From assembly GCA_019749805.1 (NCBI GenBank), contig JAIEPH010000033.1:82140-146139 (forward strand): a stretch of DNA of 64,000 nt, given 5' to 3'. Below are positions 1 to 64,000 of the stretch, piece after piece (positions within the stretch are counted from its first letter, which is position 1; each line of letters opens with the position of its first letter). Origin of the DNA: Mycobacteriaceae bacterium. Its GTDB lineage: Bacteria; Actinomycetota; Actinomycetes; Mycobacteriales; Mycobacteriaceae. A model generated the notes under the pieces. The model ran no database searches, was not told the DNA's origin, and saw only the letters and a list, made by a program, of their open reading frames with translations. Made by a program: the position numbers and the translations under genes.

Positions 1-658
1 TGAAGTGACGATCGAAGAGCTGCCGATCCCGTACACAGCGGTCAGCACCGATCTGCTGTCGGGAAAATCGGTGTGGCTGCAACACGGTCCCGTCGATGCC
101 GCGATCCGGGCGTCGATCGCCATTCCGGGAGTGATCGTGCCGCACGTGCTCGACGGCCGGCTGCTGGCCGACGGCGGCATCCTCGATCCGCTGCCCATGG
201 CGCCGATATCGGCCGTCAACGCCGACCTGACGATCGCGGTGAGCCTGGCCGGCAGCGAGGCGGGCGGCGGCGAGCCCGAGGACGACGGGCCAAGGGCGAC
301 GACGGAATGGCTGGGCCGGATGTGGCGGAGCACGACGGCGCTGTTCGACGCCGGCCAATCCGAAGATAGCGAGAACAAACTCGTGGACACCGCCAAAGAG
401 GTAACCGCCAAAGAGGTGACGGTGCCCCGGCTCGGCAGCTTCGAGGTGATGAACCGGACGATCGACATCGCGCAGGCAGCGCTAGCCCGCCACACGCTGG
501 CGGCCTACCCCCCCGACGTGTTGATCGAGGTGCCGCGAACCGCGTGCCGCAGCCTCGAATTCCACCGTGCCGCAGAGGTCATCGGCATCGGACGCGAACT
601 CACCGCCGCTGTGCTCGATGGGCTGGAGAAACCCGAAACCGTTTCCGCCGAAGCCTGA
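1..658 (+). CDS. patatin-like phospholipase family protein, 5' truncated by window edge
   Basis: ORF 5..658; IPGVIVPHVLDGRLLADGGILDPLPM is typical of the patatin C-terminal half (DGG/DGA motif). Confidence 0.75.
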   Translation, partial: EVTIEELPIPYTAVSTDLLSGKSVWLQHGPVDAAIRASIAIPGVIVPHVLDGRLLADGGILDPLPMAPISAVNADLTIAVSLAGSEAGGGEPEDDGPRATTEWLGRMWRSTTALFDAGQSEDSENKLVDTAKEVTAKEVTVPRLGSFEVMNRTIDIAQAALARHTLAAYPPDVLIEVPRTACRSLEFHRAAEVIGIGRELTAAVLDGLEKPETVSAEA

Positions 659-659
659 T

Positions 660-1511
660 TCAGCGGTCCAGGAAGGCTGCGACCTCGGCCGCCACCCGCC
701 TGCCCTGCTCACGTCCCGCCACGGCGGACGGTGCGCGACAGGCCGGATCCAGCGGATTGGGACCGAAGGCTGTCAGCGACTCGTCGTCGGCAAACACCGC
801 GAACACCGAGCCGGAGAAGTCGTCGACCTCCTCGGCCGCTCCGGTGCCGAACGGTGATGGGGACGTCCGGCCTTGTGGCAGTAGCGCCACCACGACATCG
901 CAGTCGGCGGCGAGTTCGAGGTTGACGGTGCTGCCGACACCGCCGTCCATGAATCGTCTACCGCCGATCGTGACGGGCGGCCAGACACCCGGCACCGCAC
1001 AGCTGGCGGCCACGGCGTCGACCAGATTCACCCCGGAGTCGCGATCGAGGGTCACCAATTCACCTGTGGCGGTGTCGATTGCGCTGATACGCAGTACTTG
1101 TTGCGGCCACTCGTGCTCGGGTAACCGGTGTTCGATCACCTGACGCCGGACGATCTCCGGCACTGTCTTCGTGGACAGGGCGACACCGCCGATCCTCTGC
1201 AGCTTCTCCTCTTTGGAGCCTGGTTGTGTCACTGCCGCAAGGAACAGTTCGGTGATCTGGTCGATGCCGACGTCAGGGTTGCGCTCGGTCGTCGATGTCT
1301 CCAGTTGCCGCTCGAACAGCGCGTCGAGACCGAGGCCACTGATCAGCTGGGCGGCCACCGTCGACCCCGCGGACGTGCCGACCAACACGTCGCTGTTCAG
1401 CAGGGCCTCGGCCGTCTCCGGCGCTTCGTCGGCGATGCCGCGCAGGATGCCCGTCTCCCACGCGATTCCCGCCAGACCACCACCCGCCAGCACCAGTGCC
1501 CGTTTCGTCAC
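660..1511 (-). CDS. patatin-like phospholipase family protein
   Basis: ORF with ALVLAGGGLAGIAWETGIL (oxyanion loop), GTSAGS (GxSxG), DGGVGS. Confidence 0.85.
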   Translation of the reverse strand: MTKRALVLAGGGLAGIAWETGILRGIADEAPETAEALLNSDVLVGTSAGSTVAAQLISGLGLDALFERQLETSTTERNPDVGIDQITELFLAAVTQPGSKEEKLQRIGGVALSTKTVPEIVRRQVIEHRLPEHEWPQQVLRISAIDTATGELVTLDRDSGVNLVDAVAASCAVPGVWPPVTIGGRRFMDGGVGSTVNLELAADCDVVVALLPQGRTSPSPFGTGAAEEVDDFSGSVFAVFADDESLTAFGPNPLDPACRAPSAVAGREQGRRVAAEVAAFLDR

Positions 1512-1593
1512 GGGAACTGAGTCTGCCAGGCTGCCGAAAAGACGCGGCGGCTAAGGTCTGGTCAACCCTTTTATCGCATCCCCTAGGAGTGAA

Positions 1594-2637
1594 ATGGCCG
1601 ACACGATGAGGGCGCAACGTTTCTACGCCGACACCAAAAAGTTTGCGGTAGAAGATGTTCCGGTACCCGAGCCCGGACCGGGAGAGGTGTTGGTCAAGGT
1701 CGCGTTCTGCGGCATCTGCCATTCCGACCTCAGCCTGATCAACGGCACGTTCCCGGCCATGCGCCCGGTGGTGACCCAGGGTCACGAGGCGTCGGGAACC
1801 ATCGCCAAGTTGGGCCCGGACGTCACCGGGTGGGCCCAAGGCGACCGGGTGGTCGTGGCCGCGGGCAGGCCGTGCACCCAATGCGCGAACTGCCGCCGCG
1901 GCGACGTCACGAACTGCCTGGCCATCCAGCTGATGGCGTTCGCCTACGACGGGGCCTGGGCCGAGTACACCGTCGCGCAGGCCGCCGGCCTGACCAGGGT
2001 GCCCGACAACGTGCCGCTGGAGCAGGCCGCGATCCTGGCCGACGCGGTGTCGACGCCGTTCGGCGCCGTCGTGCGCACCGGCAAGGTCGGCATCGGCGAA
2101 TCGGTCGGCGTCTGGGGTGTCGGCGGGGTCGGAACCCACATCGTGCAGCTGGCCCGGCTGGTCGGTGCCGCGCCGGTGCTCGCCGTCGACGTCAAGCCGG
2201 CAGTGCTCGAGCGCGCCGTCGAACTCGGTGCGGACCATGCGTTCGACGCCCGCGACGAACGACTCTCGGAGAAGATCGCCGAGCTCACCGGCGGGCGCAA
2301 GCTCGATGTCGCGTTCGACGCGGTGGGCCTCGAGTCGACGTTCGAGCAGGCGCTCGACAACCTGACGGTCGGCGGCCGTCTCGTCGCGGTTGGAATGAGC
2401 GCCGAGCCCGCGTGCGTTGGAAGCACCAGCATGTTCGCACTCACGCAGAAGCAGGTTCTGGGCCACCTCGGCTACCAGAACGTCGACATCGAAACGCTGG
2501 CCACGCTGGTTTCCCTTGGCCGGCTGGACATCTCGCGTTCGATCAGCGAAGTGGTGTCCCTCGAGGACATCGCGGTCGGCATCGAAAGGCTGGATCGCCA
2601 GGAAGGCAACCCGATCCGCATTCTGGTCCAGCCGTGA
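1594..2637 (+). CDS. zinc-dependent alcohol dehydrogenase family protein
   Basis: MDR fold: GICHSDL, GHEASG, CxxCxxC(7)C zinc motif, GVGGVGTH. Confidence 0.9.
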   Translation: MADTMRAQRFYADTKKFAVEDVPVPEPGPGEVLVKVAFCGICHSDLSLINGTFPAMRPVVTQGHEASGTIAKLGPDVTGWAQGDRVVVAAGRPCTQCANCRRGDVTNCLAIQLMAFAYDGAWAEYTVAQAAGLTRVPDNVPLEQAAILADAVSTPFGAVVRTGKVGIGESVGVWGVGGVGTHIVQLARLVGAAPVLAVDVKPAVLERAVELGADHAFDARDERLSEKIAELTGGRKLDVAFDAVGLESTFEQALDNLTVGGRLVAVGMSAEPACVGSTSMFALTQKQVLGHLGYQNVDIETLATLVSLGRLDISRSISEVVSLEDIAVGIERLDRQEGNPIRILVQP

Positions 2638-3380
2638 CGGGTGACCTGCGGGGCCGGGTCGCGCTGCTGACCGGCGCGTCGGGCGGTATCGGCAAGGCCA
2701 TCGCGCGACGGCTCGCCGACGAGGGCGCTGACCTGTGCCTGTCCTACGGGCAGCACGCCGACGATGCCGAAGAGGCCGCGGCCTACGCGCGAGACCAGGG
2801 GCGGCGAGTCACCGTCACCGCGGCCGATCTGTCCGATCCCGAGACACCGGCCGCTCTCGTCGCGCATGCGGTCCACGAACTCGGCCCGGTCGACCTGCTC
2901 GTCCCCAATGCTGGCACCGCCGACATCAAGGGGTGGCAGAAAATCGATCTGGCGTCGTGGAACGCGACGATTGCGGTCAACCTGACCGCTCCGTGGTTGT
3001 TGGCGCAACAGGTTCTGCCCGCGATGATCGAGCGGAAGTACGGACGCATCCTGTTCATCTCGTCGGTCGCCGCCCTCACCGGCGGCGTGGTCGGGGCCCA
3101 CTACGCGGCGAGCAAGGCGGGACTGCACGGCCTCATGCACCACCTCGCACCGCGCGTCGCGGCCGACGGAGTGACGGTCAACAGCCTGGCCCCCGCGCTG
3201 GTGGGCGAGACGAAGATGTTTCCAGCAGACCTGGAGACCGGCACTCCCCCGATCCCGATCCCCGTCGGCCGCATCGGCCGGCCCGACGAGGTGGCCGACA
3301 TGGCAATGGCCATGCTGCGCAACGGTTATCTGACCAACAAGGTCGTCACGCTCGACGGCGGCATCCTGCCGCGCGACTAG
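2634..3380 (+). CDS. SDR family NAD(P)-dependent oxidoreductase
   Basis: In-frame GTG at 2634 overlapping the ADH stop; TGASGGIGKA, YAASKAG, C-terminal LDGG. Confidence 0.85.
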   Translation: MTGDLRGRVALLTGASGGIGKAIARRLADEGADLCLSYGQHADDAEEAAAYARDQGRRVTVTAADLSDPETPAALVAHAVHELGPVDLLVPNAGTADIKGWQKIDLASWNATIAVNLTAPWLLAQQVLPAMIERKYGRILFISSVAALTGGVVGAHYAASKAGLHGLMHHLAPRVAADGVTVNSLAPALVGETKMFPADLETGTPPIPIPVGRIGRPDEVADMAMAMLRNGYLTNKVVTLDGGILPRD

Positions 3381-4426
3381 CTCAGCCGGGGCGCCGCCTT
3401 GCCGCTGATGAGTGGCAGATCGAGATAGGTGGCGATGCCGGGTTCGGCGGCGCACACCGCGGGCACCGAGTTCACGCAGTGCGCGGCGGTGCCGACGATC
3501 CCGTACTCCGGACCCTCGCCGCCCACCGCCGACTGGAACCCCTTCACCGAGATCGAGATGTCGGGATTACCGCGAACCTCCATCTCGTAGCGCTGTCCTT
3601 CGGGGCCGAATGTCCATGGGGGATCGAGCTTTTCCTCGCCCATGAGCCAGTTCACGGTGACGCGGACGACGACCTCGTCGCCGACAAGCGCCTCCCAGTG
3701 GAACTTTCGGCCGGCGACCTGGCCGGGCTCGATCACGCCGATCGGCGACTCGATGGGTGCGGTGGCGACCGCGATCTCCTGCGACGACCGCACTTTCGGG
3801 TCCGCATTGAACCCCACCTTGTCGACGATCAGCCGCACCGCCTGGATGAAGCCGCCGTCGAGCAGCTTCTGCATGGGTCCGCTCAGGGCCTTGTCGGGCA
3901 CCTCGCCGAACCCCATCACGTGGCGGACGACGTCGGGTGCCTCGTAGGTGCGCAAGTCGGAATACTCCTCGGCGCGAACGAAAGTCACACCCGTGGAGAA
4001 CGCCGAGAACAGCAGCGGGAACTTCTCGCTGATGCCGCCGGGCGCCATGCCGGTGCCGTGCAGCGTCGCGTTGCCCTCGATCGCGGCGTCGCGCAGGGCC
4101 GCCGACTGCCGCTCGCTGGGATAGACCCAGCCGACCGGGGTCACCACGTTCTTCCCGGACCGCAGCAGGGCGGCGACTTCGTCGGGATTGGGCAACAGCG
4201 GCGAGTAGATGACGGCGTCGGCGTCGAGCGCCAGGATCTCGTCGACGTTGTTGGTCGCGGTGACACCGATGGGCTCTTCACCGATGAGTTCGCCGACGTC
4301 CTTGCCTGCTTTGTCGGCCGAGTGCACCCAGCAGCCGGCGAGCTCGAGCTCGGGATGCTCCAGCACGCCCTTGATGGCGGCGACTCCGACGCCGCCCGTC
4401 GCCCACTGCACGACCTTCAGCGCCAT
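3377..4426 (-). CDS. dihydrodipicolinate reductase N-terminal-domain oxidoreductase (mycobacterial NAD(P)H-dependent amine DH-like family)
   Basis: MALKVVQWATGGVGVAAIKGVLEHPELELAGCWVHSADKAGKDVGEL. Confidence 0.8.
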   Translation of the reverse strand: MALKVVQWATGGVGVAAIKGVLEHPELELAGCWVHSADKAGKDVGELIGEEPIGVTATNNVDEILALDADAVIYSPLLPNPDEVAALLRSGKNVVTPVGWVYPSERQSAALRDAAIEGNATLHGTGMAPGGISEKFPLLFSAFSTGVTFVRAEEYSDLRTYEAPDVVRHVMGFGEVPDKALSGPMQKLLDGGFIQAVRLIVDKVGFNADPKVRSSQEIAVATAPIESPIGVIEPGQVAGRKFHWEALVGDEVVVRVTVNWLMGEEKLDPPWTFGPEGQRYEMEVRGNPDISISVKGFQSAVGGEGPEYGIVGTAAHCVNSVPAVCAAEPGIATYLDLPLISGKAAPRLS

Positions 4427-4442
4427 ACCGCCTCCTCGTAAC

Positions 4443-4456
4443 TAGAACACGTTCTA
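4443..4456. promoter_or_regulatory. Putative KstR-type operator TAGAACACGTTCTA
   Basis: 14-bp palindrome matching TNNAACNNGTTNNA, 17 bp upstream of the start codon at 4426. Confidence 0.55.
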
Positions 4457-4578
4457 CTTAGGTCTACACGACGACGACTTCGTGCGTGGCGATCTGCACG
4501 AGGAAAGCGCGACGGTGTCGGGCGCCCGATTTCGCGTCATGAGTGCGTGTCGCGCCGGTTCGCGATAGAACTTCGGTA

Positions 4579-5718
4579 ATGGGTTCGATCAAGATCGGCT
4601 TTGGCGTACTGGGGCCTCTCCAGATGACGGTCAACGCTGCGCCGGTCACGCTGGGCACGCCGAAGTTGCGTGCCGTGCTCGCGATGCTCGTCATGAACCG
4701 GAACCGCCCGGTGTCCACCGATTCCCTGATCACCGCCGCATGGGAGGAGGGACCGCCCGCGGAGGCCAGGGCCAGCCTGCACTCCTACATCTCGAATTTG
4801 CGCAAGCTCGTCAGCACCGCGGGCGCCGACCCGAAACAGGTGTTGGTCAACGCGCCGCCGGGCTATCGGCTGAACGCCGCCGACGCGGACTGCGACATCG
4901 GCCGATTCGTGGTCGAGAAGGCGGCCGGGGTGCACGCCGCGGCGGCCGGCCGCTTCGAGGAAGCCAGCAGGCACCTGACCGATGCCCTGGCCGAATGGCG
5001 CGGACCGGTCCTCGACGACCTGCGCACCTTCCAGTTCGTCGACGTGTTCGCGACCGCACTCACCGAGGACAAGGTCGAGGCGCACACCGCGCGGGCTGGA
5101 GCCGAAATCGCTTGCGGGCGTGCCTATACCGTCATCTCCGAGCTGGAGAGCCTCACGGTCGAGCATCCGTACCGCGAGCCGCTGTGGGCGCAGCTGATCA
5201 CCGCCTTCTACGCGGCCGAACGCCAGTCCGAGGCGCTGGACGCCTACCAGCGGCTGAAAACCACCCTGGCCGAAGACCTGGGCATCGACCCCGGGCCGAC
5301 GGTGCGTGCGCTGCACGAGAAGATCCTCCGGCAGGAGCCGTTGGACGTGAAGCAGGCCGCGAAGACCACAGCCGTGCACCAGGTCAACGACATCGAGATG
5401 CGGACGGCCGTCAATGCGACGGCGGCGCTGGCGACCTTGCGTTCGGCGGCCGGGCGCGCGTATCGCCTGACGGCGACGGCGACCAGGATCGGGCGGCTGG
5501 CGGACAACGACATCGTGCTCGACGACAACAATGTCAGCCGCCACCATGCGGTGATCATCGACACAGGAACCAGCTTCGTGATCACCGATGTGCGCTCGGC
5601 CAACGGCATCGACGTGCGGGGAGAGCGAATCCGGGGCACCGCGACCCTGGGCGACGGCGACACGATCCGCATCTGCGATCACGAGTTCACGTTCGAGATC
5701 GAGCCGCGCCCGGCCTAG
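4579..5718 (+). CDS. embR: EmbR-like SARP/BTAD regulator with C-terminal FHA domain
   Basis: FGVLGPLQMTVNAAPVTLGTPKLRAVLAMLVMNRNRPVS (DNA-binding), BTAD region, FHA RIGRLADNDIVLDDNNVSRHHA; next to PknH-like kinase. ATG at 4579 is more likely than the ORF start at 4543. Confidence 0.8.
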   Translation: MGSIKIGFGVLGPLQMTVNAAPVTLGTPKLRAVLAMLVMNRNRPVSTDSLITAAWEEGPPAEARASLHSYISNLRKLVSTAGADPKQVLVNAPPGYRLNAADADCDIGRFVVEKAAGVHAAAAGRFEEASRHLTDALAEWRGPVLDDLRTFQFVDVFATALTEDKVEAHTARAGAEIACGRAYTVISELESLTVEHPYREPLWAQLITAFYAAERQSEALDAYQRLKTTLAEDLGIDPGPTVRALHEKILRQEPLDVKQAAKTTAVHQVNDIEMRTAVNATAALATLRSAAGRAYRLTATATRIGRLADNDIVLDDNNVSRHHAVIIDTGTSFVITDVRSANGIDVRGERIRGTATLGDGDTIRICDHEFTFEIEPRPA

Positions 5719-5768
5719 CGAGGATTTAGGGTGTCTTTGCTGCCAATTCATTTCTGAGGAGAAGACCG

Positions 5769-7514
5769 ATGAGCGATTCCGAGGAGGGGTCACGCGTTGG
5801 TTCCCAGATCGGCCCCTACAAGCTGCGCCGTCTGCTGGGCAAGGGCGGCATGGGCGAGGTCTACGAAGCCGAGGACACGGTCAAGGACCGCATCGTCGCG
5901 TTGAAACTGTTGCCGGAGTCGGCGTCGACGGATCCGGTGTTCCGGAAGCGTTTGCAGCGCGAGGCACACGCCGCAGGCCGGCTGCAGGAGCCACACGTCG
6001 TGCCGATTCACGATTACGGCGAGGTCGATGGCTTCCTGTTCGTCGACATGCGCATGATCGACGGCACCGATCTCCGCAAGGTGCTGAAGGGCTACGGACC
6101 GATGACGCCGGCGCGGTCGGTGGCGATCGTGCGTCAGATCGCGTCGGCGCTCGACGCCGCGCACGAAGCGGGGATCACCCACCGCGACGTCAAACCCGAG
6201 AACATCATCCTCAACCGTGAGGACTTCGCGTATCTGGTCGACTTCGGCATCGCCAACGCGGTCACCGACGAGAAGCTCACCCAACTGGGCACCGCGGTCG
6301 GCACCTACGCGTACATGGCGCCGGAGCGTTTCACCAGCGACGACGTCACCTACCGCGCCGACGTGTACGCGCTCGCGTGCGTGTTGCACGAATGCCTTAC
6401 CGGGGCGCAGCCGTACTCCGGTGACAGCGTCGGCACGATCATCACCGCGCACCTGATGAACCCGACGCCGCGCCCGAGCGTGCAGCGGCCTGGAGTTCCG
6501 CCCAAGTTCGACGAGGTGATCGGCCGCGGAATGGCGAAGAAGCCCGAGGATCGCTACGCCAGCGCCGGCGACCTGGCGACGGCGGCGACCGACGCGCTCA
6601 CCCACCGGGAGCAGGATCAGGCCGCCACGATTCTGCAGCGCAGCGAGGCCGCAACCAGGCCGGTGGCGCCACCGCCGCCGTCCCAGCCGCGGATGTACTC
6701 TTCGCAACCGCCTCAGCAGCCGCCACCGCCGTACTCGACGCAGACCCCGCAGCCGTCGGGCCCGCGGCCCGCGGCGTTCCACACCGGACCCCCGACGTCG
6801 GGCGGCCCGCAGAGCGGGCCGATGTGGGCGACACCGCCGCCACCACCGTCCGGTCCGCTTCACCAGACGCCGGGCCCGCAGCAGCCGCCGTCGGGCGGCT
6901 CAAAGATTCCGTGGATTCCGATTGCGGCCGCCGGGGCGGTGTTGGTGCTGATCCTCGGAGCAGTGGGCATCTACCTGGGCACGCGACCCGACGACGACAA
7001 GCCGATCGCCACCGACGACACCACGACGACCACGGCCGAAACCTCCGAGCGAACCAGGACGTCGCGGACACCGACGCCGACGCAGAATCCGAGCTCGTTC
7101 GAATCGAAGCTCATGTCGGTCTTGCCGCGCGGCTACGACGCGGGCGCGTGCGAGGCGGTGAGCCCGCCTGCGACGGGCGCGCTGGCCACGGTGGACTGCG
7201 GAAAGGCCTCCCCGCAGGGTGGCCCCGAGAACGCTCGGTATTCGTTGTTCGCCGACCTGGCGGCGCTCGACAGGGCGTTCGACGACTCGGTCGCGGCGAA
7301 TTCCGAACTGATGCCATGCCCGAACAGCAACGCCGATTCACCGACGACGTGGCATTTCACCGAAACGCCGGACAAGGTCGAGGGCCGGATCGCCTGCGGC
7401 ATCTTCAACGGCAACCAGGACATCACCTGGACCTTCAACACCAACCTTCTGATCGGTGATGCGCAGAGCTCCAACATGTCCGATCTGCACGACTGGTGGC
7501 TGAAGTTCGCCTGA
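5769..7514 (+). CDS. PknH-like membrane serine/threonine protein kinase
   Basis: GKGGMGEVYEAED, VALK, HRDVKPEN, DFG; Pro-rich juxtamembrane, TM AAGAVLVLILGAVGIYLG, PknH-type extracellular sensor domain. Confidence 0.88.
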   Translation: MSDSEEGSRVGSQIGPYKLRRLLGKGGMGEVYEAEDTVKDRIVALKLLPESASTDPVFRKRLQREAHAAGRLQEPHVVPIHDYGEVDGFLFVDMRMIDGTDLRKVLKGYGPMTPARSVAIVRQIASALDAAHEAGITHRDVKPENIILNREDFAYLVDFGIANAVTDEKLTQLGTAVGTYAYMAPERFTSDDVTYRADVYALACVLHECLTGAQPYSGDSVGTIITAHLMNPTPRPSVQRPGVPPKFDEVIGRGMAKKPEDRYASAGDLATAATDALTHREQDQAATILQRSEAATRPVAPPPPSQPRMYSSQPPQQPPPPYSTQTPQPSGPRPAAFHTGPPTSGGPQSGPMWATPPPPPSGPLHQTPGPQQPPSGGSKIPWIPIAAAGAVLVLILGAVGIYLGTRPDDDKPIATDDTTTTTAETSERTRTSRTPTPTQNPSSFESKLMSVLPRGYDAGACEAVSPPATGALATVDCGKASPQGGPENARYSLFADLAALDRAFDDSVAANSELMPCPNSNADSPTTWHFTETPDKVEGRIACGIFNGNQDITWTFNTNLLIGDAQSSNMSDLHDWWLKFA

Positions 7515-7622
7515 CGGCTGATTCGGTGACCTCAAGAATCTGGCAAGAATCCGTCAAGGCAGCTGCCCGACTCTGATGTCGACCCGGAAACAACCGGAAC
7601 GACATCGACATCAGGAGTCCCC

Positions 7623-7964
7623 ATGTTCACTCCCAACGGAGTCACCAAGTTCGCAGGCACCGCGATCGTCGCGGGTGCGTTGGGGCTGGCCGCATTCGCG
7701 TCCGCGGGCACCGCCGCCGCGTTGAGTTCGGCCGACGAAAACTTCCTGGCGGATATCACCGCCGAGGGCATCGCCTACGACAGCCCGCGGGGCGCGATCT
7801 CTGCCGGACACGATGTCTGCGTCGCCTTCGACGACGGCCCCGACCCCGTCGACCTCGGCATGGAGATCATGGACGTGACCGACTTGACCACCGACCAGGT
7901 CGCGACCTTCGTCGTCTCCGCCGTTGACAACTTCTGCCCCGAGTACGGCGGCCTCTTCGCCTAA
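7623..7964 (+). CDS. DUF732-type secreted protein
   Basis: Signal peptide then [37 protein letters not shown]. Confidence 0.75.
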
Positions 7965-7971
7965 ACCCCCA

Positions 7972-8006
7972 TGCGGGGACCCCACTGCGGCGGCGGGGTC
8001 CCCGCA
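7972..8006. terminator. Hairpin terminator
   Basis: Perfect 12-bp inverted repeat tgcggggacccc / ggggtccccgca, 11-nt loop, just after the DUF732 gene. Confidence 0.65.
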
Positions 8007-8062
8007 CCCCTCTTCCGATAGTCGGGCTAGACAGTTACCCCGCCGTATGTTTCTGTCGTCGC

Positions 8063-9253
8063 ATGCCAAACAAAGTTTTCGTCGTCGGCGTCGGAATGAC
8101 GAAGTTCGAAAAGCCAGGTCGCCGCGAAGGCTGGGACTATCCGGACATGGCCCGCGAGTCCGGCACCAAGGCGCTCGAGGACGCCGGCATCGACTTCACC
8201 GAGGTGCAGCAAGGCTTCGTCGGCTACTGCTCGGGCGACTCGACGTCGGGCAACCGGGCGCTCTACGAACTCGGCATGACGGGCATCCCGATCGTCAACG
8301 TGAACAACAACTGTTCGACGGGTTCGACCGCGTTGTTCCTTGCCGCGCAGACGATTCGCGGTGGTCTCGCCGACTGCACGATCGCGCTGGGCTTCGAGAA
8401 GATGCAGCCCGGTTCGTTGCAGGGCGGCGCCGAGGATCGCGAGTCACCGCTCGGCCGTCACATCAAGGCGCTGGCCGAGATCGACGAGTTCGCGTTCCCG
8501 GTCGCGCCGTGGATGTTCGCCGCCGCGGGCCGTGAGCACATGCGCCAATACGGCACCACCGCAGAGCATTTCGCAAAGATCGGCTACAAGAACCACAAGC
8601 ACTCGGTCAACAATCCGTATGCGCAGTTCCAGGAGGAATACACCCTCGACGACATCCTGGCCGCGAAGATGATCTCCGATCCGGTGACCAAGCTGCAGTG
8701 CTCGCCGACCTCCGACGGCTCGGGTGCGGCGATCCTCGCCAGCGAGGCGTTCGTCGACAAGCACGGGCTGGCTTCGCAAGCCGTGGAGATCGTCGGCCAG
8801 GCCATGACCACCGACTTCGACTCCACATTCGATGGCAGCGCCCGCAACGTCATCGGCTACGACATGAATGTGCAAGCCGCACGGCAGGTTTACGACCAGT
8901 CCGGCCTCGGCGCCGAAGACTTCCAGGTGATCGAGCTGCACGACTGCTTCTCGGCCAACGAGCTGCTGTTGTATGAGGCGCTGGGACTGTGCGGCGAGGG
9001 TGAGGCGCCCAAGCTGATCGACAACAACGACACCACCTACGGCGGGCGCTGGGTCGTCAACCCGTCGGGCGGCCTGATCTCCAAGGGGCATCCGCTCGGT
9101 GCCACGGGTCTGGCGCAGTGCGCCGAGCTCACCTGGCAGCTACGCGGTACCGCCGACAAGCGGCAGGTGGACAACGTCACCGCCGCTCTGCAACACAACA
9201 TCGGCCTGGGCGGCGCAGCCGTTGTGACCGCATACCAGCGCGCCGAGCGCTGA
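8063..9253 (+). CDS. lipid-transfer protein / thiolase-like (SCP-x thiolase family)
   Basis: [69 protein letters not shown]. Confidence 0.88.
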
Positions 9254-9576
9254 TGAGAGATACTTGGCGGGTGCGGACAACATCGATCCTCGCCGCCGGT
9301 GCCCTTGCTGTGTGCGCGCTGGCGTCAGCCGGCATCGCGTCGGCCGACGAGGGAAAATCAGCGCAGGAGACCATCCAGGATCTGCAGGACAAGGGCTACA
9401 ACGTGACGATCGACAAGATCGGTACGGCCCCGCTGTCGGATTGTGTGGTCACGAGCGTTCGCAATCCTCAGCAGTTCACCCAGTTGGTGCCGCTCCTTGG
9501 GGGCAACACCGACGGCGTGCTGTTCCCGCAGGTGATCAGCCAGCCGATCTCGGTGTCGCTGGACTGCTCGCGCTGA
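9253..9576 (+). CDS. small secreted protein
   Basis: ATG overlaps preceding stop; signal peptide; paralogous to 9635..9931. Confidence 0.65.
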   Translation: MRDTWRVRTTSILAAGALAVCALASAGIASADEGKSAQETIQDLQDKGYNVTIDKIGTAPLSDCVVTSVRNPQQFTQLVPLLGGNTDGVLFPQVISQPISVSLDCSR

Positions 9577-9583
9577 TAGACGA

Positions 9584-9628
9584 TTTCGGTGCGCGAACAT
9601 TCGCTCAGCGAACGTTCGCGCACCGAAA
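9584..9628. terminator. Bidirectional hairpin terminator between convergent paralogues
   Basis: 15-bp perfect arms tttcggtgcgcgaac/gttcgcgcaccgaaa; loop contains a further ttcgct-c-agcgaa hairpin, so nearly continuous 22-bp arms with one mismatch. Confidence 0.75.
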
Positions 9629-9634
9629 CCACTG

Positions 9635-9931
9635 TCAGCGCCGCGAGCAATCGGCGGTGACGGTGATGTTGCGTTCGGCGACCACCTCGATCAGGTCATC
9701 GCCCCGGCGCACCAATTCGGTTCGATTCCTTGCATTTCGGATGTCGGTCACGACGCACTGGCTGAGCGGTGCGCTGCCGATCCGGTTGATCTTGACGTCG
9801 AATCCCTGCGCCTCGAGATTCGCAATCGTGAGCTGAGCCGACTCCTGAGCCGACGAGATGGCTGCGGGCGCGAGGATGATTCCGCACGCCGCCGCGGCAA
9901 TTCCGGTCATTATCAATAGTGTTGAGCGCAT
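9635..9931 (-). CDS. small secreted protein
   Basis: MRSTLLIMTGIAAAACGIILAPAAISSAQES signal peptide; body similar to 9253..9576. Confidence 0.65.
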   Translation of the reverse strand: MRSTLLIMTGIAAAACGIILAPAAISSAQESAQLTIANLEAQGFDVKINRIGSAPLSQCVVTDIRNARNRTELVRRGDDLIEVVAERNITVTADCSRR

Positions 9932-10039
9932 GTCTGCGTCTCCCTTCGTCGTTGTGTAGGCCCGTTGGCCTTCACGCGATACGACGGGACGCCCCCGAAT
10001 GAGGTTCAAAGCAATCTCGAAAAAGTTTCAGCGACAGAG

Positions 10040-10073
10040 AAAGACCCGGCCGCGGGGATCCGGCCGGGTCTTT
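10040..10073 (-). terminator. Rho-independent-like terminator of dctA
   Basis: aaagacccggccg / cggccgggtcttt, 13-bp arms, 8-nt loop, immediately 3' of the minus-strand gene. Confidence 0.75.
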
Positions 10074-10084
10074 CAGTCAGTCAC

Positions 10085-11470
10085 TCAGGCCGAGACGGGA
10101 ACGCGCTCCTCGCGGGTGGAGTGGTCGTCGTCGACCATCGTCAACTCGTCGAACGGATCCTCGCCACGCAGGACGGAGTTCACCCGATCGCGGTCGATGG
10201 TCTTGGTCCACGAGCCGACGAGGATCGTCGCGACGGCGTTGCCGGAGAAGTTGGTCACCGCGCGCGCCTCGGACATGAACCGGTCGATGCCGACGATCAG
10301 GCCGACGCCGTCGAGCAGGTCGGGACGGTGGCTCTGCAGGCCGCCCGCGAGGGTGGCCAGGCCCGCACCGGTGACACCGGCGGCGCCCTTGGACGCGACG
10401 ATCATGAACACCAGCAGGCCGATCTGTTCGGGCAGCGACAGCGGGTCGCCGAGCGCACCCGCGATGAACAGCGACGCCATCGTCAAGTAGATCGCGGTGC
10501 CGTCCAAATTGAACGAGTAGCCGGTGGGTACGACGACGCCGACGGTGCTGCGGTCGACGCCCAGGTGCTCCATCTTGGCGATGAGGCGCGGCAATGCGGA
10601 TTCCGACGACGAGGTCGACACGATCAGCAGGTATTCACGTGCCAGGTAGCGGACCAGCTTGAAGATCGACACCCCGGAGACGACCCGCAGGATCGTGCCC
10701 AGCACACCGAAGACGAACACCAGGCAGGTCACGTAGAAGCCGAGCATCAGGCCGAGCAGTTGGGTCACCGCTGTCCACCCGGTCTGGCCGACGACGTTGG
10801 CGATCGCGCCGAACGCGCCGATCGGCGCGAGCCACAGGATCATCACGAGGACCTTGAACACCAGCTTCTGCAGGGATTCGATGCCGCGCAAAATCGGCTC
10901 ACCGGTCGTACCCATGGCCTGCAGCGCGAACCCGACGAGCAATGCGACGAACAGCGCCTGCAGAACGCTGCCCGCGGTCAGCGACGAAAACAGCGTCTCC
11001 GGGATGATGCCCTTGACGAAGTCCATGAGACCGCCTGCCTCGTGGGCGGTTTCGGCGAGCTCGGCGCCCTTACCCGAGGCACTTTCGGTGAGATGCATGC
11101 CGGTGCCGGGGTGCAGGAGATTGCCGACCACCAGTCCGATGGCGAGTGCGAAGGTGGACATGACGAGGAAGTAGACGAACGCCAGACCGCCGACCTTGCC
11201 GACGGTCGCGGCCTTGCGCACCGAGCCGATACCCAACACGATCGTGCAGAAGATGACCGGCGCGATCATCATCTTGATGAGGTCGACGAACATGGTCCCC
11301 AAGACGCCGACGCTCTTGCCTACGCCTGGCGCCAGGATGCCGACCGCGACACCGGCGAATACCGCGACGATGACGGCGATGTACAACCAGTGAGTGCGGT
11401 CGCGGCGTGGTTTGTCCGGCGGTTCGGCTGCCGATGATGGACGGTCAAGGATGGCCACTGCTACCTCCAA
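10085..11470 (-). CDS. dctA: dicarboxylate/amino acid:cation symporter (DAACS family, DctA-like)
   Basis: Multi-TM; SSSSESALPRLIAKMEHLGV, PTGYSFNLDGTAIY, MIVASKGAAGVTGAG, ATILVGSWT. Confidence 0.87.
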   Translation of the reverse strand: MEVAVAILDRPSSAAEPPDKPRRDRTHWLYIAVIVAVFAGVAVGILAPGVGKSVGVLGTMFVDLIKMMIAPVIFCTIVLGIGSVRKAATVGKVGGLAFVYFLVMSTFALAIGLVVGNLLHPGTGMHLTESASGKGAELAETAHEAGGLMDFVKGIIPETLFSSLTAGSVLQALFVALLVGFALQAMGTTGEPILRGIESLQKLVFKVLVMILWLAPIGAFGAIANVVGQTGWTAVTQLLGLMLGFYVTCLVFVFGVLGTILRVVSGVSIFKLVRYLAREYLLIVSTSSSESALPRLIAKMEHLGVDRSTVGVVVPTGYSFNLDGTAIYLTMASLFIAGALGDPLSLPEQIGLLVFMIVASKGAAGVTGAGLATLAGGLQSHRPDLLDGVGLIVGIDRFMSEARAVTNFSGNAVATILVGSWTKTIDRDRVNSVLRGEDPFDELTMVDDDHSTREERVPVSA

Positions 11471-11507
11471 GTCGATGAATGCGATCTGCAGTCAGACTCG
11501 GGGACGA

Positions 11508-11523
11508 CGTGAGCCAGGTCACG
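11508..11523. promoter_or_regulatory. Putative CRP-family binding site cGTGAgccaggTCACg
   Basis: Perfect 5-bp arms with 6-bp spacer between dctA and divergent hydrolase. Confidence 0.45.
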
Positions 11524-11556
11524 CTTTAGTTCATTTAGTTCGGTAAGTTCACGAGC

Positions 11557-12447
11557 GTGGCCGACGAAACCGCTGCTCACGTCACGACCGCAGACGGTCG
11601 TCGGCTCTCATATCTCGAAGTCGGCGACCCCGCCGGACCACTCGTCATTCATAACCACGGCGGCCCCAGCAGCCGGCTCGAGGTCCTGATGCTTGCGGAG
11701 TCGGCAACCAAGAGCCGGATCCGGTTGGTGGGTGTCGATCGGCCTGGCCAAGGTCAGTCCAGCCGCCAGAAGACCCGCACCTACTCCGGTTGGGCCGACG
11801 ACTTGGTCACCGTCGCCGACGCGTTGGGATACCGGGAATTCGGCGTGACAGGCTGGTCGGAGGGCGGCCCGTGGGCCCTCGCCGCGGCCGCCTACATCGA
11901 CCCCGGCCGGCTACGGCACGTCAGCAGTATCGCGCCCGGGAGCTATGGTGCATTCGGCGACAACTCAGCGGCGCAATACCTTTCGAAGATCGATGCGCTC
12001 GGCGGCACACTTGCCCTGCGCTTCACGCCCGGCTTCCGGCTGATGTACGCCGCACTCGGCTTGACCGCCAAACGCTTCCCGTCCTCATTCGTCAAACAGG
12101 TCCGCGGCACGGTCAACGACTACGACCAACAGCTCCTCCTCCGTCCCGACGTTGGCAAGGCCTTCGGCGAAACCTGCGCGGAATGCTTCGCGCACGGCTC
12201 TGACGGACTTGTCCGCGACGCCGAACTGCTCTACCGCCATTGGGCTTTCGATGTCGCCGCGATCGAACGGCCCGTTCACATGTGGCAGGGGCTCGACGAC
12301 AAGTTGGTTCCCGATCCCATCAACAGGGCGGTCGCCGATGCGATGCCGGGTTCGGTTTGGCATCCCGTCGACCGCGGCGGGCATTTCATCGCCGTCGGTG
12401 AGGGCGACGCCATCCTCGCTGTTGCGGCAGAGGAACTCGGCGCTTGA
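11557..12447 (+). CDS. alpha/beta hydrolase
   Basis: HNHGGPSSR oxyanion region, GWSEGG nucleophile elbow, GLDDKLVP, GGHF. Confidence 0.82.
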   Translation: MADETAAHVTTADGRRLSYLEVGDPAGPLVIHNHGGPSSRLEVLMLAESATKSRIRLVGVDRPGQGQSSRQKTRTYSGWADDLVTVADALGYREFGVTGWSEGGPWALAAAAYIDPGRLRHVSSIAPGSYGAFGDNSAAQYLSKIDALGGTLALRFTPGFRLMYAALGLTAKRFPSSFVKQVRGTVNDYDQQLLLRPDVGKAFGETCAECFAHGSDGLVRDAELLYRHWAFDVAAIERPVHMWQGLDDKLVPDPINRAVADAMPGSVWHPVDRGGHFIAVGEGDAILAVAAEELGA

Positions 12448-14009
12448 CCCGCGTGTGGCCCGCCCGAATTGACCGCTCGCGGTCGTGGTCGCTGGCGTCT
12501 CAGGCGATCGCATTGCAGATCATCGTGGTCGCGGTGGTGGTACTCGCAGGGAGCGCGCTGGCGGTGCTCGACGCCCGCAATGACGCGGACGAAGCCGCAC
12601 GCCAGCAGGTCCTCGGTATCGCCACCGCCCTCGCCGACTCCCCGTCGACGGCGGCTGCCATCGAATCCGGAAGGGCCACTGAGATTCTCCAGCCGGTCAC
12701 CGAAGCCGTCCGCGGGCACACCGACATCGCCTTCATCACGATCATGTCGCCGGATCGGATCAGGTTCACCCACACCGACCCGACCCAGATCGGTGGCGAG
12801 TACATCGGCACCATCGAACCCGCGCTGCGCGGCGAAACGCTCAGCGAGGAGTACACCGGCACATTGGGTCCTTCGATTCGCGCCGTCGCACCGGTGCGCA
12901 ACCAATCGGGCGAGATCGTCGGCCTGGTGTCAGCGGGGATCCTACAGACAAGTCTGGCCGATCGATGGCGCTCGACGTGGCCGACCATCGCGGCGGTGAG
13001 CATTGCCGCACTGGCTATTTCGCTGGCGGGCGTCTGGTTCATCCGACAACGGCTGTTGCGGCAGACCCACGGCCTGCGACCTGACGAACTGCGGTTGATG
13101 TACGAGCACCATGACGCGATCCTGCATTCGGTGTCGGAGGGGCTGATCGTCATGGACCGCAGCAGTGTCTTACTGGTCAACGACGAGGCGCGCCGTCTCC
13201 TCGCGCTTCCACCCGGACCTGTCGATCGCACCGAGCTGCCGGAATTTTTGCGGACTTACAACCCGGGAGCCCGCGACGAGGTGCAAGTCACCGACGACCG
13301 CGTCCTCGTCGTGAACCGCTCCCCCGTCGACGACGCGCACACCTCGGAGGTCGTCACGATCCGCGACCGCACCGAATTGCAGGGCGCACTGGGCGAACTC
13401 GGCTCGCTGAAGATACTCACCGACAGCCTCCGGTCCCAAGCGCACGAAGCCGCCAACAAGCTGCACACCATCGTCACGATGGTCGAGATGGGCCGGCCCG
13501 AAGACGCGGTACAGTTCGCCACCGAGGAGCTCGCGCTTTCCCAACAGCTCGTCGACAGATTGTCCAGTGCCGTCGGCGAACCCGCGCTGGTGGCCCTGCT
13601 CCTGGGCAAGGCGGCACAGGCTGACGAGCGCGGTATCGAGCTGACGATCACCGAAGACACTCACTTGCCGTCGAATTCGGACGAAGTACCGTTGACTGGC
13701 CAGGAGATGGTCACCGTCGTCGGCAACCTCATCGACAACGCGATGGATGCCTGCGACCGCGACGATCCGTGGGTCGAAGTCACCGTGCTCATGGCGAATG
13801 ACACGCTCACGCTGCGCGTCGCCGACAGCGGACCGGGGATGGATCCGGCCAACTTCGAAAAGGCCATGCAGCGCGGATATTCCACGAAGGGTGATTCAGA
13901 CCATCAAGGCCTTGGCCTGGCTTTGGTCAGTCAGATCGTCAAGCGCCACAACGGGACGCTGAGTACCGACGTCACCTATGGGTCGGTCGTGACGGTGACG
14001 GTCTCATGA
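12444..14009 (+). CDS. DcuS/CitA/DctB-type sensor histidine kinase
   Basis: N-terminal TM, periplasmic PAS-type region, second TM, cytoplasmic PAS, SQAHEAANKLHTI, HATPase NLIDNAMDA / DSGPGMDP / GLGLALV. Confidence 0.87.
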   Translation: MTRVWPARIDRSRSWSLASQAIALQIIVVAVVVLAGSALAVLDARNDADEAARQQVLGIATALADSPSTAAAIESGRATEILQPVTEAVRGHTDIAFITIMSPDRIRFTHTDPTQIGGEYIGTIEPALRGETLSEEYTGTLGPSIRAVAPVRNQSGEIVGLVSAGILQTSLADRWRSTWPTIAAVSIAALAISLAGVWFIRQRLLRQTHGLRPDELRLMYEHHDAILHSVSEGLIVMDRSSVLLVNDEARRLLALPPGPVDRTELPEFLRTYNPGARDEVQVTDDRVLVVNRSPVDDAHTSEVVTIRDRTELQGALGELGSLKILTDSLRSQAHEAANKLHTIVTMVEMGRPEDAVQFATEELALSQQLVDRLSSAVGEPALVALLLGKAAQADERGIELTITEDTHLPSNSDEVPLTGQEMVTVVGNLIDNAMDACDRDDPWVEVTVLMANDTLTLRVADSGPGMDPANFEKAMQRGYSTKGDSDHQGLGLALVSQIVKRHNGTLSTDVTYGSVVTVTVS

Positions 14010-14692
14010 TCAGCGTGCTGATCGTCGAGGACGAACCGCTGATCGCCGAGGCCCACCAGACGTACCTCGGGCGACTGGAGGGGTTCTCGGTGGCCGGTGT
14101 CGCGCACACCGCCCGCGATGCGATGCGCATGGCGTCGGAGGCGTCGGCCGCCGACTCACCGATCGACCTGGTGTTGTTGGACCTCGGCCTGCCCGACGCC
14201 AGCGGGATCGCCCTGGCATCGGGATTGTCCGGGCTGCGGCCGGTCCCCGACATCATTGCGATCACCTCGGAGCGCGACCTGGAGATGGTTCGCGCGGCGG
14301 TCGGCCAGGGCGCTCTGGCGTACCTGTTGAAGCCGTTCACATTCGCAGCGTTTCGCGACCGGCTGGATCGCTACCGTCGCTATCGCGAGGCACTGCCCGC
14401 CGGCACCGATGCCGCCAGCCAGGCGGAGGTCGACCGAGCGCTCGCCGAACTGCGGGTGAGCGATCGAGCTGTGTCACCAAAAGGCGCCGCACCTGGAACC
14501 AACGACGACATAGCCCGTGCCGTAAGGGATTCCGCCGACGGCATCACCGCCGACGCAGTGGCCAAGCAGATCGGTGTGTCGCGGGTGACCGCGTGGCGGT
14601 ACCTCGAAAGGCTGGCGGATGAGGGCACCCTCACCCGGCAGACCGATTACGGCAAGGCCGGCCGCCCCAAGACCCGATACCAGTGGCGCTAG
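14006..14692 (+). CDS. CitB/DcuR-type response regulator
   Basis: VEDEPLIAEAHQTYL, LLDLGLPD, LLKPF, C-terminal HTH AVAKQIGVSRVTAWRYLERL. Confidence 0.87.
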   Translation: MISVLIVEDEPLIAEAHQTYLGRLEGFSVAGVAHTARDAMRMASEASAADSPIDLVLLDLGLPDASGIALASGLSGLRPVPDIIAITSERDLEMVRAAVGQGALAYLLKPFTFAAFRDRLDRYRRYREALPAGTDAASQAEVDRALAELRVSDRAVSPKGAAPGTNDDIARAVRDSADGITADAVAKQIGVSRVTAWRYLERLADEGTLTRQTDYGKAGRPKTRYQWR

Positions 14693-14723
14693 CCCCCGGC
14701 TTCGCGTGGGCTCAGCCCGGATG

Positions 14724-15782
14724 TCAGGCGGTGACAGGCTGCAAATCGACAGCCCGCGGCACGTAGATGGGATCGGTCGCCACGAACTGTGAGTACAGCA
14801 GCGGCTTGGCCGCCTCGACGGACAACCCGGTCACTGCGCCCGCATAGTCGGCCACGTAAAGCCGGCCCGCGTCGGAATCGACGGCGACACAAGATGGCCG
14901 AGCATCGAGCTTCACCTTGTTGACGATCTTCAGCGTGAGGGTGCACAGCACCGTGACGTTGTCGTAGTCGACGATGTAGGCCCGGGTCTTGTCCGCGCTG
15001 ACGGTCATCTGCGTCGGAGCACCGATGCCCAGTTCGGCGGTGCCGGTGATGCGGCCATCGGTCAGGTCGACCACCTTGACCGTGCCGCCGCTGATGCGGT
15101 CGGAGGTCAGGACATATGCCACACGGTCGGCGATGGCGATGTCGCGGATCGGTGAACCGATCGACACCGTGCGCTGAACCCGCGCGGTTTCGGCATCCAC
15201 GACGACAAGCGCGCTGCCGCGATCATCGGTGGTGGCGACGTACAGGCGTTTACCGTCCGGATCGACCTGAAGAGCGTCGATGCCGACACCGGCGCCGGTC
15301 GCGATGTCGATGGTGCTGACTCGCTCGGCCGTCGTGTCGACGACCACAACGTCCGCGGCGCCGTCACCGGTCCGGGCCGCGTACACGCGCTTGCCGTCCG
15401 GGCTGGCGGCCAGCGCCGTGACGCTGAAGGCCAGCGAATACGTGGCGACCACGGTTCGCGTGACGGTGTCGACCACCGTGACGGCGTCGCAGCTCGACGA
15501 CGAGGTGCTGACGTAGGCCCGACCGTCGGCGACGACGACCGCAAATGGCTCACCCGGGACCTCGACGACGCCCGCCACGGCCAGGGAGCCCGCCCGCAGC
15601 AGCGACACGGTGTCGTCAGCGTGGTGGGTGACCACGATGGTGCCGTCGTCCGTAGCGGCGATGTCGGCGATGGCGCCACGCTGGACGTCGACCGAACCCA
15701 CCTGGGTGACGTCCGCGCTCAGGTGCGTCCCGTCGGTCACATCTGCCACAGGAGCAGACTTCGGCATCAAAAAGTTAGCCAT
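14724..15782 (-). CDS. YncE-like beta-propeller repeat protein
   Basis: Repeated SPDGKRVYAA / DPDGKRLYVATT / DSDAGRLYVAD blades; alternative start at 15830. Confidence 0.7.
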   Translation of the reverse strand: MANFLMPKSAPVADVTDGTHLSADVTQVGSVDVQRGAIADIAATDDGTIVVTHHADDTVSLLRAGSLAVAGVVEVPGEPFAVVVADGRAYVSTSSSSCDAVTVVDTVTRTVVATYSLAFSVTALAASPDGKRVYAARTGDGAADVVVVDTTAERVSTIDIATGAGVGIDALQVDPDGKRLYVATTDDRGSALVVVDAETARVQRTVSIGSPIRDIAIADRVAYVLTSDRISGGTVKVVDLTDGRITGTAELGIGAPTQMTVSADKTRAYIVDYDNVTVLCTLTLKIVNKVKLDARPSCVAVDSDAGRLYVADYAGAVTGLSVEAAKPLLYSQFVATDPIYVPRAVDLQPVTA

Positions 15783-16232
15783 ATTTATCGGTACCTCCGC
15801 CGGTTTGACGAGCACCGGCTGTCGTTTCACGTCTACATGCGCCCACTGGGGCGCGATCTGTGTTGAGTCTAGCGACGAAAATCAATGCTCCAGAGCGGCG
15901 CAAACGGCGATTGGCGACAATGCCCGGCAACCTCTCAGACGCCGCTTAGAAAACTATTCGTTATGCATTCGTTCTATCTAGTGAGCGAATACATTTACAA
16001 TCATGGGCAGCACATACGCCATTCTGGCAAACCTCCATCAACTAATCCAAACAGTTTGCAGGGGTAACGAATTCTTAGTTTTCGAAAGGAAATTGAGCGG
16101 TAAATCACAGCCCGACACGGCAGCAAACTCACCCGAGATCGGGTTAACGGCCTCACTTACTCTGAACGGACACTCTGTCGCAGTTCCGGAAAGCTCCGAA
16201 ACTCCCCCGCAGTGTTCGCTGGACCCGCCCTA

Positions 16233-16703
16233 TCAAGCCTGCGCGTAGACCTGCGCAGCGACGCCTGCGGCGCAATCGCCGAACTGCATCTGCACGTGGG
16301 TGCCGTCCGGCCTCGGGGAAATCGTGGTGTGGTCGGACAGGGCGCGCATCAACGGGATGCCGCGCCCCCTGGTGTTTGGCTGGCTTTCGGGATCCACGTG
16401 CCGCCAGGTCCCGCGGTCTGAGACGTCCACAACCAATGTGCCCCGGGCGCCGTCGTAACGGACGTGCAGAGTCATCGTGCCCTGCTGTCCTCGATAGGCG
16501 AATTCGGCCGCGTTGGTCAACGCCTCGTTCGCCGCAAGCAAGACATCGTTGAGCCGGTCGATGTCTAGCGTGAGATGAGTCCGCAGCCACTGCGACAACT
16601 CGCGCCGCATCCTGGCCACGGTGAGCGCATCGGCGTTGTCGACGCGGACGAACTCAGCGTCCGCAGCGCTCGTAGCAAAAGTCTGATCGTTCATCGTGCC
16701 CAA
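16233..16703 (-). CDS. RsbW-like ATP-binding anti-sigma factor
   Basis: LNDVLLAANEALTNAAEFAY (N box), VDVSDRGTWR, RGRGIPLMRALSDHTTI (G boxes). Confidence 0.8.
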   Translation of the reverse strand: MGTMNDQTFATSAADAEFVRVDNADALTVARMRRELSQWLRTHLTLDIDRLNDVLLAANEALTNAAEFAYRGQQGTMTLHVRYDGARGTLVVDVSDRGTWRHVDPESQPNTRGRGIPLMRALSDHTTISPRPDGTHVQMQFGDCAAGVAAQVYAQA

Positions 16704-16726
16704 CGGTTACCCCGCTGGACGCTCAG

Positions 16727-17074
16727 TCATTCAGTGAGGTTCTCCACAGCATCGTCCAGCGAGGAGAACAGATCGATCAGGTCGGCGATGCCGGTGATCT
16801 TCAGCGGCCGGCTCGTCGCTGACCCGTCGGCGACCACGGCGAACCGCGTTTCCGTCCCGCCGGTCTGGTTATGCGCCTCCATCAGCACTTGCATGCCGGC
16901 CGAGCCGAGGAAGTCCACGTTGGTGAGGTCGACGATCAATCCGGCGGGGTTCTGCGCCAGCGCGGACTGGACAGCGTCCCTCAGCTGGGGTGCCGTGAGC
17001 ATGTCGAGTTCTCCCGAGGCGGCGACAATCGCCACCCGGTCGACCCACTTCTCAGTGCAAAGCTGCTCTTCCAA
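16727..17074 (-). CDS. STAS-domain anti-anti-sigma factor
   Basis: GELDMLTAPQLRDAVQSAL, LIVDLTNVDFLGSAGMQVL. Confidence 0.87.
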   Translation of the reverse strand: MEEQLCTEKWVDRVAIVAASGELDMLTAPQLRDAVQSALAQNPAGLIVDLTNVDFLGSAGMQVLMEAHNQTGGTETRFAVVADGSATSRPLKITGIADLIDLFSSLDDAVENLTE

Positions 17075-17327
17075 GCTTCACCTCTTGTTACGCGACCGGC
17101 AGATGCGGTCGGAGCTTATCTCGCGAGGCTGCAGTCTGAACCCGCGCCGCAGGCTAGCGAGTAAATCACACCGAAGCATCGGCGGACATTGCTTGTCCTG
17201 GTCAGGGCATAGGATATAGGACGTGGGGTCGGGACCTGCAACTTGCCTGCTCCTGGCGTGCTTGTGACTGCGCGACGATGGCGTCACCACACCCTGGGGG
17301 GACGCGAAAATTGACTGGCTCGTCGAT

Positions 17328-17834
17328 TCAGGGCTGCGAACGCGGAGCACCGGACACCCGGCGGTCGCCGCCGTTGAGGTGTTGCCAGAGCCGGTAGACG
17401 TCGACGGCATCCTCCCGCGGCTCGTAGCGCATCGGAAGACGGCGCTGCTCCCACGACTTGGCGAACTCCGGATAGAACGTGTCGAGCTCGAAGTATTTGC
17501 GGTCGTCGACGTAGTGCGGTTCGTAGGCGTCGCGGGTGGTCAGAAAGACAACTTCGTCGGGCGAGCAGTAATACAACGCGCCGAGGCACATCGGGCACGG
17601 ATGCGCCAAGACGTAGATGGTGGCGCCGACCAAGTGCTCAGTACCGAGACGTACACATGCCTCACGGATGGCCAGGATCTCGGCATGGGCGGTGGGGTCA
17701 TGGCTCTGCGCGACGAGATTCGGGCTCTCGGCGAGGATCTCGCCATCTCTGACGATCACGGTGGCAAACGGTCTGCCACCGGCGGTGACGTTGTTTCGAG
17801 CGATGTCGATCGTGCGCTGAACGTAGTCGGCCAC
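17328..17834 (-). CDS. nucleoside deaminase (cytidine/deoxycytidylate deaminase fold)
   Basis: DPTAHAEILAIREA and PCPMCLGALYYC zinc motifs; GTG start at 17834 preferred over longer ORF. Confidence 0.83.
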   Translation of the reverse strand: MADYVQRTIDIARNNVTAGGRPFATVIVRDGEILAESPNLVAQSHDPTAHAEILAIREACVRLGTEHLVGATIYVLAHPCPMCLGALYYCSPDEVVFLTTRDAYEPHYVDDRKYFELDTFYPEFAKSWEQRRLPMRYEPREDAVDVYRLWQHLNGGDRRVSGAPRSQP

Positions 17835-17866
17835 GGTCTCCGAATATAGCCCTCTGATTGGCCGGA

Positions 17867-19219
17867 TCAGCGGCGCAAATCGGGCGACATCCGCTCTCGC
17901 AGCGAGTCGTATATCGGTGGCGATTTCGTCAGCTCCGCGACGAGCACCGCGGCGGCGGTGGCCGCCAGCATCGGGATGCCCACGGCCGTCGTCGCCGTCA
18001 TTTCCATGACGAGCACGACGGCCGTGACCGGGGCGCGCACCGTCGCGCCGAAAAACGCTGCCATACCGACCAGCGCCATCGGGACCGCCAGGCCGCTCGC
18101 GTCCCCGGGCCACACGGCGCCGAAGACGCCGACGAACAACAGTCCCCACAGCGCACCGACCGCCAGCAGCGGCGCGAACAGGCCGCCGGGCACGGCTGCC
18201 GAATACGACAGCGGGCCCGCGACGAAACGCACCAGCAGCAGTCCGAGTACGACCGGGAAGACGATGCTCTGCCCGCTCAGAATCAACTGTGTCAGGCTGT
18301 CACCGCCGCCGACCGACTCCGGATAGATGAACATCGCCAGCCCGATGACGGCGCCGATCAGGGCAGCCTTGACGACCGGCGGAATGCGCCGGATGCGCCC
18401 AATGCGGTCGAGGAACCACAGCAACAGCCGGTTGTACCCGGCGCCCAGACATCCCGTGAGCAGACCGAAAACCGCGAACAGCGGCAGCCACGCGAGGGCC
18501 GGTGCCGCGAGCGCTTCGACATGGAAGTCCGGCTCGTTCCCGAGCATCAGGCGCATGCATCCGACTGCTGAGGCGGCCGCGAACAAGGTGGCCAGCACCG
18601 TCTGCAGCCGGAACGATTTGGTGACCTCTTCGAGGGCGAACATCGTGCCTCCGATAGGCGCGTTGAACGCGACGGCGAGGCCGGCACCGCCCACGGCGGT
18701 CTGCATCATCCGGACGTCGGCGTCCGAAAGCCGGGCCCGCCGCGCCGATTCCGCTCCGATCGCCGCCCCCATATGGACCGTCGGACCTTCGCGGCCCAAC
18801 ACCAGGCCGGCCCCCATCGACAGCACGCCGCCGATGAACTTTGCGGGGAGAAGCAGAATCAGCGGCGGCTCGGCCTCACCCCGATAGACGGCTTCCACAT
18901 GCTGAATCCCGCTGCCGGCGGCCAGGGGTACCCACCGCACGATCAGCGCGGCGAGCGTCGCACCGAGCGCCGCGACAGCGATGGGCACCAGCCATCCCGG
19001 ACCCGGCAGCCCGTGTGCCCAATCGACGAGTTCGACGCGTGACCGGTCCGCGGTCTCCAGGCACCAGCGGAAGGCTCCGCCGATGAAGCCGATGGCCACG
19101 CCCGCCACGACGGCGGTCAGACAGACGAGGATCGATCCGCGCCGTTGCACGCCCGTGCATCCTCCTTCTGGAAGAGACCCCGTTGATTGAAGGTCAGTTT
19201 CGCAGATCGGGCCGCGCAT
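17867..19219 (-). CDS. ClC-family chloride channel/transporter
   Basis: GSGIQHVEAV, GREGPTVHMGAAIG, NAPIGGTMFALEEVT, PGGLFAPLLAVGA. Confidence 0.9.
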   Translation of the reverse strand: MRGPICETDLQSTGSLPEGGCTGVQRRGSILVCLTAVVAGVAIGFIGGAFRWCLETADRSRVELVDWAHGLPGPGWLVPIAVAALGATLAALIVRWVPLAAGSGIQHVEAVYRGEAEPPLILLLPAKFIGGVLSMGAGLVLGREGPTVHMGAAIGAESARRARLSDADVRMMQTAVGGAGLAVAFNAPIGGTMFALEEVTKSFRLQTVLATLFAAASAVGCMRLMLGNEPDFHVEALAAPALAWLPLFAVFGLLTGCLGAGYNRLLLWFLDRIGRIRRIPPVVKAALIGAVIGLAMFIYPESVGGGDSLTQLILSGQSIVFPVVLGLLLVRFVAGPLSYSAAVPGGLFAPLLAVGALWGLLFVGVFGAVWPGDASGLAVPMALVGMAAFFGATVRAPVTAVVLVMEMTATTAVGIPMLAATAAAVLVAELTKSPPIYDSLRERMSPDLRR

Positions 19220-19297
19220 CGTTGCGGCGCCGCGGAGGTCGAGTGCGACCTATGGTGATGCTCGGCCGACGCGTATTTCGACGGATGGGACCAAGGA

Positions 19298-20542
19298 ATG
19301 GCGGCAATGGTGTTTCGACTGTGCGGTGTTCTCGCGGCGACTGCCGCGCTGATGTTCGTCTCCGGATGCGGCCACGACTCGGCATCGCAGGACGGGGTGA
19401 CCAACGAGACGTCGGGTGCACCCGACGCCAAGCAGGTGGACGCCGCTGTGGCACAGCGGCTCGATGACGCCATCACCAAGGCGATGGACCAGACCGGGGT
19501 GCCTGGCTCGATCGTCGGAATTTGGGGCCCCGACGGTGAGTACGTCCGCGCATTCGGCGTCGCCGACCAGGCCGGCGGCGCACAGATGCAGACGGACTTC
19601 TATCACCGAATTGGTAGCCAGACAAAGACATTCACCGTTACCGGCGTATTACAGCTGGCCGATCAAGGCAAGCTCGGGCTCGACGACCCGATCGCCGAAT
19701 ACATCGACGGAGTGCCCGAGGGCGACAAGATCACGCTGCGACAGCTGGCGCGGATGCAGAGCGGCTTGGCAAACTTCTCCGATTCTGTCGACTTCCAGCA
19801 GGCGCTGTTCGCCGACCCGTACCGGAACTTCACACCGCAGGAACTTCTCGACTACGCGTTCGCCGAAGCCGTGAAGTTCGCACCCGGCGAGGGCTTTCTG
19901 TACTGCAACACCAACACCGTCCTGTTGGGCCTGGTCGTGGAGGAGGTCAGCGGACAGACTCTGCCGGACTACATCCGCGACCACATCACGACCCCATTGG
20001 GCATGAGCCACACCAGCTTTCCGACGACCAACGCGTTTCCTGATCCGCACGCACAGGGTTACACCACTCAGGACCCCGACAATTCGGAAGTGGTCGCCAC
20101 CGACTGGAACCCGTCCTGGGCATGGGCCGCCGGCGCGATGATCTCGACCCTCGAGGACATGCACATCTGGGCGCCCGCACTGGCGACCGGAAAGCTGTTG
20201 ACGCCGGAGATGCAGGCACAGCGGTTGCAGACCGTCGGCACCCCTGGGATGCCCGCGGAAGACGGATACGGCGTCGGGCTTTTCAAGCTGGGCGGCTGGA
20301 TCGGCCACAACGGCAGCCTGCCCGGCTATCAGACCGTCTCGGTCTACCTGCCGGAAAAGCAGACGTCGTTGGTGATCTTCACCAACACCGATACCGCCTC
20401 CAACGGCCAGGAGCCGAGCACGCTGGTGGCCAAAGCCATCACCGAGATCATCAGCCCGGAGAACATCTACACGATGGGTGACGCGGTGCAGCCTCCCGAC
20501 ATCACCTCACCGCCGGCCCCGACGACCAGCAAACCGCGGTAG
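19298..20542 (+). CDS. serine hydrolase (class C beta-lactamase/DD-peptidase family), predicted lipoprotein
   Basis: Lipobox FVSGC, SxxK (SQTK), YCNTN (YxN), GHNGSLPGY. Confidence 0.85.
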   Translation: MAAMVFRLCGVLAATAALMFVSGCGHDSASQDGVTNETSGAPDAKQVDAAVAQRLDDAITKAMDQTGVPGSIVGIWGPDGEYVRAFGVADQAGGAQMQTDFYHRIGSQTKTFTVTGVLQLADQGKLGLDDPIAEYIDGVPEGDKITLRQLARMQSGLANFSDSVDFQQALFADPYRNFTPQELLDYAFAEAVKFAPGEGFLYCNTNTVLLGLVVEEVSGQTLPDYIRDHITTPLGMSHTSFPTTNAFPDPHAQGYTTQDPDNSEVVATDWNPSWAWAAGAMISTLEDMHIWAPALATGKLLTPEMQAQRLQTVGTPGMPAEDGYGVGLFKLGGWIGHNGSLPGYQTVSVYLPEKQTSLVIFTNTDTASNGQEPSTLVAKAITEIISPENIYTMGDAVQPPDITSPPAPTTSKPR

Positions 20543-20592
20543 TCCTCGCCCCTCCAAGAAAATTCCAAGAACCGGCGCGCAATCTTTCATCA

Positions 20593-20633
20593 GCAAGTGC
20601 GGGGACCTAACCCGACGAGGCCCCCGCACTTGC
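20593..20633. terminator. Hairpin terminator overlapping 3' end of the TetR gene
   Basis: 12-bp arms gcaagtgcgggg / ccccgcacttgc between convergent genes. Confidence 0.6.
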
Positions 20634-21218
20634 CACATCCGCCGGCATCGGCGCGGTGAGCGCCGCAGCCAGCATGGCGACGATCTCCTCGGGACTGCCC
20701 GCTTCGACTCCCGCGTGAGCCAACCTCTCACGCTCCGCCAACAGCGCGAACATCGTGGTCGCGATCGCCGAGACTCGGCGGCTGCGGGCGTGCCGATCGT
20801 CCGTCGGAATGGCAAGCGCCAGCCGTTCGAGGACCTTGGGCCACACCGGCCCCTGCGACTCGTCGACGTCGGCGCGCAGGTGCATCGATGCCGCCTGCAG
20901 AAACCTGGCGTAGTACGGGCTGCCGACGCCGGCGAACGGAAGCACCATGATCCGCAACCACGCCCGGACGTCATCGCGGGCGTCACCCTGCAACTCATCG
21001 ACCATCTGAGCGCGCTCCTGCTCCATCGGCTCGAGGCGGCGCCGAACGATCGCGTCGATGAGGTCCTGGCGATTTCGGAAGTGATAGTTGACCGCGGAGT
21101 TGTTTCGCTGACCTGCCGCCACCGCGATGTCTCGCAACGGCACTTGGATCCCGCGCTCGGCGATCAGCCGTTCGGCCGCGTCCAGAATGTCGGCCCTGGC
21201 GCGTTCACCACGGTTCAT
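20607..21218 (-). CDS. TetR family transcriptional regulator
   Basis: ARADILDAAERLIAERGIQVPLRDIAVAAGQRNNSAVNYHFRNRQDLIDAIV. Confidence 0.88.
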   Translation of the reverse strand: MNRGERARADILDAAERLIAERGIQVPLRDIAVAAGQRNNSAVNYHFRNRQDLIDAIVRRRLEPMEQERAQMVDELQGDARDDVRAWLRIMVLPFAGVGSPYYARFLQAASMHLRADVDESQGPVWPKVLERLALAIPTDDRHARSRRVSAIATTMFALLAERERLAHAGVEAGSPEEIVAMLAAALTAPMPADVASAGASSG

Positions 21219-21246
21219 AGGAACGATGATAAGAACTGGACCCCGA

Positions 21247-21264
21247 TTAAGCGAATATGCTTAA
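21247..21264. promoter_or_regulatory. Putative TetR operator TTAAGC-GAATAT-GCTTAA
   Basis: 18-bp inverted repeat in the divergent tetR/kshA-like intergenic region. Confidence 0.55.
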
Positions 21265-21300
21265 ATAGGTGTCGGCCGACAGTTCCGGAGAGGTGACTCC

Positions 21301-22434
21301 ATGACCCCGACGCACGAGATTCGTGAGATCGACGCGGGCAAGCCCATGCAGCGGTTCGCCCGCGGCTGGCACTGCGTCGGGTTGGCCGAGGACTTCCGCG
21401 ACGGAAAGCCCCACGGCATCGACGCCTTCGGTACTCGGCTCGTCGTATTCGCCGATGGCGAAGGTGCACTCAAAGTTCTTGATGGCTACTGCAGGCACAT
21501 GGGCGGCGACCTGTCGCAGGGAACCATCAAGGGCGACGAGGTGGCGTGCCCGTTCCACGACTGGCGCTGGGGCGGCGACGGAAAGTGCAAGCTGGTGCCG
21601 TACGCGAAACGCACGCCACGGCTGGCCCGGACCAGGCGCTGGCTGACGGGCGAGGTCAACGGCCAGCTGCTTGTCTGGCATGACCCCGAGGGTTCGACGC
21701 CGCCGGCAGAACTCTTTCCGCCCACGATCGACGGCTACGACGACGGGTTGTGGTCGCCGTGGTCGTGGAATTCGATTCACATCGAAGGGTCGCACTGCCG
21801 CGAGATCGTCGACAACAACGTCGACATGGCGCACTTCTTCTACATCCACCACGCCTACCCCACGTACTTCAAGAACGTCATCGAGGGACACACGGCGTCG
21901 CAGTTCATGGAATCCAAGGCTCGCCCGGACTACACCAAAGATTACGAGAATCTCTGGGAGGGAACCAAACTCCGTTCCGAGGCAACGTACTTCGGCCCGG
22001 CGTACATGATCAACTGGCTACACAACGACGTCGCGCCGGACTTCACCATCGAGGTGGCTCTGATCAACTGCCACTATCCGGTGACACACAACTCGTTCGT
22101 GCTGCAGTGGGGTGTCGCCGTGCAGGCGGTACCGGGGCTTCCCGCCGACAAGGCGACCAAACTGGCTGCGGCGATGAGCCGCTCGTTCGGTGAGGGCTTT
22201 CTCGAAGATGTCGACATCTGGAAGCACAAGACGCGCATCGAAAACCCGCTGCTCACCGAAGAGGACGGCGCGGTGTATCAGCACCGGCGGTGGTACGAGC
22301 AGTTCTATGTCGACGCGGCCGACGTAACGCCCGACATGACCGACCGCTTCGAGATCGAGGTGGACACCACACACGCCAACGAAATTTGGCAAAGCGAGGT
22401 AGCTCAGAACCTCACCGCTCTGACGCCGAGCTGA
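21301..22434 (+). CDS. kshA: Rieske oxygenase, 3-ketosteroid 9-alpha-hydroxylase oxygenase subunit (KshA-like)
   Basis: CRHMGGDLSQGTIKGDEVACPFHDWRWGGDGKCKLVPYAKRTPR, DMAHFFYIHHAYPTYFKN, INCHYPVTHNSFVLQWGV. Confidence 0.88.
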   Translation: MTPTHEIREIDAGKPMQRFARGWHCVGLAEDFRDGKPHGIDAFGTRLVVFADGEGALKVLDGYCRHMGGDLSQGTIKGDEVACPFHDWRWGGDGKCKLVPYAKRTPRLARTRRWLTGEVNGQLLVWHDPEGSTPPAELFPPTIDGYDDGLWSPWSWNSIHIEGSHCREIVDNNVDMAHFFYIHHAYPTYFKNVIEGHTASQFMESKARPDYTKDYENLWEGTKLRSEATYFGPAYMINWLHNDVAPDFTIEVALINCHYPVTHNSFVLQWGVAVQAVPGLPADKATKLAAAMSRSFGEGFLEDVDIWKHKTRIENPLLTEEDGAVYQHRRWYEQFYVDAADVTPDMTDRFEIEVDTTHANEIWQSEVAQNLTALTPS

Positions 22435-22857
22435 TCACTCGACGACGAAAACCGGGATCTGCCGCGACGTCTTGGTCTGGTAGTCCGCGTACGGCGGGTA
22501 AGCCTCCACCGCCAGCTTCCACCAATGCTCGCGTTCGGCGCCCTCGACCTCGCGGGCGGTCATGGTGGAGACCTTCTCCCCGTCTTGGACCGTTACCTCG
22601 GGGTGCGCCTTGACGTTGAAGTACCAGAACGGGTGTTTCGGATCGCCACCCTTCGACGCGACCATGGCGTACTTGCCGCCCTCTTCGACACGCATCAGCG
22701 GCACATAGCGCTTGGCGCCGGTCTTCGCGCCGGTCGTGGTGAACAGAACGACCGGGCGGTCGAGGATTTCGACGCCATCGGTGGTGCCCCGCTCCAAAAT
22801 GCGTTCGGTCTGTTCGCGGACCCAATCGGTGGGGCTCAGCTTCGCTTCCTCAGTCAC
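22435..22857 (-). CDS. nitroreductase family deazaflavin-dependent oxidoreductase (Ddn-like)
   Basis: PVVLFTTTGAKTGAKRYVPLMRVEEGGKYAMVASKGGDPKHPFWYFNVKAHPEVTVQ; GTG start at 22857. Confidence 0.85.
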   Translation of the reverse strand: MTEEAKLSPTDWVREQTERILERGTTDGVEILDRPVVLFTTTGAKTGAKRYVPLMRVEEGGKYAMVASKGGDPKHPFWYFNVKAHPEVTVQDGEKVSTMTAREVEGAEREHWWKLAVEAYPPYADYQTKTSRQIPVFVVE

Positions 22858-22997
22858 GGGCCGTTCAACGTCGTGGCGGCTCCGATATTCCCTCCCGACA
22901 CGCAACGGACCTGCTCCGAATCGAAACTGTCGTGTTGATGCGCGGTAATGTCGCGATCAGGGACGAATTCACACAAACCACTGAAAGCGGGGAAACC

Positions 22998-23372
22998 ATG
23001 GGGGCCACCCACCGATTCACGCGACGACTGACCATTTCAGGCGGCCTCGCGGCAGTCGCGGCGGCACCGCTGGTCGCGGCGATTCTCGTCGCACCCGCCA
23101 GCCAATCCACGTACCTCGGCCAATGTTCGAACGGCGAAGAGGGAGACGCCTACACCGGGCGGTGTGTCCCCTATCTCGTCCCCAACTCCCCAGGCGGCAA
23201 TCCCGCCGCCGCCCCGGCAGGCAACGCGGCTCCAAGCGCCTGTCCGGCCGGAGTGAGCGGCTCGGAGTGCGCGATCCAGGCCCCGGCGAATTCAGGACCC
23301 AACATGCCCGCGAACCCTCCGCCACAGCAGCCTGAGCAGGAGCTCGCTGACGTGGTCACGCCTGGCTACTGA
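22998..23372 (+). CDS. small secreted Pro-rich protein
   Basis: MGATHRFTRRLTISGGLAAVAAAPLVAAILVAPASQ signal sequence; four Cys in the mature part. Confidence 0.6.
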   Translation: MGATHRFTRRLTISGGLAAVAAAPLVAAILVAPASQSTYLGQCSNGEEGDAYTGRCVPYLVPNSPGGNPAAAPAGNAAPSACPAGVSGSECAIQAPANSGPNMPANPPPQQPEQELADVVTPGY

Positions 23373-23458
23373 CCTTCTGATCCCGGCTGCGCCCGCGATG
23401 TCGTAGGACTAGAACTGTTGCGGCGGAGTAGGTTTCAACGCCGCGAACGCTGCCGCTT

Positions 23459-24337
23459 CTAAGGCGCCAAATGGGACTGTTCCGGTGATACCGATACCGC
23501 CGGAGCGGGCCCCGGCAGCGGTCCGATGGGCCCGGGCGTCGAGACCCCGGCATGAGCCGGGGGCATTTCGTCTGCGATGGGCGCCGACAACTGCTCGGGC
23601 GATTCGGATTCAGCCGGATCAGCGGTAGCCGCCGCTTCCGTCGCGGCATCGGCCGCCCAGAGCGTTTGGAGCTTGTGAGCGACCAGTGTCGCTCCCTCGG
23701 TGGCCATACCCACGTCGGCGTAGCGGCTGTGTATGCCGAAGCTCTTGCCGTCGGGGTCGCACACGAGGTCGTCTTCGACGCACAGGTCGATGGTCTTGTC
23801 GACGTAGCTTGGACCGATAACGATCTGCGGGTCGTTGATCGCCCGCATGAAGCGCGCCGAGGGCTTTCCGAACAGCGCGACCGCCGCGACGTGGTCGGCC
23901 ACGTCGAGGGGCATCGGCGAAGGCACCGTCTCAGCCGAAACCCCGTCGGGCACAACGTTCGCGGTGACAAAACCCATCACGGCCGCGCCTTGGGAGAACC
24001 CGCCGAGCACCATCTTGGTGTCCGGACACGTCGCGGCGGTGGCGAGAATGCTTGCGCGGGCATCGCTGATGCCGTCGACAGCAGTTCGAAAGTCCGTCGT
24101 GGCCGGGTAATTCACCGGATACACCTCGACCGACTTGCCTGCGACCTGAGATTGCAACGAGTTGACGAATGCATCCCCGGTCGGGCCGACTCCGGGCTGC
24201 TCCGTGGTGCCTCGGGCGAATATCACCTTCGCGTCGGGACACGCCGCCGCCTGCGCGAAAGGCATCGGAACGCTCTGCAGCAATGCTGCCGCAGCCGCCA
24301 CCGCACCAATTACCCCAACAGTCTCAACTGCCCCCAT
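23459..24337 (-). CDS. cutinase family protein
   Basis: CPDAKVIFARGTTEQPGVGPTGDAFVNSL, GGFSQGAAVM, signal peptide. Confidence 0.9.
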   Translation of the reverse strand: MGAVETVGVIGAVAAAAALLQSVPMPFAQAAACPDAKVIFARGTTEQPGVGPTGDAFVNSLQSQVAGKSVEVYPVNYPATTDFRTAVDGISDARASILATAATCPDTKMVLGGFSQGAAVMGFVTANVVPDGVSAETVPSPMPLDVADHVAAVALFGKPSARFMRAINDPQIVIGPSYVDKTIDLCVEDDLVCDPDGKSFGIHSRYADVGMATEGATLVAHKLQTLWAADAATEAAATADPAESESPEQLSAPIADEMPPAHAGVSTPGPIGPLPGPAPAVSVSPEQSHLAP

Positions 24338-24575
24338 AAGCCAATGCTGACACGGGGCCAAGTAAACGACACCTCGAGCAAACAAATACACAGATAATCG
24401 CCAATATTTAATGGCCTGCTAAGAAATGCATCAGCTCCGGGGACGTGGATTCGGAGTAGATGCACGAGCGCCACTGAGGAACGCGCGAAGTTGCGCACCG
24501 CGATCCGCAGCGTGCGATACTCGCCGGATAGCTAACGACTGGCGGGCAACGCCACCTCAACTCAGTGGAGAAACC

Positions 24576-25406
24576 GTGCTCCTAGCCACGTCCGAGCAAC
24601 TGGCTCCGCTGTCCCGGATGGAGCGGTTCGCCTTCCGCTTCGCCGACATCTTCAATCGTCGATTCGCACTGCTCGCGCGCTTCTGGAACCGAACGTTCAT
24701 GGTGGTGGTGCTGCAAATTGCGGCAGCGCGTCGTATCCGCGCGTACCGCCTCGAGCGCATCGCGGGCCTCGATGGTTCCGATCGAGTGGTGATGGTGGCG
24801 AACCACCGGTCTTTCTTCGACTACTTCACTGTCATGCACGTCATCTTCCAGTCGACTCAGCTGTCCAGCCGCATCCTGTTCCCGGTCCGGTCGGCGTTCT
24901 TCTACGACAACCCCGCCGGTGTCGCCGTCAACTTCCTGATGAGCGGCATGGCGATGTTTCCGCCTGTCCTGCGCGATCCCGCGAAGCGCTCGTTCAACCA
25001 GTACGCCGTCGCGCGCATCGTCTCAGAACTCCAGGTGCCCGGCAGGCTGGTCGGCTTTCATCCCGAGGGCACGAGGCAGCGTGGCGGCGATCCGTACCAA
25101 TTCCTGCCCGTGCGCCCCGGCGTCGGCGAGGTCATCCAACGCGCGGAAACGGGAGTGAAGGTGTTGCCGATCTTCGTCCTCGGCATCGAAAACGATCTGC
25201 TACGAGAGACGTACCGGAATTGGTTCCGCCGCGACGAGTACCCCGTCGATGTCGTGTTCGGCGATCCCGTGGATGCTGCCGACCTACGCTGGGAGACAGA
25301 CGATCCCGAGGCGCACCTCGCGATCGCGAACCGGTGTGCAGACATGGTCGCGGCGCTGGGCGGGTACCAGCGCACACACGGTAGAGCGGTCTATCGCCCG
25401 GATTGA
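24576..25406 (+). CDS. 1-acyl-sn-glycerol-3-phosphate acyltransferase family protein
   Basis: NHRSFFDYF (HX4D-like), FHPEGTRQR; GTG start 24576. Confidence 0.78.
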   Translation: MLLATSEQLAPLSRMERFAFRFADIFNRRFALLARFWNRTFMVVVLQIAAARRIRAYRLERIAGLDGSDRVVMVANHRSFFDYFTVMHVIFQSTQLSSRILFPVRSAFFYDNPAGVAVNFLMSGMAMFPPVLRDPAKRSFNQYAVARIVSELQVPGRLVGFHPEGTRQRGGDPYQFLPVRPGVGEVIQRAETGVKVLPIFVLGIENDLLRETYRNWFRRDEYPVDVVFGDPVDAADLRWETDDPEAHLAIANRCADMVAALGGYQRTHGRAVYRPD

Positions 25407-25582
25407 CCAGCGCGAAGCACGGCGATCAACACACTGACTCCAACAGACAGCGCGAAGATCGCAAGTATCAGATGGCGCAATCCGTAGTCAGAGACGACGA
25501 ACGCGACCAACTGAAGTACACCTGCGATGACGGCGATCGCCGCGAAGAGCACTGCAGCGATCCGCAACAACTTCGTCGACAC
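25391..25582 (-). CDS. small two-TM membrane protein
   Basis: 63 aa, AAVLFAAIAVIAGVLQLVAFVVSDYGLRHLILAIFALSVGVSVLIAVL. Confidence 0.6.
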   Translation of the reverse strand: MSTKLLRIAAVLFAAIAVIAGVLQLVAFVVSDYGLRHLILAIFALSVGVSVLIAVLRAGQSGR

Positions 25583-25668
25583 CCTCCAGCATAGGCAATT
25601 ACCAAACGACCGCCGCGAGTCCTTCCTCCGCGCAAGCTGTTTCCGGCGATTGTGCTCGCGGAGGTGGT

Positions 25669-27168
25669 CTACTCCTCCTCGGGCAAGGGGTGGCGGGTGC
25701 GGTCGTCGCGCGCCGGCACTCCGTTCCGTCCGCCCTCCTCTTGGGCGTACAGACCTACGACACGGGCGATGACGCCGCCACTGAGAGCGAGGGCGTCGCG
25801 GTTGATGTTCGCGACCGTGTCATTGGCGGTGTGATAGTTGGGGTCGCACTGCTGATCGGCGGTACCGCCCCATAACTCGACTTGCTCGGGCGTCTTGACC
25901 GTGTCGGAGCCGGTGTCGTAGTTGCCCGCCGGGATCCCCGCGCTGGTGAAGCCGTCATAATCGCTGCGGCCGTCGAAAGGCAGATCTTGCGGCGTCTTGC
26001 CCGCACTCTCAACGGTCTCGACCAAGCTGCGCTCGATCCCGGCTGAGCCTTCGGGAATCAGCAAGTCGTAGTCGAGCTCGAAGTCCGGCGTTAAGGACTG
26101 GTTGGCGTCAGAGGTGAAGTAGCACGCGTTGGGCGAGCCCATCATGTCGAAGTTCAGGTACAGCGCAATGTCTTTCAGTGCCTCGAGGTCCAGCGACTCG
26201 ACGTAGTCATACGACCCGAACAGGCCCTGCTCCTCGCCTCCCCAAAACGCGAATCGCACCGCGTTCGCGACCTGTGGCGACGGGCCCATTTGCAGCGCCG
26301 TCTCCAGCACCGTCGCCACGCCAGACCCGTTGTCGTTGATGCCCGGGCCCGCTTTGACGCTGTCGAGGTGTGCGCCGACCATGACGACGTTGTCCGCGGA
26401 CCCAGTCTTGGTTTGGGCAATCACGTTGCGTGTCTTTATCTGCTCGACTTTGGCTTCCGCGATGACGGTCGCCGTCCCGGTTTCCGGGCGGAGTCTGTCG
26501 CCGTCGGCCTTGGTCACGCTGAGCACCGGAATCTTGATCTCGTCGCTCTCGTCCATGCGACCGCTGAACTCCTCCTCCTCGACGTCGTTCGCAACGACGA
26601 GCGCAACGGCGCCACGTTCGGTGGCTGCTACGGCCTTGTCGGCCAGATCGCAGTCGCCCCTGTCCACCATCACTACGGCACCGGCGACATCCAGATCGCC
26701 GTAATCCCTTTTGGCACATCCCAGGTGCCCGTCCCCAGCGATTACCGCAAATCTGCCCGTGGCCCCCTCGGCAGGACCGGCCCCGCTGTATTCGATCGCG
26801 TGCGCTTCGAAAGGTCTGCCGTTGACGCTCAACGATTCTTTGCCGACGGAGAAGATCCCCATCGTCAACTCCGGAGTATCGACCATGAACCCCTTGTTGC
26901 GCAGCGCTTTAGCCACATACTCGACGCTGGCGTCATAACCGGGAGAACCGGCGACGCGGGTTCCACCGTTGGCATCGGCGATCTTCTGGAGTTCCTGCAG
27001 ATGCGCCATCGTGGCATGCAGGGTGACCTTCGACTCAAGATCATTGGCGAACTCGGTCGCGTTGTTCGTCGGCGCCACTTCCCCTTGACCACGCCCGCAG
27101 CCGCCGGCGGCAACCAGTGCCACGATTGCCGCACCCACGACGATCGCGCGCCGTCCCGTCTTGACCAT
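25669..27168 (-). CDS. lpqL: M28-family aminopeptidase lipoprotein, LpqL-like
   Basis: Lipobox AAGGC; GAHLDSVKAGPGINDNGSGVATVLE, FWGGEEQGLFGS, SDYDGF. Confidence 0.87.
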   Translation of the reverse strand: MVKTGRRAIVVGAAIVALVAAGGCGRGQGEVAPTNNATEFANDLESKVTLHATMAHLQELQKIADANGGTRVAGSPGYDASVEYVAKALRNKGFMVDTPELTMGIFSVGKESLSVNGRPFEAHAIEYSGAGPAEGATGRFAVIAGDGHLGCAKRDYGDLDVAGAVVMVDRGDCDLADKAVAATERGAVALVVANDVEEEEFSGRMDESDEIKIPVLSVTKADGDRLRPETGTATVIAEAKVEQIKTRNVIAQTKTGSADNVVMVGAHLDSVKAGPGINDNGSGVATVLETALQMGPSPQVANAVRFAFWGGEEQGLFGSYDYVESLDLEALKDIALYLNFDMMGSPNACYFTSDANQSLTPDFELDYDLLIPEGSAGIERSLVETVESAGKTPQDLPFDGRSDYDGFTSAGIPAGNYDTGSDTVKTPEQVELWGGTADQQCDPNYHTANDTVANINRDALALSGGVIARVVGLYAQEEGGRNGVPARDDRTRHPLPEEE

Positions 27169-27353
27169 GATCGAACAGTAGGGGCGAGACGTCACCCACC
27201 GCAGTCGCTTCGACAGCTCAAACGGGACTGGATCGGTCCTCGTCTGTCGGGGGTTGGATCCGGCCCACCCCGAGCAACGCGACGGCGCGGGTGAAATCCC
27301 TTGAGGACCATGGCGATAGCTGCGCAGCAGCAGGGCCTTCTGCGCCGGCGAGG

Positions 27354-29006
27354 TCAGGCGTCGATATCCAACTCGACCAACACCCTGCGCAACAGCTTTC
27401 CGGTGGCGTTCCGGGGAAGCTCGTCGATGAAGACCACATCGCGGGGCACCTTGTGCCGCGCGAGGTTGTCTTTCACGTACTGTTTGACCTCTGCGCCGTC
27501 CAGGTCGGCGCCGGGCTCGGAAACAATGAAGGCGCGCAACCGCTTTCCGAACTCGACGTCATCGACCCCGACTACGGCCACCTCGGCGATGTCGTCGCGC
27601 TCTTCCAGCAGATTCTCGACTTCCTGTGGGAAGACGTTCTCACCACCGGACACAATCATGTCGTCGTCGCGGCCGTCCACGAACAGCAGTCCGCTCTCGG
27701 TGAAATGACCCATGTCGCCGCTTGACATGTAGCCGTCGAGGATCTGCTTGTTGCGACCGTCGGTGTATCCGGAGAACGGTGCACCGTTGCGGATGAAGAT
27801 CCGGCCGCGGCGATTCGCACCCTCGACCCGTTGGTCGTGCTCGTCGTACAGCACCACCTCGCAGGTCACCGGAGCGCGGCCCGCGGTGCCGGGGGCCGCG
27901 CGCAGCTCGGCGGGGGTCGCGACGGTGGCGATGGCACACTCGGTGGAGCCGTACATGTTGTACAGCACGTCGCCGAAGGTGTCCTGGACGCGGTTGGACA
28001 GGTCGGGGCTCAACGCCGACCCGGCGATCAGGATCACCTTCAATGACGACGTGTCGTACTTGGCGATGACGTCGGGCGGGAGCTCGACCATCCGGTGCAG
28101 CATCGTCGGGACCGCGACGAGCATGTCGGCTTGGTGGTCGGCGATGAGCTTCAAGGTGTTCTCCGCCTTGAAGCGTCGGGCCGTCACGACTTTGTTGCCC
28201 AAGGCTGCGCCGACGGTGTAGGTGGCCCACCCGGTGCTGTGGAAGATGGGCGACACGATAACCATGGTTCCCTTGCGCGGAAACGGGATTCGGTCGACGA
28301 TCTGCGCGGTGGCGAGCGGGGAGACCGCCTCACGGGGCGCACCCTTGGGAAGGCCGGTCGTCCCGCTGGTGAGGATCACCGACCCGCCCGCCTTGCTCGG
28401 CGGGGGAAGCGGGGCCGTGGAGTTCGTCGCGACGATGTCGTCGAGGATCTGCGCACCGGCGGGCACGTCTGCACCGTCGTCCACCCACGTCAGGACACGC
28501 GGCAGATCGGGGGGAAGCGCGTCGAGCAGACCGAGGAACTCACTGTCATGCAGCACGACCGTCACATGCTCGCGTTCGCACACTTCCGCGAATTGCGGCT
28601 TGGCGAAACCGGTGTTCATCAACACCATCCGAGCACCGACCTTGCCGCACGCGGCCATTGTGATGACGAGTCCTCGGTGGTCGCGGCACAACACGCCGAC
28701 GACCGAGCCCGCGGAGACTCCGAGTTTCTGCAACCCGTGCGCCAGGGCCCAGGACTGATCGTCGACCTGTTTATAGGTCAGCGTCCCGCGCTCGTCGACG
28801 ACCGCCGGCAGGTCCGCGTACTTGCGTCCACCCTGGATCGCCATCGTGGCCTGCGGGCCGTAGACGCGCGCAAGCTTGGCGGTCTCGGCGCCGCCACGAA
28901 GGTCCCTGAGGTCGATGATTCCGGTGTCGACGAGCCGCTTCGCCGCCCGGCCCGCTTCGAACGCGTGCTGCAACTTCTGCCGAATGCCGGTCAGCACATC
29001 AGCCAT
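27354..29006 (-). CDS. long-chain acyl-CoA synthetase (FadD12-like)
   Basis: TSGTTGLPKGAP, YGSTECA, SGGENVFPQEVEN, PRNATGKLLRRVL. Confidence 0.88.
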   Translation of the reverse strand: MADVLTGIRQKLQHAFEAGRAAKRLVDTGIIDLRDLRGGAETAKLARVYGPQATMAIQGGRKYADLPAVVDERGTLTYKQVDDQSWALAHGLQKLGVSAGSVVGVLCRDHRGLVITMAACGKVGARMVLMNTGFAKPQFAEVCEREHVTVVLHDSEFLGLLDALPPDLPRVLTWVDDGADVPAGAQILDDIVATNSTAPLPPPSKAGGSVILTSGTTGLPKGAPREAVSPLATAQIVDRIPFPRKGTMVIVSPIFHSTGWATYTVGAALGNKVVTARRFKAENTLKLIADHQADMLVAVPTMLHRMVELPPDVIAKYDTSSLKVILIAGSALSPDLSNRVQDTFGDVLYNMYGSTECAIATVATPAELRAAPGTAGRAPVTCEVVLYDEHDQRVEGANRRGRIFIRNGAPFSGYTDGRNKQILDGYMSSGDMGHFTESGLLFVDGRDDDMIVSGGENVFPQEVENLLEERDDIAEVAVVGVDDVEFGKRLRAFIVSEPGADLDGAEVKQYVKDNLARHKVPRDVVFIDELPRNATGKLLRRVLVELDIDA

Positions 29007-29095
29007 CGGGCCTCCTCACCATGTGTTTTGCGAGCACAGTAACAGTCACAAGTTAATGCTGAATCTGTACCTGCACCGCAAACGCCAACACCGAG

Positions 29096-29326
29096 TCAGA
29101 AGTGCGGCACGCTCTCGCGTCCGGCGACCAGGCCCATCGACTCCGCATTGGCGATGACGCGCTCCCAACCGATGACGGCGGCGCCGATGACGGCGACCGC
29201 GGTCGCGAAGACGGCTATCGAAGCCACCGAATGCACCATCTCGTTACTGATGAGGAGGACGCCGGTCAATATGGCGCCGAAAACTGCGGCGAGTGCCGTG
29301 CGCCGCACTGCCATCGAGTCGGTCAT
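29096..29326 (-). CDS. small two-TM membrane protein
   Basis: 76 aa, two hydrophobic segments. Confidence 0.55.
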   Translation of the reverse strand: MTDSMAVRRTALAAVFGAILTGVLLISNEMVHSVASIAVFATAVAVIGAAVIGWERVIANAESMGLVAGRESVPHF

Positions 29327-29575
29327 AGGACCACTGTGCGTCCGCCGCCTGAGGAAATCCGAAGCGTTTTGTAGGGAAATGCTCTGAAACCTTTCAGGTT
29401 GGACGCCAGCGTCGCTTCCGAAGCCGACCGCACCGTGACCGACACCGCCGCGCGAAATGAGCTAACTGCAGCGGCACGAAACCGACCCATCACCACGATT
29501 TCTGGCAAATACGGTTCAGCAGTGTGATTGGCTGGCCGTTGCATCATTGTCCAATCCCGCAACCCGAGGGTTTAC

Positions 29576-31969
29576 GTGGAGCAACCGAGAGTTCGGCTGA
29601 TCGCGTGGATGGGCGCGGTCTACCTTCTCGGTTATGCGTCGTGGCTAATGTTCGGCTGGGGTGGTCCTGGCGTGATCACCGTTGTCAGCGATCTGGGCTC
29701 TCTGATGGCCGAGGCCTTGGCCGTCGCCTGCGTCATGCTGGCCGTCGCGTCCACGTCGGGCCGGCAGCGCATGGCATGGGTAGCTCTGGCAGCTGGGCTG
29801 GCCAGCTGGTTGGTCGGCGACGCCATCTGGGCGATCTATGAGTTGGGCCTCAACGCGGAGGTGCCGTTCCCGTCGCTGGCTGATCTGTTCTATCTGTCGT
29901 TTTACGTCTGCACGCTCTTCGTGCTGGTGGTTTTGCCGACCGGCAATGCCGGCGTCACGGTCGCCCGCTTGTTCCTCGACGGGCTCCTATTGGCGGTGTC
30001 GTTCTTCGCGCTGGCGTGGGTGTCGGGTCTGGACGACGTCGTAGCGGCGGGCGGAACCGATCCGTTGTCGTTCGCGCTGTCGCTGTTCTATCCGCTGGCT
30101 GACGTCGCATTGTTCACGATGGCGGCGCTCATGCTGTCGCGTGCCGGGCCGGACCAACGGGTCACGATCAGTCTTCTGGCGACTGGCATCGCGGTGGTTG
30201 CCATCGCGGACAGCGTGTATGTGTACCTCAACATCAACGGCACTTACCTGAGCGGCAACTACATCGACATCCTGTGGACGGGCGGGGTGATGCTGATGGG
30301 CGTGGCCGCGCTGGTGGCGGCTCGGGCGCGGTGGCATGTCGTCGATTCACACGACTCAACGCGGGTGGCGGTGTGGGTGCCGTACGTGCCGTTGCTGGTC
30401 GCGGTCGTCCCCAGCGTGTGGTACCTGTTCGGTGGTACGAACACCGGCCCGGTATTTGCCGCACTACTGCTCTTGATGGCGACAGTGTTGGTGCGGCAGG
30501 TGCTGTTCGTCGCCGAAAATCGGCGCCTGCTGGACACGGTCACCGATCAGGCACTGCGCGATCCACTGACGTCGTTGGCGAACCGAGTGCTGTTCGGAGA
30601 CCGACTGGCGCACGCGGTGGCCATGCACGCCCGCGACGGTCGCGACGTCGCCGTGCTGTCACTGGATCTGGACGACTTCAAACTGATCAACGACAGCCTG
30701 GGTCATCCCGTAGGCGACGCAGTGTTGATCGAGGCGGCGGAGCGTCTACAGCGCAGCGTGCGTACCGGCGACACGGTCGCGCGCCTCGGCGGCGACCAGT
30801 TCGCCGTACTGCTCGAAGGCGGCGTCGAACCGGCCATGACTGCGGCCGAACGCGTCCTGGAGGCGTTCGACACCGCATTCTCGGTCGGCGAACAGTCGGT
30901 CGACGTGCGGCCGAGCGCAGGACTGGCGGAGCTGAACCGCACCGTCACGACAGGCTTGACGGCAGAGGAACTGCTCAAGCGGGCCAACGTTGCGCTGTAT
31001 TCGGCCAAGCGCACCCGCACGGGTGGAATCGCGACGTTCAACGAGGACATGAAGCTGGTCGACACCGACGAGGTTGAACCGCCGTGCAGCTCCGGCGCTC
31101 ACGACGCACGGGTGGGCGGCATGCGGCTGTTGAGCGAATTGCGCACTGCCATAGACGATGGCGCGCTGTCTACCGAGTACCAGCCGAAGTACCACATGGC
31201 CACCGAGCGGATCATTGGAGTGGAGGCTTTGGTGCGCTGGCCGCATCCACGGTTGGGCACGCTGCTGCCGGACCAGTTTCTTCCGATCGCACGACAGAAC
31301 GGGTTGATGGGCGCACTGACCGAGCTGGTACTGCACCGAGCGGCCGACGACGCCGCTGCATGGCACGCGATGGGATTCCCAATTCCGTTCGCCATCAACC
31401 TTTTTCCTCCGTCGTTGAACGAGCTCAGCCTGGCGTCGACGGTCGCCGGGGTGATGGCCGACCGCCGGCTTCCGTTCGATCACGTGATCGTGGAGATCAC
31501 CGAGGACCTTGTGCTGAGCGATCCTGAGCGTGCGCGTGAGGTCCTGACTCGGTTGCACGAACTCGGTATTCGAGTCGCCCTAGATGACTTCGGAAGTGGC
31601 TATTCGGCTCTGAACTACCTAATCCAGTTGCCCATTGACGAGCTCAAACTCGACAAGAACCTGGTCGCACCGATCTCGGAGGATCCGCCCGCGGCGATCA
31701 TCGTCCGCAAAGTCATCGAGTTGGCAACGGAACTGGGCATGGTGTGCGTGGCCGAGGGTGTCGAGAACTCGGCGACCGCGGAACTGCTGATCAGCTACGG
31801 CTGCGAGATCGCGCAGGGCTACTACTACAGCCCGCCGGTGACGGCCGAGGCGCTACAACGCATGTTGTCGGCACAGCGCACACCGATAGCGGAGCGGACG
31901 GCAACTCTGGCCGTGCGCGCGCAGTGCGACGAGTCTTCGATACAGCCGTCACCGCAGCGGTTTGCCTAG
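29576..31969 (+). CDS. membrane GGDEF-EAL protein (predicted c-di-GMP phosphodiesterase; degenerate GGDQF cyclase motif)
   Basis: Multi-TM N-terminus; DPLTSLANRVLF, ARLGGDQFAVLL; EALVRWPHP, ALDDFGSGYSAL, VAEGVEN, QGYYYSPP. Start could be upstream at 29528. Confidence 0.88.
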   Translation: MEQPRVRLIAWMGAVYLLGYASWLMFGWGGPGVITVVSDLGSLMAEALAVACVMLAVASTSGRQRMAWVALAAGLASWLVGDAIWAIYELGLNAEVPFPSLADLFYLSFYVCTLFVLVVLPTGNAGVTVARLFLDGLLLAVSFFALAWVSGLDDVVAAGGTDPLSFALSLFYPLADVALFTMAALMLSRAGPDQRVTISLLATGIAVVAIADSVYVYLNINGTYLSGNYIDILWTGGVMLMGVAALVAARARWHVVDSHDSTRVAVWVPYVPLLVAVVPSVWYLFGGTNTGPVFAALLLLMATVLVRQVLFVAENRRLLDTVTDQALRDPLTSLANRVLFGDRLAHAVAMHARDGRDVAVLSLDLDDFKLINDSLGHPVGDAVLIEAAERLQRSVRTGDTVARLGGDQFAVLLEGGVEPAMTAAERVLEAFDTAFSVGEQSVDVRPSAGLAELNRTVTTGLTAEELLKRANVALYSAKRTRTGGIATFNEDMKLVDTDEVEPPCSSGAHDARVGGMRLLSELRTAIDDGALSTEYQPKYHMATERIIGVEALVRWPHPRLGTLLPDQFLPIARQNGLMGALTELVLHRAADDAAAWHAMGFPIPFAINLFPPSLNELSLASTVAGVMADRRLPFDHVIVEITEDLVLSDPERAREVLTRLHELGIRVALDDFGSGYSALNYLIQLPIDELKLDKNLVAPISEDPPAAIIVRKVIELATELGMVCVAEGVENSATAELLISYGCEIAQGYYYSPPVTAEALQRMLSAQRTPIAERTATLAVRAQCDESSIQPSPQRFA

Positions 31970-32613
31970 TTGGCCACCGGTGCGTGGGAGCAATCGTGGA
32001 TCAGCAGCGACGTCATCCGTGGATAGAGGATCGCTGGGCCGAGCCATCGCGCAACAAAGCGGCGTAACGTGTCTCCGTCGCGCTGCCGCTGCCCGGGATC
32101 GGTCAAAAGGGACTGCACAGTACGCAAGGTCATCTCGGCAAGTTCACGGAGCGCGGCGGTGTCGAAGCCATGAAGTGTCCAGTCGACGTCCAGGCGTTGA
32201 AACACGGACAAGCAGAACGCGATTGCCGTGTCGGAGGTCAGCGAGGTGACGGCTTCGCCCTCATCTCGCCGGGTCAGCAGGTTTTCCAGCTGCGGATCAC
32301 CGGAGAGGTTCTCGACTCCGAATGAAATGGCCTCGACCACTGCAGTGACCGGGTCGTTGACGCCGCTGACATGTTCTGCAACTTGGTCGATGAATCCGTT
32401 CACGGCACGCATCGCGCTGGCGATGAGCAGCGCGTCGGCGTTGGGAAAATAGCGGTACACCGTCTGGCGAGTGACTCCCAGCCTCCGGGCGACGTCGGCA
32501 AGGCGTATCGCCGCTCCGTGTTCGGCGACCTCCTCGTCTACCGCACTCAGGATGCGCGAAATCGCTTCCTCGTCCGAGGAGGGCGTCGAACCCGCCCAGC
32601 CACGACTACGCAT
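31966..32613 (-). CDS. TetR family transcriptional regulator
   Basis: RLADVARRLGVTRQTVYRYFPNADALL. Confidence 0.87.
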   Translation of the reverse strand: MRSRGWAGSTPSSDEEAISRILSAVDEEVAEHGAAIRLADVARRLGVTRQTVYRYFPNADALLIASAMRAVNGFIDQVAEHVSGVNDPVTAVVEAISFGVENLSGDPQLENLLTRRDEGEAVTSLTSDTAIAFCLSVFQRLDVDWTLHGFDTAALRELAEMTLRTVQSLLTDPGQRQRDGDTLRRFVARWLGPAILYPRMTSLLIHDCSHAPVAN

Positions 32614-33859
32614 CCGCCGTCGCCAGCCTTTCGGCCTCGAACTCGATCGGAAGAGTCGTCGGACCGGTCATGCCGAGAAGGGATTTCCACGGGGCCGGGC
32701 CGGCGCGGTGGGGTGCAGGGAGGCGGCGGGTGAGGACTACGAGTGCTTCCGCCAGTTCCCGGCGTGCGAGGTTCGCCCCCAGGCAGTAGTGCGCTCCACC
32801 GCCGAACGTCAGAATCGGCGGAACGTCCTTGCGTGCGATGTCGAAGCGGTCGGCATCGTGGTAGATCGCTGGATCTCGGTTAGCTGCAAAGGTGTTCGCG
32901 AAGACGAATGTTCCTGCCGGGAACGTGTAGCCACCGAACTCGACATCGTCGACGGCGGCACGCGGCACGATACAGGCGGCCGGTGAGTGGCGCATGCTCT
33001 CCTCGACTGCCTGCATCGCGAGCTCGGGGTGTTCGCGCAGCTTCACCCATTGGTCCGGATGCTCGCAGAGCACCTGAATCGACGCCGCCAATTGGTTTCG
33101 CGTCGTATCCGTTCCCGCCATCAAGAAGCCGGCCACCAGCATGCGGAGTTCGTCGAGATTCAGTCGGTCGCCGTCGCTTTCGGCGCGAATGAGCTCCGAA
33201 AGCAGATCGTCGGTCAGATGGTCTCGGCGGTCTGCGACCATACCGTCGACATAGGCGTCGAGTTCGCTCCATGCGCGCATGATCGCGGCCTCATCGAAGT
33301 CGGCATCCGGCTGAAAGTTGAGGGCTTTGAAGACCTCCTCGGTCCAGTCCGAGAACAACTGCCAATCTTCGCGAGGCGCACCGAGCAGTGCACACATGAT
33401 CGGGGTGGGGTAAGGACGCGCGATGTCGGTCACGACGTCGCACCGCCCGGCGTCTGCTACCTGGTCGATCAGACCGTTGACCACCTCGTGGATCGTGTCT
33501 TGGAGACGCGACGTCGCGCGGGGCGTGAAGGCCCTCGAAACCAGTTTGCGCAATCGCACATGTGGCGCACCGTCGAGGCCCAGCAGACTGGTCGCCATCT
33601 TGTCGTACAGCGGGCCAGACGTGATGCCCTGCGCCGCCAGGGTGATACCGGGTGGCAAGCGGAATCTGTTGTCGCGCAATATCTCGCGGGCAAGTTCGTA
33701 CGACAGGATTTCCGGGCCGAGGGGTCCGGTGGCGATAGGCGCGCGCGATTGCGCCGCTCGGACATCGTCGAGGATGTCGTGCGGAGTGGCGGTGAGGCCG
33801 TATTCGAACGTGGGGAGGCCAGCGTCGAAGACGTTGGGTGCGGCGCTGTGCGCGTTCAT
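32606..33859 (-). CDS. cytochrome P450
   Basis: AGTDTTRNQ I-helix, EESMRHSP, FGGGAHYCLGANLARRE heme-Cys motif; ATG at 33859. Confidence 0.93.
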   Translation of the reverse strand: MNAHSAAPNVFDAGLPTFEYGLTATPHDILDDVRAAQSRAPIATGPLGPEILSYELAREILRDNRFRLPPGITLAAQGITSGPLYDKMATSLLGLDGAPHVRLRKLVSRAFTPRATSRLQDTIHEVVNGLIDQVADAGRCDVVTDIARPYPTPIMCALLGAPREDWQLFSDWTEEVFKALNFQPDADFDEAAIMRAWSELDAYVDGMVADRRDHLTDDLLSELIRAESDGDRLNLDELRMLVAGFLMAGTDTTRNQLAASIQVLCEHPDQWVKLREHPELAMQAVEESMRHSPAACIVPRAAVDDVEFGGYTFPAGTFVFANTFAANRDPAIYHDADRFDIARKDVPPILTFGGGAHYCLGANLARRELAEALVVLTRRLPAPHRAGPAPWKSLLGMTGPTTLPIEFEAERLATADA

Positions 33860-33970
33860 CGAATTCCTCAACTTCCGCTGGCGGCCGGGCGGACGATCTT
33901 GCGGACATATATTCCAGAAGTGTATGACCACAGTCCCACTCCGGTCAAGGCTCGGCCTTATATCACGAGT

Positions 33971-34190
33971 TCATACATCCAATAGTTTGCTCTGGTCATA
34001 CGCTTTGTCCGAGAACGTCTGCAAGAGGTTTCTAGCTTCTTGGAGGTCGGCGAGCACCAGCAGATCCGGGTTGCTGATTCGCGGAGCGCATGCTCCATTG
34101 TGTGAACGCGGCCAATACACGGGGACCAGCGAGTTGATGACGGTGACTTCGATACCACGTGTAACGCGTGTCGTCGGACCTGATCGGCAT
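33971..34190 (-). pseudogene. coding-like fragment without a clear start codon (approximate upstream boundary)
   Basis: Open minus-strand frame ...RGIEVTVINSLVPVYWPRSHNGACAPRISNPDLLVLADLQEARNLLQTFSDKAYDQSKLLDV* with GC-rich third positions; absent from ORF track. Confidence 0.35.
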
Positions 34191-34227
34191 GATGTGTTCA
34201 GTATGGTGAGCGAAAGCGGGAGACAAG

Positions 34228-34890
34228 GTGATTGACCGGCTCGAGCGAAGGCCCATTCGTGTCGAGCTTTCGAATGGGGAGATCCGGTATGAAGTTCGAG
34301 CAGCGGTCTACCTCAACGGTAAGAGGAAACGGTTGAGACGACGCTTCAAGACTGCTGTTGAGGCCGATGCATTCTTGGCCCAAACGCCCGAATCATCTCG
34401 AATGAGACGCTACAAGATCCACGATGAGCAGTATCGGGAGGCGGTGAGGCAGTCCGTTTCCTATGCTGGCGCACTCAAGCTGCTGGGGGTCGTGCCAGAG
34501 GGCGGCAACTACCGCGTCCTCCGCCGAGCCATCAAGCGTCTCGCTCTCGATACATCCCACTTCGCCGGGCAGTCCTGGGCGAAAGGCAAGAGGGTTTCCC
34601 ACCGCCTACGACCGATCGAGGACTTCCTGTCGAACGCGTATCCGATTCAGTCTGATCGGTTGCGCCGGCGCCTCATCAACGAAGACATTTTCGAGCCGAG
34701 GTGCTCCGGCTGCAAGCTCGACAGCTGGTTGGACCAGCCGATTCCTCTGGAGTTGGACCACATAGACGGCAACCATCAGAACAACGCGCTGGAAAATCTT
34801 CGACTGCTCTGTCCTAACTGTCATGCGCTTACGCCGACCTTCAGAGGCAAGAACAAGAGCGGCGCCCCCGCACTAGACTCGACCGCCTAG
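34228..34890 (+). CDS. HNH endonuclease family protein with N-terminal arm-type DNA-binding-like segment
   Basis: CSGCKLDSWLDQPIPLELDHIDGNHQNNALENLRLLCPNCHA (HNH with CxxC...CxxC zinc sites). Confidence 0.87.
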   Translation: MIDRLERRPIRVELSNGEIRYEVRAAVYLNGKRKRLRRRFKTAVEADAFLAQTPESSRMRRYKIHDEQYREAVRQSVSYAGALKLLGVVPEGGNYRVLRRAIKRLALDTSHFAGQSWAKGKRVSHRLRPIEDFLSNAYPIQSDRLRRRLINEDIFEPRCSGCKLDSWLDQPIPLELDHIDGNHQNNALENLRLLCPNCHALTPTFRGKNKSGAPALDSTA

Positions 34891-34891
34891 A

Positions 34892-34967
34892 GGGGACGTA
34901 GCCTAATTGGCATCGGCGGGGCGCTTAAAACGCCTGACATTTGTGGGTTCGAGTCCCACCGTCCCCA
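34892..34967 (+). tRNA. tRNA-Leu(TAA)-like, short variable arm
   Basis: Acceptor GGGGACG/CGTCCCC, anticodon arm GGGCG-CTTAAAA-CGCCT, T arm GTGGG-TTCGAGT-CCCAC, 3-bp D stem GCC/GGC; 76 nt; CCA not encoded. Confidence 0.85.
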
Positions 34968-35225
34968 CCGTCCCAGCGGGTCCTGTTTGACCGACGGAAT
35001 GCCCTCAGCAGCCTGGTGCTGAACCCGCCATGGCCATTACTCTCCCGAAGGTCGGCAGCTTCTCGCAGGTCCCGGTCGCCACCTGAATGATCGGATCAGT
35101 ACCCTCTCAGGCCTCGACCATCTGACGGGCGCCCGCCGTCTTCCGGACTAGCGCCTCCAAGAACTCTCCAAACCACCCAGCCCACTCTCTCTGTCAACAG
35201 CACCAAACCAAGGGAGAGAACAACC

Positions 35226-35459
35226 ATGAACCGCAACATCTTCAAGCTCACGCTCATCGGCGCCGCGTTCGGCGCGATGGCCGTCGCCGGCGCCGGCACC
35301 GCACTCGCCGACGCGCCGCAGGTCCATGCCGCGCCCGCGCCCACGGTCTTCCCGTTCGTCGACTTCGACGACGTCGTCGAGCGGCCGTTCGAAAACGCAG
35401 AACGCAACTTCGAGAATTTCGGCAATCGCGTCGAGCGCCAGTTCGAGGTCTTCGACTGA
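35226..35459 (+). CDS. small secreted protein
   Basis: 77 aa, signal peptide KLTLIGAAFGAMAVAGAGTALADA, acidic/aromatic mature peptide. Confidence 0.65.
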   Translation: MNRNIFKLTLIGAAFGAMAVAGAGTALADAPQVHAAPAPTVFPFVDFDDVVERPFENAERNFENFGNRVERQFEVFD

Positions 35460-35584
35460 CCACCGCGACCAGGCTGCGCCCGCTGTCCCCCGGCAGCGGG
35501 CGCTCCCGCGGTCGATCCTGACGGTCCACCGCGAAGGACGCCGGATCGGGACCATCTCATCGCGTTGTCAACTATGTTCGCTAT

Positions 35585-36202
35585 GTGGAGCCACCCCACA
35601 CCTACATACGGGAGGCATCCGCTTCGGTGGCACACCACGCGGACTACCTCGACCGGCGCGACAACCACGCGCTCTGCGGAGCGGCGATCGACGATGCGAC
35701 CACGCTGACCGACCCCGACGCGGTCTGTCCGGAGTGCGAGCAAAAGCTGATTCAGTACCACCTCGCATGGTGGCGGGAGAAGGCGCTGGCGGCCACGGCC
35801 GAGGTCGAGGCACTGCGCGCGAAGTACGGCGAGGCGGCGGAAATTGACGCCACAACCGCCGAACCGGAGGAGAAAGAGCCGACCACCCTGCTCGACCACG
35901 CGCGACGAGAACTCACGAAACTCTGTCGGGAGTTCGACGACGCCGTCCCCTACTTCCGCCTGAAGAACGCGATGCAAGCGTTCAGCGACGGGTTGGAAAG
36001 CGACCAGCGGGTTCTCCTGGCACAAGAGATCGGCGGCGATGGCACGCTAATACGTTGGTCGACAATGGAAGTCGAAACCCTCGGCTGGCATGTCAGCAAC
36101 AGCCCCGTCCAAGGGGACTCCGGAGCGAACTGGGACGCCTGGGTTCAGGATTCCTACCAGTCGCCGAAGAAGTCGAAGCGGCGCTTCGGACGCGCCCGCT
36201 AG
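35585..36202 (+). CDS. hypothetical protein with possible zinc-binding CG...CPEC segment
   Basis: 205-aa ORF, NHALCGAAIDDATTLTDPDAVCPECEQKL; opposite-strand ORFs lack domain signatures. Confidence 0.65.
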   Translation: MEPPHTYIREASASVAHHADYLDRRDNHALCGAAIDDATTLTDPDAVCPECEQKLIQYHLAWWREKALAATAEVEALRAKYGEAAEIDATTAEPEEKEPTTLLDHARRELTKLCREFDDAVPYFRLKNAMQAFSDGLESDQRVLLAQEIGGDGTLIRWSTMEVETLGWHVSNSPVQGDSGANWDAWVQDSYQSPKKSKRRFGRAR

Positions 36203-36281
36203 ATGTTGCGCGCTCGCCGAGTGTGGGGTCGATGCACGCCCGAGGCCATCGAAGCGTGCGGGTAACCCACGTTCGGCGAGG

Positions 36282-36324
36282 GAAACCGTTAAAGACCACG
36301 ACGTGCCCGTCAAGAAACCGTTAA
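36282..36324. promoter_or_regulatory. Paired direct repeats GAAACCGTTAA upstream of the kdp operon
   Basis: Identical 11-mers at 36282-36292 and 36314-36324, 32 bp apart start to start. Confidence 0.45.
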
Positions 36325-36406
36325 GGCCGGCATCAACCCCCTGACCTGGCGCGATCCTTCTATGGGTCGCCGAAATCCGGCGGGCCTGTAAACGTCGGAG
36401 AGTGTC

Positions 36407-36490
36407 ATGTCCGTCCTGGTGTACATCGCGTTGACGGTGGCGGTTTTCGCCGTCTTCGGCCTGATTCAGAAGTGGGCCGAGGGACTGTGA
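36407..36490 (+). CDS. 27-aa single-TM micro-protein upstream of kdpF
   Basis: MSVLVYIALTVAVFAVFGLIQKWAEGL*; stop overlaps kdpF GTG (GTGA). Confidence 0.6.
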   Translation: MSVLVYIALTVAVFAVFGLIQKWAEGL

Positions 36491-36573
36491 TCGAAAACGT
36501 CATCGGACTCGTGCTGGCGGTTCTCATCGCGGTGTTCCTCTTCGCCGCCCTGCTCTTCCCCGAGCGGTTCTAA
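36487..36573 (+). CDS. kdpF: KdpF small subunit
   Basis: VIENVIGLVLAVLIAVFLFAALLFPERF*, abuts kdpA GTG. Confidence 0.85.
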   Translation: MIENVIGLVLAVLIAVFLFAALLFPERF

Positions 36574-38244
36574 GTGAGCACCACCACCGCGGGGATCCTC
36601 TTCCTCGTCTCGCTCATCATCGGCCTCGCGGTCGTCCACGTGTCGCTGGGCGACTACATGTACCGGGTCTACTCCTCGGAACGTCACCTGCGCGGTGAGC
36701 GCGTCATCTACCGATTGATCGGCGCCGACCCCAAGGCCGAACAGACCTGGGGTTCCTATGCCCGCAGCGTGCTCGCGTTCTCGGCGATCAGCGTGCTGTT
36801 CCTGTTCACTGTTCAATTGGTGCAGGGCAAGCTGCCATTGCATCTCAACGACCCGGGAACCGAGATGACCCCGGCGCTGGCGTGGAACACCGCGGTCAGC
36901 TTCGTCACCAACACCAATTGGCAGGCCTATTCGGGGGAGTCGACCCAGGGCCACATGGTTCAGATGGCCGGTCTGGCCGTGCAGAACTTCGTCTCGGCGG
37001 CGGTCGGTATGGCCGTGGCGATGGCATTCGTGCGTGCACTGGCCCGCCGAGACACCACCGAGCTGGGCAACTTCTGGGTCGACCTCGTCCGCGGAGTCAT
37101 TCGGATCCTGTTGCCGCTCTCCATCATCGGCGCGATCATCCTCATCGTCGGCGGTGTAGTGCAGAACTTCGACCTGCACACGCAGATTGCCTCGACGCTG
37201 GCCGGCGGTCAGCAGACCATTCCCGGTGGCCCGGTCGCCAGCCAGGAGGTCATCAAGGAGCTCGGCACCAACGGCGGCGGGTTCTTCAACGTCAACTCCG
37301 CGCATCCGTTCGAAAACCCCACCACGTGGACGAACTGGTTCGAAATATTCTTGTTGCTGGTCATCCCATTCTCGTTGCCCAGAACATTCGGCAGGATGGT
37401 CGACAGCAAGAAGCAGGGCTATGCCATCGTCGCCGTGATGGGGGTCATCGCGACCATCAGCTGGAGCTCGATGTTGCTGTTCCAGCTGCAGGCCCACGGC
37501 ACGGTTCCCACCGCGGTCGGCGCCGCGATGGAAGGCGTGGAACAGCGCTTCGGCGTTGCGAATTCGGCCATATTTGCGGCTTCGACCACGTTGACGTCCA
37601 CCGGTGCCGTCGACTCGTTCCACGACTCCTACACCAGCCTCGGCGGCATGATGTTGTTGTTCAACATGCAGCTCGGCGAGGTCGCACCCGGCGGCGTCGG
37701 CTCGGGTCTGTACGGCATGCTCGTATTGGCGATCATCACGGTGTTCGTCGCGGGCCTGATGGTCGGCCGCACCCCGGAATACCTCGGCAAGAAGATCACA
37801 CCGCGGGAGATCAAGCTCGCGGCAACGTATTTCCTCATCACCCCGCTGATCGTGCTGACCGGCACGGCGGTCGCGATGGCGATGCCCGGTCAACGCGCGG
37901 GCATGCTCAATACCGGCCCGCACGGCCTCTCGGAAGTGCTGTACGCCTTCACCTCGGCGGGCAACAACAACGGATCGGCGTTCGCAGGCATCTCGGTCAA
38001 CACCGAGTGGTACAACACCGCACTCGGACTGGCCATGCTGTTCGGCCGGTTCCTGCCGATCCTCTTCGTGCTGGCGCTGGCCGGATCGCTGGCCAGGCAG
38101 GGCAAGACACCTGAGTCCGTCGGCACGCTGCCCACCCATCGGCCTCAGTTCGTCGGCATGGTCGCCGGCGTGACGGTGATCCTGGTCGCCTTGACCTTCC
38201 TTCCCATGCTCGCGCTGGGACCCCTTGCTGAAGGAATCCACTGA
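36574..38244 (+). CDS. kdpA: potassium-transporting ATPase subunit KdpA
   Basis: [46 protein letters not shown]. Confidence 0.96.
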
Positions 38245-38245
38245 C

Positions 38246-40390
38246 ATGTCCGTGCCCACCGTCGATTCCACTGTGCCCGCACAGCCGAAACAGAACGCGT
38301 CCAAGCGGGTTCAGGGTGGGTTGCTCGACCCGAGGATGCTGTGGAAGTCGATGCCCGACGCGCTGCGCAAGCTCGACCCGCGCACCCTGTGGCGCAATCC
38401 CGTCATGTTCATCGTCGAGATCGGCGCCGTCTGGAGCACGGTGCTCGCCGTGATGGAGCCGTCCTGGTTCGCGTGGTTGATCGTGGTCTGGCTCTGGCTC
38501 ACCGTGATTTTCGCCAATTTCGCCGAGGCCGTCGCCGAAGGACGCGGCAAGGCTCAGGCCGAGTCGCTGCGTAAGACCAAGACGGCCACGATGGCTCGGC
38601 GCCTCGTCGGCTGGGCACCGGGTACACCCGGCCGAGAGGAAGGGGTCGCCGCACCGCTGCTGCAGCAGGGCGACATCGTGGTGGTCGAAGCCGGCCAGCC
38701 CATCCCTGGCGACGGCGACGTCGTCGAAGGCATTGCCTCGGTCGACGAATCGGCGATCACCGGTGAATCCGCACCCGTCATTCGCGAGTCGGGCGGCGAC
38801 CGCTCGGCCGTCACGGGCGGTACCACCGTGCTGTCGGACCGCATCGTCGTGAAGATCACGCAGAAGCAGGGTGAGAGCTTCATCGACCGCATGATCGCGC
38901 TCGTCGAGGGTGCCAACCGGCAGAAGACGCCCAACGAGATCGCGCTCAACATCCTGCTGGCCTCGCTAACGATCATCTTCGTGTTCGCCGTCGCGACCTT
39001 GCAACCACTGGCAATCTTCTCGAAGGCCAACAATCCGGGAGTCGAGGACTCGTTGGCGCTCAACGGCAACGGCGTCAGCGGCATCGTGATGGTGGCGCTG
39101 CTGGTGTGTCTCATCCCCACCACCATCGGCGCCTTGTTGTCGGCGATCGGCATCGCCGGAATGGACCGCCTGGTGCAGCGCAATGTGCTCGCCATGTCCG
39201 GACGCGCCGTGGAGGCGGCCGGTGACGTCAACACCCTGCTGCTCGACAAGACCGGGACCATCACGCTGGGCAACCGGCAGGCCGCGGCCTTCGTGCCGCT
39301 CGCGGGCGTCACCCCCGAGATGCTTGCCGACGCGGCGCAGCTGTCCAGCCTCGCCGACGAGACGCCGGAAGGCCGCTCGATCGTCGTGTTCGCCAAGCGG
39401 GAGTACGGTCTGCGGGCACGCACCGCCGGGGAACTCGACACCGCGCACTGGATCGAATTCAGCGCCACCACACGGATGTCCGGTGTCGACCTGACGGACC
39501 ACAAGCTCCGTAAGGGCGCGGCGAGCACGGTCGCCGAATGGGTGCGCTCCGAAGGCGGCACCGTGCCGACCCAGCTCGGCGACATCGTCGACGGTGTCTC
39601 CGCCGACGGCGGTACGCCGCTGGTCGTCGGACAAGTGCAGGATGGTAAAGCCGAGGTACTCGGTGTCATCCACCTCAAGGACGTCGTCAAGCACGGCATG
39701 CGAGAACGCTTCGACGAGATGCGCCGCATGGGCATCCGCACCGTGATGATAACCGGCGACAACCCGTTGACCGCCAAGGCCATTGCCGACGAGGCTGGTG
39801 TCGACGACTTCCTCGCCGAGGCCACGCCGGAAGACAAGATGGCGCTGATCAAGAAGGAGCAGGCCGGCGGCAAGCTCGTCGCGATGACCGGTGACGGCAC
39901 CAACGACGCACCCGCGCTCGCGCAGGCCGACGTCGGCGTCGCGATGAACACCGGCACGTCGGCGGCCAAAGAGGCCGGCAACATGGTCGACCTTGATTCC
40001 GACCCGACCAAACTCATCGAGATCGTCGAGATCGGTAAGCAGCTGCTCATCACGCGCGGAGCACTGACCACGTTCTCGATTGCCAACGACATCGCCAAGT
40101 ACTTCGCGATCATCCCCGCGCTGTTCGTGGCGCTGTTCCCGGGCCTGGATCTGCTGAACATCATGCGGCTGCACAGCCCGCAGTCGGCGATCCTGTCGGC
40201 GGTGATCTTCAACGCCTTGGTCATCGTCGGGCTGATCCCGTTGTCGCTGCGCGGCGTTCGGTACACGCCGGCCAGCGCATCGAAGTTGTTGAGCCGAAAC
40301 CTCTATATCTATGGACTCGGAGGAATCATCGCGCCGTTCATCGGTATCAAGCTGATCGACCTCGTCGTACAACTCTTCCCAGGGATGTGA
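38246..40390 (+). CDS. kdpB: potassium-transporting ATPase subunit KdpB
   Basis: [53 protein letters not shown]. Confidence 0.97.
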
Positions 40391-40391
40391 C

Positions 40392-41267
40392 ATGAATCTT
40401 TCCAATCTCGGTCGCCAGCACTGGGCGGCGTTACGCGCGCTGATGGTGCTCACCGTCATCCTCGGCATCGTCTATCCGGTATTCATCTGGCTCGTGGCGC
40501 AGCTTCCCGGCCTGAACGACCAGGCCGACGGGTCGCTGATCGACGTCGACGGAAACCTGTTGGGCAGCAGCCTGATCGGCCAGTCCTTCACCGATGCCGA
40601 CGGCAACGTGCTACCGCAGTACTTCCAGAGTCGGCCGTCGGCGGCAAGCGACGGGTATGACCCAATGGCCACCAGCGCAAGCAACCTCGGTCCGGAGAGC
40701 ATCGTCGATTCACCCGACAAGCCGAGCCTGCTCACCTTGGTCTGCGAACGCAGCGCCACCGTCGGTAGGATCGAGGGTGTCGACGGCAGACGGCCGTTCT
40801 GCACCGGCGACGGTGTTGGGGCAGTGCTGTCGGTGATCGGCCCGCGCGATGCGCAGGGCAAGGTCGTGAAGCCGACCCGGGTGGTCAGCGTCAACGAACC
40901 GTGTGCGACCACGCAGACGCCGTTCCTCGACACCTACGAAGGTGTGCGCGTCGAGTGCGCGACGCCCGATGAGGATTACGGCCTCGGCCAGCTCGTGCCG
41001 ATCCGCGGCAGCGCGCCCGCCAATCCCGTCGTGCCCGCCGACGCGGTGACCGCAAGCGGAAGCGGTCTCGACCCCCACATCTCGATTCCGTACGCCGACC
41101 TTCAGGTGAGCCGGGTCGCCACGGCGCGCGGTATCAATCCCGAACGGGTTCGCGACGTGCTGGCCGCGCACACCGACGGCAGGTTCCTCGGGTTCTTCGG
41201 CGAGCCCACCGTCAACGTGCTGCTGCTCAACCTGTCCCTCGACCAGAATTATCCGACAAAAAGCTGA
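40392..41267 (+). CDS. kdpC: potassium-transporting ATPase subunit KdpC
   Basis: LIGQSFTDADGNVLPQYFQSRPSA, SGLDPHISIPYADLQVSRVA. Confidence 0.95.
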   Translation: MNLSNLGRQHWAALRALMVLTVILGIVYPVFIWLVAQLPGLNDQADGSLIDVDGNLLGSSLIGQSFTDADGNVLPQYFQSRPSAASDGYDPMATSASNLGPESIVDSPDKPSLLTLVCERSATVGRIEGVDGRRPFCTGDGVGAVLSVIGPRDAQGKVVKPTRVVSVNEPCATTQTPFLDTYEGVRVECATPDEDYGLGQLVPIRGSAPANPVVPADAVTASGSGLDPHISIPYADLQVSRVATARGINPERVRDVLAAHTDGRFLGFFGEPTVNVLLLNLSLDQNYPTKS

Positions 41268-41275
41268 CGTGACCG

Positions 41276-43813
41276 GTGGATGATGGGGTGGTGACCGACC
41301 GGCCGAGCTCCCAGAAAAAGCGCGGCGAGCTGCGCATTTATCTGGGTGCCGCGCCCGGTGTCGGGAAGACCTTCGCGATGCTCGGCGAGGCGCATCGACG
41401 GCTGGAGCGCGGCACCGACGTCGTCGCCGCGGTGGTGGAGACGCACGGCCGCAAGAAGACCGCCGACCTGATAGAGGGCATCGAGACCGTCGCGCCGAAG
41501 CTCATCAACTACCGCGGCAAGCAGTTCGCCGAACTCGACGTCGAGGCGGTGCTGCGGCGCGCACCGCAGGTCGTCCTCGTCGACGAGCTGGCGCACACCA
41601 ACACCCCGGGCAGTAGGAATGCCAAGCGGTGGCAGGACGTCGAGGAGCTGCTCGAGGCGGGCATCACCGTCATCTCCACGGTCAACGTTCAGCACCTCGA
41701 GAGCCTCAACGACGTCGTCACCCAGATCACCGGCATCGAGCAGCAGGAAAAGGTGCCCGACGAGATCGTGCGCGCCGCCGACCAGATCGAGCTCGTCGAC
41801 ATCACACCGGAGGCTTTGCGGCGCAGGCTCGCTCATGGCAATGTGTACGCACCCGAACGGGTGGACGCGGCGCTGTCCAATTACTTCCGCAGAGGCAACC
41901 TGACAGCGCTGCGCGAACTCGCCCTGCTCTGGCTCGCCGACCAGGTCGACGCCGCGCTGGAGAAGTACCGCGAAGAGAACCAGATCACCGCGACCTGGGA
42001 GGCCCGCGAACGCGTCGTCGTCGCGGTCACCGGAGGTGCGGAGTCGGAAACGCTGGTGCGCAGAGCATCTCGCATCGCCTCGAAGTCCAGCGCCGAGCTG
42101 ATGATCGTGCACGTGGCCCGCGGCGACGGGCTGTCCGGTGTCTCGGCATCACAGATGGGCACCGTGCGGGAGCTGGCGGCCAGCCTCGGTGCGACCCTGC
42201 ACACCGTCGTCGGCGACGACGTGCCCAGTGCGCTATTGGATTTCGCCCGTGACGAGAACGCGACACAGCTGGTCCTCGGCACGTCGAGGCGGTCTCGCTG
42301 GGCCCGGATGTTCGACGAGGGTATCGGCGCGAGCGTGGTGCAGCAGTCAGGCCCCATCGATGTCCATATGGTCACCCACCCCGAAGCACGTAAGGAGTCG
42401 TTGTGGTCGCGAATCTCACCGCGCCAGCGCCACCTCACGTCGTGGCCCGCAGCTGTCGTGGTTCCGTCCGCAGTCTGTGCGCTACTGGTCTTCCTGCTCG
42501 ACCCATTCCTGGGCGTGGGCGGCGAGAGTGCGCTGTTCTTCATCGGTGTTCTCGTCGTAGCCCTTCTCGGCGGCGTCGCACCCGCAGCGCTGTCAGCCGT
42601 GCTTTCCGGCGTGCTGCTCAACTACTTCCTGATCGAACCCCGCCACACATTCACGATCGCTGAACCTGACAACGCGATCACCATCGTGGTCCTGCTGTTC
42701 GTCGCCGTTGCTGTTGCTGCACTGGTCGACAATGCCGCCAAGCGCACTCGTGAGGCTCGCCAAGCGTCCCAGGAGGCCGAACTGCTGGCGTTGTTCTCGG
42801 GCTCGGTGCTGCGCGGCGCCGATCTCGACACGCTGCTGGAGCGAGTCCGTGAGACGTATTCGCAACGGGCCGTGAGCTTGCTGCGCGCGAACGAGGGAAT
42901 CGTCGCTTGTGTCGGCGACGACCCGTGTGTGGACGTCGATTCGGCGGACACCGCAATCGAAGTCGGTGACGACGAATTCTGGATGTTGACGGCCGGACGC
43001 AAGCTGGCCGCCCGCGATCGCCGGGTGCTCACCGCCGTGGCGATGCAAGCGGCGGGGTTGGTGCGGCAGCGCGAACTCAGTGAGGAAGCCGGTAAAGCCG
43101 AAGCCATCGCGAGGGCCGACGAACTGCGGCGCTCACTGTTGTCCGCCGTCAGTCACGACCTGCGCACTCCCCTGGCCGCGGCCAAGGCCGCCGTGTCGAG
43201 TCTGCGCAGCGACGACGTCGACTTCTCCGCCGAGGACACCGCCGAACTGCTGGCAACCATCGAGGAGTCGATCGATCAGCTGACCGCGCTGGTCGGCAAT
43301 CTGCTGGACTCGTCGCGACTGGCCGCCGGTGTGCTGAAGCCCGAACTGGGCCCGGTGTATCTGGAGGAGACCGTGCAGCGGGCGATTCTCGGAATCCGCA
43401 AGGGAAACACGGGTTTCCGGCGCCGCGGCCTGGACCGGGTCAAGGTCGACGTCGCCAGCAGCGGAGCGGGTGCGGTGGTCATGGCCGACGCCGGCCTGCT
43501 GGAGCGGGTGCTGGCCAACTTGATCGATAACGCGCTGCGGTACGCCCCGGACAGCCCGGTGCGCGTGACCGCGGGGCAGGTCGGCGACCGGGTGCTTATC
43601 GCCGTCGTCGACGAAGGTCCCGGCATCCCACGCGGCACCGAGGAGCAGCTGTTCGCCCCGTTCCAGCGCCTCGGCGACCACGACACCAGCATCGGTGTCG
43701 GCCTCGGCCTTTCAGTCGCCCGCGGCTTCGTAGAGGCCATGGGTGGCACGATCTCGGCAACCGACACCCCCGGCGGTGGGCTCACGGTCGAAATCGATTT
43801 GGCGGCGGTATGA
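41276..43813 (+). CDS. kdpD: sensor histidine kinase KdpD
   Basis: GAAPGVGKTFAML, VVLVDELAHTN, Usp domain, DUF4118 TM region, SHDLRTPLAAAKAA, NLIDNALRYAP; start may be GTG 41291. Confidence 0.95.
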   Translation: MDDGVVTDRPSSQKKRGELRIYLGAAPGVGKTFAMLGEAHRRLERGTDVVAAVVETHGRKKTADLIEGIETVAPKLINYRGKQFAELDVEAVLRRAPQVVLVDELAHTNTPGSRNAKRWQDVEELLEAGITVISTVNVQHLESLNDVVTQITGIEQQEKVPDEIVRAADQIELVDITPEALRRRLAHGNVYAPERVDAALSNYFRRGNLTALRELALLWLADQVDAALEKYREENQITATWEARERVVVAVTGGAESETLVRRASRIASKSSAELMIVHVARGDGLSGVSASQMGTVRELAASLGATLHTVVGDDVPSALLDFARDENATQLVLGTSRRSRWARMFDEGIGASVVQQSGPIDVHMVTHPEARKESLWSRISPRQRHLTSWPAAVVVPSAVCALLVFLLDPFLGVGGESALFFIGVLVVALLGGVAPAALSAVLSGVLLNYFLIEPRHTFTIAEPDNAITIVVLLFVAVAVAALVDNAAKRTREARQASQEAELLALFSGSVLRGADLDTLLERVRETYSQRAVSLLRANEGIVACVGDDPCVDVDSADTAIEVGDDEFWMLTAGRKLAARDRRVLTAVAMQAAGLVRQRELSEEAGKAEAIARADELRRSLLSAVSHDLRTPLAAAKAAVSSLRSDDVDFSAEDTAELLATIEESIDQLTALVGNLLDSSRLAAGVLKPELGPVYLEETVQRAILGIRKGNTGFRRRGLDRVKVDVASSGAGAVVMADAGLLERVLANLIDNALRYAPDSPVRVTAGQVGDRVLIAVVDEGPGIPRGTEEQLFAPFQRLGDHDTSIGVGLGLSVARGFVEAMGGTISATDTPGGGLTVEIDLAAV

Positions 43814-44499
43814 CGACGAAAACCCGGGTCCTCGTCATCGACGATGAACCGCAGATCCTACGGGCACTACGAATCAACCTGTCGGTGCGCGGCTACGAGG
43901 TGTTCACCGCCGCCAGCGGCACGGAGGCACTGAAGCAGGCCGCCGATCACAAACCCGACGTCATCGTGCTGGACCTCGGACTGCCCGACATGTCGGGCAT
44001 CGACGTGCTCGGCGGGCTGCGCGGCTGGCTGACCGCACCGGTTATCGTGCTCTCGGCCAGGACCGACTCATCGGACAAGGTCGAGGCGCTGGACGCAGGC
44101 GCCGACGACTACGTCACCAAACCCTTTGGCATGGACGAGTTCCTGGCCCGGCTCCGCGCGGCAGTGCGGCGAGCCACGGCATCCTCGGAAATCGACGAAC
44201 CCGTGATCGAGACGTCGTCGTTCACGGTCGACCTGACGGCCAAGAAGGTGACCAAGAACGGCACGGAGGTGCATCTCACCCCGACCGAGTGGGGCATGCT
44301 CGAGATGCTGGTGCGCAATCGCGGCAAACTCGTCGGCCGCGAAGAACTCCTCAAGGAGGTGTGGGGTCCGGCCTACGCGAAGGAAACCCATTATCTACGT
44401 GTGTATTTGGCGGCGCTACGGCGCAAACTCGAGGACGATCCGTCGCATCCCGTGCACCTGCTGACCGAAGCCGGCATGGGCTACCGCTTCCAGCAGTAG
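43810..44499 (+). CDS. kdpE: response regulator KdpE
   Basis: VIDDEPQILRALRINLSVRGYEV, LDLGLPDMSG, winged helix with GRE.LLKEVWGPAYAKETHYLRVYLAALRRKLE. Confidence 0.95.
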   Translation: MTTKTRVLVIDDEPQILRALRINLSVRGYEVFTAASGTEALKQAADHKPDVIVLDLGLPDMSGIDVLGGLRGWLTAPVIVLSARTDSSDKVEALDAGADDYVTKPFGMDEFLARLRAAVRRATASSEIDEPVIETSSFTVDLTAKKVTKNGTEVHLTPTEWGMLEMLVRNRGKLVGREELLKEVWGPAYAKETHYLRVYLAALRRKLEDDPSHPVHLLTEAGMGYRFQQ

Positions 44500-44534
44500 C
44501 TTCGTCTCGGGCGAGCTTGCCCCGTATCCACCAC

Positions 44535-46364
44535 ATGCTGAGGGCGGTTGTGGATGATGGAGTGGTGAGCATTCTCGGCCGGAAGCGAGGCGACCTGCGC
44601 GTTTACCTGGGTGCCGCCCCCGGGGTCGGCAAGACCTACTCGATGCTCGCCGAGGCGCACCGGCGGATGGAACGCGGAACCGACGTGGTCGCCGCGGTGA
44701 TCGAAACCCATGGACGCCGCAGGACGACCCAGCAGCTTGCCGGCATCGAGGTGATTTCGCCACGATTCGTCGAGTACCAGGGCGACCGCTATCCGGAGCT
44801 CGACGTCGATGCGGTGCTGGCAAGACGGCCTCAGGTGGTGCTCATCGACGACCTCGCCCACACCAACACCCCGGGCAGCGAGAACGCCAATCGATGGCAG
44901 GACGTCGAGCAGTTCCTCAACGCGGGCATCACGGTGATCACCACCGTGAACGTGCAGCACCTGGAGAGCCTCAACGACGTCGTCACCCAGATCACCGGAG
45001 TCGAACACAAGGAGCGGATCCCCGACGAGATCGTCCGCTCCGCCGACCAGATCGAGCTGGTGGACATCACGCCGGAGGCTTTGCGGCGCAGGCTCGTTCA
45101 CGGCAACGTGTATCCGCCCGAACATGTCGAAGCCGCACTGTCCAACTATTTCCGACCCGGAAACCTCAACGCACTCCGACAATTAGCGCTGTTATGGCTG
45201 GCCGACCAGGTTGATGCCGCGCTAGCCAAGTACCGCGCTGACAAGAACATCACCGACACCTGGGAGGCCCGGGAGCGGGTGGTCGTGGGCGTCACCGGTG
45301 GCGACGAGTCGGAGACGCTGGTGCGCAGGGCGTCGCGGATCGCGTCGAGGTGCCGTGCCGAACTCAAGGTCGTGCATGTCATCCAGGGCGACGGCCTGAC
45401 CAGCATCTCGTCGCAACAGAAGCGCGCGATTCGCGGGCTCGCCGCCAGCCTGGGCGCCACGATGCACACTGTCGTCGGCGACGACGTGGCCACCACGTTG
45501 CTCGATTTCGCCCGCGACGCGAACGCCACGCAACTCGTACTCGGCTCCTCTCGACGCTCGCGGTGGGCGCGGGTCTTCGACGAGGGAATCGGCGCCAAGG
45601 TCGTCCAGCAGTCGGGCTCGATCGACGTGCACATGGTGACCCATCCCGAGGCGCGCAGCGGGATGTCGCTGACGAGGTTGTCACGTGGATGCCGCCGCGT
45701 GGTGTCCTGGCTGGCCGGCCTGGCGATCCCGTTGGCGATCCTCGGGGTGACGATGTCCCTACCCGAAGAGATATTGGGCATCGGCGGTCAAAGTGCCCTG
45801 TTCTTCACCGGCGTACTGGTCGTCGCGCTCCTTGGCGGCATCGCGCCTGCCCTGTTGTCTGCGGTGGTCTCTGGACTGTTGCTCCTTTACTTCCTGGTGA
45901 CTCCGCTGTACACGTTGACGACTGACGATCCGGACGGCGCGATCACCATCGTCGTCCTGTTACTGGTCGCCATAACGGTGGCCGCGCTGATCGACCGGGT
46001 GGCCAACCGCGCCGCCGAGGCGCGACGGTCATCTCAGGAAGCCGAGCTGCTCGCTGTGTTCGCCGATTCCGTGCTGCGCGACGCCGATCTCGACACGTTG
46101 CTGGAGCGGATTCGCGAAGCGTATTCCCAACGCGCCGTGAGCATGTTGGCGGTGCGTAGCGACGAACGGACCGGTGATGTCGTCGCGTCGGCCGGCAAGA
46201 ACCCCTGCACCAGCGTCGACAGTGCCGACACCGCCATCGATGTCGGTGACGGCGAGTTCTGGATGCTGTTGGCAGGCAAGACTTTGACCACCCGCGACCG
46301 GCGCGTCCTGAGCGCCGTCGCCATACAAGCGGTCAACATGCTCAAACAGCGAACTGGAACCTAG
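44535..46364 (+). CDS. kinase-less KdpD paralogue (KdpD N-terminal + Usp + DUF4118 + GAF-like domain)
   Basis: Collinear with KdpD through the DRRVLSAVAIQAVNML segment, then stops; no DHp/HATPase. Start 44535 or GTG 44562/44565. Confidence 0.88.
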   Translation: MLRAVVDDGVVSILGRKRGDLRVYLGAAPGVGKTYSMLAEAHRRMERGTDVVAAVIETHGRRRTTQQLAGIEVISPRFVEYQGDRYPELDVDAVLARRPQVVLIDDLAHTNTPGSENANRWQDVEQFLNAGITVITTVNVQHLESLNDVVTQITGVEHKERIPDEIVRSADQIELVDITPEALRRRLVHGNVYPPEHVEAALSNYFRPGNLNALRQLALLWLADQVDAALAKYRADKNITDTWEARERVVVGVTGGDESETLVRRASRIASRCRAELKVVHVIQGDGLTSISSQQKRAIRGLAASLGATMHTVVGDDVATTLLDFARDANATQLVLGSSRRSRWARVFDEGIGAKVVQQSGSIDVHMVTHPEARSGMSLTRLSRGCRRVVSWLAGLAIPLAILGVTMSLPEEILGIGGQSALFFTGVLVVALLGGIAPALLSAVVSGLLLLYFLVTPLYTLTTDDPDGAITIVVLLLVAITVAALIDRVANRAAEARRSSQEAELLAVFADSVLRDADLDTLLERIREAYSQRAVSMLAVRSDERTGDVVASAGKNPCTSVDSADTAIDVGDGEFWMLLAGKTLTTRDRRVLSAVAIQAVNMLKQRTGT

Positions 46365-46395
46365 CCGTCGTCGCCGGGTCAGCGAGCTGGGCCCT

Positions 46396-46458
46396 GCGCG
46401 AGCAGACCCAAAAGGCCCGACACGCCGAGAATTTGGGCACATTTGCGTCTGCTCGCGC
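46396..46458. terminator. Long palindrome / bidirectional terminator
   Basis: Arms gcgcgagcagacccaaa / tttgcgtctgctcgcgc (17 bp, one mismatch) with 29-nt loop between convergent genes. Confidence 0.6.
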
Positions 46459-46931
46459 TAAGAAATTAGTCGTGGCCGCAGGCGTTCGGCGGCGATGTCG
46501 TTGTTCCGCGCAAGATCATCAATGAGGGCCCGGGCATGCAGGATCAGTCCGTCGAGATCGATGCCGTGACGAGCGGGCCGCACCGCATCGTCGAGGTGGT
46601 CCGCGGCCCTACTCAAGACGCCCGCCGCACCGGCCGTATTGCCGCGCTGTATATGCGTGATGCCCACGGCGAGCTGAGCCAGCCCCTGCCACATCCCCCG
46701 CTCGTCGTCGGGTCCGTTCTTCCATGCCGCCTCGAGCACCTCGTGGGCGTGAAACGCCAGCCCCTGATCCAGCAGTTCCTGGGCGTAGGTCAACGAATCG
46801 GCCGGGGAAAGGTCCAGATCGTCGGGTATCCGCGCGACGCCCTGGCTGCCGTGCGGTAACGGACGGCCGAGCGCGTCACGCGGTCGGCTGCTGCGGGCCT
46901 TGCCGAACTCGTCGCGGTCGCGGTCCACCAC
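46458..46931 (-). CDS. DUF309 domain-containing protein
   Basis: LDQGLAFHAHEVLEAAWKNGPDDERGMWQGLAQLAVGITHIQRGN. Confidence 0.82.
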   Translation of the reverse strand: MVDRDRDEFGKARSSRPRDALGRPLPHGSQGVARIPDDLDLSPADSLTYAQELLDQGLAFHAHEVLEAAWKNGPDDERGMWQGLAQLAVGITHIQRGNTAGAAGVLSRAADHLDDAVRPARHGIDLDGLILHARALIDDLARNNDIAAERLRPRLIS

Positions 46932-46955
46932 ACACCCATCCTGACAGCCCCAGGC

Positions 46956-47426
46956 TCAGGCAGGTTGCGTCCGACGTTCGGCGAGCGATGCCAACCGCCA
47001 CGTGCATTCGCGATTACGGGGAAACGCCGCCGCCAGGGCCAGCCGACGCGGAATCAGGTTGAGGGGGCCACCGACCGGCACCTCGGCCATCTCGATGCGG
47101 CATCCGTCGAGGGTGTCATGGAGGCGCAGCGTGATCCGCGCCATTCCGAACGGCCGGGTGCGGGCCAGCAGCACGAGTTCCTCCAGCGGCGTGCAGGATT
47201 CAACCTCGGTCTCGTCGTTGATGGTCACCGGCCATATCCCGATGGTGTGGTGGATCTTGCTGCCGACCGCCGGCCAGTTCGGCTCGACAGCCCGCATCCG
47301 GCTGTTGCCGACCACCCATTGCGAGTAGGTCCAGCCGTCGGCGATCACGTCCCACACCTGCTGGCGGGTGGCAGTGGTGTCACGTTTGACTGTCAACGAG
47401 CTGTCGACTGCGGCGGGTCCGGTCAT
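46956..47426 (-). CDS. SRPBCC family protein
   Basis: VKRDTTATRQQVWDVIADGWTYSQWVVGNSRMR..., START-like fold. Confidence 0.75.
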   Translation of the reverse strand: MTGPAAVDSSLTVKRDTTATRQQVWDVIADGWTYSQWVVGNSRMRAVEPNWPAVGSKIHHTIGIWPVTINDETEVESCTPLEELVLLARTRPFGMARITLRLHDTLDGCRIEMAEVPVGGPLNLIPRRLALAAAFPRNRECTWRLASLAERRTQPA

Positions 47427-47454
47427 GTTGACGGGCTACCCGGCCACGACGACG

Positions 47455-48321
47455 TCAAACGCCCGCGGTCTCCTCCGCCAGGGCGATCAGCTTCTTGCGG
47501 ACCAGGTCGGGACGCTCGTCGACGACGAAGTGGCTGGCGTCGACCGTCTCCAGCGTGTAGTCGTCGGCATTCGCCGTTTCCGGCGACACCATGGACAACG
47601 AGACTGCAGCGTCACCCTCACCGAAGAGCACACGGATCGGCACGGTGGCACGCCGCGTCTCGGGATTCCGTGCAGCCGAAAGTAGTTCGCGGGTCAGGAA
47701 GGTTCGATACGTGTCGCGGCCCGCGCGGGCACTCACCGGGTTGCGGAAGCTGTCGCCAAACACCCGCCGCTCCTCGGGATCCATGTCGGACCCGATGCGG
47801 AGAATCACTTTCTCCACGAAACTGGTGCGAGTCATCAACGGGACTCCGACGGTCGCGAGTGGAATCTGGTAGTACAGCTTCCACAAACTCGGGAGCACTG
47901 AAGCCGGCTTCTGCCACGGGTGCGCCATGTTCATCGCGAGATAGCCGTCGAAGCGATCGGGTTCGCGCAGAATCATCCGGTACCCGACGTAGGCGCCCCA
48001 GTCGTGGGCGACGAGCAGGACTCGGTCCAATCTGAGCGCATCGAGCAAGGCCAACACGTCGGTGGCGACGTCTTCCTTGTCCCAACGATGCGCAGGAGGC
48101 CCTGACCAGCCGTATCCGGGCAGGTCGGGCGCGATGATCCGCAGGCCGGGCGGCGGATCGGCCAGCAGGTCGCGCCACTCCCAGTGGTGCTGCGGCCATC
48201 CGTGCAACGCGAGGACGGGGCGGCCGTCCGGCGGCCCGGCCTCGGTGACGTGGAAGCGCACCCCGTTGGCTTCGACGAACGATCGGCGCACACCTGCGAT
48301 CGGAGGTGGTTCGACGGTCAT
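47455..48321 (-). CDS. alpha/beta hydrolase (epoxide hydrolase-like)
   Basis: LALHGWPQHHWEW, DLPGYGWS, VAHDWGAYVGY; ATG 48321. Confidence 0.85.
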   Translation of the reverse strand: MTVEPPPIAGVRRSFVEANGVRFHVTEAGPPDGRPVLALHGWPQHHWEWRDLLADPPPGLRIIAPDLPGYGWSGPPAHRWDKEDVATDVLALLDALRLDRVLLVAHDWGAYVGYRMILREPDRFDGYLAMNMAHPWQKPASVLPSLWKLYYQIPLATVGVPLMTRTSFVEKVILRIGSDMDPEERRVFGDSFRNPVSARAGRDTYRTFLTRELLSAARNPETRRATVPIRVLFGEGDAAVSLSMVSPETANADDYTLETVDASHFVVDERPDLVRKKLIALAEETAGV

Positions 48322-48364
48322 ATTCGGGACTATTCCAGACGACGACCGCGCTACGGTTCGGGGT

Positions 48365-50233
48365 ATGGCCGGGTATCGCGAACTCTTCGAAGCCAGCATC
48401 TCTGATCCTGCGACCTTCTGGGCGGACGCCGCCAGAGCCGTCACCTGGACCCGCCAGCCGCAGCAGATCCTCGACGACTCCAATCCGCCGTTCTACCGGT
48501 GGTTTCCCGATGCCGAGATGAATACATGCGCGAACGCGTTGGACCGTCACGTCGAGGGCGGCCGCGCCGACCAGCCGGCGCTGATCTACGACTCCCCGGT
48601 GACAGCGTCGAAGCGCACCTATACCTACGGCGAGCTACTCGACGAGACGGCGCGATTCGCCGGTGCGCTGCGAGCACTCGGGGTGGGTAAGGGTGACCGC
48701 GTGGTGATCTACATGCCGATGATCCCCGAAGCGGTGATCGCGATGCTGGCGTGCGCTCGCCTTGGCGCGGTGCATTCGGTGGTGTTCGGCGGGTTCGCGG
48801 CCCATGAGCTGGCCACCCGCATCGACGATGCGCGACCGGCCGTCGTCGTATCCGCGTCCTGCGGCATCGAACCGACCCGGACAGTCGAGTACAAACCCAT
48901 GCTCGATGCCGCACTGGAGATGTCTGAGCACCCACCCCACAACTGCGTGATCGTGCAGCGCGACGGTCACCGGTGCGAGCTGACACCCGACCGCGACATC
49001 GACTGGCGGGACCTCACAGGCGCAGATCCCGTCGATCCGGTGCCGGTCGCCGCCACCGATCCGCTGTACGTGCTTTATACGTCGGGTACGACCGGCAAGC
49101 CCAAGGGCATAGTCCGTGACAACGGCGGACACGCGGTGGCCCTGTTGTGGAGCATGCGCAATATCTACGACATCGCCCCAGGGGAGGTCTTCTGGGCGGC
49201 GTCCGACGTCGGCTGGGTGGTCGGTCACTCGTACATCGTGTACGGACCGCTCATGCTCGGTGCGACGACCGTGCTCTACGAGGGCAAGCCGATCGGCACG
49301 CCCGACCCGGGCGCATTCTGGCGCGTCGCGTCGGAACACGGTGTGAAGGCACTGTTTTCGGCGCCAACGGCGCTTCGGGCCATCCGCAAAGAAGATCCCG
49401 ACGGCGCACACATCGACCGCTACGACCTGTCCGCCATGAAATATCTGTTCCAGGCCGGCGAGCGTCTCGATCCTGATACGTATGCGTGGGCATCGGAGAA
49501 GCTGGGTATGCCCGTCGTCGACCACTGGTGGCAGACCGAAACCGGATGGGCGATCGCCGCCAACCCCATGGGCCTGGAACCCATGCCGATCAAGCCAGGC
49601 TCGCCGACGGTTCCGATGCCGGGCTACAACGTGCACATCCTTCACGTCGACGGTTCCCCTTGCGACCCCGGCGAGGAGGGTGCGATCTGCATCGGATTGC
49701 CGCTGCCGCCGGGCACCCTGCCGACACTGTGGGGCGATGACGACCGCTACGAAGCGTCCTATCTCTGTGAGCACCCCGGCTACTACCTCACCGGCGACGG
49801 CGGCTATCTCGACGAGGATGGCTATCTGTTTGTGATGGGGCGCATCGACGATGTGATCAACGTGGCCGGACACCGCTTGTCGACGGGTTCGATCGAAGCC
49901 GTGCTGGCCACGCACCCGGCGGTCGCGGAGTGCGCGGTGATCGGCGTCGCCGACGAGATCAAGGGACAGGTGCCCCGCGGATTCGTCGTTCTCAAGGCCG
50001 GTGCATCGGCCGACCGGCTGGCCGAGGAGCTCATCGATGCGGTGCGTGAAAACATCGGCGCCGTCGCCTGTTTCAAGCTCGTCGACGTCGTCACCGCACT
50101 GCCCAAGACCCGCTCCGGCAAGATTCTTCGCAAGACGATGCGCGGTATCGCCGCCGGCCGCGACGAGCCGGTGCCGTCGACCATCGAGGACCCCGCGGTG
50201 CTCGACGCGCTGAAACCCGTTCTGAAGGATTGA
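48365..50233 (+). CDS. acetyl/propionyl-CoA synthetase (PrpE/Acs-like)
   Basis: HSVVFGGFAAHELATRIDDA, YTSGTTGKPKGIVRDNGGH, WWQTETGW, RIDDVINVAGHRLSTG, PKTRSGKILRKTMR. Confidence 0.88.
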   Translation: MAGYRELFEASISDPATFWADAARAVTWTRQPQQILDDSNPPFYRWFPDAEMNTCANALDRHVEGGRADQPALIYDSPVTASKRTYTYGELLDETARFAGALRALGVGKGDRVVIYMPMIPEAVIAMLACARLGAVHSVVFGGFAAHELATRIDDARPAVVVSASCGIEPTRTVEYKPMLDAALEMSEHPPHNCVIVQRDGHRCELTPDRDIDWRDLTGADPVDPVPVAATDPLYVLYTSGTTGKPKGIVRDNGGHAVALLWSMRNIYDIAPGEVFWAASDVGWVVGHSYIVYGPLMLGATTVLYEGKPIGTPDPGAFWRVASEHGVKALFSAPTALRAIRKEDPDGAHIDRYDLSAMKYLFQAGERLDPDTYAWASEKLGMPVVDHWWQTETGWAIAANPMGLEPMPIKPGSPTVPMPGYNVHILHVDGSPCDPGEEGAICIGLPLPPGTLPTLWGDDDRYEASYLCEHPGYYLTGDGGYLDEDGYLFVMGRIDDVINVAGHRLSTGSIEAVLATHPAVAECAVIGVADEIKGQVPRGFVVLKAGASADRLAEELIDAVRENIGAVACFKLVDVVTALPKTRSGKILRKTMRGIAAGRDEPVPSTIEDPAVLDALKPVLKD

Positions 50234-50442
50234 CTTGCTTCTGCCGTCGGGACTTCCCCCGCGTGATGATGGCGCTGCGCGTGGAGTTCGCTGGCCCCTC
50301 TCGGGGGATATATGTCGACCTGCCAATCTCAGAGCGACAGAGTCGCTCAACTACTACCGACGAGACCAGAGCCAGCGACAATGTCGCGCATAGCCCGGCA
50401 CCACGGCAATATGGTCTGGCAGGCTGCGCGCGTGCCGTAGCG

Positions 50443-51237
50443 CTAGCGGCGGCCCCCAAGGTGACGCTTGAACACCTCGTCGAACTGGCGGTACGTGCTG
50501 CGCAATTCGTGGCCCGGCCAGTCCTCGGCTTCCAGCTCGGCGGGCAGCAGCGGGTCGAGTTGCAGATGCCGGACGACGGCGATGGACAGCGCGAACTGAT
50601 AGATGAAGTCGTCGGTTTGGAGCGCTTCGACGTCGAGCTCGTCGCGCATGGCCACCGTCAGCCGTCGCGCATCCGCCGTCCAATCATCAAGGCTGAACAG
50701 GGATCTCACGGTCTCGGCCGGGATATCGGTGGCAGCACCGTGAAAGTGCACACATTGGCGGTCCAGCACAGCGCGCAGCGTCGGCAATCGCTTTGGATCC
50801 AGGTTGTCCGGGCGGATCCAGACGCCTTCGCGCAACTCGGCGAGGTGCAGCCCGGTCGCAGACTTGCGCAGTGCGAGACGATCAGCCGCCGAACGGCGGT
50901 CCAGCGAAACCACCGCCAATTCCCAGGTGCCGTCCCACGGCAACGCGGTCTCGTCGTAGCGGGCGGCTTCGTCGACCCGTTGCCGACGCTCGAGCAACGG
51001 CCCGGCCAGCGCATAGATTCCGTCGTCACCGGTGAGCTCACCGTTGGACACCATGCGCCACAGGCAGGTGCGGGTGGCGCCGTCGCTGATACCGAACAGC
51101 GAAGCGATCCCGACCAGTTCACCCACCGTCAGATGCGGTTCGTCGGCCCCGAGGAGCGCCGTCGCCAGGACGGACCGGGCGCTCAGGTTATGGTCGCCGA
51201 TCAGGTCGGCGACTCGAGCGCGAGAGGCTGTCGGCAC
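50443..51237 (-). CDS. PaaX-family transcriptional regulator
   Basis: SARSVLATALLGADEPHLTVGELVGIASLFGISDGATRTCLWRMVSNGEL. Confidence 0.8.
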   Translation of the reverse strand: MPTASRARVADLIGDHNLSARSVLATALLGADEPHLTVGELVGIASLFGISDGATRTCLWRMVSNGELTGDDGIYALAGPLLERRQRVDEAARYDETALPWDGTWELAVVSLDRRSAADRLALRKSATGLHLAELREGVWIRPDNLDPKRLPTLRAVLDRQCVHFHGAATDIPAETVRSLFSLDDWTADARRLTVAMRDELDVEALQTDDFIYQFALSIAVVRHLQLDPLLPAELEAEDWPGHELRSTYRQFDEVFKRHLGGRR

Positions 51238-52629
51238 CTAGGACCCCAGCCAGGGCTCACGCCAACTAGGGTGTCCGGCAACGAGTTTGGACACCGATGG
51301 CGGACCCCACGATCCGACCACGTAGGTTTGCGGTTCGGGGGGCGACTCGATCAGCGGCTGAACGATGCGCCAGGTCTCCTCGACACCGTCTTCACGGGCG
51401 AATTGGGCGGAGTCGCCGCGCATCGCATCGGACAGCAGCCGCTCGTAGGGTTCGGGTGCCTCGCCGAGTTCCGTGGCGAACGTCAGCGACAGGTCGACGC
51501 AACGAGTGGTGTTCGCGCCGGGCTCCTTGGCCTGAACGATCAGATCGGTGCCCGGGTTCGGGTCGATACGCAGCACGAGTTGGTTGGGATCCGGCCGCTC
51601 CGGCATGACCGCGAGCTTGGGCGGGCGCTTGAAGAACACCCGAATCTCGGTGGCCCGTACCGGAAGTGCCTTGCCTGCCCGAATGAAGAAGGGCACGCCG
51701 GCCCATCGCCAGTTGTCGATCTCCAGCCGCAAGGCGGCGAACGTCTCGGTTTGGGAATCCGGCCGCACACCCTTGACGGTGCGATACCCGTCGTACTGGC
51801 CCCGGATGTAGTGCGTGGGATCGATCGACGGGATCGCCCGGAACACCTCGACTCGCTTATCGCGAAGCCCGTCGGCACCTGCACAACTCGGCGGCTCGGC
51901 AGCGAACAGCCCGATCAACTGAAGCAGGTGGTTCTGCACCACGTCCCGCAGGGCGCCTACCGGATCGTAGAAACTGCCGCGATCCTCCACGCCGAAGTTC
52001 TCTGCCATGGTGATTTGCACGCACTGGATGCGGTCGCGATTCCACAGCGGTTCGAAAATCGAGTTGGCGAACCGCAGGAACATGATGTCCATCGCCGGTT
52101 CCTTGCCGAGGAAGTGATCGATGCGAAAGATCTGCCACTCCTCGAGCACGCTGCGTAGTTGTGCGTTCAGGGCACGGGCCGATTCCAGGTCGTGTCCGAA
52201 CGGCTTCTCCACCACCACGCGGGCTCGATCGGTGAGGTTGGCGTGCGCCAGGCCTTCGACGACCATGCCGAACAATGACGGCGGGATCTCGAGATAGAAC
52301 ACCGGAGTGTGTTTGCCCTTGATGGCCCTGGCCACCTTTTCATAGGTGGTCGCGTCGGCGAAGTCGCCCGACACCATCGAAAGGCGTTGCGCGAAACGGG
52401 CGAACACCTCCTCGTCGATCGTCTCGCCCGCGGTCTCGATCGAACTTCGCGCATGGTCGCGCAGCGTCGCCTCGGACCATTCGTCAAGCGCGACACCGAC
52501 GATCGGGCAGTCCAACAACTTGCGCCGTTCGAGCCGGTACAGCGACCGGAAGGTCATTTTTCTGGCGAGGTCTCCGGTGATCCCGAAGATCACCAGTACG
52601 TCCGCGGGGGTGGTCGCCGCTGACGTCAT
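51238..52629 (-). CDS. zwf: glucose-6-phosphate dehydrogenase
   Basis: FGITGDLARKMTFRSLYRLE, RIDHFLGKEP, EKPFGHDLESA. Confidence 0.93.
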   Translation of the reverse strand: MTSAATTPADVLVIFGITGDLARKMTFRSLYRLERRKLLDCPIVGVALDEWSEATLRDHARSSIETAGETIDEEVFARFAQRLSMVSGDFADATTYEKVARAIKGKHTPVFYLEIPPSLFGMVVEGLAHANLTDRARVVVEKPFGHDLESARALNAQLRSVLEEWQIFRIDHFLGKEPAMDIMFLRFANSIFEPLWNRDRIQCVQITMAENFGVEDRGSFYDPVGALRDVVQNHLLQLIGLFAAEPPSCAGADGLRDKRVEVFRAIPSIDPTHYIRGQYDGYRTVKGVRPDSQTETFAALRLEIDNWRWAGVPFFIRAGKALPVRATEIRVFFKRPPKLAVMPERPDPNQLVLRIDPNPGTDLIVQAKEPGANTTRCVDLSLTFATELGEAPEPYERLLSDAMRGDSAQFAREDGVEETWRIVQPLIESPPEPQTYVVGSWGPPSVSKLVAGHPSWREPWLGS

Positions 52630-53666
52630 GATGTCTGGTTCTTCTTCTCGGCATGGCCGCCGAATTCACTGCGCATGGCCGACAGGACCTTGTCGGTGAA
52701 CTCGCCGAGGTCGCGCGAGGAGAACCGTTCGAACAGCGACGTGGTGATCACCGGAGCGGGGACCCCCTCGTCCACCGCGGCCAGCACTGTCCAGCGGCCC
52801 TCGCCGGAATCCGAGACCCGGCCGGTGAAGTCGTCGAGTTCGGGTGAACGAGCGAGCGCATCGGCGGTGAGATCGACCAGCCACGAACCGACCACCGACC
52901 CGCGGCGCCAGACTTCGGCGACCTCACCGACGTCGATCGAGTACTGATAGGCCCACGGATCGCGCAGTGGGGTGGTTTCCGCGTCGACTGTACGGTTGAC
53001 CTTGCCCACATCGGCGTGCTTGATGATGCTCAGGCCCTCAGCGATTGCGGCCATCATCCCGTACTCCACCCCGTTGTGCACCATCTTCACGAAATGCCCT
53101 GCGCCGCTTGGCCCACAATGCAGATAGCCGTCTTGCGCGGTGCCGTCGGTGCGGGTGCGGCCGGGAGTCGGCTCGGCAGAGCCCTCCCCCGGCGCGATGG
53201 TCTTGAAGATCGGATCGAGCCGCGACACCACTTCCTTCTCGCCGCCGATCATCAGGCTGTAGCCACGTTCGAGACCCCACACCCCACCGCTGGTTCCGCA
53301 GTCGACGTAGTGGATGTTCTTGGTCAGCAGGCTCTTGGCGCGGGTGATGTCATCTCGGTAGTAGGAGTTGCCGCCGTCGATCACCGCGTCGCCGGGTTCC
53401 AGGAGATCCACCAGCTGCTCCAGGGTGGAGTCCACCACCGCGGCGGGCAGCATCAGCCACACCGCGCGCGGCGTCTCGAGCTTCTGCACGAAATCGCTCA
53501 GCGAGTCCGCACCCGTGGCGCCCTCACCGGCAAGCTCGGACACCGCATCGGCGTTCATGTCGTAGACCACGCACCGGTGCCCGTCGCGCATGAGCCGTCG
53601 TACCAAATTGGCACCCATCCGGCCGAGCCCGACCATTCCCAGTTGCATTGGCGAATCCGTTGCCAT
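52626..53666 (-). CDS. gnd: 6-phosphogluconate dehydrogenase (decarboxylating, Gnd/YqeC type)
   Basis: MQLGMVGLGRMGANLVRRLMRDGH, DGGNSYYRDD, CGPSGAGHFVKMVHNGVEYG; ATG 53666. Confidence 0.93.
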   Translation of the reverse strand: MATDSPMQLGMVGLGRMGANLVRRLMRDGHRCVVYDMNADAVSELAGEGATGADSLSDFVQKLETPRAVWLMLPAAVVDSTLEQLVDLLEPGDAVIDGGNSYYRDDITRAKSLLTKNIHYVDCGTSGGVWGLERGYSLMIGGEKEVVSRLDPIFKTIAPGEGSAEPTPGRTRTDGTAQDGYLHCGPSGAGHFVKMVHNGVEYGMMAAIAEGLSIIKHADVGKVNRTVDAETTPLRDPWAYQYSIDVGEVAEVWRRGSVVGSWLVDLTADALARSPELDDFTGRVSDSGEGRWTVLAAVDEGVPAPVITTSLFERFSSRDLGEFTDKVLSAMRSEFGGHAEKKNQTS

Positions 53667-53720
53667 GTTTCTCCTAGTGATCGTGGTCTCCCAAGATGTT
53701 AACGCTATCTCACGATTTGA

Positions 53721-53749
53721 TTGACACGTAGCACGATGAGTGTGATACT
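53721..53749 (+). promoter_or_regulatory. Near-consensus SigA-type promoter TTGACA-N17-GATACT
   Basis: Hexamers at 53721-53726 and 53744-53749; ATG at 53758. Confidence 0.7.
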
Positions 53750-53757
53750 CCCGTGGT

Positions 53758-54921
53758 ATGGCCACTCCGACACGGGCGTCGGTCGCCGACGATGTAACCG
53801 TCGTCCGCCGCATCCTGGCGCACATCGACGCAGGCACGACCGACGTAGGTGACGCCTGGCGCGAGCCCGTCGAAAATTATTTGAACCCAACCCGATTCGC
53901 CGAAGAACTCGAGATGCTGCGCTCCTACCCGAGCGTCTATCTGCCGTCGGCAGCGCTAACCAAACCGGGCGACCACGTCGAGCGGGTCAGCTTCGGCGTA
54001 CCGCTGTTCGCGGTGCGCGGCCGCGACGGCACGGCGCGGGTGTTCCGCAACTCGTGCCGGCACCGGGGCATGGCGCTCGTCGAAGGGCCTGGCTGTGCGC
54101 AGGCACTGGTGTGCCGCTATCACGGCTGGACCTACCATCTCGACGGCGCGCTGTCGCACGTGCCCCACGCCGATGCCTTTCCCGGCCTGGACATGTCCGC
54201 CCGCGGACTGGTCGAGGTCGAGAGCCGAGAGGTCGACGGATTGATCGTGATCGGCCCGCTGGGGGCACCGCACCCGCAGGCGGACGCCGCGATGGCGGCC
54301 TTGGCCGACGGCAGCCCGTGGCGGGACAAGTTGGTGCATTCGACGCGACTCGTCGCGGTGCGGCCGGCGTTGCGCGCGATGAACTGGAAGGTCCTCGTCG
54401 AGCAGTTCCTCGAGGGCTACCACATTCGCACCACCCACAAGGACACCTTCTACCCGATCCAGTACGACGACCTCAACGTCGTCGAATCGTTCGGGCCGAA
54501 CACCCGAGTCACGTTCCCCTACCGGAACATCGAACGTCTGCGTGACCGTCCCGAGTCGGCGTGGGAGGTCGGGCATCGCGTGACGTACGTATACCACCTG
54601 TTCCCTAACGTCATGGTGGCGACGTTCCCGAACCAGGTGCTGGTGATCACGATCGACCCGATCGACCTCGACCACACCACGGTCACGATCTACGCGATGG
54701 TCACCCCGGAAGTGATGCAGCGGGCCTCGAAAGACCCCGTAGCCTCCCAGGACGCGCGAAACCTGCTCAACGACGGTGGCATCGAGGACAACGACATGTC
54801 GGAGGGCGTACAACTGGGCCTGCACGCCGGGGCGAACACCTTCGTCGAGTTCGGCACCCACGAAAGCGCGATCGGCCTCTTCCACGCCACGCTCGACGAC
54901 CGGTTGGCGAGAATGCGATGA
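53758..54921 (+). CDS. aromatic ring-hydroxylating oxygenase alpha subunit (Rieske)
   Basis: CRHRGMALVEGPGCAQALVCRYHGWTYHLDG; EQFLEGYHIRTTHKDTF. Confidence 0.88.
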   Translation: MATPTRASVADDVTVVRRILAHIDAGTTDVGDAWREPVENYLNPTRFAEELEMLRSYPSVYLPSAALTKPGDHVERVSFGVPLFAVRGRDGTARVFRNSCRHRGMALVEGPGCAQALVCRYHGWTYHLDGALSHVPHADAFPGLDMSARGLVEVESREVDGLIVIGPLGAPHPQADAAMAALADGSPWRDKLVHSTRLVAVRPALRAMNWKVLVEQFLEGYHIRTTHKDTFYPIQYDDLNVVESFGPNTRVTFPYRNIERLRDRPESAWEVGHRVTYVYHLFPNVMVATFPNQVLVITIDPIDLDHTTVTIYAMVTPEVMQRASKDPVASQDARNLLNDGGIEDNDMSEGVQLGLHAGANTFVEFGTHESAIGLFHATLDDRLARMR

Positions 54922-55703
54922 CCACCTACGAGCACCTGCTCTACGAGCAACGCGGACCGGTCACCGTCATCACCATCAACCGGCCTGAGCGCATGAATGC
55001 CATTGGCCCCCAGACTCATCGCGAGCTCATCGACGCGTGGGAGCGCTTCCGAGCAGACGACGACGCCCTCGTCGGCGTCCTCACCGGCGCGGGCGACACC
55101 GCGTTCTGCGCGGGCGGCGACCTCAAGGCCGCACAGGCCGGTGAGCTCCCGATCGACGCGAGCCCCGATGACGGGGTCCTCGGCCCGTCGCGCTGGACCC
55201 ACATCTACAAACCCACGATCGCCGCGGTCAACGGCGTCGCCTATGCCGGCGGTCTGGAGTGGGCGTGCTGGACGGACCTCGCGATCGCCGACGAACACGC
55301 CACCTTCGGAGTCACCTGCCGCCGCTGGAACATCGGCCTGGCCGACGGCGGCACCCAGCGCCTCACCCGCATCCTGGGCTACCGACGCGCGGTCGACCTC
55401 ATCATCACCGGCCGCGTCGTTGACGCCATCGAGGCCGAACGCATCGGCCTCGTCAACCGGGTCGTGCCGAGCGGCACCTGCTTGCAGCACGCTCTCGAAC
55501 TCGCCGACACGATTGCGGCGCTCCCCCAACCCGCGTTGCGTACCGACCTCGAGGCCGCCCGCACCGGACAGGGCCGCCCGTTGGACGACGGCCTGCGCAT
55601 CGAGGCGGAATGCTTCGGCCGGTCCATCTACGCCGCGGAAACCGTCGAAGGGTTGCGACGGTTCAACGACCGCGACCATCCCGACCTAGCGCCGTCCCGA
55701 TGA
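54918..55703 (+). CDS. enoyl-CoA hydratase/isomerase family protein
   Basis: VTVITINRPERMNAIG, AFCAGGDLKA, AAVNGVAYAGGLEWACWTDLAIADEHATFGV. Confidence 0.88.
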   Translation: MTTYEHLLYEQRGPVTVITINRPERMNAIGPQTHRELIDAWERFRADDDALVGVLTGAGDTAFCAGGDLKAAQAGELPIDASPDDGVLGPSRWTHIYKPTIAAVNGVAYAGGLEWACWTDLAIADEHATFGVTCRRWNIGLADGGTQRLTRILGYRRAVDLIITGRVVDAIEAERIGLVNRVVPSGTCLQHALELADTIAALPQPALRTDLEAARTGQGRPLDDGLRIEAECFGRSIYAAETVEGLRRFNDRDHPDLAPSR

Positions 55704-55767
55704 CGACCCGGTCACTTATTTGCCCGGGAAGTAGGTCATCGAACCTGACCTCGGTTACGGTTTTGAC

Positions 55768-56052
55768 GTGGCAACTCCGACTGTGCCTTTCGACTACGCC
55801 GAGAAGCAGGCGTCGGATTCGCTACAGGCGAGGTACTTCCGCGGTGCGCTGGCCGATCAGCGGGCGCTGATCGCCGCCGAGCTGGTGCGACAGACCCGGA
55901 AACTGAATGGCATGTCCACCCGCTCGGATGCGCTGGCTATCAGCCGGCTGCGTCGAGACATCCGCGCCAACGAAACCGAACTCCGCGATCTGGACCGCAT
56001 GATCGCCGCCCTCGACCGCCGCTTCGCCGCGATCTGGGCTAGCCAGTCATAG
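55768..56052 (+). CDS. hypothetical coiled-coil protein (94 aa)
   Basis: GTG start; helical charged ORF SRLRRDIRANETELRDLDRMIAALDRRF. Confidence 0.7.
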   Translation: MATPTVPFDYAEKQASDSLQARYFRGALADQRALIAAELVRQTRKLNGMSTRSDALAISRLRRDIRANETELRDLDRMIAALDRRFAAIWASQS

Positions 56053-56997
56053 CGACAGGCCGGCGATCGACAGAGCGATGCCGTCGAGTATGTCGTGCTC
56101 GCTGACCACCAATTCGTCGATTCCCGCGCGGTCACCGAGCGCGTTCGCCAGCTCCTCGACGATGATCGCGCCACCGCCGATGACATCCACCCTGCCCTCG
56201 TGCATCGGACCCAGGGCGGCGCGTTGCGCCCGCGTCATCGCGATCAGCTCATCGCACACGGGCAACAAATCGTCGAAACCGACACGGGACAAGTGAATCG
56301 CCTCGGAATCGTAGGTCGCCATCTTGTGCGCCAGCGCCGACACGGTCGTCATGGTGCCGGCCACCCCGACCCATGTGTGCGCGCGTTCGACGGGCACCAC
56401 GCCGAACGCCTGCCCCAACCCGTCACGGACGACCTCCCGTGCCACGGCGACCTCCGCGGGGGTCGGCGGGTCGGAATGCAGGCACCGCTCGGTGAGGCGC
56501 ACACAGCCGATGTCGGCGGAGAAGCCAGCCTCCACATCGCGCATTCCGAGCACCACTTCGGTGGATCCGCCGCCGAGGTCGATGACGACGAAAGGTCCGT
56601 CGGCCGTGTCCAATTCGTTGACCGCACCGCGGAACGAAAGCTCGGCCTCCTCGGTCCCGGTGATCACCTCGGCGACAGCACCCGGCACCACAGCGCCGAG
56701 AACCTCCGCGGTCATCGCGAAGAACACGTCACGGTTCGACGCATCGCGCGTCGCGGAGGTGGCGACCATCCGCACCGTCGGCACGTCATGCGCACGCAGC
56801 AGCTCGGCGTAGTCCGTGAGCGCTGCCCTGGTGCGGTCCAGTGCCTCAGCAGCGAATTGCCCTGTGGCGTCTACCCCTTGGCCCAACCTGACGATCCGCA
56901 TCTCTCGATGCACATCCACCAGCTTGCCCTCGTCGGTGTCGGCGATCAGCAGCCGAATCGAATTCGTGCCGCAGTCGATGGCGCCGACCCTGCTCAT
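56047..56997 (-). CDS. Ppx/GppA phosphatase family protein
   Basis: AIDCGTNSIRLLIAD, VIDLGGGSTEVVLG, VDVIGGGAIIVEEL; same relative position as Mtb Rv1026. Confidence 0.92.
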   Translation of the reverse strand: MSRVGAIDCGTNSIRLLIADTDEGKLVDVHREMRIVRLGQGVDATGQFAAEALDRTRAALTDYAELLRAHDVPTVRMVATSATRDASNRDVFFAMTAEVLGAVVPGAVAEVITGTEEAELSFRGAVNELDTADGPFVVIDLGGGSTEVVLGMRDVEAGFSADIGCVRLTERCLHSDPPTPAEVAVAREVVRDGLGQAFGVVPVERAHTWVGVAGTMTTVSALAHKMATYDSEAIHLSRVGFDDLLPVCDELIAMTRAQRAALGPMHEGRVDVIGGGAIIVEELANALGDRAGIDELVVSEHDILDGIALSIAGLSL

Positions 56998-57503
56998 ACG
57001 CTCCACGTCTCCCGTTCCAGAATTCCCGCCATCGCCGGTTCGCCGGCCAGCACCGCCAACGCCTCGTCGCCGAACGGGTTGACACCCGGTCCCTTGGCCA
57101 GCGAGTGGGCGATCACCACGTGTAGGCACTTCACCCGATCAGGCATGCCGCCACCGGAAAACGTTGTGCCCAAAGGTTCTATCGCATCCCGCTCGGCAAG
57201 GTACGACTCGTGTGCCTTGCGATACGCGGTGGCGAGTTCCGGGTCCTCCTGCAGGCGCTCGGTCATCTCCCGCATCAGACCCGACGATTCGAGCCGGCTG
57301 GCCGCGGTGGTCAGCGCGGGGTGGGTCAGGTAGTACAGCGTCGGAAAGGGTGTGCCGTCGGGCAGCTTCGGCGCCGTCTTAACGACGCCGGGCTCGCCAT
57401 TGGGGCACCGGTAGACGATCTCGAGGACACCGCGGGGTTCCCGACCCAGCTGCGCCGCGACCGCCTCCAGATCCGCCGGGTCAACCACCGGGAGGAGGTG
57501 CAT
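56994..57503 (-). CDS. DUF501 domain-containing protein
   Basis: AAQLGREPRGVLEIVYRCPNGEPGVVKTAPKLPDGTPFPTLYYLTHPALT; ATG 57503. Confidence 0.88.
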   Translation of the reverse strand: MHLLPVVDPADLEAVAAQLGREPRGVLEIVYRCPNGEPGVVKTAPKLPDGTPFPTLYYLTHPALTTAASRLESSGLMREMTERLQEDPELATAYRKAHESYLAERDAIEPLGTTFSGGGMPDRVKCLHVVIAHSLAKGPGVNPFGDEALAVLAGEPAMAGILERETWSV

Positions 57504-58164
57504 TGTTCGGGGGCGCGGGCGCAGGAGGCAAGGGTGCCGGTGCCGGCGCGACACCGTAGGGCTTCTCGGCGATGGTGCTCCACAGCGCGGTGTACCAGGG
57601 CTGGTCCGGGTTGACGGTGGCCGGTTCCACGCCGGGCATCGTCGGCACCGCACTGCCTGGCGGCAGCTGCACCTGGTACGGAATCTCGCCGGGCATCACG
57701 AATCCGAGGCGTTCACGCGCCTGCGCGGCGATGAAGACCGGGTCGGCCAGCTTGACCTTCTGCTGTTCCAGGTCGGCGATCTGCACGCGCAGTTGTTCCT
57801 CGGTGGCCTTGAGTTGTTTCATCTCGGTGCGCTGCCCGAAATAGGTGCGCACCGGCCCCGCGATGGTCAGCGTCAGCACGCAGATCACCGCCGCCAGGAT
57901 GGCGGCACGCCGCGCCGCGGACCCGAACCGTTGCTCGGACTGCTGCTCCGCGGCCACCACAATGGATTTACGGATCGAGTCGGCGGCGTCTTTCGGTTCG
58001 GCGGCTTGCGCCTCGGGCACCGGCCGCGGCTCGGTGCTTCGCGGCTCGCGACGTACGGGCGACGTGCTCCGCGGACGGCCCCGCGATGCCTCGGACTTAC
58101 CCGACTTCCCAGGTCGAGAAGTCGGGGATCGCCGCTTGGGGTCGGGCCGCTTCGCTTCTGGCAC
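57481..58164 (-). CDS. FtsB/DivIC-like septum formation initiator family protein
   Basis: TM segment AAILAAVICVLTLTIAGPVRTYFGQRTEMKQLKATEEQLRVQIADLEQQKVKLADPVFIAAQARERLGFVMPGE. Confidence 0.88.
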   Translation of the reverse strand: MPEAKRPDPKRRSPTSRPGKSGKSEASRGRPRSTSPVRREPRSTEPRPVPEAQAAEPKDAADSIRKSIVVAAEQQSEQRFGSAARRAAILAAVICVLTLTIAGPVRTYFGQRTEMKQLKATEEQLRVQIADLEQQKVKLADPVFIAAQARERLGFVMPGEIPYQVQLPPGSAVPTMPGVEPATVNPDQPWYTALWSTIAEKPYGVAPAPAPLPPAPAPPNNAPPPGG

Positions 58165-58167
58165 GGG

Positions 58168-59502
<1,335 letters not shown>

Positions 59503-59530
59503 CTAGAGGTTGCGCCGAGAACCGGCGTGT

Positions 59531-60277
59531 TTAGAGGGGGTGTCCGTCGGCGTAGGCAGTCGCCCAGTCGCGCACAGTGCGCGCGTACTGGTCGGAATGG
59601 TTGTAGGCCCGCAGGGCATCCATCCAGCCCCGGGGTGTGGCCAGGTCCTTGCCCCGCCAGCACAGGTAACCGGCCGCCGACAGCGCGGCGTCGTCGAAGT
59701 TGTCCGGGCTGACAACCCCGTCGTTGTTGGCGTCGACGCCGTAGAGCTTCCAGGTGTCGGGAATGAACTGCATCGGGCCCATCGCGCGGGCGTGGACGGA
59801 CTCCGCGTCCTGTTGCTCGTCGCGGCTGACGCCCTCGCTGTCGAAGATCTCGAGGTTGCCGTTGGTGCCGTCCAGGCGGACACCGCGGATCGGCGGGGTG
59901 ACGTCACCGTTCTCGGCGATCGTCGCGCCGCGGAACGTGCCGTGGTGGCTTTCCACCTCGCCGATACCTGCCAGCGTCGTCCACTCCAGGTGGCAGTCGG
60001 GGTTCTCCACCTCGGCAACCCGGGCCGCATAGGCGTAGGCCTCCAGCGCCGCAATGGGCATCCCCAGCGCAGGGGCGCGTTCGGCCGCCCACTGGCGCAG
60101 CTGATCGGCGGGACGCCCGTCGGCGTAGGTGTCGATTTTGGGCACAGCGTCGCCCGCTGGCGGTGGTACCCCCTCCGGAATCGGGGTGCCCACCTGCCAT
60201 GAACAGCTCGAAGCCATGATCAGCGCTGTCGCTCCCACTACCGCGACCGCTCGCAGCCAACGCACGCGCGACACCAA
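59531..60277 (-). CDS. lpqU: lytic transglycosylase-like lipoprotein (LpqU-like)
   Basis: Lipobox IMASSC; EWTTLAGIGEVESHHG, GPMQFIPDTWKLYGVDANNDG; gene order as Mtb Rv1022. Confidence 0.85.
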   Translation of the reverse strand: MVSRVRWLRAVAVVGATALIMASSCSWQVGTPIPEGVPPPAGDAVPKIDTYADGRPADQLRQWAAERAPALGMPIAALEAYAYAARVAEVENPDCHLEWTTLAGIGEVESHHGTFRGATIAENGDVTPPIRGVRLDGTNGNLEIFDSEGVSRDEQQDAESVHARAMGPMQFIPDTWKLYGVDANNDGVVSPDNFDDAALSAAGYLCWRGKDLATPRGWMDALRAYNHSDQYARTVRDWATAYADGHPL

Positions 60278-60378
60278 ACTCCCTCAAACCAACCTCGGTC
60301 ATGCCATCGTCCCACGCGCTCAGGGCATGGTGGGAAGGCGCGGCCGACCCTCTTACGCCGAATCCCAGTCCAGCGGGA

Positions 60379-61440
60379 TCATCGTGATTCGACGACCACC
60401 TCTTGATCTTCCAGTTCACCGTCATTCTCGCCAGCCGCGTCGCCGTCCGAGGCGCCGGCGGGCGCCGACACGGGCTCTTCGGCCGGTTCAGGCTCAGGGT
60501 GTGCGACGGGCCAGTGTGCTCGCCACTCCCGCTCGGTGACGTCGCCGAGCGACGCGACGTCGAGTTCCTCGGGCACGTCCGCCCCGCGCCGGTCCGCGGC
60601 GACCGCGAGTTCGGTCGTGCGGATGATGTCCATGAACTCCAGCACCGACGAACGCAATGCGCTCTCGGAGTCGACGTGTGGGGCGACGCTGACCGATGTC
60701 ATGGATTCCGGAATCAGGTCGACGGGCACGCCGGCCGCAATCGCCCGCTCGAGCACCTTCTGCGCCAAGGCCAGTGCGGGTTGCCCGGTCGGCACGTTGT
60801 CCATCGCGGAGCGAACGCCCTTTTTCGACCGCTCCAAGGCTTTGCGTTCTTCCCACTGCGCGAGCTGATCTTCCAGCGAGATCTCTTCGCCGGCGAGCAC
60901 CGCGGGCACGCGGTTGACGAGCTTGCGGATCAGCGAATCCGCCACGTCGTCGATCGAGAACGGGCGCTCAGGTGCGTCCTCGGCGATGCGGGCGTGAAAA
61001 AGCACCTGCAGCAACACATCTCCGAGTTCGTCGCGCAACTCGTCGGCATTGCCGCTGCGCACCGCATCAAATACCTCGTAGGTCTCCTCGAGGAGGTAGC
61101 GACGCAGCGAATCGTGGGTCTGCTGCGATTCCCATGGGCCCGACGTACGGAGCTTGTCCATCATTGCCACGGCGTCCACCAGCCGCTCACCAGGCGAGGC
61201 GCCGGGCGCCTCGATGAGTCGGTCACCGGCCGCCAGTCGCGCCTTGACTGCGGGGTGCTCCGGGTCTGACGACAGCAGCACCGGCGCATCCTGGCCGTCA
61301 TACGCCGGCCTGGCCGCGGGCAGCGACCACGGCACCCGCACCGGCATCTCCTCGGTGTACTGGACGTCTCCGGCGAGCAGATCGATCGCCTCGACAGGTA
61401 CCAGTGAGGGGCGGCGCGGATCGACCAAAACGACGGTCAT
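60379..61440 (-). CDS. mazG: nucleoside triphosphate pyrophosphohydrolase MazG
   Basis: TSGPWESQQTHDSLRRYLLEETYEVFDAVRSGNADELRDELGDVLLQVLFHARIAE. Confidence 0.92.
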   Translation of the reverse strand: MTVVLVDPRRPSLVPVEAIDLLAGDVQYTEEMPVRVPWSLPAARPAYDGQDAPVLLSSDPEHPAVKARLAAGDRLIEAPGASPGERLVDAVAMMDKLRTSGPWESQQTHDSLRRYLLEETYEVFDAVRSGNADELRDELGDVLLQVLFHARIAEDAPERPFSIDDVADSLIRKLVNRVPAVLAGEEISLEDQLAQWEERKALERSKKGVRSAMDNVPTGQPALALAQKVLERAIAAGVPVDLIPESMTSVSVAPHVDSESALRSSVLEFMDIIRTTELAVAADRRGADVPEELDVASLGDVTEREWRAHWPVAHPEPEPAEEPVSAPAGASDGDAAGENDGELEDQEVVVESR

Positions 61441-61557
61441 CGGCTCGACCCCCTCACGCGTTCTGTGAGACCGCTGATCTCGGTTATACCAACATTGCCA
61501 GACGCGACCCGCCTGGTGAGAACCGGTAGCGCTGTACCTTGCGGTCCTGATGCGGGG

Positions 61558-61591
61558 ATGGCCGCCCCGCCCGGAGGCGGAGCGGCCATCG
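61558..61591 (-). terminator. Hairpin terminator of the repeat-protein gene
   Basis: gatggccgc...gcggccatc with inner GC-rich pairing, 3' of the minus-strand gene ending at 61608. Confidence 0.6.
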
Positions 61592-61607
61592 TGTCACATC
61601 GGGCGAC

Positions 61608-62141
61608 TCAGGACTCCGGCGGGAACACGTCCTCCGGAAGCGTCCAGTGGCCCGGGGCCTCATCGAAGAACGGGTTGACGATCCCGTCCACGGTCGGCAT
61701 CTTCTTCAGCTGCCCCGGCGGGATGTTGAAGAACGGATTCGCCACGCCGTTGATGAACGGCGAGTTCTTCAGCTGTCCCGGCGGAATGTGTCCGACCGGC
61801 AGCCGGAAGTAGTTGTCCACCTCAGGGAACTGCACACTCGGCACGTTCACATCGGGAACGTTGACCGCAGGCACGTTCACATCGGGAACGTTGACCGCAG
61901 GCACGTTCACATCGGGAACGTTGACCGCAGGCACATTCACATCGGGAACGTTGACCGCAGGCACATCCACATCAGGAACATTGACCGCAGGCACATTCAC
62001 ATCAGGAACGTGCGGAATGCCCGGGACGGGAATCGGCGGCGGCTGCGGCACAGCGTGCGCGAACCCTGCGCCCAGGCCGAGCGCCCCGAGTCCGAGTGCA
62101 CCGGTCATCGTGGTGGTTATTGCCATCTTCTTGAAGTTCAT
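61608..62141 (-). CDS. secreted repeat protein (VNVPAVNVPD repeats, two PPGQLK...NPFF motifs)
   Basis: Signal peptide MAITTTMTGALGLGALGLGAGFAHA; period-5/10 repeats. Confidence 0.75.
   Translation of the reverse strand: MNFKKMAITTTMTGALGLGALGLGAGFAHAVPQPPPIPVPGIPHVPDVNVPAVNVPDVDVPAVNVPDVNVPAVNVPDVNVPAVNVPDVNVPAVNVPDVNVPSVQFPEVDNYFRLPVGHIPPGQLKNSPFINGVANPFFNIPPGQLKKMPTVDGIVNPFFDEAPGHWTLPEDVFPPES
61841..62010. repeat. 30-bp in-frame tandem repeat, 5 full copies plus a 20-bp partial
   Basis: gcacgttcacatcgggaacgttgaccgcag repeated at 61841, 61871, 61901, 61931, 61961, partial at 61991. Confidence 0.95.
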
Positions 62142-62383
62142 GTCGACTCCTTCGCCTTGCTATCGCGCGACCGCACCAACCAGCTCGGTGTGATCGTGTG
62201 ATGTGTCGGTTTAGGAAATTGCGCGACCGCCTTCTGTCTAGCGATCTCGCCGCCCTCGGTTTAGACGACAATGCAACACCTTGACCCCCCGACTTGTATG
62301 TCGGATCGGCACCCCCGTGCGTTAACCGTGCCTGCCGATCCAACGCCGCTGCGCAGCAGCGAAACGCCGCGGCGACCAGGGGT

Positions 62384-64000
62384 TTAGACCGACGAATGTG
62401 AACCAGAAATTATGTCGACACTGCCCTTCGGCTTACCGTCCAAGGCCAGGAGCAGGTCGGCGACCATCTGTACCAGTTCGAGGTCACGAATTCGCGGCGC
62501 CGCCACACCGTCGCCCGCGCGGGGAATCGGCACCTGCACCGTCGACGTCGTCGCCCGGTAGGCAGCGCTCGGATACAACCGCTTCAGACGCATCTGCTGT
62601 GAATCCACCAGTGTCAGCGGCGATAGTTTCAACGTCGCCTCCGACACCGTGCTCATCTCGGTGACCCCGTAGTGCTTGCACAGCAAGCGCAGCCGTGCCA
62701 CCGCAACCAGCCGCCTCGCGGGTTCGGGCAGCGGGCCGTACCGGTCGACGAGCTCTTCAATGACCGAGTTCACTGCAGCATCGTCGGAAGCCGCCGCCAA
62801 TCTGCGATAGGCCTCCAGCCGCAACCGGTCGCTGCCGATGTAGTCCGGCGGCAGATGCGCGTCGACCGGCAGGTCGATCCGCACATCCTTCGGTTCCTCA
62901 GGCGCCAGAACCGTTTTCCCGTCGGCCGCCGCGCGATAGGCCTCGACGGCCTCGCCAACCAGCCGCACGTACAGGTCGAATCCGACGCCGGCGACGTGAC
63001 CGGACTGCTCGGCGCCGAGAACGTTTCCGGCACCGCGAATCTCGAGGTCCTTCAACGCCACGGCCATCCCGGCGCCGAGCTCGTTGTTCTGCGCGATGGT
63101 GGCCAGCCGGTCATACGCGGTCTCGGTGAGCGGAACCTCCGGCGGATAGAGGAAATACGCGTAACCGCGTTCGCGGCTGCGGCCCACCCGTCCTCGCAGC
63201 TGATGCAATTGCGACAGACCGAATGTGTCGGCCCGCTCGACGATCAGTGTGTTGGCGTTGGAGATGTCCAGGCCGGTCTCGACGATCGTGGTGCACACGA
63301 GGATGTCGAACTCTCGGTTCCAGAAGCCCTCGACGGTCCTCTCCAGCTGCTCCTCGGGCATTTGGCCGTGCGCGACGGCGACGCGGGCCTCGGGGACCAG
63401 CGCGCGCACCTTCGCCGCGGCCTGGTCGATCGAGCGCACCCGGTTGTGGATGTAAAAAGCCTGCCCGTCGCGCAGCATCTCGCGGCGCAGCGCCGCGGCG
63501 ACCTGCTTGTCGTCCTGCGGGCCGACGTACGTCAGCACCGGATAGCGCTCCTCGGGCGGGGTGAGGATCGTCGACATCTCCCTGATGCCCGCCAGGCTCA
63601 TCTCCAGCGTGCGCGGAATCGGGGTAGCGCTCATGGTCAGCACGTCGACATGGGTGCGCATCGACTTGATGTGCTCCTTGTGCTCGACGCCGAACCGCTG
63701 CTCCTCGTCGACCACGACCAAGCCGAGGTCCTTCCACATCACGCCCGTCTGTAACAGCCGGTGGGTGCCGATCACGATGTCGACCGAGCCGTCCTTCATG
63801 CCCTCGAGCACCGCGCGCGACTCGGCGGGATCGGTGAACCGGGACAGGCCCTTCACGGTGACCGGGAAGCCGGCCATGCGCTGGGTGAACGTCTGCAGAT
63901 GCTGGTCGGCCAGGAGCGTCGTCGGCACCAGCACCGCGACCTGCTTGCCGTCCTGCACCGCCTTGAACGCCGCCCGCACCGCGATCTCGGTCTTGCCGTA
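62384..64000 (-). CDS. mfd: transcription-repair coupling factor Mfd, 3' part (continues beyond window)
   Basis: [53 protein letters not shown]; frame open to the window edge. Confidence 0.96.

Follow-up and report, generated by a model that had tools for sequence, protein, structure and literature searches.

What could a KdpD that lacks its histidine kinase do directly behind an intact kdpDE pair? Recent work has shown that KdpD combines two kinases in a single protein, and the kdp locus of the window, by which we mean the whole 64,000-nucleotide stretch analysed here (contig JAIEPH010000033.1 of a Mycobacteriaceae bacterium), carries a full-length kdpD followed by a second KdpD-type gene without the histidine kinase. 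The initial annotation took this gene to be a maintained paralogue that arose by tandem duplication and might act on KdpD or sequester a ligand. The features on which our analysis draws are:

36574..38244, + strand: kdpA (orthologues mapped)
38246..40390, + strand: kdpB, with a TGES motif whose Ser175 (38768-38770) corresponds to Ser162 of E. coli, where phosphorylation is inhibitory
40392..41267, + strand: kdpC (orthologues mapped)
41276..43813, + strand: full-length kdpD with two intact active sites
43810..44499, + strand: kdpE
44535..46364, + strand: kdpD-type ORF without histidine kinase ("Dn"), at most 609 residues, stop at 46364
44610..44636, + strand: Walker A of the kinase-less copy, GAAPGVGKT, invariant in 12/12 such copies
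44847..44852, + strand: Walker B Asp105-Asp106 of the kinase-less copy, Asp106 lying at the position of E. coli Glu110
44889..44891, + strand: Asn119 of the kinase-less copy, replacing Lys (E. coli K123)
45273..45614, + strand: Usp domain of the kinase-less copy (Pfam), without the SXS-X20-FTAXY c-di-AMP motif
45708..46028, + strand: DUF4118 four-helix membrane region of the kinase-less copy (Pfam, AF2 model)
46086..46355, + strand: GAF-like segment of the kinase-less copy, whose last helix would lead into DHp (AF2 model)
46396..46458, no strand assigned: strong hairpin between the kinase-less copy and a convergent DUF309 gene (z -4.3, -37 kcal/mol)

A KdpD-type protein that ends before the histidine kinase

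The kinase-less copy forms a single uninterrupted frame across 44535-46364, within which orthologue alignment favours GTG 44565 over ATG 44535 as the most likely conserved start, GTG 44550 also being possible. Its product is collinear with the window KdpD, 417 of 604 residues being identical (69%), and Pfam assigns it a KdpD domain (residues 17-226; PF02702 at 315.5 bits against a curated cut-off of 26.1), a Usp domain (247-360) and DUF4118 (392-498). HisKA and HATPase_c, both present in the window KdpD, are absent from its Pfam profile, so that it lacks the DHp and HATPase domains that define a KdpD histidine kinase; the layout is KdpD domain–Usp–4TM–GAF-like, ending at the helix before DHp. 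Because confidence in the whole-protein AF2 model is low (pLDDT 56), we used the model for the GAF-like segment alone (about 70-86), where a GAF-like fold (518-607) closes with a helix at 586-607 of 609 residues. A tblastn search 3' of the gene found no histidine-kinase remnant (best chance match E=0.78), and a kinase displaced there by a frameshift, which the initial annotation had named as a finding that would undo its reading, was rejected. The collinear paralogue and its clean end before DHp are thus both borne out, and the gene and its full-length neighbour are the only two KdpD-domain genes in their genome.

In every sampled carrier the kinase-less copy lies immediately 3' of kdpE, nearly always across a gap of ~10-70 nt. 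Its position directly downstream of kdpE makes it probable that the protein is co-produced with the Kdp pump; in M. smegmatis, kdpFABCDE is a single transcript at low K+ (PMC5401905). The hairpin at 46396-46458 is likely a terminator that serves both the kinase-less copy and the DUF309 gene. M. barrassiae has a closely similar hairpin directly after kdpE (L066 ~9225-9300), and genomes G126 and G147 lack it. In M. neglectum, ~320 nt without a match in the window separate kdpE from the kinase-less copy (L033 6947-7270), and this stretch may encode a short peptide.

The start context that the window kdpD and the kinase-less copy have in common is real, but as a sign of recent tandem duplication it fails: the context is present at 70 of 110 distinct mycobacterial kdpD-type starts and is therefore no evidence for such an event. 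At kdpD-type starts, ATGATGN5RTGA forms a mini-ORF of four codons that ends in a stop overlapping the GTG start (GTGA; window 41276-41300 and 44550-44570), an arrangement that may reflect translational coupling; the background frequency of the pattern is ~0.04 per kb per strand across the compared loci (L033-L133).

S. aureus KdpD binds c-di-AMP via an SXS-X20-FTAXY motif (PMC4686210). Neither the window KdpD nor the kinase-less copy has this motif, TGG and ELKVVHV occupying the motif positions, and we consequently rejected the suggestion that the copy is a c-di-AMP sink acting through it. Binding through the known motif is not supported by these sequences, and binding by other means is possible.

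Occurrence and selection

A kinase-less copy directly after kdpE was found in 11 of 396 sampled Mycobacterium genomes (E<=1e-275), the window genome included, a count to be read as a minimum, since copies of greater divergence might fall below the threshold. The other carriers are G171 (M. neglectum), G097 (M. frederiksbergense LB 501T), G188 (sp. P9-22), G317 (M. aurum), G389 (M. bacteremicum) and G353 (M. neoaurum), these names being inferred, together with G034, G179, G199 and G201; Mycobacterium sp. Root265 is a twelfth. All 12 copies stop within a few codons of one common position. Judged from the matches listed and from open-frame lengths, 151 genomes from across the family hold no comparable pair of kdpD and kinase-less copy. 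Presence is patchy even among close relatives: G147, whose KdpE is 98% identical, has an ordinary KdpD and no kinase-less copy, and the gene is therefore dispensable.

Across eight pairs, pairwise dN/dS of the kinase-less copy is 0.10-0.23 and that of the sensor halves of the paired KdpDs 0.06-0.18; the membrane region of the copy is its least constrained part (up to 0.4). The copy is under purifying selection, with weaker constraint than KdpD, and values in this range count against simple decay. Since orthologues in at least 11 other species share the same end and dN/dS is well below 1, the gene is maintained, as the initial annotation had argued from its clean boundary, and the idea that it occurs in this strain only can be put aside.

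An old second lineage of mycobacterial KdpD

To place the gene we built a tree of 112 sensor halves, comprising the 12 kinase-less copies, the full-length KdpDs of G126 and G278, those of G069 and G232, whose genomes lack KdpB, and 96 ordinary KdpDs. The first three groups form one clade (99%), outside which lie all 96 ordinary KdpDs, the window's own among them, and the two sensor lineages split at 99-100% support. The kinase-less copy is nearer to full-length KdpDs of other species than to the KdpD encoded beside it. Its clade stands apart from the window KdpD, which rejects a recent tandem duplication of the neighbouring kdpD as its origin; on the evidence of the tree it is a member of an old second mycobacterial KdpD lineage that includes full-length proteins.

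Within this lineage the copies of the window and of M. neglectum are placed with the full-length G126 and G278 proteins, and a topology in which the kinase-less copies are monophyletic without these two can be discarded (AU p=0.004). Two explanations would fit: the truncation occurred on two occasions, or a sensor of this lineage was recombined onto an intact kinase. G126 and G278 each have a single KdpD in the kdp operon, and in it a second-lineage sensor half is joined to an intact kinase. G126 is closely related to the window genome (KdpE 98.7% identical), and its only kdpD (L034 8124-10775) is a mosaic whose sensor and DHp are of the second lineage and whose CA domain is of the window type, with nucleotide identity to the window kdpD of ~73% before a breakpoint at ~43480 (window coordinates) and 92-97% after it. 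Judging from such sequences, the kdp locus recombines. Between the window and M. neglectum, synonymous divergence is lower in the kinase-less copy (0.26) than in kdpB, kdpE and the acyl-CoA synthetase-like gene downstream (0.50-0.74), which suggests that the copy probably moved between lineages by horizontal exchange after the species split.

The full-length KdpDs of the KdpB-less genomes G069 (M. elephantis; L039 5142-7709) and G232 (L125/L133) have altered H-boxes (SAVNHGLRTP and SSVAHGLRTP) and an Asp-Asp Walker B, and their genes adjoin the same DUF309, hydrolase and acyl-CoA synthetase-like genes as the window kdp locus.

ATP-site residues of the serine kinase are kept and the catalytic Glu is often altered

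In E. coli, KdpD shuts the pump off at high K+ through its N-terminal domain, a serine kinase whose target is KdpB Ser162; this phosphorylation persists when KdpD lacks DHp-CA (PMC11018627), which gives the kinase-less copy a possible output of its own. Its potential target is in place, the site around Ser175 of the window KdpB (TGES) being identical to that of E. coli Ser162. The residues of the atypical KdpD serine kinase that hold ATP are likewise present: Walker A, the Mg-binding Walker B Asp103 and the adenine-contacting Arg184 (window KdpD numbering) are kept in all 12 copies.

The Walker B Glu (E. coli E110) is not so kept. Its replacement by Ala abolishes serine-kinase activity in E. 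coli, in a study that does not report Glu-to-Asp (PMC11018627). Seven of the 12 copies, including the window's, have Asp and five have Glu, with at least 5 changes at position 104 on the tree of copies; that the position is only ever Glu or Asp argues against total loss of function. Glu is found in 98 of 98 full-length mycobacterial KdpDs, namely the 96 ordinary ones and those of G126 and G278, all of which we take to serve a pump (mapped beside the gene for the operons examined rather than row by row), and also in E. coli, D. radiodurans, six other distant KdpDs and 15 actinobacterial KdpDs (two mycobacterial). Both KdpDs from the KdpB-less genomes have Asp.

Thirteen residues past the catalytic Glu, Lys117 is kept in the same 98 of 98 and lost in 12 of 12 copies and in both pump-less orphans; we downgraded this loss as a signature, the residue being R, E or H in 4 distant actinobacterial KdpDs. 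Another candidate, R80 (E. coli R86; 98/98 KdpDs vs 0/12 copies), was dropped as it is G or K elsewhere. The second-lineage KdpDs of G126 and G278 retain both the canonical Glu and the canonical Lys. At the 76 alignment columns whose conservation extends to E. coli and Pseudomonas, 71 of 912 cells deviate in the copies and none in the paired KdpDs. We read these patterns as suggesting a P-loop domain that still handles ATP and whose catalysis toward KdpB may be relaxed or retuned.

What the kinase-less copy may do

Rather than being a broken gene, the kinase-less copy probably regulates the pump or its sensor. As judged from its domains it is membrane-bound and can probably bind ATP, and it cannot phosphorylate KdpE. 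The reading that we favour, though tentatively, is that of an accessory, ATP-binding and retuned KdpD made together with the pump, which would modulate KdpFABC or KdpD after translation. Its N-terminal P-loop domain would engage KdpB and/or KdpD and set the strength of pump inhibition upon K+ return, in the manner of KdpD's built-in serine kinase but retuned or weakly active; co-expression, binding partner and direction of effect are what we infer here. This role is consistent with the position next to kdpE, the intact KdpB site, the kept ATP-site residues and the low dN/dS, with the retention of TM and GAF regions that a bare serine kinase would not need, and with the G126 and G278 sensors, which have canonical Glu and Lys and sit on an intact kinase. 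Against it stand the Glu-to-Asp change in 7/12 copies, the loss of Lys117 in all, the patchy presence, and a resident KdpD whose serine-kinase site is already intact.

It is possible, if on the unlikely side, that the protein is instead a double pseudo-kinase, its histidine kinase lost and its serine-kinase site weakened, which competes with KdpD for KdpB (or for KdpD/KdpE) and so shields the pump from shut-off. To our knowledge, no such anti-inhibitor is known in Kdp regulation.

We likewise give only a minor chance to an active stand-alone KdpB serine kinase, a plain extra brake like the histidine-kinase-less KdpDs of Deinococcus. The architecture class is that of the DHp-CA-truncated KdpDs (PMC11018627), the ATP-site residues and the KdpB target are intact, and Asp could serve as the carboxylate base. 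However, D. radiodurans and other histidine-kinase-less short KdpDs keep Glu110 and Lys123, the very residues that are Asp in 7/12 and lost in 12/12 of the copies, and the same positions are altered in the two full-length KdpDs from KdpB-less genomes, which fits a relaxed need for KdpB phosphorylation.

More doubtful is a modulator of the KdpD histidine kinase, which through membrane/GAF pairing or KdpE scaffolding would change kdpFABC transcription. The membrane and GAF parts have been kept under selection, a partner of the same family is encoded alongside, and in E. coli the N-terminal region of KdpD contributes to KdpD/KdpE scaffolding (PMC2714519); yet the copy has lost DHp, through which histidine kinases mainly dimerise, and the membrane region evolves fastest. 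Finally, the gene could be left over from a displaced kdpD, decaying slowly or neutral and maintained through recombination. This would suit the patchy presence, a dN/dS above KdpD's in most pairs, the altered active-site residues and a locus that recombines (the G126 mosaic), but is very improbable given an intact 1.8-kb ORF with the same end in 12 species, dN/dS well below 1, and an invariant Walker A and carboxylate at 104.

Whichever role applies, these species form a natural set in which one KdpD lacks the histidine kinase and has an altered serine-kinase site beside an intact KdpD, and in which two relatives (G126, G278) use the same sensor lineage to drive an intact kinase. The set, which supplies natural Glu-to-Asp Walker B variants, allows one to ask directly which residues serve the pump and whether Kdp has a dedicated modulator.

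Relation to known KdpD proteins

KdpDs without a histidine kinase are already known; the literature searched contained no description of the mycobacterial arrangement with a full-length KdpD or of a second mycobacterial KdpD. Other KdpD variants beside full-length KdpD have been noted in some species and were left out of the analysis there (PMC11018627). KdpD of the KdpDE systems of E. coli and M. smegmatis shares with the copy the serine-kinase domain, Usp, four TM helices, GAF and the kdp locus, whereas the copy is without DHp and CA and has the catalytic Glu and neighbouring Lys altered. The short KdpDs of Deinococcus and cyanobacteria (NF038185, KdpD_non_kinase) also lack the histidine kinase and lie beside pump genes, but consist only of KdpD and Usp domains, often beside a separate histidine-kinase chain; the copy keeps TM and GAF, coexists with full-length KdpD, has an altered Walker B, and scores 371.4 bits against the family's cut-off of 550. 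The DHp-CA-truncated KdpDs of Campylobacterota and Archaea belong to the same truncation class, yet unlike the copy they occur mostly without KdpE, as the sole KdpD (PMC11018627). S. aureus KdpD2 resembles the copy in being a second KdpD in its genome, and differs in belonging to a second complete Kdp system and in binding c-di-AMP through a motif that the copy lacks (PMC4686210).
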